From contig PDZT01000014.1 in the NCBI GenBank assembly GCA_002753105.1, positions 1 through 33,856 of the forward strand: DNA of 33,856 nt. Direction: 5' to 3'. The DNA is from Deltaproteobacteria bacterium YD0425bin50 (lineage in GTDB: Bacteria > Desulfobacterota > Desulfobacteria > Desulfobacterales > YD0425bin50). Below the pieces are notes generated by a model, which worked only from the letters and a program-made list of their open reading frames with translations, made no database searches and was not told the origin of the DNA. The translations under genes were made by a program, and so were the position numbers. Shown here piece by piece: positions 1 to 33,856 of this stretch (its first letter is position 1; the number at the start of each line of letters is the position of its first letter).

Positions 1-1
1 G

Positions 2-123
2 AAACCGGAAGAGATTATGGGACGATTTAAGCTTGAAGACCGATTGAAAGGCATGAAACCGGAAGAGATTATGGGACGATTTAAGCTTGAAGACCGACTG
101 AAAGGCATGAAACCGGAAGAGAT
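2..123 (+). repeat. 54-bp in-frame tandem repeat (2.3 copies visible)
   Basis: Units run 2-55, 56-109 and the start of a third at 110-123. The two full units differ at one base (gattgaaag versus gactgaaag), so the array is young or homogenised. The unit length is a multiple of three and each unit adds 18 residues to the protein tail, so copy-number change would not shift the frame. More copies may lie to the left of the window. Confidence 0.9.
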
Positions 124-169
124 AGAAGCGTATTTAAACACCATACGCAAACAACATCATTCATCATAA
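2..169 (+). CDS. C-terminal tail of an Rpn-like PD-(D/E)XK family protein (partial, 5' end outside window)
   Basis: The open frame enters from the left edge and stops at TAA 167-169. The visible 55 residues are two full copies of an 18-residue unit (KPEEIMGRFKLEDRLKGM) followed by KPEEIEAYLNTIRK and a short basic tail. Charged 'LKGMKPEEIEAYL' repeats of this sort close many Rpn/PD-(D/E)XK transposase-like nucleases, which are DNA endonucleases linked to recombination. The catalytic domain lies outside the window, so the family call rests on the tail alone. It may belong to an intact gene or to a remnant like its neighbour at 309-635. Confidence 0.6.
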   Translation, partial: KPEEIMGRFKLEDRLKGMKPEEIMGRFKLEDRLKGMKPEEIEAYLNTIRKQHHSS

Positions 170-178
170 AGAAATTGT

Positions 179-297
179 GGCCTTGATCTTTGTTTCGGCC
201 ACTTAATCTTAATCTTAATCTTTGCCTGAAATTAGATTAAGATTACGATTAAGAGCAAGATTAAGAAAATTGACTGGCCGAAACGAGAATCAAGGCC
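179..297. repeat. Palindromic element A: conserved arms, TAATCT-rich core
   Basis: The left arm (179-200, GGCCTTGATC...GTTTCGGCC) is inverted at 276-297 (GGCCGAAACG...CAAGGCC), with about 18 of 22 bases pairing. Between them, 202-267 holds TTAATCTTAATCTTAATCTT followed by its complement in degenerate form (AGATTAAGATTACGATTAAG), so the core is itself a hairpin. The arms match those of the elements at 2013-2144 and 7630-7761, but the core is different. No transposase is encoded; it behaves like a non-autonomous, MITE- or REP-like sequence. Confidence 0.8.
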
Positions 298-308
298 GAA
301 ATTGTCCG

Positions 309-635
309 ATGGAAGAACAAAAAACTGAACAAACGCAATGGCATGAATTATTAGCCGCGGTGTTAGAAGCGCTATTAACACCACTAGGGATTCAGGTGTT
401 GACTGAATTTCCGATCATGAGTTCACCTCCAAAAGCTGATATTGTTATTTTACGGCGTGAAGGCAAAGCCTGGACTGACGCTCAAAAAGAAAGACTCCCT
501 GAAGGAATCCGTCAACGCTCTGCAAGTCATATTCTGATTGAGTTCAAATACACTGAATCCGCGGGCACAACAGGTTTCGCGACAAGAATTGCAAACGTAT
601 TAGACGATCGTTCCCACGCTCCAGCGTGGAAATGA
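309..635 (+). pseudogene. Truncated PD-(D/E)XK nuclease-like hypothetical protein
   Basis: I chose ATG 309 because the upstream part of the open frame is translated palindromic repeat (RLRLRLRARLRK). From there the product (MEEQKTEQTQWHELLAAVLE...) looks like an ordinary globular start. The patterns KADIVIL and, about 40 residues later, HILIEFKYTES give the D...E-x-K arrangement of the PD-(D/E)XK nuclease fold. Just after this core the frame runs into the GATCGTTCCCACGCTCCAGC palindrome (607-629), which supplies the last residues (DRSHAPAWK) and then a TGA. Related proteins normally continue well beyond the E-x-K strand, so this 108-residue product is probably a 3'-truncated, non-functional gene. 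The family call is from motif and memory of similar proteins, not from a search. Confidence 0.55.
607..629. repeat. GTTCCCACGCTCCAGCGTGG palindrome (partial copy)
   Basis: CCACGCTCCAGCGTGG at 614-629 is an inverted repeat preceded by GATCGTTC. The fuller version of the same sequence, with a GGGAACG right end, is at 7997-8022. Here the right end stops at GTGGAAATGA, and the element supplies the premature end of the nuclease-like gene at 309-635. Palindromes with this core are dispersed in many proteobacterial genomes. Confidence 0.75.
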
Positions 636-667
636 GATGTCCAAAAATGTTTCTCAAAGGATATTCA

Positions 668-2008
668 ATGAAAGACCTGAAACCGTTATTACTGATCGTT
701 GAAGATGATATCAGCCATATCAAAATTTTGGAAGTCATATTTAAGGATGAATTTCGGATTATCCCACGAAAAAGCGGTGAACAGGCAATACAATTTTTTG
801 AAAAAATGGGCTTCGATTTTTCAAACAGCAAAGAGTCATCAGTGGACCGAATGAGCATCGACGAATTGATTGCCTTAAAGCAAAATCTTCCGGAATTAAT
901 ACTTCTTGATATTGAAATGCCCGGCATAAAGGGTTGGGAAGTCTGCACTCGGCTGAAATCTATTTCCCAACTGAAAGATATTCCGGTCATCTTTATATCA
1001 GCTATGATGGATACCGAAGACATCACCCATGGATTTAAAGTAGGAGCAGTGGATTATCTTACTAAACCTTTTAATGCTGCTGAATTGAAAGCAAGAGTTC
1101 ATACGCATTTGACATTAAAACGCGCAAAGGAGACTCTTGAATCAAAAAATATTTTGCTCGAACAGCAGTTGATAGAGATTGAGCAAAAAACGAAAAAATT
1201 ACGGGAAAAAGATGTACAGCTTTTAATGATGGACAGGATTGCAGGTATTGGGACTCTGGCCGCTGGTATTGCTCATGAAATAAATAATCCAATGGGTTTT
1301 ATAAAAAGTAATACGAACAGTATAAAAAAAAGCACACAAAACCTCATCAGATTTCTGTCCGATTGGGAGCTAAAGCCAGAAGATCAGTTCTTACCAGAAA
1401 TTTTTCATAAGGAACTTGATCTTATCAATTTCAACTCATTTAAACAAACATTGAATAGTAAATATGATCGGATTGAGCGGGGAATCGAACGAATTATACA
1501 AATTGTAAACAGTTTGCGGAATTTTTCAAGAATCGATAATGAAGATGTTGGAAAACTTGATATCAACAAGAGTATTCAGGAAGCGATTGAATTACTAAAG
1601 CCGTCCAATAAAACAATTATGTTTCAAACGATGTTTGAGGCAGCGCCCATGCTGGAATGTGTTGCAAGTGAAATTAATCAATGTCTGATGCATGTCATCA
1701 AAAATGCTATTGATGCTATTGACACAGATAAAACTGGAGAGATCATCATTAAAACATCAGTGATCGCAGCATCTGACACAATACCAAAAAATCAAATACG
1801 GATTCAGGTTATTGATAATGGCATTGGAATGACTGAGAATGTATTAAATCAGGCATTTAATCCATTTTTTACAACAAAATCTGTTGGTTCTGGCTCAGGA
1901 ATTGGATTAACTATTACCGAGAATATCATCAAGCGCCACCACGGGAGCATTACCATTACCAGCACGGCAGGAAAGGGAACGACCGTTGATATTTATATCG
2001 CTGAGTAA
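668..2008 (+). CDS. Response-regulator/histidine kinase hybrid (REC-HisKA-HATPase)
   Basis: The ATG at 668 is preceded by AAAGG at suitable spacing, whereas the longer open frame from 626 adds 14 residues with no ribosome site, so I use 668 (446 aa). Residues about 6-145 are a receiver domain (LLLIVEDD, phospho-acceptor D81 in LLLDIEMPG, K in YLTKPF). It is longer than usual because of about 20 extra residues (NSKESSVDRMSIDEL) before the acceptor strand. A coiled linker (about 150-190) leads to the H-box with H203 (GIAHEINNP). The HATPase domain shows IDNGIGM, FFTTKSVGSGSGIGL and AGKGTTVDI. No membrane segment or signal peptide is seen, so it is a soluble kinase that takes its input through the receiver domain. 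It stands alone, so its partners are unknown. Confidence 0.9.
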   Translation: MKDLKPLLLIVEDDISHIKILEVIFKDEFRIIPRKSGEQAIQFFEKMGFDFSNSKESSVDRMSIDELIALKQNLPELILLDIEMPGIKGWEVCTRLKSISQLKDIPVIFISAMMDTEDITHGFKVGAVDYLTKPFNAAELKARVHTHLTLKRAKETLESKNILLEQQLIEIEQKTKKLREKDVQLLMMDRIAGIGTLAAGIAHEINNPMGFIKSNTNSIKKSTQNLIRFLSDWELKPEDQFLPEIFHKELDLINFNSFKQTLNSKYDRIERGIERIIQIVNSLRNFSRIDNEDVGKLDINKSIQEAIELLKPSNKTIMFQTMFEAAPMLECVASEINQCLMHVIKNAIDAIDTDKTGEIIIKTSVIAASDTIPKNQIRIQVIDNGIGMTENVLNQAFNPFFTTKSVGSGSGIGLTITENIIKRHHGSITITSTAGKGTTVDIYIAE

Positions 2009-2012
2009 AATT

Positions 2013-2144
2013 GGGCATTGATCATCGTTTCGGGCCGGACATTATCGTTGTGACAGAATTGTAGGGGCGAACCTTGTGTTCGCGCTCCAAAAGGGCGATG
2101 ACAAGCATCGCCCCTACAGTTTGGCCGAAACGAAGATCAAGGCC
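2013..2144. repeat. Palindromic element B: conserved arms, GTAGGGGCGA core
   Basis: The left arm at 2013-2036 (GGGCATTGATCATCGTTTCG plus GGCC) is inverted at 2123-2144 (GGCCGAAACGAAGATCAAGG plus CC). The core (2061-2117) begins GTAGGGGCGAACCTTGTGTT and ends ATCGCCCCTAC, a long imperfect hairpin. Arms and core match the copy at 7630-7761 almost base for base. It fills the space between the converging kinase gene and maeB and could act as a bidirectional transcription stop. Confidence 0.85.
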
Positions 2145-2150
2145 ACCTTG

Positions 2151-4418
2151 TTAGAGACTTTCCTTGCTTTTTTCCTGAGCCTGAACCACAGTTATAGCAG
2201 TAACATTCACAACATTTTCCATATCTGAACCTCTGGGCAATACATTAAACGGTTTACTTAAACCCATAAGAAGAGGCCCAACTTTTTTAGCTCCTCCAAG
2301 ACATTCCAGCAGTTTATAGGAAATATTACACGAAGATAATTCTGGAAATATTAACACATTTGCAGGACCGCCTAACCGGTTAAAGGGAAAATCTTTTTTA
2401 AGCATTTCATCAACTAAGGCTATATCAGCTTGCATCTCTCCCTCAATAATAAGATTTGGACATCGTTCTAATACAAGATCAACAGCTTTTTGAACTCGAC
2501 TGGCATCAGGATGTGCGACGCTTCCAAAATTTGAAAAAGACAACATCGCAATTCTCGGTTTAATATCAAAAAATGTTGCCATATCTGCTGTTTGTATTGC
2601 GATTTCTGCTAAGTCTTCTGCAGTGGGATTGATATTCACTGTAGGGTCAGAAAAAATCAACATTCGGTCTTTAAAAATCATCAGATACATTGCCGCAACT
2701 TTAGTAGCACCTTTTTTTCGGGGAATCGTTTGTAACACTGGTCGAATAGCATAAGGGTAATAGCAATCAATGCCATGAACCTGACCATCTACTATGCCTT
2801 CACTGACCATCATTGCTCCAAACAAATAACGACTCCTAAGCAATCTTTTGGTTTCGCTTAATGTCCATCCCTTTCTACTTCTTTTATGAAATAATTTTTG
2901 AGCAAAGTCTTCAAAAAGCGGGCTTTTTTGATTCTCAATAATTTCAATACCATCTAAAGAAAGATTAAGTTCTTGTGCCAGTGAATAGATTTCTTCTTTA
3001 TCTGTACAAAGAATCGTAGGATACGCAATTTTTTGATTTATAATTTGATGAACTGCTCTAAGTATAACTGGATTCGCTCCTTCAGGAAATACGATTCGTT
3101 TCGGGTCTTGTTGTGCCCTGACAATCATTTTATGAATGATTTCACGCTCAGGCCCCAGCATGATCTCTAACCGTTCGACATACTTGTCTTTATCGTCTAT
3201 CGTAATTTTAGCAACGCCGCTTTTTATAGCGGCTTCAGCAACTGCAGGGGTTACATTCAGTAATACTCGGGAATCAAAAGGCAATGGGATGATGTAATCC
3301 GGTCCGAATTGAATTTTTCGGCCAGCATACGCTTTGATAACCGAGTCTGGAACATCCTGCTGAGCCAATTGAGCTAAAGCTGTAGCTGCCGCAATTTTCA
3401 TCTCTTCATTGATTTTGCTCGCTCTAACATCTAAAGCGCCTCTAAAAATAAATGGAAATCCTAAAACATTATTGACCTGATTTGGGAAATCAGAACGTCC
3501 TGTTGCTACTATAGCGTCGGGTCTTATAGCCTTGGCTTCAAAATAATCGATTTCAGGGTTTGGATTTGCCAAAGCAAAAATGATAGGCTTATCGCTCATT
3601 TGTTTTAAAATTTCAGCATTAAATGCGCCCTTTACTGATAACCCTAACAGCATATTACATCCCTGAACTGCTTCTTGTAAAGTTCGCATTGTCGTATCTA
3701 TTGCAAAGGCTTCTTTATATGGGTTCATGCCCTTCGTTCTGCCTTTATAAATAACACCGGTTGTATCCACCATAATGATATTTTCTCTTTTTACGCCAAC
3801 AGATATATACATATTCGCACAAGCAATTGCAGCAGCTCCAGCTCCATTGATCACAACACGAATATCAGATGGTTTTCGATTCGTTATAAGGCAGGCATTA
3901 ATGAGAGCAGCGCTGGATATAATCGCTGTCCCGTGCTGATCATCATGAAATACGGGAATAGACATTTGTTTTTTAAGCTCTTCTTCTATGTAAAAACAAT
4001 CTGGAGCTTTGATATCTTCTAAATTGATACCACCGAATGTCGGTTCTAAATTTTTAACGATGTTGATAAATTCATCAGGATTTTGCGTCGTTATTTCGAT
4101 GTCAAAAACATCTATGTTCGCAAATCGTTTAAATAAAACGCCCTTGCCTTCCATAACAGGCTTTCCAGCTAATGCGCCAATATTTCCAAGACCGAGAACA
4201 GCGGTTCCATTCGTTACGACGCCTACTAAATTTCCTTTAGACGTATAATCATAAGATAACTCATTATTTTTTTGGATGTTAAGACACGGAAAGGCAACAC
4301 CGGGACTATAAGCCAAACTCAAATCTGCCTGAGAAAGACATGATTTGGTAGGTACAACCTCGATTTTACCGGGTTTTGGGAATTTATGGTAATTTAACGC
4401 TTCTGATTCGTATTGCAT
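2151..4418 (-). CDS. maeB: NADP-dependent malic enzyme with phosphotransacetylase-like domain
   Basis: The enzyme decarboxylates malate to pyruvate with reduction of NADP and links the C4 pool to pyruvate in the cytoplasm. At 755 residues it has the size of the MaeB class. The malic-enzyme N-terminal domain (about 15-150) has [30 protein letters not shown] and EGKGVLFK. The metal-binding region has [15 protein letters not shown] and HDDQHGTA, and the NAD(P)-binding domain (about 160-400) has [13 protein letters not shown]. The C-terminal third (about 420-750; [34 protein letters not shown]) is the phosphotransacetylase-like domain, usually regulatory and acetyl-CoA-sensing. GGGAG precedes the ATG. 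It follows the phosphoribosyltransferase gene by 48 bp on the same strand and may share its transcript, although no metabolic link to Ter is known to me. Confidence 0.95.
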
Positions 4419-4466
4419 TTGATTACTCCCATTTAATTGTTATTGAATATAAGCGTGTTACACTTC

Positions 4467-5597
4467 TTAAAAAAATTTCGGATGTGCATTTAGTTTTTCG
4501 ATTAAATCATGTGTTACAGGTAATTGATTCGTTTCATAACAAACGATGACCTGATCATAATGATTAGGATAAACATTATATACAAAATTGGGAATCTGAT
4601 CAAAATAATTATCCTCAAATTCGATCTTATAGTGTATATCGTTATCAATAAGTATAGGTGATCGGGTTGTGGATTGAAACCAAATCGTAAACCCCTGATT
4701 TTCAAGTTCTTCAGCTAATTTAAAAGGAAAAAATAAAAATTCTCCGGTTCCTAATACAAGAATGGTATCATCATTGTTTAGAAAATTCATGTGGTTAATA
4801 CATGATAACATATCCACTTCTGGAATATCACGATACCCCAATCTTCCCCAATTTTTTTTTAAATACCTATTTTTATCATTGCGATTCCCTGTAGAATCTA
4901 TGTTAGTTATGTGCTGGAAATTGGGATTGGGTTCAAATTCAAAATGTCCATCTAATATGCTGACAATTTTCATATTACATTGGATTTTGTCAAGAATAAC
5001 TTGATATTTTTCCTGATTAATCCAGTTGGTCAGTACAACAAAGATGACCTGTTCAATATGTGGATTTACTTTTTTAAAGCGAAGAATCAGATTGATAAAT
5101 GTATTGCCTGTACTGAGTTCATCATCAATTAATATCAGTGTTCTTGAATGATAAAATATTTCTTTATCAGCAGGTTCAATCGGTTCATAGAGAATATGAT
5201 CTGTTGCATGACTATGGGTCTCGTCAAATGTAAACGCCTGTTTTTGAGTTAAGATATATCGGGTTGTATGTATAAAAACGCTTTCAGTATCTGGATTAGC
5301 AAGCATGAATTCTTCATAAATCCCCTGCCCTAAACCTGTAGCTGTTTCTGCAAGTGCAACAAAAACGACTGGAGAACGGATATAGAGCAAAGATAGTTTT
5401 TGCGCAAAAATACGGTATATTTCCCGCATTTTAGATGGTCTATTTGGATAATGTTTTCCCAGTACTTTACTAATAAATAAGTAGCCCCGCTTTGGATTAT
5501 TTCTGCTTCCAAACCCAAATAAGTCCTCTAAAGGGATATCCGTTCTCTCCACATGAATTGATAAGGTTCCGGTTTGTAAGATGACGGTTTTGTTCAT
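4467..5597 (-). CDS. Phosphoribosyltransferase with TRSP domain (Ter-associated)
   Basis: The PRPP-binding loop (LILIDDELSTGNT, about residues 153-166) and an upstream VFVALAETATGLGQG segment identify a phosphoribosyltransferase fold. The C-terminal third carries VLGTGEFLFFPFKLAEEL followed by FQSTTRSPI, the signature that names the TRSP domain. Such fusions are known from Ter stress gene clusters, where comparative genomics has proposed that they help make a nucleoside-like metabolite. The start is uncertain. The frame is open from a TTG at 5678 and an ATG at 5651, both inside terD, but ATG 5597 lies 16 bp after the terD stop and begins MNKTVILQTGTLSIHVE, a plausible domain start (370 aa). 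Translational coupling to terD is likely, as no strong ribosome site is visible. The reaction is inferred from family literature. Confidence 0.85.
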   Translation of the reverse strand: MNKTVILQTGTLSIHVERTDIPLEDLFGFGSRNNPKRGYLFISKVLGKHYPNRPSKMREIYRIFAQKLSLLYIRSPVVFVALAETATGLGQGIYEEFMLANPDTESVFIHTTRYILTQKQAFTFDETHSHATDHILYEPIEPADKEIFYHSRTLILIDDELSTGNTFINLILRFKKVNPHIEQVIFVVLTNWINQEKYQVILDKIQCNMKIVSILDGHFEFEPNPNFQHITNIDSTGNRNDKNRYLKKNWGRLGYRDIPEVDMLSCINHMNFLNNDDTILVLGTGEFLFFPFKLAEELENQGFTIWFQSTTRSPILIDNDIHYKIEFEDNYFDQIPNFVYNVYPNHYDQVIVCYETNQLPVTHDLIEKLNAHPKFF

Positions 5598-5613
5598 GTT
5601 AAAATCGACAGCT

Positions 5614-6825
5614 TTATTTAGCGCCAGCAACCCATCGGAAACCGAATCCATAATGTTGATCTGCGTCTTTATGTCCAAAAAAGTATTTCTCTTCCTTTGT
5701 TATTTCAATCTTATCCCCAATATTTTGAATGGTACATACTGCACAAAAAGTACGGCTTGCATTCGGATTATTGAGCTTCATAAATATTTCATTACCCAAT
5801 TCGTCTTTTATGGTTACTCTTCCATTAACTACCGTAAAATTTGCAGTTCCTTCATAAATAAATGTGAATATCAACACCTTAGTGATTAAATCCGGACGCA
5901 AAATATAAAGATTTTCACCATCTGATGCTTGTCCGCTTCTATCGTCTTTATCAAGATATATAAAAGGAGTATCATTTCTAGAACCAAACGATCGGCCAAG
6001 CGCCTGAATAACGCCAATCATTCCATCTTTGAGTAAAAACATACACCCAAGGTCTAAATCGGCCTGAATGGTTTTCGAGCCAAAAAAACCTTGTTGTTTA
6101 ATGCTTTGATCCCAGTTTAAGTTGATATGGATCGGCTGGATATCCCCTTTTTTTCTTAAATCTACGGTTTTTTTATCCCCTCTTTTTTCAAGTGTAATTT
6201 TGGTAAGCGTAATTTTGGGTGGTAACGCAGGTGGTGAAGGTGGAGACGGCGTCGGAGGTTGAGGAGTGGGTTGAGACGGTTTGGGTGATGAAGAAGGTGC
6301 AAGCTCTTCTCCTCCAAAATGCTTTAATAAAGCACTTAATCCTCCATTAAATCCCTGTCCCACAGCAGAAAATCTCCAGATATCTTTGAAATACATTTCG
6401 CCTAATATAATGGCTTTTTCAGAGGCGAAATCAGTACCAGAGAAGGAAAATCGGGCAACTTCATTATTGTCAGATAATAATCGAATAAATCCAGAAGATA
6501 TCTGACTCATCACTTCATTGCCGTCAATAGCCGCTGTAAACACAAGCTTTTTAATGGACGAAGGTAATTTTGTAAGATTCAGTTCAAATCGTTCACTATC
6601 TCCAAGAACCTGTCCACGTTTTCTTACAGCATTTTCTGGAGAATTGGGCTGATTATAGAAAATAAAATACCTGTCATCTGACAGTTTATCGTTTTGGTCA
6701 ACGCCAAAACACGCGATGTCAATGGATACCTGCCTTCCAAAATCAATTTTTATACCCACCTGAATATTACTTAGTGATTGAGTAATATCCTGAATTTTTA
6801 TCTTTTGTCCTCGTACAAGATTCAT
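5614..6825 (-). CDS. Two-domain TerD-family stress protein with proline-rich linker
   Basis: Residues 1-175 are a complete TerD domain: an opening MNLVRGQKIKI, the acidic calcium-type pattern (DIACFGVDQNDKLSDDRYFIFYNQ), and the classic ending LGEMYFKDIWRFSAVGQGFNGG. A linker at about 177-203 is almost all Pro/Ser/Thr/Gln. Residues 205-403 form a second TerD-like domain (INLNWDQ, ADLDLGCMFLLKDG, FIYLDKDDRSG), ending HYGFGFRWVAGAK. This TerD-linker-TerD plan resembles the TerA/TerF type of the Ter system. There is no signal peptide, so it is cytoplasmic or attached at the inner membrane face. AAGGAG lies 10 bases before the ATG. It is the first gene of a likely terD-PRTase unit. Calcium binding is a family property, not shown here. 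Confidence 0.9.
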   Translation of the reverse strand: MNLVRGQKIKIQDITQSLSNIQVGIKIDFGRQVSIDIACFGVDQNDKLSDDRYFIFYNQPNSPENAVRKRGQVLGDSERFELNLTKLPSSIKKLVFTAAIDGNEVMSQISSGFIRLLSDNNEVARFSFSGTDFASEKAIILGEMYFKDIWRFSAVGQGFNGGLSALLKHFGGEELAPSSSPKPSQPTPQPPTPSPPSPPALPPKITLTKITLEKRGDKKTVDLRKKGDIQPIHINLNWDQSIKQQGFFGSKTIQADLDLGCMFLLKDGMIGVIQALGRSFGSRNDTPFIYLDKDDRSGQASDGENLYILRPDLITKVLIFTFIYEGTANFTVVNGRVTIKDELGNEIFMKLNNPNASRTFCAVCTIQNIGDKIEITKEEKYFFGHKDADQHYGFGFRWVAGAK

Positions 6826-6896
6826 AAGCGTTATTCTCCTTATGACTTTTACCGGATCATCTTATTTCGTTCAGTTCAGTTTATTAGTCAACCCAG

Positions 6897-7304
6897 TTAG
6901 TAACTAATAATCCGGGTAATCTGTTGAAAATGTTTAAGATTTCTGGTTACAAGTACAGCCCTATTGGCAAGACTGATACTTGCAATCAGAATATCAGTAC
7001 GTCCAATCTTTTTATATATTTTCATATTTCGTAACTGTTCAAACTGAATTGCTGATTTTTCATCTATTCCTATTACTGGAATCTGTGAAAGAAGTTCCTC
7101 TGTACGATACAATAAGTTCTGTGCTCTTAACAATTGAAACCTATCAGATGCTTTCAACAGAAATTCAAAACGTCCACGTAACAATTCAATTTTTGTAATT
7201 ATGGTAATTCTTAAATCAGAATCATCAAGCTTTTTCAGATTATCAACGACTTTCAGATTTCCAGCGTGTAAATGTGTAATCGTATCGGTATCAAGAATAT
7301 GCAT
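6897..7304 (-). CDS. PIN-domain toxin (VapC-like)
   Basis: The 135-residue product starts MHILDTDTITHLHAG, giving the first PIN acidic pair (D5, D7). An internal acidic residue (TKIELLRGRFE) and IGRTDILIASISLA near the C-terminus complete the metal-binding set of PIN ribonucleases. VapC-type toxins cleave RNA and are held in check by the upstream antitoxin. Its ATG overlaps the TAA of the preceding gene by one base (TAATG), so the two are translated together. It sits between terD and the terB remnant, which suggests insertion into the Ter region. Confidence 0.85.
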   Translation of the reverse strand: MHILDTDTITHLHAGNLKVVDNLKKLDDSDLRITIITKIELLRGRFEFLLKASDRFQLLRAQNLLYRTEELLSQIPVIGIDEKSAIQFEQLRNMKIYKKIGRTDILIASISLANRAVLVTRNLKHFQQITRIISY

Positions 7305-7597
7305 TATGAATCTGTTTCCTTTTCAGGCCTTCCTCTTTCAGAATAAATCATTAAGCGAAGTTTCTCCAAAGAATCATCGCCTGAAAATGCACCAGACTGA
7401 CCTATCAATAGTGTTCTGTGATCACAATTGCTTAACCAGTCATCTATAGCTGTTTTCAAAAAACGCCATTCATCATCAATTCTTTGTCCCTGAATTTTAC
7501 CTTGAATAACCTGTTGTTTTATTTTATCTTCAGGTATTTTTAAATATTTTGCCGCCTCCCGTAAGGTAAATATCCTGTCTGTAGATATCTGACTCAT
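7304..7597 (-). CDS. Helix-turn-helix antitoxin of the PIN toxin pair (excisionase/MerR-type fold)
   Basis: This 97-residue protein contains RIFTLREAAKYLKIPEDKIK, then IQGQRIDDEWRFLKTAIDDWL, a helix-turn-helix typical of excisionase-like or MerR-like DNA-binding modules. The C-terminal 40 residues (charged, SGAFSGDDSLEKLRLMIY) would be the toxin-binding part. It precedes the PIN toxin gene with a one-base overlap, and AAAAGGAC lies just upstream of the ATG. It probably represses its own operon. A different antitoxin fold than the common AbrB or MetJ types is used, which some PIN systems do. Confidence 0.8.
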   Translation of the reverse strand: MSQISTDRIFTLREAAKYLKIPEDKIKQQVIQGKIQGQRIDDEWRFLKTAIDDWLSNCDHRTLLIGQSGAFSGDDSLEKLRLMIYSERGRPEKETDS

Positions 7598-7629
7598 TTT
7601 TTGTCCTTTTGGTTATTACCAACATTTTC

Positions 7630-7761
7630 GGCCTTGATCATCGTTTCGGCCGACATTATCGTTGCCGCAACAGAATTGTAGGGGCGAACCTTGTGTTCGC
7701 CCTCCAAAAGGGCGATGACAAGCATCGCCCCTACATTGTGGCCGAAACGATGATAAAGGCC
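7630..7761. repeat. Palindromic element C: conserved arms, GTAGGGGCGA core
   Basis: The left arm (7630-7651, GGCCTTGATC...CGTTTCGGCC) is inverted at 7740-7761 (GGCCGAAACG...AAAGGCC). The core at 7678-7734 starts GTAGGGGCGAACCTTGTGTT and ends GCATCGCCCCTAC. The ACATTATCGTTG stretch between left arm and core is also shared with the copy at 2013-2144. It lies upstream of the PIN toxin operon and downstream of the terB fragment. A 67-codon open frame across it is an artefact of the repeat. Confidence 0.9.
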
Positions 7762-7843
7762 ACATTTTCTTTTTTTGATTATTTCTGATTGATTCTAATA
7801 AATGAGCAATTCCGGGCATCTATTAGAATTTGACTATCATGCT

Positions 7844-7991
7844 TTATACCAAATTAAAATCTTTAGGATTAAGCCCTAATTCAGCGCAAATATCTCTGAC
7901 AATTTGTTTTTCAGTATCATCAAAATTGCCATCTGCTGCACCAATAGCACAACATACGCGAACCATCAGTTTTGCTTCTTCGGGTTTCTTT
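7844..7991 (-). pseudogene. Duplicated 3' fragment of terB
   Basis: This stretch repeats the last 48 codons and the stop of the terB gene at 8643-9104 (KKPEEAKLMVRVCCAIGAAD through GLNPKDFNLV). I count only a few base changes, for example CCC/TCC and GCG/GTG, nearly all silent; at the protein level I see only T to A in DIC(A/T)ELG. The match ends abruptly at about 7991, where two GCTCCAGC palindromes take over. The open frame continues through them to an ATG at 8062, which would give a 72-residue chimera with no obvious ribosome site. It is best read as a recent partial duplication of terB, not a working gene. Confidence 0.85.
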
Positions 7992-7996
7992 TCGAT

Positions 7997-8046
7997 CGTT
8001 CCCACGCTCCAGCGTGGGAACGCGGTATCGGACGCTCCAGCGTCCG
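7997..8046. repeat. Pair of GCTCCAGC palindromes
   Basis: The first, 7997-8022, is a 26-base inverted repeat with the centre CACGCTCCAGCGTG and ends CGTTCC/GGAACG. After CGGTAT, the second (8029-8046, CGGACGCTCCAGCGTCCG) repeats the same central GACGCTCCAGCGTC idea. The first matches the partial copy at 607-629. Together they close off the duplicated terB fragment, so they may mark the junction of the rearrangement. Confidence 0.85.
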
Positions 8047-8126
8047 TTTTATTCAAAACCATAATATATAGATTTCCAGATATTCAATTTCACAATTGAG
8101 AGCAAAATGAGAAGTGGTAAATTCCC

Positions 8127-8153
8127 GTAGGGCGAGGCATGCCTCGCCCCTAC
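8127..8153. repeat. Short GTAGGGCGAGGCATGCCTCG palindrome
   Basis: GTAGGGCGAGGCAT is followed directly by ATGCCTCGCC-type complement ending CCCCTAC, an almost perfect 27-base palindrome with one bulged base. The outer GTAGGG/CCCTAC ends are the same as in the cores of the elements at 2061-2117 and 7678-7734, so it is probably a solo core of that family. It lies downstream of hicA and could also fold as a transcription stop. Confidence 0.75.
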
Positions 8154-8194
8154 AATCGTTCATCTTTGCAATTATTTATCTGAAAACCTGTATG

Positions 8195-8410
8195 TTATAA
8201 ATCTTCTGGTAATAATCCTGTTTTCTTTGCAATACGTGTCAACATGCGAGGGCCTATTTCTTCATTATCATGAAAAGAAAATACAAAATCAGCCCATCCA
8301 CTTCGTGATAGTATCCGATGCGAACCCTTTGCTTCTCGTTTAATAATCCAGCCAATTCGCAACAATGCAGATAAAACAAGCCGTGCTTTTACAGATTTCC
8401 ATTGACTCAT
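8195..8410 (-). CDS. hicA: HicA-family mRNA interferase toxin
   Basis: The product has 71 residues, the usual HicA size. It shows the double-stranded-RNA-binding-like HicA pattern: VLSALLRIGWIIKREAKGSHRILSR with the catalytic His in GSHRI, then FSFHDNEEIGPRMLTRIAKK, equivalent to the family's H-x-x-K/E-I-x-x-G-T-L-R-x-I-L-K tail. HicA toxins cut mRNA in translation arrest. The ATG overlaps the stop of hicB by four bases (ATGA), so the pair is translationally coupled, antitoxin first, an order found in a subset of hic loci. Confidence 0.85.
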   Translation of the reverse strand: MSQWKSVKARLVLSALLRIGWIIKREAKGSHRILSRSGWADFVFSFHDNEEIGPRMLTRIAKKTGLLPEDL

Positions 8411-8616
8411 GCAGCTATCAGGAAAACCTGCTCCATTTCTGGTATGCTCTCACCATGCTCTAAACGGTCTGCCAATACACGTAAAACTAAAGATTTAACC
8501 ATAATAATGGCTTGCTCTCGAGTTTTTCCATATGTCATAATACCCGGAATCTCAGAAATTTCAGCAAGCCATCGACCGTCCACTTCCTGTTCAATTTCAA
8601 TTGTCAGGTTCATCAT
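8407..8616 (-). CDS. hicB: HicB-family antitoxin
   Basis: This 69-residue protein has the HicB partial RNase-H fold: LTIEIEQEVDGRWLAEISEIPGI (strand-rich, with the conserved DGRW), then MTYGKTREQAIIMVKSLVLRVLADRLE and a short C-terminal extension (GESIPEMEQVFLIAA). It lacks a DNA-binding domain, so autoregulation would depend on another factor or on the complex. AAGGA abuts the first of two adjacent ATG codons (8616 and 8613), and the second may be the real start. It lies just downstream of terB. Confidence 0.85.
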   Translation of the reverse strand: MMNLTIEIEQEVDGRWLAEISEIPGIMTYGKTREQAIIMVKSLVLRVLADRLEHGESIPEMEQVFLIAA

Positions 8617-8642
8617 TCCTTATATATCTCATTTGTTATGAA

Positions 8643-9104
8643 TTATACTAAATTAAAATCTTTAGGATTAAGTCCTAATTCAGTGCAAATATCTCTGACA
8701 ATTTGTTTTTCAGTATCATCAAAATTGCCATCTGCTGCACCAATAGCACAACATACACGAACCATCAGTTTTGCTTCTTCGGGTTTCTTTTTTAGTTTGG
8801 CAATACTTTTTAATGCCTCACCTTTTCCAATCATCAGATCAAAATTCATTTTGGTTACATACGATTCAAAAATTTTTATCGCTTCTTCTACATTAAATAC
8901 ACTTAACGCTTCATTTTGCTGAATAAAACCAATTGTTTTCCGTTTTTCATCAGGACTGATTACACCATCCGCATAAGCAACCATAGCACAGCCAGCAACA
9001 ACAGCATCTAGAAAATCCTTATTTTTAAATTTCTGAACTTCTGATTTAAGCGATGCAGATTGTTCTTTTACCCAAGATGAAAATTTATCAAAAACAGTAC
9101 TCAT
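8643..9104 (-). CDS. terB: TerB-family tellurite-resistance/stress protein
   Basis: The start at 9104 (MSTVFDKFSSWVKEQ) has AAAGGAATAGGATT directly upstream; the longer frame from 9152 adds a 16-residue leader without a site. The 153-residue product is all-helical with the TerB metal-binding pattern repeated twice: AYADGVISPDEKRK and GAADGNFDDTEKQIV, each with the D-G-x-(I/F)-x-x-x-E core. TerB links the membrane TerC and the TerD proteins in Ter stress responses (family knowledge). It is separated from the terD-PRTase pair here by two toxin-antitoxin loci and several palindromes. Its last 48 codons are duplicated at 7844-7991. Confidence 0.9.
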   Translation of the reverse strand: MSTVFDKFSSWVKEQSASLKSEVQKFKNKDFLDAVVAGCAMVAYADGVISPDEKRKTIGFIQQNEALSVFNVEEAIKIFESYVTKMNFDLMIGKGEALKSIAKLKKKPEEAKLMVRVCCAIGAADGNFDDTEKQIVRDICTELGLNPKDFNLV

Positions 9105-9191
9105 AATCCTATTCCTTTCATTAAATAAGTTATAAAAAAGGTTAACTACCAATAAACATGAACCTGATATAAATTAATTCCCTCAATTCGG

Positions 9192-9368
9192 TTAGGCGTT
9201 TTGATTTACCATTTCAAGCAAAACCGCAATAATTTTATTCGCATTGACAATATAATATTCCTTCATATCGATATAAGCTGTATTACCCTCGTACTTCAGG
9301 AATTTCCATGTATTTCCCGTTGTTACCGCCCCATATATCGCTCTGATATGAACCTTCCGGTTATTATT
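9192..9368 (-). pseudogene. C-terminal remnant of a conserved PD-(D/E)XK-type hypothetical protein
   Basis: The reverse strand reads, without a start codon, VHIRAIYGAVTTGNTWKFLK then YEGNTAYIDMKEYYIVNANK and IIAVLLEMVNQNA, stopping at TAA (9194-9192). 'IYG(A/V)VT(T/S)GxxWxFLKL...xIDxxEYYI...KIIGIL' is the standard ending of a hypothetical family common in Cyanobacteria, Beggiatoa-like and Desulfobacterota genomes. An in-frame stop just upstream (about 9369-9371) leaves only this end, and the body of the gene is not present. The family identity is from recognition of the pattern, not from a search. Confidence 0.65.
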
Positions 9369-9560
9369 TTATATTTTTCCCATGAGCTGTTGTGTTCTTT
9401 TTTTCCCTACTATCGTGGTAAAAAAGCACATCATCAAAATTTTTCTTGTTGAAGCATCCATATCTGGATATTTATCATCCATAATTTCTTTTATAGCCAA
9501 AATCAAATCATCATCCGTCATGTTTTCAACCCGTTTACGAAGTTCTGCAAATACTGTCAT
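9369..9560 (-). CDS. Small hypothetical protein (63 aa) downstream of the sensor-cyclase
   Basis: ATG 9560 has a strong ribosome site (AAAGGGGACAGT) directly upstream. A longer start at 9575 would overlap the stop of the sensor gene as ATGA, but the site favours 9560. The product is helical and charged (TVFAELRKRVENMTDDDLIL, then AIKEIMDDKYPDMDASTRKI), ends in a hydrophobic and basic stretch (LMMCFFTTIVGKKRTQQL) and has no recognised domain. The position suggests co-transcription with the upstream sensor kinase-cyclase, perhaps as a small partner. Function unknown. Confidence 0.6.
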   Translation of the reverse strand: MTVFAELRKRVENMTDDDLILAIKEIMDDKYPDMDASTRKILMMCFFTTIVGKKRTQQLMGKI

Positions 9561-9571
9561 ACTGTCCCCTT

Positions 9572-12500
9572 TCATTTTTCATAGAGTTTTTCTATCCCAT
9601 CCCAATGATCTGGAATCCCTTCATGTATATATTTTTTACAACGATTGAGATATAAGTGAACTATCTGGTCATGTGCATTGCTGTTTAGCATTGATGAAAA
9701 CAAATCATATGCTTTTGAAAATTCTTTACGCTGATAACACGCCATTGCCTTACTAAAATCACTCAGTGTATTCATTTTCAAATCGCGCTGCTTTTCGATA
9801 AGACCATCTAAAATTTCTATAAGTGCAACTGCATCTGATTTTCCTTTTACCCTAACAGTATCAATAAGTCTATAGGCATAATTTTCTTTTTTCTGAATTT
9901 TATCTAAGGTGCTATTGCTGATAATGATGTTGGTTCCGTAATACTTGTTTAATCCTTCAAGTCGGGACGCGAGATTGACATTGTCAGAAATAACGGTGCC
10001 ATCCATTCTGTTTTTCCCGCCAACAGTTCCAAGCATGAGTTTTCCTGTATGAATACCAATGCCGATTTCAATAGGATCATAGCCTTTTTGGATTCGCCTG
10101 ATATTATACTGAAAAACTTCCTGTTGCATAGCAATCCCTGCATTGATGGCATGTTCTGGTTCCAGCGGAAATAACGCCATGATTGCATCACCAATGTATT
10201 TATCAATAAATCCCTGATGATCATTGATGATCGGTTCCATTCGCCGTAAATAGGAATTGATAAAATCAAAATTTTCCTGAGCAGTCATTTTTTCTGACAA
10301 GGTAGTGAATGATCGAATATCTGAAAACAAAACTGTCATTTCTTTTAATACCTGATTGCCTAATTCCACTTCTAAAATAGTTTCTTTATCCAGATAATTC
10401 AAAAACTCCTTTGGCACAAATCGTTCATACGCAATACTTAATTTTGAGGAATATATATGACTTTGCAGCCTTGCCATGAGTTCTTTTTTGGAAAATGGCT
10501 TGATCAAATAATCATTGGCACCAGACTCAAACCCAACTATCAAATCATTGATCTGGTTTTTGGCTGTTAATAAAATAATGGGTAAGGTGTTTTTTGAAAA
10601 GCGTTCTCTGATTTTTTGCGTTAATTCATACCCTGACATTTTGGGCATCATAATATCGATAATTGCAAGGTCTGGTACATACCCCTGATCCATACAATCA
10701 ATCGCTTCAAACGCATTTAATGCCTGAGTTACTGCATACTTATGCAGTTGTAAATAATTCATCAAGACCTGTAAATTAATGGGTTCATCATCCACAATGA
10801 GAATTTTAAAGGTCTTTTGTTCGTGCTCCCCTGAGTCTTTGGGAACTATTTCATGTGCATCAATACCTGATTCTTCTGTATCTATGACATGACGAATATG
10901 TTCAGGATTAATCTGTAAAGGTATAGCAGTTAGATTGTCTTTAGAAGCAGGTAACCCAATAATAAATGTTGAGCCTTGCCCCAAAACTGATTCAACCCGT
11001 ATATATCCATGATGGAGTTCTATAAGCTGTTTGCTAATACTTAAACCAAGCCCTGTGCCTCCATATGTTCGTTCTGTATCGCCATCAGCCTGCTCAAAAG
11101 ACTCAAAAATGGCATTGAATTTATCTGCAGGAATGCCAATACCAGAATCCTTCACATACACTTCCACATAGTCGCCGTTATATTGAGCAGACATCTCAAC
11201 TGTTCCGCGTTCTGTAAATTTAATGGCATTGCCAATCACATTGATAAATATTTGTTGAATTCGATTTTCATCGCCCATGATTGAAGTTACTTGGTCGATT
11301 TTGTTGGACAGGATCAGTTCTTTTTTGCCAATTAACGGTTGAGTCAATAACATCACGATATCAATGATGGTTTTGATATCTATGGGTTTGGTTTGTAATT
11401 CAATATGCTTGTGTTTGAGCTTTGAAAAATCTAAAATGTCATTCACCAGCGTATTCAGTCGTGTTGCACTCAAATTGACCATATACAGATTTTTTCGCAT
11501 GGTATTATTTAACGGGCCTGATACACCATCAAGTATGGAATCCACAAGTCCAATAATTCCATTTAAAGGCGTTCTCAGCTCGTGCGATGTATTGGCTAAA
11601 AACTCATCTTTCATCTTGTCAATTTTCTTCAAACGCTCCGATACCTGACGTTCCTGATCAAGTTCTTTTTTTTGCGTATCAATTTTTTTCTGCTGCGCTG
11701 CTGTCTTAAAACGAATAAACAAAACAACACCGCAAATTAAACCCAGTACATACAAGGTATATGCCCACCATGTTTTCCAAGGCGGCGGATAAACGTTAAT
11801 TTGAATACGCATTCCAGTTTCATTCCATAATCCGTCATTGTTGGATCCTTTCACGTTGAACCAATAGGTTCCGCCATCAAGATTGGTGTAGCTGGCATAT
11901 CTACGATTCTCACAGTATAACCATTCCTGATCAAACCCTTCCAGTTGATACGCATACTGGTTTTGGTTAGGATTTACATAATCAAGCGCAACAAATTCAA
12001 ATGAGATGTAATTATCTTTATATGACAACACAATACGGCCTTGATTATCAAGACTCTTTTCAATACGCTGCATTCGATCAAAAATGCCAAAACCTGTGAT
12101 ATATACTGGAGGAATATGAGGATTATTCTTGATATGCTGCGGGTAAAAATACGTTAATCCATTGATGCCGCCAAAAAACATCTCGCCTTTGCTGCTTTGA
12201 TGATAGGCTCCCATGTTGAATTCATTGCTTTGAAGCCCATCCTGAACATCATAGTTCTGGATTTGGCCTGAACTTGGAGTATATTTGGAAATACCTTTGT
12301 TGGTGGATAACCACAGATTACCCTCAGTATCTTCCAATATCCCATAGATTGTATTATTAGGCAATCCCTCTTTTTCTGTAACATGCTTGAATTCATGCGT
12401 ATTTCTATCCAGTTGGTCTAAACCGTTACCGGTTCCAATCCATAATCGTTCATGACGATCTTCATAAATACAAAATACACGGTTGTTTAAAATACTTGTG

Positions 12501-14152
12501 GGTTGGTAAACATCATGTTGATATAAACCCCATTGCTGCTTTTGGGGATCAAAAAAATTTAACCCATTTTCAACACCGACCCAAAGCAATCCCTGTTTGT
12601 CTAAAAACAACGTTCTGACTTTATTGTGACTTAATGAATTCTTGTTGTTTGGATCATGTTTTAGGCAAGTAAACGTTTCAGTGGCAAGGTCAAAAATATT
12701 GACGCCGCCAGCATAGGTGCCTATCCATAAATATCCTTTTGGATCGTAACGAATCCACATCACATCATTACTTGAAATCGTTTTTAAATTCGCCGGATCA
12801 TTTTTAAACACTTGAAATGCGTTGGTCTTGGGATCAAATCGATTCAACCCGTCTTCCGTTCCAATCCACATCCGATTTTGTCCATCCTCACAAAAGGCTT
12901 GTACCCGATTATTACTTAAACTATTAGGATTTTCAGAATCATGGTGATAATTCACTAATGTATTGGTTTGCCGGTCATAGATATAAACCCCTGCCTGTTG
13001 AGTCCCAAGCCATAATAAGCGGTTATGATCTTCATAAATTGACCAAATATTACTGTCTTTCATGCTGGTTGGATTTTGAGGATCATGTTTCAGATGATAT
13101 TGAAATTTTTTAGGAGAATATTTGTTGACGCCGCCGAGATACGTTCCAAACCACACATTCCCGGCATTGTCTTCATATATTGAAAATATATCATTATGGG
13201 TTAAACTGAATGGGTCTGAAGGATCATGAAGAAATCGTCTGAATTCTTTTTTTTCAGGATTGAATAGATGTAATCCTTTATCTGTACCGACCCAAAATCG
13301 GCCATATGAATCTTCGAATATCGCTTGAATAGTATTGCTGTTCAGTGTTTTTACATCATGTTCTTCCATGTAAAACCGTGAAAATTCATTCGTGTTTGGG
13401 TTAAATCGAATGAGTCCAGATTTATTTGTTCCTAACCATAGTTCATCAGCTTTTCGTGGGTATATTACCGTAATAGAATTGTCTGCAATTCCCGGATATG
13501 CTTCTTGGGTATATGACTTGAATTGATTTGTTGTTGGATTGAATCGGTTTAAACCGCCTTCATCAGTTCCAATCCATAGCATCCCCTGATCATCTTCAGA
13601 AATTGCAAGAATGTGATGATGACTTAATGAATTCTTATCATTAGGATCGTTTTTGTAAATTGTAAAAGACTGAGTTGATTTATCAAATTTGCATAAACCA
13701 TTTTCAGTACCGATCCAAAGCATTCCATGTTTATCTTCATGGATAACTGTCAGGATATCATCAGATATAGAATGATTATTCTTGGGATCGTGGTTGTAAC
13801 GAATAAAGCGTTCGGTTAGGGGATCAAATCGGTTTAACCCTCCGCCTTTAGTGCCAATCCAAAAAATTCCCTGTTTATCCTGCAACATTACTCTGACATG
13901 GTTATCAGACAATGAATTTGCGTTAAATGGATCACTTTTATAATAAATGAATCGATGGCCATCATACTTGTTGATACCATCCTGTGTGGCAAACCACATG
14001 TATCCTTGATGATCCTGAAGTATAGAGGTTACTGAACTTTCTGATAATCCATCGTTAATGGTGATAGAATTAAATTTGGGGAAGACATCTTGTCCATTTG
14101 CCGAACAAGCAATACTTATGGTAAGCATGGTAAAAAAAAGAATTGATTTCAT
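9572..14152 (-). CDS. Giant hybrid sensor: beta-propeller, histidine kinase, receiver and class III nucleotide cyclase
   Basis: 1526 residues. A signal sequence (MKSILFFTMLTISIACSANG) precedes about 14 propeller units of the two-component-regulator type (for example DHQGYMWFATQDGINKYDG, DKQGIFWIGTKGGGLNRFDP). A Y_Y_Y domain follows (about 700-780; YQLEGFDQEW, GGTYWFNVKGSNNDGLW). One membrane helix (about 792-813, TLYVLGLICGVVLFIRF) leads into the cytoplasm. There it has HisKA with H857 (SHELRTPLNG), HATPase (GTGLGLSISKQLIELHHG), a receiver with D1166 (IIDIMMPKMSG) and a class III cyclase. Metal aspartates D1278 (FSDIRSF) and D1322 (GDAIMALF), purine-selecting K1318 and D1384, and catalytic N1393 and R1397 (VNLASRLEG) are present, which favours ATP and cAMP. 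A short helical tail ends the protein. The ligand is unknown; propellers in this family often read extracellular polysaccharides. Confidence 0.93.
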   Translation of the reverse strand: MKSILFFTMLTISIACSANGQDVFPKFNSITINDGLSESSVTSILQDHQGYMWFATQDGINKYDGHRFIYYKSDPFNANSLSDNHVRVMLQDKQGIFWIGTKGGGLNRFDPLTERFIRYNHDPKNNHSISDDILTVIHEDKHGMLWIGTENGLCKFDKSTQSFTIYKNDPNDKNSLSHHHILAISEDDQGMLWIGTDEGGLNRFNPTTNQFKSYTQEAYPGIADNSITVIYPRKADELWLGTNKSGLIRFNPNTNEFSRFYMEEHDVKTLNSNTIQAIFEDSYGRFWVGTDKGLHLFNPEKKEFRRFLHDPSDPFSLTHNDIFSIYEDNAGNVWFGTYLGGVNKYSPKKFQYHLKHDPQNPTSMKDSNIWSIYEDHNRLLWLGTQQAGVYIYDRQTNTLVNYHHDSENPNSLSNNRVQAFCEDGQNRMWIGTEDGLNRFDPKTNAFQVFKNDPANLKTISSNDVMWIRYDPKGYLWIGTYAGGVNIFDLATETFTCLKHDPNNKNSLSHNKVRTLFLDKQGLLWVGVENGLNFFDPQKQQWGLYQHDVYQPTSILNNRVFCIYEDRHERLWIGTGNGLDQLDRNTHEFKHVTEKEGLPNNTIYGILEDTEGNLWLSTNKGISKYTPSSGQIQNYDVQDGLQSNEFNMGAYHQSSKGEMFFGGINGLTYFYPQHIKNNPHIPPVYITGFGIFDRMQRIEKSLDNQGRIVLSYKDNYISFEFVALDYVNPNQNQYAYQLEGFDQEWLYCENRRYASYTNLDGGTYWFNVKGSNNDGLWNETGMRIQINVYPPPWKTWWAYTLYVLGLICGVVLFIRFKTAAQQKKIDTQKKELDQERQVSERLKKIDKMKDEFLANTSHELRTPLNGIIGLVDSILDGVSGPLNNTMRKNLYMVNLSATRLNTLVNDILDFSKLKHKHIELQTKPIDIKTIIDIVMLLTQPLIGKKELILSNKIDQVTSIMGDENRIQQIFINVIGNAIKFTERGTVEMSAQYNGDYVEVYVKDSGIGIPADKFNAIFESFEQADGDTERTYGGTGLGLSISKQLIELHHGYIRVESVLGQGSTFIIGLPASKDNLTAIPLQINPEHIRHVIDTEESGIDAHEIVPKDSGEHEQKTFKILIVDDEPINLQVLMNYLQLHKYAVTQALNAFEAIDCMDQGYVPDLAIIDIMMPKMSGYELTQKIRERFSKNTLPIILLTAKNQINDLIVGFESGANDYLIKPFSKKELMARLQSHIYSSKLSIAYERFVPKEFLNYLDKETILEVELGNQVLKEMTVLFSDIRSFTTLSEKMTAQENFDFINSYLRRMEPIINDHQGFIDKYIGDAIMALFPLEPEHAINAGIAMQQEVFQYNIRRIQKGYDPIEIGIGIHTGKLMLGTVGGKNRMDGTVISDNVNLASRLEGLNKYYGTNIIISNSTLDKIQKKENYAYRLIDTVRVKGKSDAVALIEILDGLIEKQRDLKMNTLSDFSKAMACYQRKEFSKAYDLFSSMLNSNAHDQIVHLYLNRCKKYIHEGIPDHWDGIEKLYEK

Positions 14153-14319
14153 ATCATTGAGTTATATTAAAATACATAGAAAATCAAAATGAAAAATGAA
14201 TATTAAGAAAAAATCAAATAGGTGTAGTTGACCAATGATATGAAATCAGTTAATACATTTATAAATCGGCGGTTTTCGAATCGTCTAAAATCTAATGTAA
14301 TATGGAGATGGAGGTAATT

Positions 14320-14511
14320 ATGTGTGAATCAAATGTATTTGTAGTGAATAATGGGAAAGAAACACTCATTATGGAGAACGTAGCGAGTATTAAACCGATG
14401 GGTGAAAATCAATTTGTATTAAAAGGGCTTTTAGGGGATCAAAAGGAGCTTCAAGGCCGAATTGTAGAAATCAATCTCATGGCTCATAAAATTCTTTTTT
14501 CAGGACACTAA
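14320..14511 (+). CDS. CooT-family nickel-binding protein
   Basis: GGAGG lies five bases before ATG 14320; the frame open from 14302 only adds six residues. The 63-residue product MCESNVFVVNNGKETLIMEN, with KPMGENQFVLKGLLGDQKEL and GRIVEINLMAHKIL, is the small beta-barrel of the CooT family. Cys2 directly after the initiator is the nickel ligand shown in CooT (family knowledge). CooT is tied to nickel supply for carbon monoxide dehydrogenase, but paralogues are widespread in anaerobes without cooS beside them, as here. It is divergent from the giant sensor gene and 10 bp ahead of the M23-like gene. Confidence 0.85.
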   Translation: MCESNVFVVNNGKETLIMENVASIKPMGENQFVLKGLLGDQKELQGRIVEINLMAHKILFSGH

Positions 14512-14521
14512 ATTCATCAAT

Positions 14522-15133
14522 ATGAATATGAATGCATTGAAACCTGTGATGTTATCCAACTTTTTAGATCAATTGGTTATTCAAAACGAGCTTTGTCAAC
14601 ATGGGTTTGATTCATGGTTTTTCCATGAAGGCATGTGTTTTCAAAGCATGGAAATATGGTGGAATAATTCAAAAAAACGGTCAATGCCCCATGAGGGTGT
14701 TGATGTTTGTTTCTATGCTGATATTGATCATGAGCTAAAAATGCTTGGTACAGATGCGGATATTCCTGCTATATTTAGTGGCGAATGCATTCATATTTGT
14801 AAAGATTTTATAGGCGAAACCCTTGTCTTAGGACATGATATTTACAATTCAGCAGGGCATCAGCTACTCACATTTTATGCCCATGTGGATACCAAAAACA
14901 CTATTTCCTTGAATACCCGCATCATAACAGGAGACATCATTGCATGGATAGCTCCGGTATCCAAACCATCTGTATTACCTCATTTGCATCTTTCTGTAGC
15001 GTGGATAAGCCCAGATTACTCTATATCCACATTTGACTGGAAGACGTATCACCATGATTCCCGATTACAGTTTTGCAATCCAATGAATTTTTTTTCTTAT
15101 GGTTTGAATCCCTGCCCACGTTTCTCAGAATGA
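14522..15133 (+). CDS. M23 (LytM)-like peptidase-fold protein without a signal peptide
   Basis: The 203-residue product has the landmarks of the M23 zinc endopeptidase fold in order: PHEGVDVCFYAD (H-x-x-x-D metal pair), IPAIFSGECIHI (the usual 'G-T-P-V-x-A-x-x-G-x-V' strand), LLTFYAHVD (Y-x-H), TRIITGDIIAWI and LPHLHLSVAWI (H-x-H). All ligand positions are therefore present. The N-terminus (MNMNALKPVMLSNFLDQLVI) is not a signal peptide, which is odd for an enzyme family that normally cuts peptidoglycan outside the membrane. It starts 10 bp after the CooT-family gene and is probably co-transcribed with it. A cytoplasmic role or non-classical export is possible. No ribosome site stands out. Confidence 0.75.
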   Translation: MNMNALKPVMLSNFLDQLVIQNELCQHGFDSWFFHEGMCFQSMEIWWNNSKKRSMPHEGVDVCFYADIDHELKMLGTDADIPAIFSGECIHICKDFIGETLVLGHDIYNSAGHQLLTFYAHVDTKNTISLNTRIITGDIIAWIAPVSKPSVLPHLHLSVAWISPDYSISTFDWKTYHHDSRLQFCNPMNFFSYGLNPCPRFSE

Positions 15134-15174
15134 CCTTTTCGAAAAAGCATCACATACCTGAGATAACCTGATTA

Positions 15175-16110
15175 TCAATGCAGAGTAACCTGATTCAGCA
15201 TACTGGTAAACTGCTCGAGATTTTTTGACTTTAAAGCTGCTCGGAATAAACTTCGAAGCGTATCGGTCTGAGAAATCGCTTTTATTTTTTCGGAAACATG
15301 GGTTGGTAATATACCAAAAGACTCTATCAGCACATCCATCAGCATTTCACGAACCCCCTTTTCTAAACCTTCTAACAAGCCTTCTTTTCGTCCTTGTTCT
15401 AAGCCCTTTTCTCTTGCAAGTTCTAGGATATCTATCATTTGAATTTCCTCCCATAAATCGTTTAATCTGTTTTTATCGATCATTTTATTCGCCATGATAA
15501 ATGTTGCTGCAAGAAGCCTAACAGATAACCTGCCTTGGATATATAAATCTTTTTCCAACCGAATCACATCTTCAGCCAGTTGACTCCGTTCCATTCCGGT
15601 TTCTTTACCATAAAGAGGAACAAACACGAGCTCCATAAGGCTGCACAGATTATTAGAACGAATCTCTTCACGGATGCGATTCAGAGTTTCCAGTCCATTC
15701 CGTTCAGACAGATCAATAACAATCGGCATATAAGTTCCGCTTGGCGTCTTGATTTCTTTTTTCCCATCCTCCCCGCTAAAAACATTACCTGAAGCAATAA
15801 TCACATCAGTCAGCTTATCCTTATATTTTTTTGCACCCATAAAATGATACGCAGCAAACCGGTATAAGTCGTCTTTGCATAAATCCCGCTGTTCTTCAAT
15901 GTGGTATATTGCGTCTTGATCATCTTTGATCATAATATCTACCCTGCCAGAGGTTACAGCAATATCAACCGGTTCAAACGTAAAGACTTCCTTAATTTTT
16001 CCGGTTTTCAGTCCAATGACTTCTAATGTTTCTCCGCACAATAACTCAGACATCCACTTGATAATAAAATCGTAATTCTGAGAGTAGTTTGTCCCATTTT
16101 TCGGTTTCAT
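15175..16110 (-). CDS. Rpn-family PD-(D/E)XK nuclease, tandem copy 1
   Basis: This 311-residue protein has the Rpn plan. The N-terminal nuclease has RVDIMIKDDQDAIYHIEEQR (Asp, then E-x-Q, the active-site variant usual in Rpn proteins), FAAYHFMGAKKYKDKLTDVI and PIVIDLSE. It is followed by a helical region and the Gly/Glu-rich spacer EKGLEQGRKEGLLEGLEKGV before a final helical tail. Rpn proteins are Mg-dependent DNA endonucleases that promote recombination and have been linked to phage defence. It lies 11 bp downstream of an almost identical gene (16122-17057); the residues differ only in the first ten positions (MKPKNGTNYS versus MQPKNGISYG) and near the end (VTLH/VSLH). Confidence 0.85.
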   Translation of the reverse strand: MKPKNGTNYSQNYDFIIKWMSELLCGETLEVIGLKTGKIKEVFTFEPVDIAVTSGRVDIMIKDDQDAIYHIEEQRDLCKDDLYRFAAYHFMGAKKYKDKLTDVIIASGNVFSGEDGKKEIKTPSGTYMPIVIDLSERNGLETLNRIREEIRSNNLCSLMELVFVPLYGKETGMERSQLAEDVIRLEKDLYIQGRLSVRLLAATFIMANKMIDKNRLNDLWEEIQMIDILELAREKGLEQGRKEGLLEGLEKGVREMLMDVLIESFGILPTHVSEKIKAISQTDTLRSLFRAALKSKNLEQFTSMLNQVTLH

Positions 16111-16121
16111 TATTGCTCCTG

Positions 16122-17057
16122 TTAATGCAGACTAACCTGATTCAGCATACTGGTAAACTGCTCGAGATTTTTTGACTTTAAAGCTGCTCGGAATAAACTT
16201 CGAAGCGTATCGGTCTGAGAAATCGCTTTTATTTTTTCGGAAACATGGGTTGGTAATATACCAAAAGACTCTATCAGCACATCCATCAGCATTTCACGAA
16301 CCCCCTTTTCTAAACCTTCTAACAAGCCTTCTTTTCGTCCTTGTTCTAAGCCCTTTTCTCTTGCAAGTTCTAGGATATCTATCATTTGAATTTCCTCCCA
16401 TAAATCGTTTAATCTGTTTTTATCGATCATTTTATTCGCCATGATAAATGTTGCTGCAAGAAGCCTAACAGATAACCTGCCTTGGATATATAAATCTTTT
16501 TCCAACCGAATCACATCTTCAGCCAGTTGACTCCGTTCCATTCCGGTTTCTTTACCATAAAGAGGAACAAACACGAGCTCCATAAGGCTGCACAGATTAT
16601 TAGAACGAATCTCTTCACGGATGCGATTCAGAGTTTCCAGTCCATTCCGTTCAGACAGATCAATAACAATCGGCATATAAGTTCCGCTTGGCGTCTTGAT
16701 TTCTTTTTTCCCATCCTCCCCGCTAAAAACATTACCTGAAGCAATAATCACATCAGTCAGCTTATCCTTATATTTTTTTGCACCCATAAAATGATACGCA
16801 GCAAACCGGTATAAGTCGTCTTTGCATAAATCCCGCTGTTCTTCAATGTGGTATATTGCGTCTTGATCATCTTTGATCATAATATCTACCCTGCCAGAGG
16901 TTACAGCAATATCAACCGGTTCAAACGTAAAGACTTCCTTAATTTTTCCGGTTTTCAGTCCAATGACTTCTAATGTTTCTCCGCACAATAACTCAGACAT
17001 CCACTTGATAATAAAGTCGTAATTCTGTCCGTAGCTTATCCCGTTTTTAGGTTGCAT
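16122..17057 (-). CDS. Rpn-family PD-(D/E)XK nuclease, tandem copy 2
   Basis: Same domain plan and length as the gene at 15175-16110. It has the catalytic pattern VDIMIKD...HIEEQR and a GRKEGLLEGLEKG hinge. The difference lies at the extreme N-terminus (MQPKNGISYGQNYDF) and one Thr-to-Ser change near the C-terminus. It is first in the direction of transcription, so it is probably the parental or promoter-proximal copy. It may be read together with copy 1, whose start follows 11 bp after its stop. Transposase-like annotations of this family are common, but the known activity is of a recombination-promoting nuclease. Confidence 0.85.
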   Translation of the reverse strand: MQPKNGISYGQNYDFIIKWMSELLCGETLEVIGLKTGKIKEVFTFEPVDIAVTSGRVDIMIKDDQDAIYHIEEQRDLCKDDLYRFAAYHFMGAKKYKDKLTDVIIASGNVFSGEDGKKEIKTPSGTYMPIVIDLSERNGLETLNRIREEIRSNNLCSLMELVFVPLYGKETGMERSQLAEDVIRLEKDLYIQGRLSVRLLAATFIMANKMIDKNRLNDLWEEIQMIDILELAREKGLEQGRKEGLLEGLEKGVREMLMDVLIESFGILPTHVSEKIKAISQTDTLRSLFRAALKSKNLEQFTSMLNQVSLH

Positions 17058-17117
17058 TCTTGATCCTGTTACGAAGTATCCTGAAAATTTTTCTATCGAT
17101 TTTTCGGTCCCCCGCCA

Positions 17118-18200
17118 TCACTCTTTAGATGGAAGATAAGATTCAAATTCATTGAGAGCAATAGTGATCATAATCGCAAAACCTAATCCTTCAAATTTAC
17201 GTGTAAGTTCCTTTAATGTATTAATTCCGATGACTTTCCCTTGTTTGGTTACCAAAGGCCCGCCGCTATTTCCGGGATAAATATGCGCATTTGTTTGGAT
17301 ATAATCCCCTCTGTAACCGGAAAGCACCCCTGAGGTTACAGAATTCTGCAATTCCAATGGATTGCCAATTGCATAAACGGGTTCTCCAATTTGAATGGAT
17401 TTTGGGTTTGAAATGCTTAGATACGGTGTAGTTACATTTTCAATTTTTAACAAAGCAATATCGTGATGTTGACTGACTGCAATGATATACGCATTCAGTT
17501 CGCGTTTATCTGCCAAAACAATTTTAAACATTCGGGTGTCAGCTAACGAACCGGTTGCTCGCTCAAATTTTCCTTTTGCAGTATTCAATTCAGACTCATA
17601 TTGCTGAAGCTCTTTTTGACGATAGGCTAAGTCAGCTTCCATTTCACGCAGTCGTTTCTGGTTTTCATAATAGCGTTCCAGATTTATTCGCTTCAGTTCT
17701 GCATTATGTTGACGATCAATGGTATATTTATCGTTTGCTAATCGTTCACGCAGTTTTTGTATCCATGATTCATCACTGTACAAATTATTTTTAAAGTGAT
17801 TTAATTCTTTTTCTTTAGACTCGATGTGTTTTTTAGCCTGTTGAATCTGGTTTGCATCTCCACGAATTACATGACGATTGGTTAGGATATAACCTGAGTC
17901 ATTAATAAAAAAACCTGAGCCATACCCAGCATCTGTTTTTACAGCCACTGTAGCTATTCCAGCCATTTCAATTGGATTACGCGGATTAATTCGTTTCAAT
18001 AATTCTGCATTCAAGTCAACATGTTTTTGCTCAATAATTCCATCTAAGGCTTGAATATCATCAGAAGTAGTTGAGGGTGAATCCGTAAAATGCCAATTAC
18101 CGTTTTCATCCTGATATTTGAAAATTTTGGCTTGTCCCTGAATGGGTGTAAATAAAAATAAAACAATGAATATATAAAGCAATTGTTTATAAATAGTCAC
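17118..18200 (-). CDS. Exported trypsin-like serine protease with DUF4124 and inserted coiled coil
   Basis: A signal sequence (MTIYKQLLYIFIVLFLFTPI, cleavage near GQA) is followed by a DUF4124 module (KIFKYQDENGNWHFTDSPS, residues 25-43). The DegP-like catalytic triad is complete: H110 (ILTNRHVIRGD), D247 (SQHHDIALLKI) and S312 (IYPGNSGGPLV). Residues about 116-216 are a long charged coiled coil inserted between the His and the Asp, so the two lobes of the protease are joined by a rod. There is no PDZ domain, unlike DegP/DegQ. It should act in the periplasm. It lies 56 bp downstream of plsC on the same strand. Substrates are unknown. Confidence 0.9.
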   Translation of the reverse strand: MTIYKQLLYIFIVLFLFTPIQGQAKIFKYQDENGNWHFTDSPSTTSDDIQALDGIIEQKHVDLNAELLKRINPRNPIEMAGIATVAVKTDAGYGSGFFINDSGYILTNRHVIRGDANQIQQAKKHIESKEKELNHFKNNLYSDESWIQKLRERLANDKYTIDRQHNAELKRINLERYYENQKRLREMEADLAYRQKELQQYESELNTAKGKFERATGSLADTRMFKIVLADKRELNAYIIAVSQHHDIALLKIENVTTPYLSISNPKSIQIGEPVYAIGNPLELQNSVTSGVLSGYRGDYIQTNAHIYPGNSGGPLVTKQGKVIGINTLKELTRKFEGLGFAIMITIALNEFESYLPSKE

Positions 18201-18256
18201 AGGTTAATAACAGTCCTTTTATTTGTATTATTATTAAATAACTAAAACTAAAAAAC

Positions 18257-18982
18257 CTAGTGCCTGACATGTTCAGCAATTTTTTGTCTTATCATTTCAG
18301 CGATTTTTTCGACTTCCATGTCAGCGAATACTGAATAGTCAATTGGATCAAGAATTTTGACGTGAATATCATTTTTACCATGAAAATTTAGACTATGTTT
18401 AGGTAAAGCCTTTCTCGTACCGTTGATGACAATGGGTAAAATCGGGGTTTTCATTTTTTTCGCAAGAATAAATGCGCCCGGCTTAAAGACCTTCAATTCA
18501 CCGGTTTCTGAACGGGTGCCTTCAGGAAAAAAATAGACAGAACTGCCTTGAGATATGGTTTTTTCACACTGTTTAAACATCCGTTCGACACTTCGACCAT
18601 CACCTCTTTTTAATTTAATGTATTCATTTAACGACATATTCCAACCAATAAAAGGAAGCCTGAAGACTTCTTCTTTAGATACCCATTTGAAATGAAAAAA
18701 GATTGTAAAGACAACGAGAATATCTAATTGAGATTGATGGTTGGAGACGACAACATAAGTGGCATCTTTTTGAATTTTATGTTTATGCTCAACAAAAACT
18801 TTCCATGCAGGCATGATCCATATGTAAAGAGAAGCCCAAAAACAGGAAAATAAATGTAAAAAAACGAGTCGTTGATCAAATGGTTTGGTAACTAGCCAAA
18901 TTGCCAAAGCAATAATGTAAAAAAATGCAGATGTAATACCAATAAAAATTAAATAAAAAATTGATACAATTCGATTCAGCAT
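18257..18982 (-). CDS. plsC: 1-acyl-sn-glycerol-3-phosphate acyltransferase
   Basis: PlsC adds the second acyl chain to lysophosphatidic acid to give phosphatidic acid at the inner membrane. The 241-residue product begins with a hydrophobic anchor (IFYLIFIGITSAFFYIIALA). It carries all acyltransferase blocks: VVSNHQSQLDIL (catalytic H-x4-D), the block II-like KLKRGDGRSVERMF, FFPEGTRSETGELKVFKPGA and PILPIVINGTRKALPKHS. Length and motif spacing are normal. It is read away from smpB; 288 bp of AT-rich DNA separates the two divergent genes and must hold both promoters, but I see no other structure there. Confidence 0.93.
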   Translation of the reverse strand: MLNRIVSIFYLIFIGITSAFFYIIALAIWLVTKPFDQRLVFLHLFSCFWASLYIWIMPAWKVFVEHKHKIQKDATYVVVSNHQSQLDILVVFTIFFHFKWVSKEEVFRLPFIGWNMSLNEYIKLKRGDGRSVERMFKQCEKTISQGSSVYFFPEGTRSETGELKVFKPGAFILAKKMKTPILPIVINGTRKALPKHSLNFHGKNDIHVKILDPIDYSVFADMEVEKIAEMIRQKIAEHVRH

Positions 18983-19270
18983 ATCTCACCCATTCTTTAA
19001 TTTTTATAGTTAGTGGATTCTTTGAGGTAACAACATATTACATATTATAGCCATTGAATGATCATCTTGCAACAATTTAGTGCTTTACTTTATGCTTTAC
19101 ATGCGTAATTCAAGATTGTCGGTTTGTAAAAAATGGGTGTTGTAAAATTTCAAATATGGGTTAAATTGTTTTTGCATGGTAATTTAGTTTTATGATAGAG
19201 ACATATTGTGTAGTAAATGAGGTTTAATCAACACCCTAATTTTTTTATTTAAAAAGGAGAACGGCGAATC

Positions 19271-19735
19271 TTGAAAGCAAAGGGAAAGAAATTCATTGCA
19301 GAAAATCGCAAGGCCAGACACAATTATACGATTGAAGCTGAATATGAGGCAGGTATTATTCTCTATGGAACGGAAGTAAAAGCCCTTCGAAACGGTCAAG
19401 CAAACCTCAAAGACGCCTATGCAAAAATAAAAAATCAAGAGGTTTTTTTAAAACAAATGCATATTGGACCTTATAAGCATGCTGGAAATACGAATCATGA
19501 CTCTCTGCGTGAGCGCAAGCTGCTCTTACATAAAAGAGAAATTGAACGTCTTGGCGTAAAACTGAATGAAAGAGGGCTTTCGTTAATTCCATTAACACTC
19601 TATTTTAAAGATGGAAAAATTAAAGTATCCCTAGCGCTTGCACGAGGCAAACAACTTCATGATAAGCGAGATGCCATTAAAGCTAAAGATGCTGAAAGAG
19701 AAATTGCAAGAACTAAAAAAAAATACCGTACATAA
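19271..19735 (+). CDS. smpB: SsrA-binding protein SmpB
   Basis: SmpB binds tmRNA and delivers it to stalled ribosomes. The 154-residue product starts at TTG 19271, ten bases after AAAGGAGAA; no in-frame ATG offers an alternative near the conserved beginning (KKFIAENRKARHNYTIEAEY). Family marks are EAGIILYGTEVKALRNGQAN, the tmRNA-contacting HIGPYKHAG region, and the basic tail GKQLHDKRDAIKAKDAEREI ending KKKYRT, which becomes helical in the decoding centre. Length is typical. The tmRNA gene itself is not in the window. Confidence 0.97.
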   Translation: MKAKGKKFIAENRKARHNYTIEAEYEAGIILYGTEVKALRNGQANLKDAYAKIKNQEVFLKQMHIGPYKHAGNTNHDSLRERKLLLHKREIERLGVKLNERGLSLIPLTLYFKDGKIKVSLALARGKQLHDKRDAIKAKDAEREIARTKKKYRT

Positions 19736-19829
19736 CATTCTTTTCTTTCCATCGTTCAAAAATAGAATTGCTGCCAAGAGCACTTCCTGAAAAACATTTT
19801 TTTAATGTCTATTGGATCAAAACATTGTT

Positions 19830-20630
19830 ATGGCGAATTCAACTCAGTTATCTATGTTTTTTCAAACGCATAAAACAGCCATGATGGTCTTAGTCATTGC
19901 GTTATTGTTACTGGAGCTTGAAATTTTTACGGTTTCTGCGATGAAGTCTGGACGCCAGTCAACATTAAACGTTTTAAATGCTGAAGGTGTAGTCATTTAT
20001 CAAACTGATGGAGATCATCTTAGTGATTTTAATAAATATTATTTTGAAAGTACATTTGGTCCTTTAGAAAAGTATCAGCTCAAACTTGAAACAAACCATG
20101 TGCCATTTCCATTTAGAGCATGGTTTGCCGCTGCTATTGGAATACCCATTGGTCTTTTTCTGTTATTTGCATTTTTAATCAAAGGATTTGCCGCTCTTTT
20201 TTATCATTCTCAACAACAGACAAATACTCTTGCACAGGAATCGAATGGAATTCCTATTGATCAATGGCTCAAGCGTATTCAGCAATTAAATATTTTTTTT
20301 ATTGGTTTTGTGGTTCTTGTTGGCGTCATTAGCGTCTGGGTTGTACCAGAATTGATTACCTATCTCGCCGCTATGGGTATGCATACGTTAATCACATATA
20401 AATGGTTTTTTTTAGGGATATTAATCGGTACAACTGCGATTATGATGTGGTTTATATACTTAAGATATTTATTAGCCCAAAAAGCAATTGATGCAAAAAT
20501 TGAAATTCAAAAATTTCAATTACAACTTCAATATCATGTCAAAGAAAAACAGGAATTACTGCCGCATACAACAACAATCCATGATACAAACCTGAATGCT
20601 ACTATATGGCATGATACAAAACAGGTATAG
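19830..20630 (+). CDS. Hypothetical multi-spanning membrane protein
   Basis: I do not recognise the family. From ATG 19830 (a TTG at 19812 is the alternative; neither has a clear ribosome site) the 266 residues include four hydrophobic helices: AMMVLVIALLLLELEIFTV (near residues 16-35), a pair-forming WFAAAIGIPIGLFLLFAFLI, IFFIGFVVLVGVISVWVVPE and FFLGILIGTTAIMMWFIYL. Between the first and second is a soluble loop of about 60 residues (LNVLNAEGVVIYQTDGDHLS). The C-terminal 50 residues are a Gln/Lys-rich helix (IEIQKFQLQLQYHVKEKQEL), probably a coiled coil in the cytoplasm. It lies 32 bp ahead of the DHH-CBS gene and is probably in the same operon. Confidence 0.75.
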   Translation: MANSTQLSMFFQTHKTAMMVLVIALLLLELEIFTVSAMKSGRQSTLNVLNAEGVVIYQTDGDHLSDFNKYYFESTFGPLEKYQLKLETNHVPFPFRAWFAAAIGIPIGLFLLFAFLIKGFAALFYHSQQQTNTLAQESNGIPIDQWLKRIQQLNIFFIGFVVLVGVISVWVVPELITYLAAMGMHTLITYKWFFLGILIGTTAIMMWFIYLRYLLAQKAIDAKIEIQKFQLQLQYHVKEKQELLPHTTTIHDTNLNATIWHDTKQV

Positions 20631-20662
20631 TCAAATCCACGCAAAGAAGAGGAGAGAATTCA

Positions 20663-21955
20663 ATGCAAGTCGTTGTCACCCATAAAAGTACAGATTTTGA
20701 TGCTATAGCTTCAATGATTGCTGCTTCACTAATTTATCCGGGTGTCAAATGTGTGTTGCCAAAAATTCTCAATCCAAATGTAAAAGCATTTTTATCAATT
20801 CATAAAGATATTTTTTCTTTTTATCCCTTAGACACGAATGAGTACCAATCCATAGAACGCTTGATTGTTGTGGATACGAATAGCTGGATGCGGATTGACG
20901 AAATGGGGAATATTCGCAAAAATGATATAGAAGTCATTCTTTGGGATCATCATGAACCTGCCGATATTCAACCGAATTGGAAATGTCAACAGGATATGGG
21001 CGCCAATATTACCCTGCTCATGCGAGAAATCATTTCAAGAGATATTCAGGTTTCTCCAATTTTCGCGACCCTATTTCTTCTTGGATTATATGAAGATACT
21101 GGAAATTTAACTTTTCCAAGCGTTAAAGCTGATGATGCATACACAGCAGGATATTTATTAGATCAAAAGGCTGATCTTCAAATTCTCAGTACTTTTTTAC
21201 GTCCAATGTACGGTGAACTCCAAAAAAATATTCTTTTTGAAATGTTAAAAACAACACGAAGACAAAAAATTAAGGGCTTTAGCATTGATATTAATAAACA
21301 GGAAATTAAAGGACATATCAATGGGTTAGCACTGGTTGTAAGTATGTATCGTGAAATTTTGAACCTTGATGCAGCGTTTGGAATCTTTATTGATAAAGAA
21401 AGAGACAGATGTATTGTCATTGCAAGAAGCAATCATGAAGATTTAAACATGGGCAATCTTATGCGGAGTATGAGAGGAGGCGGTCATCCGGGAGCAGGTT
21501 CTGCGATGCTGAAGTCTATCAGTGCGGATGCTGTCGAAGAAATGATTATTGAACTGATTAAAGGGAATCAACAATCCTCCATTCAAGTCACAGATATTAT
21601 GTCTTATCCAGTTCATACAGTATCACCTGATATGTCTATGGAAAAGTTGTTAAATTTTCTAAAAGAAAAAAAATGTACGGGTGTTCCCGTAATTCAAGAT
21701 GGTAAAATTGTGGGGGTTATTTCAAAACGCGATTTTAACAAAGTCCGTAAATCTTCACAAATGAAGTCCCCGGTCAAGGCTTTTATGAATACTCAACCCA
21801 TAACCATAGCATCAGACCGAAGTCCAATGGAAGCTGCAAAAATGATGATCAAATATGATATTGGTCGATTACCTGTTATTGAAAACGATCAAATGGTAGG
21901 TATTGTTTCACGAACTGATGCCATGCTGTATTTTTATGATTTGCTTCCAGATTAA
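20663..21955 (+). CDS. DHH-family phosphoesterase with two CBS domains
   Basis: AGGAGAG precedes the ATG. Residues 1-300 are a DHH/DHHA1 phosphoesterase: THKSTDFDAIAS (metal pair), IVVDTN, the signature ILWDHHEP (DHH 95-97), LLGLYEDTGNLTF and the DHHA1 loop MRGGGHPGAGSAML. Residues about 315-430 are a CBS pair (IMSYPVHTVSPDMSMEKLL, IGRLPVIENDQMVGIVSRTD) that would bind adenine nucleotides. The same DHH-CBS block is known fused in front of tRNA nucleotidyltransferase/poly(A) polymerase domains in some Desulfobacterota and Aquifex relatives, but here the protein ends right after CBS2 (LYFYDLLPD). The substrate may be an oligonucleotide or a small phosphate ester; this cannot be told from sequence. 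Confidence 0.9.
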   Translation: MQVVVTHKSTDFDAIASMIAASLIYPGVKCVLPKILNPNVKAFLSIHKDIFSFYPLDTNEYQSIERLIVVDTNSWMRIDEMGNIRKNDIEVILWDHHEPADIQPNWKCQQDMGANITLLMREIISRDIQVSPIFATLFLLGLYEDTGNLTFPSVKADDAYTAGYLLDQKADLQILSTFLRPMYGELQKNILFEMLKTTRRQKIKGFSIDINKQEIKGHINGLALVVSMYREILNLDAAFGIFIDKERDRCIVIARSNHEDLNMGNLMRSMRGGGHPGAGSAMLKSISADAVEEMIIELIKGNQQSSIQVTDIMSYPVHTVSPDMSMEKLLNFLKEKKCTGVPVIQDGKIVGVISKRDFNKVRKSSQMKSPVKAFMNTQPITIASDRSPMEAAKMMIKYDIGRLPVIENDQMVGIVSRTDAMLYFYDLLPD

Positions 21956-21983
21956 CTGATTAATATTTAAGGTTAACTTAAAA

Positions 21984-22949
21984 ATGAGCCAAAAAGAAAT
22001 ACATTTTTCACCCGAGGATGAAAAATTATTCAGTAAAATTGGGAAAATCTGTAATTTTGCTGATGGGGATATTATTTTTAACCAAGGTGATATGGGTAGA
22101 AGCATGTTTTATATTAAAGAGGGAATCGTTTGCCTGATTTTTGATGGCTGGAGAAGTGAAAAGGAATTAGAAGCTGGCAATATTTTCGGTGAATTAGCGT
22201 TTATTATGGGAAGTCATTGTCGGACAGGAACTGCCATGGCTGTCGGGGATACTTGTTTGATTGAATTATCGCAGGAAACCGTTGAAGAACTCATTGAGGT
22301 TAACCCCCGCTGGCTGATTTCTGTATTTCGAAGAACATGCGCTTATCTATTGGAATCTGAACAAAATTTGGTCATTGATTTAAAAGAAAATAATCAAAAA
22401 CTTAAGCTAACCGTTGATTACCTTGTGCGTACCAAAAATGAATTGAACCAAAAGGAAATTTTAGCAAATACAGATGGATTAACACGCCTTTATAATCGGC
22501 GTTTATGGGATCAACAACTGGATAAATGTATAGAACTCGCAAAAAATGAAAGCTCACCCTTATGTCTTGTGATGTTTGATCTTGATGGATTTAAACCGAT
22601 TAATGATAAACTTGGCCATGCAGTTGGAGATGACGCATTGAGAAGTGTAGCAAAAATACTGATGGAATGTGTTTCACAAACTGATATCCCGTGCCGTTTA
22701 GGTGGTGATGAATTTGGCGTCATCATGCCGGGAGTAAAAGCGGATGAGTCTCAGTTAGTCTGTGAACAATTACTTCATAAAATTGCTGCAATACCCACAC
22801 AGGATTTAGATGGTAATCTTCGCTTAACAGCTAGTATAGGTGGAACCTCCATGCAACCAGAAGATACTCCCGAATCAATTATGCAGCGAATTGATAAAAA
22901 TGTTTATATGGCAAAAAATACGGGAAAAAATCGTGTAATATGGGGATAG
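21984..22949 (+). CDS. Cyclic-nucleotide-binding domain fused to GGDEF diguanylate cyclase
   Basis: Residues 15-125 are a CNB domain (FADGDIIFNQGDMGRSMFYI, KEGIVCLIFDG). Its phosphate-binding cassette NIFGELAFIMGSHCRTGTA keeps the Glu and the Arg (R80) that hold a cyclic phosphate. A coiled linker (about 125-160) leads to a GGDEF domain (about 160-321): DGLTRLYNRRLWDQQL, VMFDLDGFKPIND and RLGGDEFGV (240-244), so the active site is intact. The product-inhibition I-site position reads SQTD, not RxxD, so feedback by c-di-GMP is probably absent. The plan suggests c-di-GMP synthesis controlled by cAMP or a related ligand. It is 28 bp after the DHH-CBS gene. Confidence 0.92.
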   Translation: MSQKEIHFSPEDEKLFSKIGKICNFADGDIIFNQGDMGRSMFYIKEGIVCLIFDGWRSEKELEAGNIFGELAFIMGSHCRTGTAMAVGDTCLIELSQETVEELIEVNPRWLISVFRRTCAYLLESEQNLVIDLKENNQKLKLTVDYLVRTKNELNQKEILANTDGLTRLYNRRLWDQQLDKCIELAKNESSPLCLVMFDLDGFKPINDKLGHAVGDDALRSVAKILMECVSQTDIPCRLGGDEFGVIMPGVKADESQLVCEQLLHKIAAIPTQDLDGNLRLTASIGGTSMQPEDTPESIMQRIDKNVYMAKNTGKNRVIWG

Positions 22950-22971
22950 TCAGATGTAAAATGAAACCGTG

Positions 22972-23067
22972 ATGTTTTTAGAAAACGCTTTGGATGGATT
23001 AAAATTCAAAGAAGCCAATCAGCACTTGCAAACGATTGCGAGTGGTGTATCGATTTTATTGGAGTAA
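22972..23067 (+). other. Possible 31-residue ORF or detached helical tail between two GGDEF genes
   Basis: ATG 22972 opens MFLENALDGLKFKEANQHLQ followed by TIASGVSILLE and a TAA five bases before the next gene's ATG. 'xLxxALDxLxFxEAxxxL' is like the helical tail seen at the end of many sensor and GGDEF proteins. It is in a different frame from the preceding gene and has no clear ribosome site, so it may be a remnant of a lost signalling gene or a leader peptide coupled to the next gene. A weak call. Confidence 0.25.
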
Positions 23068-23072
23068 ATTTC

Positions 23073-23993
23073 ATGACTGAAGAATTGGAATTGGAAAAAC
23101 AGAAAATTTTAATTGTGGATGATATGCCGCTGAATATTCAAGTCCTAAATCAAGTACTTGAACATGACTATCAAACTTTTTTTGCAACTTCTGGAAAAGA
23201 TGCATTAGATCTGGCGCTGACTGTGCTTCCTGATCTAATGCTCCTAGATATAAAAATGCCAGATATGGATGGCTATGAATTATGTCGTCAAATCAAAAAC
23301 GCCCCGGTACTTAAACATATCCCCGTCATTTTTATAACATCATTGAATCAGGAAGAAGATGAAACCATTGGTTTGGAATTAGGCGCAGTGGATTATATCT
23401 CTAAACCCTTTAGTTCAGCTATTGTGAAATTAAGAGTTCGGAATCATTTAGAATTGAAAAGACAACGGGATATTCTTTCCAAGTTATCTTCATTGGATGG
23501 ATTGACGGGCATAGCTAACCGACGGATATTTGATGAGTATTATCAATGGGAATGGAAGCGATGTACCCGAACTCAGACATTTTTGTCCTTAATCTTATTA
23601 GACATCGATTATTTTAAAGCATTTAATGACCATTATGGCCATCTTCATGGAGATAATTGCCTGAAAAAAGTTGCGCAAACGCTTGCTAATGCGGTTAAAC
23701 GTTCAAATGATTTAGTTGCTCGGTATGGTGGTGAAGAATTTGTCTGTTTATTACCAGAAACGAATTTTGAAGGTCTTGTATCCGTTGCAGAACACATGAG
23801 AAAAAGAATAGAATCACTTCAAATCCCCCATGCAAATTCTTGCACAGCACCTTATGTTACCATAAGCATTGGTGGCGGAACCATTAAACATTTTTCTGAA
23901 AATACCCCTGAAAGTTTTTTAGGTTTTGTGGACAGGCTGTTATATCAAGTTAAAAATCAAGGACGTAATAACATAAAATGTGCGGCTATTTAG
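23073..23993 (+). CDS. PleD-like response regulator with GGDEF diguanylate cyclase
   Basis: Residues 10-130 are a receiver domain with phospho-acceptor D59 (LMLLDIKMPDMDG), acidic pair DD (ILIVDDMP) and K111 (YISKPF). Residues about 140-306 are a GGDEF domain: DGLTGIANRRIFDEYY, LILLDIDYFKAFNDHYGH and RYGGEEFVCLLPE (219-223). The I-site R210-S-N-D213 stands five residues before the GGEEF, so product inhibition is expected, in contrast to the CNB-GGDEF protein just upstream. The gene ends overlapping the 3' end of holA by 8 bp on the other strand. The kinase that phosphorylates it is not identifiable. Confidence 0.95.
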   Translation: MTEELELEKQKILIVDDMPLNIQVLNQVLEHDYQTFFATSGKDALDLALTVLPDLMLLDIKMPDMDGYELCRQIKNAPVLKHIPVIFITSLNQEEDETIGLELGAVDYISKPFSSAIVKLRVRNHLELKRQRDILSKLSSLDGLTGIANRRIFDEYYQWEWKRCTRTQTFLSLILLDIDYFKAFNDHYGHLHGDNCLKKVAQTLANAVKRSNDLVARYGGEEFVCLLPETNFEGLVSVAEHMRKRIESLQIPHANSCTAPYVTISIGGGTIKHFSENTPESFLGFVDRLLYQVKNQGRNNIKCAAI

Positions 23994-25458
23994 CAGCTCC
24001 CAATGCCATCTGAATAATGAATTCTTCTAAAATGGACTGATGTAAGCCGATCTGAGTGGATTTGAGTTTCACATCAACGTGTTGCAATTCCAAATAAGCA
24101 TGGATAAGTTCCTGTTGAGTAAACCGTTCAGAGCGAAGCATCAATTGGTATATGGGATACCATGATTTGCGGTTAAAACCAATCAAACAATCGCCAAGCA
24201 TTTTTTGAGATAATTTTTTTTTGATAAATGATCCTGTTTTATTCATTTGCAAGACGCAATGAGAAGCATCAACATGTTCTAATACGGATTGATCATAGGT
24301 TTGGATTGCGGGGACCACTTGCTGTTCAAAATCAGGATAACTCATTCCTTTATACCATGCTTTTCCTAAAGGGCTGTTCATAAAATCTTTAATTAATAAC
24401 AACTTACGAAGCTGATTGGCAATTGCAGAAACGATTTGTAATGGATAAAAACCGTTCGAGAGCAAAGAAGATAAATAAAATAACGATAGCTCAACCTGCC
24501 GATCACCAATGGCTCCAGTAAGCTCAAACAGCGGGTCTTTTTTAGTGCGTTGAAGTAATTGGATGATATCCTGTTTTGTAATAGACTGTCGATCTCCGAT
24601 ATAAGAAATGAGTTTTTCAATATTGGATTCAAAAATTCTCAGATTAAATCCTGTTATTTCACAAAGAGCCTGATATGCATCTGGATTGATTTGCTTATGA
24701 TTGGTTTTCAGGAGTTGCTGTATCCGTTCTTTCAGAACAATTTCCTGTGCATTTCGGTCTGCCTTGCTATCCCCCTTGGGTACCTGACAATCAATAATGA
24801 CACCCTTTGTATTGATTGCTTTATACAAATTTTTTTGTTTTTGAGCTGTATCTGCGGTCATCATAAGAATATGTTTTGGAGCGAATCCGTGTATAAATGC
24901 GTTTGAGAGCCATTCTGCGTCATCCTGTTTCGCTGCAACAAGTGCAGGGTGTTCTTTAAGATAATCGATCAGTTCCTCGAGCGTTTCTTTTGTAATCGTA
25001 TCCATTACTACTTCTGGCAACTGAATTTGTTCGATATGAATGTCCTCTAAATTTATAGTGTTTTGGCATAACCATGCCCCAAAATATTTTGCAGCATTTT
25101 TGATTTCTTTATTTTCAACGGCTTTGGTTATTTTTTCAAAAACATCGGTATCATCTGCGCGGGATTCCAACACACGAGCCTGATGTAAGACAATAACCTG
25201 AAATCCATCCAAAAAAGAATATGTATTGAGCTGTTCAATAATATCACGAATATTTGCTGTATCGCCGTCAAGTTGTTGAACATTCCATCGTTGCTCATTT
25301 TCTGTCAGCAATATGTCTATAATTTTTTGTATTGCCTGCTTACATAGAAATTCATCTCCCCAGATCAGATAGATGGGATAGGTAATGGAGGTTACATTCT
25401 GATTTTGGTTGGCTTTTTCAAGCACTTGTGTCCATTCTTTGTATCGAAATTCAGTCAT
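23986..25458 (-). CDS. holA: DNA polymerase III delta subunit
   Basis: HolA opens the sliding clamp as part of the clamp loader. The product begins with the AAA-like N-terminal domain (TYPIYLIWGDEFLCKQAIQK, LDGDTANIRDIIEQLNTYSF, FQVIVLHQARVLE). The clamp-loader collar is recognisable as ITGFNLRIFESNIEKLISYI, DPLFELTGAIGDRQVELSLF and LQIVSAIANQLRKLLLIKDF. At 490 residues it is about 150 longer than the usual 330-350. The excess lies mainly at about 100-230, where charged helices (KAVENKEIKNAAKYFG, TKETLEELIDYLKEHP) are inserted, and at the C-terminus. The start overlaps the end of lgt by four bases, so the two are co-translated. Confidence 0.9.
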   Translation of the reverse strand: MTEFRYKEWTQVLEKANQNQNVTSITYPIYLIWGDEFLCKQAIQKIIDILLTENEQRWNVQQLDGDTANIRDIIEQLNTYSFLDGFQVIVLHQARVLESRADDTDVFEKITKAVENKEIKNAAKYFGAWLCQNTINLEDIHIEQIQLPEVVMDTITKETLEELIDYLKEHPALVAAKQDDAEWLSNAFIHGFAPKHILMMTADTAQKQKNLYKAINTKGVIIDCQVPKGDSKADRNAQEIVLKERIQQLLKTNHKQINPDAYQALCEITGFNLRIFESNIEKLISYIGDRQSITKQDIIQLLQRTKKDPLFELTGAIGDRQVELSLFYLSSLLSNGFYPLQIVSAIANQLRKLLLIKDFMNSPLGKAWYKGMSYPDFEQQVVPAIQTYDQSVLEHVDASHCVLQMNKTGSFIKKKLSQKMLGDCLIGFNRKSWYPIYQLMLRSERFTQQELIHAYLELQHVDVKLKSTQIGLHQSILEEFIIQMALGAAK

Positions 25459-26246
25459 GGCTTAGAAAGTGAAATTGTTTTTGGATGTTGGTGTTTGTAT
25501 GTAACCCATAAAAGCGCACAGAGTGATATAAATGATAAAAGCAATGAAATGATTTGGGAAATAGAAAAAATGTGAAAATATATATCTCCTCTATCATCTC
25601 CACGTAAAAACTCAATTGCAAATCGGATTATTCCATATAAGAGCATATAGATTAAAAAAATTTCTCCATGAAAGCGTTTATAACGACGCCAAAAGATTAA
25701 AAAGCCAAATAAACAGGCATTTGCAAACACAGAGTAGAGTTGGGTAGGATGCAATTCTACTCCTAAAGGTGCGAGAGATTGTGGATGTGAGAAGGTTATT
25801 GCCCAAGGGAGATCACATGTTTTTCCATAGCAGCATCCTGCAAAAAAACATCCAATTCTGCCAAATGCATGTCCAATGGCTAATCCCGGTGCGACGATGT
25901 CAGCAATTTGGCCGATCGGTAACTGATATATACGACAATACAAAATCGCAGTGATGAGTGCCGTGATAAATCCACCATAAAAAACCAAACCGCCATTCCA
26001 TATTTTAACTATTTCTCCAACATTGTTAAGGAAAAAATGGAAATTAATGATGACATACATTAGTCGTGCACCTAAAATGGCTGCAATCAGAATAAAAAAA
26101 GCAAGATCAACGATTTGATCCGTATTGATACCCATTGTCCCCGCTTGTTTTTTTACAACGCTTATACCGACAATAAAACCAAGTGCTACAAAAAAACCAT
26201 AAGTATAAATATGAATAAAACCGAGTTGTAATAAAATTGGATGCAT
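25455..26246 (-). CDS. lgt: Prolipoprotein diacylglyceryl transferase
   Basis: Lgt moves diacylglyceryl from phosphatidylglycerol to the lipobox Cys of prolipoproteins in the inner membrane. The 263-residue product has the typical set of hydrophobic helices (YTYGFFVALGFIVGISVV, FILIAAILGARLMYVI). The family marks are IWNGGLVFYGGFI, the signature region GHAFGRIGCFFAGCCYG (usually G-R-x-G-N-F-x-N-x-E-x-x-G, here with C-F-F-A-G-C-C as in many Desulfobacterota and Gram-positive forms), ELHPTQLYS and EFLRGDDRG. Length is normal. It is the first gene of a two-gene unit with holA. Confidence 0.96.
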   Translation of the reverse strand: MHPILLQLGFIHIYTYGFFVALGFIVGISVVKKQAGTMGINTDQIVDLAFFILIAAILGARLMYVIINFHFFLNNVGEIVKIWNGGLVFYGGFITALITAILYCRIYQLPIGQIADIVAPGLAIGHAFGRIGCFFAGCCYGKTCDLPWAITFSHPQSLAPLGVELHPTQLYSVFANACLFGFLIFWRRYKRFHGEIFLIYMLLYGIIRFAIEFLRGDDRGDIYFHIFSISQIISLLLSFISLCALLWVTYKHQHPKTISLSKP

Positions 26247-26490
26247 GTGAGCTATTTCCTTTAGATCATCTAAGGTCGCCTTTATTTAGGCACAATGTAT
26301 TAAAAAATTTTTAAAATATCATAAGTCTAAGAATGTTGTACTTGTCAATAAAAAATAAAAAAATCAATAGATTCAATACGCCATCAAGTAAAAATCGAAC
26401 TGTAAATCGTTTAAACTTGACAAAAACATTTTGGCTTAATAAAAGGGTGAAACTCAGAATAAAGTTAAGATTAGTTGAGTCGGATAATGC

Positions 26491-26570
26491 CTGTGCGGTT
26501 AGCAGATACGCTTTAAATAAAAGAACTTGTATAAAGCGTATGCGCTAACCGAAAAAAGATAACCGCACAG
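26491..26570 (+). promoter_or_regulatory. Competing inverted repeats upstream of sat
   Basis: CGGTTAGCAGATACGCTTTA (26496-26515) pairs with TAAAGCGTATGCGCTAACCG (26532-26551) at 18 of 20 positions around a 16-base loop. CTGTGCGGTTA (26491-26501) can instead pair perfectly with TAACCGCACAG (26560-26570). Both stems use the same left segment CGGTTA, so they exclude or branch-migrate into each other. The block ends 51 bp before the sat ATG. It could be a 5'-leader switch or a mobile REP-like palindrome; there is no T-run after either stem. The rest of the 375-bp gap between lgt and sat (26247-26490) is AT-rich with nothing else I recognise. Confidence 0.6.
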
Positions 26571-26621
26571 CGTAAATGAATAAATCATTATATCATCATT
26601 AGAAATGGAGGAAAGATTAAC

Positions 26622-27902
26622 ATGGGAAAATTAGTAGAACCTCATGGCGGTAAAGGCTTAACCTGTTGTTTATTAGAAGGTGCAGAATTAGAATCAGAAA
26701 AGAAAAAAGCAGCAAGTTTAAAACAGATTCAAATTTCTCCCCGAGAGGAAGGCGATCTGATTATGATGGGAATTGGTGGATTTAGCCCATTAACAGGATT
26801 TATGGGACGAGATGACTGGAAAGGCGTTTGTGACAATTTCTTACTCTCTGACGGCACATTTTGGCCCATTCCAGTAACTTTGTCTGCAGACAAATCAGAC
26901 GCTGACAGCATCAGTCTTGGTCAGGAAATCGCTTTAATATCTTCACAAAGTGGCGAATTGATCGCAACAATGAAAGTTACTGAAAAATATGCGATGACTG
27001 AAAAAGATAAAATGTATGAATGCGAAAAAACCTTTATGGGTGAAGGTACCAAAACCGCTGAAGATTTTTGGAAAATTGCCAAAGATGATCATCCGGGTGT
27101 TCAAATGGTCATGAAACAAAAAGATGTAAACTTGGCCGGTCCTGTAAAAGTTTTAAGTGAAGCCGAATATCCTACAAAATACAAAGGGGTTTATTTGCGA
27201 CCTGCAGAAACCCGTAAAATATTTGAAGAAAGAGGCTGGGCAACTGTTGCAGCACTTCAATTAAGAAACCCAATGCATCGATCTCATGAATATTTGGCAA
27301 AAATTGCAGCCGAAGTTTGTGATGGTGTGTTTATTCACTCACTCGTTGGAAATTTAAAACCCGGTGATATTCCTGCTGAAGTTCGCGTTCGATGTATTGA
27401 CGTGTTGGTCAAAAAATATTTTGTACCTGAACATATACTTCAAGGCGGTTATCCTTTAGATATGCGTTATGCTGGACCAAGAGAAGCCTTATTACATGCA
27501 ACATTCCGTCAGAATTATGGTGCCAATCGTATGATTATTGGTCGAGATCATGCTGGTGTTGGTGATTTCTATGGTATGTTTGAAGCACAAACCATATTTG
27601 AAAAAATTCCAAGACCAACAGCACCCGGAAAAGCACTTTTATGTGAACCCCTTAAAATTGACTGGACATTCTACTGCATGAAATGCGATGGAATGGCTTC
27701 ATTAAGAACATGCCCGCATGGTAAAGCAGATCGCGTTATTTTATCTGGAACCATGTTAAGAAAAGGCCTTTCAGAAGGTGCACCCATTGCTGATCATTTT
27801 GGCCGTGAAGAAGTTCTTGACATTCTCAGAGAATATTATGGCGGATTAACAGAAAAAGTGCAGATTAAAACTCATGCAGCCGCAACAGGCGCCATGAAAT
27901 AA
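26622..27902 (+). CDS. sat: Sulfate adenylyltransferase (ATP sulfurylase)
   Basis: Sat activates sulfate with ATP to adenosine 5'-phosphosulfate, the first step of dissimilatory sulfate reduction, in the cytoplasm. The 426-residue product has the homo-oligomeric Sat layout: [17 protein letters not shown] near the N-terminus, the ATP/sulfate site [18 protein letters not shown] (Q-x-R-N and H-x-x-H), [18 protein letters not shown], and a C-terminal Cys-containing segment ([20 protein letters not shown]), a zinc-type site seen in dissimilatory Sat. GGAGGA lies before the ATG. It is a single-gene unit between the hairpin region and a strong terminator. The other reduction genes (aprAB, dsrAB) are not in the window. 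Confidence 0.98.
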
Positions 27903-27922
27903 TTATTACAGCAGTTGAAATA

Positions 27923-27968
27923 AAAAAAGGGAGAAAAAATTTTTTTTTCTCCCTTTTTGTTTTTTTTG
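27923..27968. terminator. Bidirectional rho-independent terminator between sat and cspA-like gene
   Basis: AAAAAGGGAGAAAAAA (27924-27939) and TTTTTTCTCCCTTTTT (27943-27958) form a perfect 16-bp stem with a 3-base loop, followed by G and eight T. On the minus strand the A-rich left side gives a T tract after the same stem. It lies 20 bp after the sat stop and about 55 bp beyond the end of the converging cold-shock gene, so it can serve both. Confidence 0.85.
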
Positions 27969-28022
27969 GGTTAATTCAAACTTTGTGTAGCTTCACAAAA
28001 AGCAAAGCCAAAACGTAATTCG

Positions 28023-28223
28023 TTATATTTTAGCTACATTTTTTGCTGAAGGCCCACGATCACTATCTTCTACATCAAATGTAACTTTATCTCCTTGAGC
28101 TAAGGTCCTAAAACCCGACATCACAATAGCAGAATGATGAACAAAGACATCCCCGCCGTCTTCTTTTTGAATAAAACCAAACCCTTTTTTGTCACTAAAC
28201 CATTTTACAATACCATTTGCCAA
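28023..28223 (-). CDS. Cold-shock-domain RNA chaperone (CspA family)
   Basis: The 66-residue product has both RNA-binding motifs of the cold-shock domain: KGFGFIQKEDGG (RNP1) and DVFVHHSAI (RNP2), then VTFDVEDSDRGPSAKNVAKI. It binds single-stranded RNA and DNA and melts secondary structure. The start is a TTG (28223), supported by GAGGAGGAAAG a few bases upstream and by the conserved beginning (M)ANGIVKWFSDKKGFGF. The 223 bp upstream to the next gene are AT-rich, with no clear cold-shock leader that I can define. Confidence 0.95.
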   Translation of the reverse strand: MANGIVKWFSDKKGFGFIQKEDGGDVFVHHSAIVMSGFRTLAQGDKVTFDVEDSDRGPSAKNVAKI

Positions 28224-28446
28224 AGTACTTTCCTCCTCAAAACTTCTTGTTACTCCTGACGTGGTGCGCGATAAAGAAATTTTTTTTTGAAAAAATATTT
28301 TTTAAAAAAAGATCAATATCACACAACTTCCAATACAATAGCATGTATTATATACTTAAATTTCATTTTATTCAAGATAAATTATTATTGATGGTATCGT
28401 AAAAAGTCAAAATGAGGTATAAGTGAACTGTAATTATCATAAATCT

Positions 28447-29958
28447 TTAGAAATGGATCATTTTGCCTTTTTTGCAAGTTGCGAGAACGGATATCTGCTC
28501 ATTCTCATGTAGTAAAGCCTCAAGGGGGTTTTTATCAAGTACCACAAAATCAGCTTCTTTACCGGGTTCAAGAGTCCCAAGGATTTTATCCATGCGCATT
28601 ACTCTTGCAGCGTTTGATGTGTACATGGCAAGCGCCTCGTAGGCGCTGATCCGTTGAAGAGGATTAAAATGATGTACTGCTGCTGACATTGCTTTCAATG
28701 GGTTAGGTATCGATACCGGTGCGTCTGAACTTCCGGAAACAGTGATTCCAGCATCAAGCATTTTTTTCAAAGGAAGAAGTTGCTCCCTCACCCGTGTTTC
28801 ACCTAATATATCGTTATATACCCAAAGCGGGTCAATTTCTCCGCTTAAGACTGCCGGTTGTGTGCTTATCATCAGATGACACTGAGCAATACGCTGAATG
28901 AGATCATCGTTTAAAAAAATACCATGTTCTATTCTATGCCGCTGAGGATTCTCTTTGGGGATGTTTCTTTCAAAAGCCTTGACCACTTCGTCTATGGCGC
29001 GGTCTCCAATAGCATGGATTGCGATCTGAATATTTTTCTTTTCCGCATATTGTATCATAGGATCAAGTTCTCGGGGATCATAAAATAACATCCCGCGATT
29101 CCCTTCAAAAGGGGTATCAACCAAGTATGGATCAATTAATGCCATGTCAAAACCTGCGGGAGAGCCGTCAATAGCACAGTCAAAACAACCTCCCCATGTT
29201 TTAAGACCTGATCGTCTGATCGCTGATATTTTTCGCGTCTGGAAATAGGGGACAATGCGGAGATCAGACCATTGAGAAAAAATTCTTACCGCTTTGAGGT
29301 CTATGTTCAGTGGAAGGCCTTCACCTTGTAAAGCTGTTACTGTAGTTACCCCATTTTTTATGAAATTTTTTTCAGCTATGTTTAAGCCTTTCAAAAAATC
29401 ATAAACAGAAACCATTTTGCTTACTTTTTTATAGACTTCATAAAAGGACTCAAATGCATAAAGTCCTTTTTCCGGATAAAACCCTTTTGTGTTTTTTATT
29501 GGACATGCTTTGATCATGGCAGTGTTTGCTAACGCACTATGGCCATCGTAGAGGGCTATCAGTATTGGCTTGTCTCCTGAAATGCTGTCAAGTTCAGCCC
29601 TTGTAAGAAGCCGCTGTTCTTTCACCCTGTGAGGTGAATATCCAAAAAGAAGATAATTCCGGGAATCGTTGTCGTTTACGTATTTTTTCAAATTGGCGAT
29701 CGTTTCGTCAGTTGTCGTAGCCCGCATAAGAGGTAAGCTATTAGCGCAATATCCATAACCAGCATAGTGAACATGGGTATCAAAAAAAGCTGGGGTAATG
29801 GTTGCATTTCCATAATCTTCAGCAGGCAAAGAAGAGAATTCAGCAGGAAGTTTTTCGCCTATATACTTGATTTTTTTGTGATCAATGACCATGTATGAAC
29901 CAATTTTTTCGGGGTTGGCCATGGAAATAATACGTTTTGCTTTGATTATTCTCACCAT
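28447..29958 (-). CDS. Amidohydrolase-superfamily metal-dependent hydrolase (YtcJ-like)
   Basis: This 503-residue protein has the split composite domain and TIM barrel of the YtcJ-like amidohydrolases. Metal ligands are visible: the first H-x-H in FFDTHVHYAGYG, IAIHAIGDRAIDEV, PQRHRIEHGIF and the final Asp in TVSGSSDAPVSIPNP. The ending LGTLEPGKEADFVVLDKNPL belongs to the small beta domain. Members hydrolyse amide or N-formyl bonds of varied substrates, so the substrate is not predictable. There is no signal peptide. It lies 17 bp downstream of the REC-STAS-like gene and could be read from that transcript, which would be unusual for an enzyme of this type. Confidence 0.9.
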   Translation of the reverse strand: MVRIIKAKRIISMANPEKIGSYMVIDHKKIKYIGEKLPAEFSSLPAEDYGNATITPAFFDTHVHYAGYGYCANSLPLMRATTTDETIANLKKYVNDNDSRNYLLFGYSPHRVKEQRLLTRAELDSISGDKPILIALYDGHSALANTAMIKACPIKNTKGFYPEKGLYAFESFYEVYKKVSKMVSVYDFLKGLNIAEKNFIKNGVTTVTALQGEGLPLNIDLKAVRIFSQWSDLRIVPYFQTRKISAIRRSGLKTWGGCFDCAIDGSPAGFDMALIDPYLVDTPFEGNRGMLFYDPRELDPMIQYAEKKNIQIAIHAIGDRAIDEVVKAFERNIPKENPQRHRIEHGIFLNDDLIQRIAQCHLMISTQPAVLSGEIDPLWVYNDILGETRVREQLLPLKKMLDAGITVSGSSDAPVSIPNPLKAMSAAVHHFNPLQRISAYEALAMYTSNAARVMRMDKILGTLEPGKEADFVVLDKNPLEALLHENEQISVLATCKKGKMIHF

Positions 29959-29974
29959 ACTTACTCCTACCGAA

Positions 29975-30718
29975 TCATTTTTTTATTTTACGAATTTCAC
30001 GAATATCATCATCAGTAATGAACTTGAAGTTTTCGTTTAGTTGAAAAATTGTATTACGGAGGTCTTCATTCGGCGCATAGATTGAAACATGGCCATTCGC
30101 TTCTACGATGTTGATCATGATATCACAAATGTTTTTCAAGGGAGTAAGCGTATCCGGGCCAATATCACTCACATCCAAAATAACAGTTAAGTCAATTTCT
30201 AACATCAGTTTTTCCATGTCAACTGTAAATTTTGTGAGATGCTTCGATTTGAATGAGTTTCGTATCTGAATACAAAAAAAGCTTTGTATTCTTTCAATTA
30301 GAAACGGTTCGGTATCCGTATTTTCACTATCTGATGTTTTATTTTTATTTACTCCAAGAACCTTATCGAACACTTCAACTATTTTTTCAGGAGTAACAGG
30401 TTTAATCAGATAATGCTTGGCCCCGTTTTGCACAGCCTCAAAAACCATTGACTTTTCTCCATGGGAAGTCGTCATAATGATCGTTGCTTCTGGAAATTTT
30501 TTTATAATTTTTTTTACTGCCGTGATACCATCCATAACTGGCATAGTAATATCCATCGTAACAATGTCTGGTCGATATTTTTCATAGGCAACAAAAGCCG
30601 CTAATCCATTTTCAGCTTCAGCTACAACTTCATAACCGGATTGCTCAATCATTTTTTTTAATTTCATTCTCATAGGCCTTGAATCATCGACAATTAATAC
30701 GCCTATCATTTTTTTCAT
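29975..30718 (-). CDS. Response regulator with C-terminal STAS-like domain
   Basis: Residues 1-125 form a CheY-like receiver: VLIVDDSRPMRMKLKKM, phospho-acceptor D56 (IVTMDITMPVMDG), TTSHGEKS and YLIKPVTPEK. After a short linker, residues about 150-240 (FTVDMEKLMLEIDLTVILDV, SDIGPDTLTPLKNICDIM, EANGHVSIYAPNEDLRNTIF) have the strand-helix pattern of a STAS/anti-anti-sigma domain, but without the usual D-S-x-G phospho-serine. It overlaps the upstream CheA-like kinase gene by 35 bp, a strong sign that the two are partners. ATG 30709 is an alternative start. The effector is probably a protein contact and not DNA binding. The STAS assignment is tentative. Confidence 0.85.
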   Translation of the reverse strand: MKKMIGVLIVDDSRPMRMKLKKMIEQSGYEVVAEAENGLAAFVAYEKYRPDIVTMDITMPVMDGITAVKKIIKKFPEATIIMTTSHGEKSMVFEAVQNGAKHYLIKPVTPEKIVEVFDKVLGVNKNKTSDSENTDTEPFLIERIQSFFCIQIRNSFKSKHLTKFTVDMEKLMLEIDLTVILDVSDIGPDTLTPLKNICDIMINIVEANGHVSIYAPNEDLRNTIFQLNENFKFITDDDIREIRKIKK

Positions 30719-32687
30719 CCTCCATGGTGCCTACAATTATATCTTTGGTATCCGCAATAATATGTAAGTTATTTTTCAGATAGTTGACCGCTTGTTTATG
30801 TACTGAATTGAAAATTTCATTTAAGGGTACGGTAATGAGTTGATCTGCTTGTTTTAAAGGCACACGGAAATAAAAAGACGTTCCTTTGTTTATAGCGGTT
30901 TCTATTGAAACGGTTCCATTAATTTTTTGTAATGAGTGTTTCACTGCTGAAAGTCCAATCCCGCGTCCAGAAATTTCTGTCACAGATGATCTGCTTGATA
31001 ACTCCTCAATGAATATCAAGTCAATAATCTCGTTATCCGGGATTGTTTTTACGGTATCTTTTGAATAGATAGAGAGTTGAACTGCTCTTTCCCGAAGTTT
31101 ATTTACATCAATTCCACGTCCATCATCGGAAATAAGAATGGTCAGTTCATTCTCTATGCAATCAGTACGACAGGTTATATGACCGATTTCATCCTTATCA
31201 TGTTCCATCCGTTCTTCCTCAGTCTCAATTCCATGATCTATACAGTTTCTGAAAACATGTATTAATGAATCAATAAAATCACCTAAAAAATCTGGATCAA
31301 CCAATACATCTTCACCTTCAATGTCAAATTGGCAAATTTTTTTTTCATTCCTTTCAGCTAATTGATCAATATAATCCAGATACTTTTTCAACATCGTTTT
31401 AACCGACTCATATCTCAGTCTCTGGATTTTTGACAGTAGAGCCGTATTTTGTTCCGGGCACAGATAATTTCGCAATTCCTCTTCAATTTCTTTTAATTTC
31501 GACTCATCGACTTTTACAACTCGTTTATAATTGAATGCATCTTGTCCAAAAAATGAAATGAGCGTAGATATATCATTTTCAATTGATTCTATAAGATTGG
31601 TTTGAGTCAATACACCTTTTAATTGACCAATGACGTCTGGATGGCTCTCTTGGCGAAGTTTGCTAATTGCGGTTTCAAGATCATGTAGCCTGTTTACAAT
31701 CGAGGCCATTTCAAATTGGCTGAATAATCCTTTAAATGTATGCACTTTTCTAAAAATTTCAAAAACTCTGTCGTCAATAGGTTTATTGTGCTCCAAAATT
31801 TCAAACAATTCAATTCCGCAAAACGTTTTGAATTTATTGATTAATCTAAGCAGATCATTAAATTCAGTTAAGGCTTTAGCAACCATTCGCAGGATTTTTC
31901 TTTCCTGTTCCATTTGGTTTTCCAACCGCCGTTTATCACTAATATCGGTCAGCACTACCATCATTTTATGATTTTCATGGCTTACAACGTCCTGAATGAT
32001 TTTGTATTGAATTTGAATACATTTCTGTTTGATCAGACATTCTGCTGGCAAAAGACTTAATAATACTTCTCTTTTTAAATCTTCTGAGGAAAAAATTTCT
32101 ATAATTGTCTTTGCAATAAAGTTTTGTTGTTCGGGATCGTTTCCGTCAATCAATTTTGGAAACCATGCGCCTTTGATATCAGCGTCAAAAATATGGAGAC
32201 ATTCCTGACTATAGTCATTGTCAACAATCATATCCAATTTGAATGAAAGAAATCCTTGACCTGCATTATCCATAAGATTTCTGATTTTTGCTGAAGTTAT
32301 TTGAACTTCTTTAAGCGTTTGGCTCAGTTGAAGATGATTTTTTACTCTAGCCTTTACAATCGGAGGACTAATCGGTTTAACAATGTAATCAATAGCTCCG
32401 ACTTCCAGCCCTTTTGCTTCGTCTCCAACTTCACTCATCGCTGTAATAAAAATAATTGGAATGTCTTTTAATTTTTCATTCGCTTTAATTTGTTGACATA
32501 CTTCATATCCATTCATTCCGGGCATCATAATATCTAATAAAATTAAATCAGGTTGATTTTTTTCTAATATTTTCAATGCCTTTTCACCACTACGAGCCGC
32601 AGATAATATATAATCAGATTTCAAATGCTCCATGAGCACATCAATGTTTTCAGCAGCATCATCAACAATTAATATTTTTTTCTTCAT
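30684..32687 (-). CDS. CheA-like hybrid kinase: REC-PAS-like-Hpt-HATPase
   Basis: The protein has 667 residues. Receiver 1-125 has D52 (LILLDIMMPGMNG) and YIVKPISPP. A PAS-like section (about 140-260; NLMDNAGQGFLSFKL, VVLTDISDKRRLE) follows. An Hpt domain follows with H316 in RKVHTFKGLFSQFEM. A helical region then leads to a CheA-type ATPase: LIHVFRNCIDHGIETEEER (N box), ISDDGRGIDVNKLRERA (G1) and GRGIGLSAVKHSLQKINGTV (G2). There is no CheW-like C-terminal regulatory domain, so it is not a chemotaxis kinase; the input comes through its own receiver. The likely phosphate route is ATP to H316 to D56 of the overlapping downstream regulator. Confidence 0.93.
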   Translation of the reverse strand: MKKKILIVDDAAENIDVLMEHLKSDYILSAARSGEKALKILEKNQPDLILLDIMMPGMNGYEVCQQIKANEKLKDIPIIFITAMSEVGDEAKGLEVGAIDYIVKPISPPIVKARVKNHLQLSQTLKEVQITSAKIRNLMDNAGQGFLSFKLDMIVDNDYSQECLHIFDADIKGAWFPKLIDGNDPEQQNFIAKTIIEIFSSEDLKREVLLSLLPAECLIKQKCIQIQYKIIQDVVSHENHKMMVVLTDISDKRRLENQMEQERKILRMVAKALTEFNDLLRLINKFKTFCGIELFEILEHNKPIDDRVFEIFRKVHTFKGLFSQFEMASIVNRLHDLETAISKLRQESHPDVIGQLKGVLTQTNLIESIENDISTLISFFGQDAFNYKRVVKVDESKLKEIEEELRNYLCPEQNTALLSKIQRLRYESVKTMLKKYLDYIDQLAERNEKKICQFDIEGEDVLVDPDFLGDFIDSLIHVFRNCIDHGIETEEERMEHDKDEIGHITCRTDCIENELTILISDDGRGIDVNKLRERAVQLSIYSKDTVKTIPDNEIIDLIFIEELSSRSSVTEISGRGIGLSAVKHSLQKINGTVSIETAINKGTSFYFRVPLKQADQLITVPLNEIFNSVHKQAVNYLKNNLHIIADTKDIIVGTMEDEKNDRRINCR

Positions 32688-32714
32688 TCACTAGCCTTCT
32701 CCATTTTGAAATTC

Positions 32715-33008
32715 CTATTTTGAGTTCAATTGGCGATTGAGATATTTTTTTGTTGACCATCGTTCAAAAAAATTCAAATGACCAGCATCGTAGGCTCTAT
32801 CTACAACTTCATCGTAAATACGAAGGCGCTGATTCTTGTTTTCCAAAGCTCGTTTTAAACAATCTACATGATGGGAGCAGAAATGAATACATTTTTCTGG
32901 AACAACTCGTAATCCTTCCTCGCCAAGAGGGAAAACCTCGTCTAATTGCGCAAAGCATTTTGGCAAGTCAGTGCAGGGTTGATTATTTTCAGCTAAATAC
33001 TCGGTCAT
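32715..33008 (-). CDS. Small cysteine/histidine-rich hypothetical protein
   Basis: This 97-residue soluble protein is of no family I can name. It has five Cys (C12, C18, C40, C44, C50) with the cluster EKCIHFCSHHVDCLKRAL, a C-x3-C-x5-C pattern with two His that could bind a metal or an Fe-S cluster. The C-terminal third is helical and basic (ERWSTKKYLNRQLNSK). Its ATG overlaps the stop of the TauE/SafE-like gene by four bases (ATGA), so the two are translated together. It lies 27 bp ahead of the CheA-like gene. Confidence 0.75.
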   Translation of the reverse strand: MTEYLAENNQPCTDLPKCFAQLDEVFPLGEEGLRVVPEKCIHFCSHHVDCLKRALENKNQRLRIYDEVVDRAYDAGHLNFFERWSTKKYLNRQLNSK

Positions 33009-33367
33009 GGTTTTTTTAGAAATAAATAGCCAGCAAGGCCAACAAGAACTAACGCAAATATTTTTTTAAAATTCGCTGTGGATACATGTTCAACAAGACG
33101 TGCACCAATTTGTGCTCCAACAATCCCGCCAATTCCAATAAGAATTCCAGTACGATAATCTACATTAGCTAATTTGTTATGTGCAAAAAGAGCAGATATT
33201 GAAATAACAAAAATTGCCAAAAAAGACGTTCCCACAGCTTTTTGAGCTGTATATCCTAAAAATAAAAGAAATGGTACAATCAGGAATCCTCCACCGAGAC
33301 CTGTAAATGAAGCGCAAATCCCCACAAGAATTCCTAACGGCAGCAATGCAAGCATTTTTAAATCCAT
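33005..33367 (-). CDS. Half-size TauE/SafE-family membrane transporter
   Basis: The 120-residue product has one TauE/SafE repeat: LALLPLGILVGICASFTGLGGGFLIVP (the G-x-G-G-G-x-x-x-x-P signature after helix 1), VGTSFLAIFVISISALFAHN, TGILIGIGGIVGAQIGARLV and a last helix (FALVLVGLAGYLFLKKP). Normal family members are about 250 residues with two such repeats, so this is either a natural half-size form that pairs with itself or a truncated gene; the clean ending and coupled neighbour favour the first. Family members move sulfite or other organic or inorganic sulfur anions. It starts 34 bp after the nitroreductase gene. Confidence 0.85.
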   Translation of the reverse strand: MDLKMLALLPLGILVGICASFTGLGGGFLIVPFLLFLGYTAQKAVGTSFLAIFVISISALFAHNKLANVDYRTGILIGIGGIVGAQIGARLVEHVSTANFKKIFALVLVGLAGYLFLKKP

Positions 33368-33401
33368 TGTTGATTCATGCCTTGATATCCGCTATTCAGC
33401 A

Positions 33402-33856
33402 TCACTCAATCCATGTCACTTGAGCTGGCTTACGTGAAACCGTATTGGTATATTTATATTCTGGATATCCAAGAACTAAACTGGCATAAACCCGATGTTT
33501 TTTAGGAATACGCAACCACCCCCGCATTGTTTTATCGTATTTTAATGTAAGCGTTAAAAATCCTATCAAGCAAGAGCCTAATCCTAATGTATGGGCATAA
33601 TTGATTAGTGTTGTAGCAGCAATATTACAATTATCACAGCCGAAATTTGCTGATCCGGGAACATGAAGAAGAAGTAATACAGGCGCATTATGCAGAATAA
33701 AATCCCTGCCTAATTTAGTTTCCCGTTGATAATAATCCATAGAGTCTAAATAACGGGTTAATGAACGTAATCCTGCAAAATTTTCAAGTTTTTTTAAGGC
33801 AGTTGAGATACCGCTATAGCTTAATGTAGTCGAAATCGTTGTTCCGAATGAAAAAA
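33402..33856 (-). CDS. Nitroreductase-family protein (partial, 5' end outside window)
   Basis: The frame stays open to the window edge: before the internal ATG at 33740 it reads FGTTISTTLSYSGISTALKK, LENFAGLRSLTRYLDS, so the true start is further right. The visible 150 residues match the second half of flavin-dependent nitroreductases: DFILHNAPVLLLLHVPGSAN, the cofactor-side helix DNCNIAATTLINYAHTLGLG, and YASLVLGYPEYKYTN near the end. In sulfate reducers this family is often fused to an N-terminal ferredoxin domain, which cannot be checked here. It probably heads the TauE/SafE-like and Cys-rich gene unit. Confidence 0.85.
   Translation of the reverse strand, partial: FSFGTTISTTLSYSGISTALKKLENFAGLRSLTRYLDSMDYYQRETKLGRDFILHNAPVLLLLHVPGSANFGCDNCNIAATTLINYAHTLGLGSCLIGFLTLTLKYDKTMRGWLRIPKKHRVYASLVLGYPEYKYTNTVSRKPAQVTWIE

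What the first reader, a model, noticed from the sequence alone, without database searches (positions are those of the whole stretch)
9572..14152. One protein from outside sensor to cyclase
A propeller/Y_Y_Y sensor of the polysaccharide-sensing type continues through histidine kinase and receiver into a class III cyclase whose metal, purine-selecting and catalytic residues are all present. Normally such sensors end in a DNA-binding AraC-type domain. Here the output would be cAMP, and a phosphorylation step sits inside the same chain.
Basis: partly seen in the sequence, partly recalled or inferred. Interest (0 to 1): 0.6.

Follow-up and report, generated by a model that had tools for sequence, protein, structure and literature searches.

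The report
Propeller sensor kinase fused to cyclase
A single membrane protein appears to read a signal outside the cell, pass a phosphate along its own chain and end in an enzyme that makes cyclic AMP, a new pairing of two known parts that also turns up in a few other bacteria.

Summary
One uninterrupted 1526-aa frame (minus strand, 9572-14152) runs: signal peptide, about 13-14-blade propeller, Y_Y_Y, one membrane helix, HisKA, HATPase, receiver, class III cyclase, helical C-tail. All phosphotransfer and cyclase residues are present; the purine pair is Lys1318/Thr1386, the ATP-type pair of class IIIb cyclases.

The same full order is in three other genomes: one of the same order but another family, and two of Bacteroidota. 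It is therefore real and recurrent. The HK-REC-cyclase module also occurs behind dCache, HAMP and TPR inputs. It matches the known cyanobacterial CyaC plan, in which autophosphorylation and phosphotransfer activate the cyclase. So the internal phosphorylation step is not new. What is new, as far as I could find, is feeding that module from an HTCS-type periplasmic propeller.

Polysaccharide sensing is untested.

A bonus: a paralogue in the same genome joins the same type of sensor directly to a Cya2-type cyclase (Glu/Gly pair, predicted cGMP) with no kinase or receiver.

Verdict: new variant of a known kind, moderate interest.

The parts
9572..14152 (-). complete ORF, 1526 aa
   Evidence: single open frame ATG to stop
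14093..14152 (-). predicted signal peptide (residues 1-20, MKSILFFTMLTISIACSANG)
   Evidence: hydropathy; the cleavage site was not tested
11993..14092 (-). periplasmic double propeller (residues 21-720); 13 W-[ILFV]-G-T-like blade signatures
   Evidence: Pfam Reg_prop; 4a2l alignment over 5-794; blade count
11792..11983 (-). Y_Y_Y domain (724-787)
11708..11770 (-). single transmembrane helix (about 795-815)
   Evidence: hydropathy maximum 2.0
11414..11614 (-). HisKA (847-913), phospho-acceptor H857
10946..11275 (-). HATPase_c (960-1069), N, G1 and G2 boxes intact
10466..10804 (-). receiver domain (1117-1229), D1121/D1122, D1166, T1196, K1218
10352..10447 (-). REC-to-cyclase linker (1236-1267), RFVP-x-EFL..LGxxV motif, in the place of a cyclase transducer element
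   Evidence: conserved in homologues; helix running on from receiver helix 5 in the model
9833..10351 (-). class III cyclase (1268-1440); metals D1278/D1322, purine K1318/T1386, transition state N1393/R1397
   Evidence: fold matches 2w01, 3r5g, 1wc1
9575..9805 (-). C-terminal helical, TPR-like tail (1450-1526)
   Evidence: conserved in most HK-REC-cyclase homologues; helices in the model; TPR_2 hit in homologue G857, below its curated cut-off

Best explanation
A single-pass membrane sensor. An HTCS-type double propeller plus Y_Y_Y outside the cytoplasmic membrane binds an unknown ligand. The change crosses one helix to a dimeric histidine kinase, which autophosphorylates H857 and passes the phosphate to D1166 of the receiver in the same polypeptide. 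The receiver, joined through its last helix and a conserved RFVP/EFL linker to the homodimeric class IIIb catalytic domain, then sets the cyclase's activity and so cAMP. Shown here: the parts, their order, the residues and the recurrence. Inferred from CyaC: that phosphotransfer raises activity. Inferred from the Lys/Thr pair: that ATP is the substrate. Not shown: the ligand, the sign of regulation, and the cAMP target.
For: Domain order and residues. Sensor aligned end to end with sensor structure 4a2l. Same full chain in G060 (1459 aa), G816 (1559 aa) and G857 (1699 aa). HK-REC-cyclase-tail kept as a unit behind HAMP (L144), dCache (L179) and TPR (L181) inputs. Metal and Asn/Arg residues invariant in 36 cyclases. 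The REC-linker-cyclase model has mean pLDDT 83 and its cyclase matches Cya2, CyaB and CyaC. [quoted passage not shown] The genome holds 22 cNMP_binding matches over cut-off, so cAMP has candidate receivers.
Against: No activity data. Thr rather than Asp in the purine pair is also seen in some guanylyl cyclases (PMC4215837), though those carry Glu instead of Lys. The full-architecture homologue G857 has Gln for the purine lysine, so the product may not be the same in all. A receiver on a hybrid kinase can also act as a phosphate sink, leaving the cyclase regulated by conformation alone.
Confidence: 0.78

Rival explanations
1. Conformational coupling: the propeller signal reaches the cyclase mechanically along the helices, and kinase and receiver only tune or reset it.
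For: A sister sensor in the same genome (C257, sensor 41% identical) joins the propeller straight to a cyclase with no kinase or receiver, so phosphotransfer need not be essential for propeller-to-cyclase coupling.
Against: Here all kinase and receiver residues are kept, including in distant homologues; drift would be expected if they were idle.
Confidence: 0.12
2. The product is mainly cGMP or a mixture of cyclic nucleotides.
For: The second purine residue is Thr, which also occurs in some guanylyl cyclases (PMC4215837); Gln/Thr and Gln/Ala variants occur among relatives.
Against: Lys at the first position is the ATP-selecting residue; a single Glu-to-Lys exchange switches Cya2 from GTP to ATP (PMC5995499).
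Confidence: 0.06
3. The cyclase is inactive, or the receiver hands its phosphate to a separate partner, so the main output is not a cyclic nucleotide.
For: Unproven activity; the genome has a very large kinase/receiver set (207 matches to this protein).
Against: All six catalytic positions are intact, and metals and Asn/Arg are conserved across 36 cyclases.
Confidence: 0.04

Closest known systems
Cyanobacterial CyaC (Spirulina/Anabaena), HK-receiver-adenylyl cyclase
   Same: HK, receiver and class IIIb cyclase in one chain in the same order; Lys/Thr purine pair (CyaC pair from memory); cyclase fold match to 1wc1/1wc0; internal phosphotransfer as activator (Kasahara & Ohmori 1999)
   Different: CyaC, from memory, is soluble with an N-terminal receiver and GAF input; here the input is a transmembrane periplasmic propeller with Y_Y_Y. 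The cyclase is only about 28% identical to CyaC.
Bacteroides hybrid two-component systems (HTCS, e.g. PDB 4a2l, 3v9f)
   Same: Periplasmic double propeller + Y_Y_Y + TM + HK + receiver in one chain
   Different: HTCS end in an AraC-type DNA-binding module (PMC3404733); this ends in a nucleotide cyclase
Cya2-type guanylyl cyclases (2w01; chimera 6fht)
   Same: Same catalytic fold; closest solved relative of the paralogue C257
   Different: Cya2 has a Glu/Gly purine pair and a CHASE2 sensor; the window protein has Lys/Thr

Membership tests
Class III nucleotide cyclase, subclass IIIb adenylyl type | two metal aspartates | tested here: met
   D1278, D1322; invariant in 36 aligned cyclases
Class III nucleotide cyclase, subclass IIIb adenylyl type | purine pair Lys + Thr (IIIb) rather than Lys/Asp or Glu/Cys, Glu/Gly | tested here: met
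   K1318, T1386 aligned to CyaB 3r5g
Class III nucleotide cyclase, subclass IIIb adenylyl type | transition-state Asn and Arg | tested here: met
   N1393, R1397
Class III nucleotide cyclase, subclass IIIb adenylyl type | makes cAMP from ATP | not testable with these tools
   needs an enzyme assay
CyaC-type HK-REC-cyclase | HK, receiver and class III cyclase in this order in one chain, with intact residues | tested here: met
CyaC-type HK-REC-cyclase | extra N-terminal receiver/GAF input of cyanobacterial CyaC (recalled) | tested here: not met
   N-terminus is propeller + Y_Y_Y + TM; so not filed as a CyaC orthologue
CyaC-type HK-REC-cyclase | cyclase activated by phosphotransfer | not testable with these tools
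   needs an assay with D1166/H857 variants
HTCS | periplasmic propeller/Y_Y_Y sensor with TM, HK and receiver | tested here: met
HTCS | AraC-type HTH output | tested here: not met
   no HTH_18/AraC match in the protein; the C-terminus is a cyclase plus helical tail
HTCS | binds a carbohydrate and sits by its utilisation locus | tested here: inconclusive
   neighbours searched are TerD, TerB, PIN/HTH_17, PRTase, M23, trypsin-like, cNMP-GGDEF and REC-GGDEF; ligand binding not testable

The most novel reading that the evidence does not exclude
HTCS-type propeller sensors have been joined to the CyaC-type HK-REC-cyclase module several times independently, making a widespread but undescribed class of 'outside glycan-type sensor to cAMP' proteins. 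In this genome the same sensor type is also joined directly to a predicted guanylyl cyclase, giving a natural pair of phospho-coupled cAMP and directly coupled cGMP receptors.
Probability: 0.45. Interest if true: 0.5.

Novelty: new variant of a known kind. Interest (0 to 1): 0.38.

Why it matters
It shows that the large HTCS-type sensor, known mainly as a one-chain route to gene activation at sugar-use loci, can be wired to a diffusible second messenger instead. The paralogue wired directly to a cyclase without kinase or receiver gives a ready-made comparison of what the phosphorylation step adds.

Tried and rejected
Assembly chimera: rejected, same chain in three other genomes and uniform G+C. 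Single inheritance of the whole architecture: not favoured; in the cyclase tree the four propeller chains do not group and starred branches need at least 3 changes of the label, though one change may be a loss; the HK tree is too poorly resolved to decide. The genome-contig scan with the whole protein returned mostly unrelated hybrid kinases, its best matches ending at or just after the receiver, because its patterns fell largely in propeller, kinase and receiver. Phylum draws: no further HK-REC-cyclase in 395 genomes of the own phylum at E<=1e-85, nor in 398 of the phylum of Venteria beyond Venteria itself at E<=1e-95; thresholds were strict and only 4-6 candidates per genome were scored, so counts are lower bounds. 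Literature searches for a propeller-cyclase found nothing, but the library is open-access only. Promoter/terminator scan showed nothing above chance. The host's name was not determined.

Full report
WHAT IS THERE. The frame 9572-14152 is open for 1526 aa on the minus strand. Its first ~20 residues look like a signal peptide and one strong hydrophobic stretch lies at ~795-815. Between them lie at least 13 W-[ILFV]-G-T-like blade signatures, Reg_prop matches at E 3.7e-73 and a Y_Y_Y domain at 724-787. Residues 5-794 align end to end with 4a2l, and 30-794 with 3v9f, solved sensor parts of Bacteroides-type one-chain hybrids. After the membrane helix come HisKA, HATPase_c, Response_reg and Guanylate_cyc, each well above Pfam's cut-off, and a conserved ~75-residue helical tail.

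RESIDUES. H857 in SHELRTPL; N975, D1002 and the G2 box GGTGLG; receiver D1121/D1122, D1166, T1196, K1218; cyclase metals D1278 and D1322, purine-site K1318 and T1386, transition-state N1393 and R1397. In 36 aligned cyclases the metals and Asn/Arg never change. The purine pair is Lys/Thr in most, Lys/Asp in G060, G075 and L135, Gln/Thr in G857, and Gln/Ala, Asn/Thr or Glu/Gly in a few others. Lys at the first site selects ATP: one Glu-to-Lys change turns the guanylyl cyclase Cya2 into an adenylyl cyclase (PMC5995499), and Cya2's own pair is Glu/Gly (PMC4215837).

RECURRENCE. I searched for receiver-cyclase chains in 291 genomes of the same order, 395 of the phylum, 12 named genomes, 395 from the phylum of Aestuariibaculum, i.e. 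Bacteroidota, and 398 from the phylum of Venteria, then read the whole open frames and scanned seven with Pfam. The complete order propeller-Y_Y_Y-HisKA-HATPase-REC-cyclase-tail occurs in G060 (same order, other family), G816 and G857 (both from the Bacteroidota draw). The same HK-REC-cyclase-tail module sits behind HAMP in G075, dCache+HAMP in Candidatus Venteria ishoeyi and TPRs in Aestuariibaculum sediminum; a second copy in the window's own genome (C366) is cut by the contig end. Counts are lower bounds (strict E-values, few candidates scored per genome).

ORIGIN. In a tree of 36 cyclase domains the four propeller chains do not group; the well-supported branches require at least three changes of the 'propeller' label. 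That fits repeated joining of sensor and module, but gains and losses cannot be told apart. The kinase tree is too unresolved to add to this.

MECHANISM. [quoted passage not shown] the domain order of CyaC is from my own knowledge). A model of residues 1105-1526 from ten homologues (mean pLDDT 83) shows a receiver whose last helix runs into a short helical linker and then the cyclase. The cyclase part matches Cya2, CyaB and CyaC structures. I infer ligand -> kinase -> H857~P -> D1166~P -> change in the cyclase dimer -> cAMP. The ligand, the direction of control and the target are unknown. The genome has 22 cNMP_binding matches over cut-off, one of them fused to GGDEF 7.8 kb away in this window.

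The anatomy and residues are right. An AraC ending is indeed characteristic of Bacteroides HTCS (PMC3404733). But it is not the rule here: the three Y_Y_Y proteins found in this genome are this one, C257 (direct cyclase) and C340 (HK-REC-PAS and a probable second kinase core, cut by the contig end; the PAS and second kinase were read by eye from the sequence); none shows AraC. The internal phosphorylation step is the CyaC plan, not a novelty. Polysaccharide sensing is only a family-level guess.

A SISTER SENSOR. G000:C257 (L146, 1207 aa) has the same propeller/Y_Y_Y type (sensor 41% identical) joined directly to a cyclase whose best solved relatives are 6fht/2w01 (Cya2). Its purine residues are Glu/Gly as in Cya2, so cGMP is predicted. 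In 389 genomes of the order the cyclase half is common (up to 75% identical, mostly in chains of ~500 aa) but no other propeller fusion was seen at E<=1e-70.

VERDICT. Real, recurrent, functional-looking; a new combination of the HTCS input with the CyaC output. New variant of a known kind.

Noticed in passing
L146:3-3623 (G000:C257, 1207 aa): Propeller + Y_Y_Y + TM fused directly to a Cya2-type cyclase with Glu/Gly purine pair (predicted cGMP), without kinase or receiver; no other such fusion in 389 genomes of the order at E<=1e-70.
   Followed up: partly
window 21984-22949 (+): cNMP-binding domain fused to GGDEF, with Glu and Arg of a phosphate-binding cassette (FGELA...CRTGTA): a possible cAMP/cGMP-to-c-di-GMP link in the same window; followed by a REC-GGDEF gene at 23073-23993.
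   Followed up: partly
window 15175-16110 and 16122-17057 (-): Two nearly identical 311-aa genes in tandem, with no Pfam match for the second; sequence looks like the Rpn/PD-(D/E)XK transposase-type group (from memory). Recent duplication.
   Followed up: no
window 4467-9152 (-): Stress-type cluster: PRTase_2/TRSP protein overlapping a TerD gene, and a TerB-like gene, with a PIN + HTH_17 pair (toxin-antitoxin-like) between them.
   Followed up: partly
L192 (G857) and L181 (Aestuariibaculum sediminum): HK-REC-cyclases with Gln in place of the purine-site lysine (Gln/Thr, Gln/Ala); substrate unclear.
   Followed up: partly
G000 whole genome: Very large signalling set: 207 matches to this protein, mostly hybrid kinases, in 4.97 Mb at 75% completeness; 12 class III cyclase hits and 23 cNMP-binding hits.
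   Followed up: no
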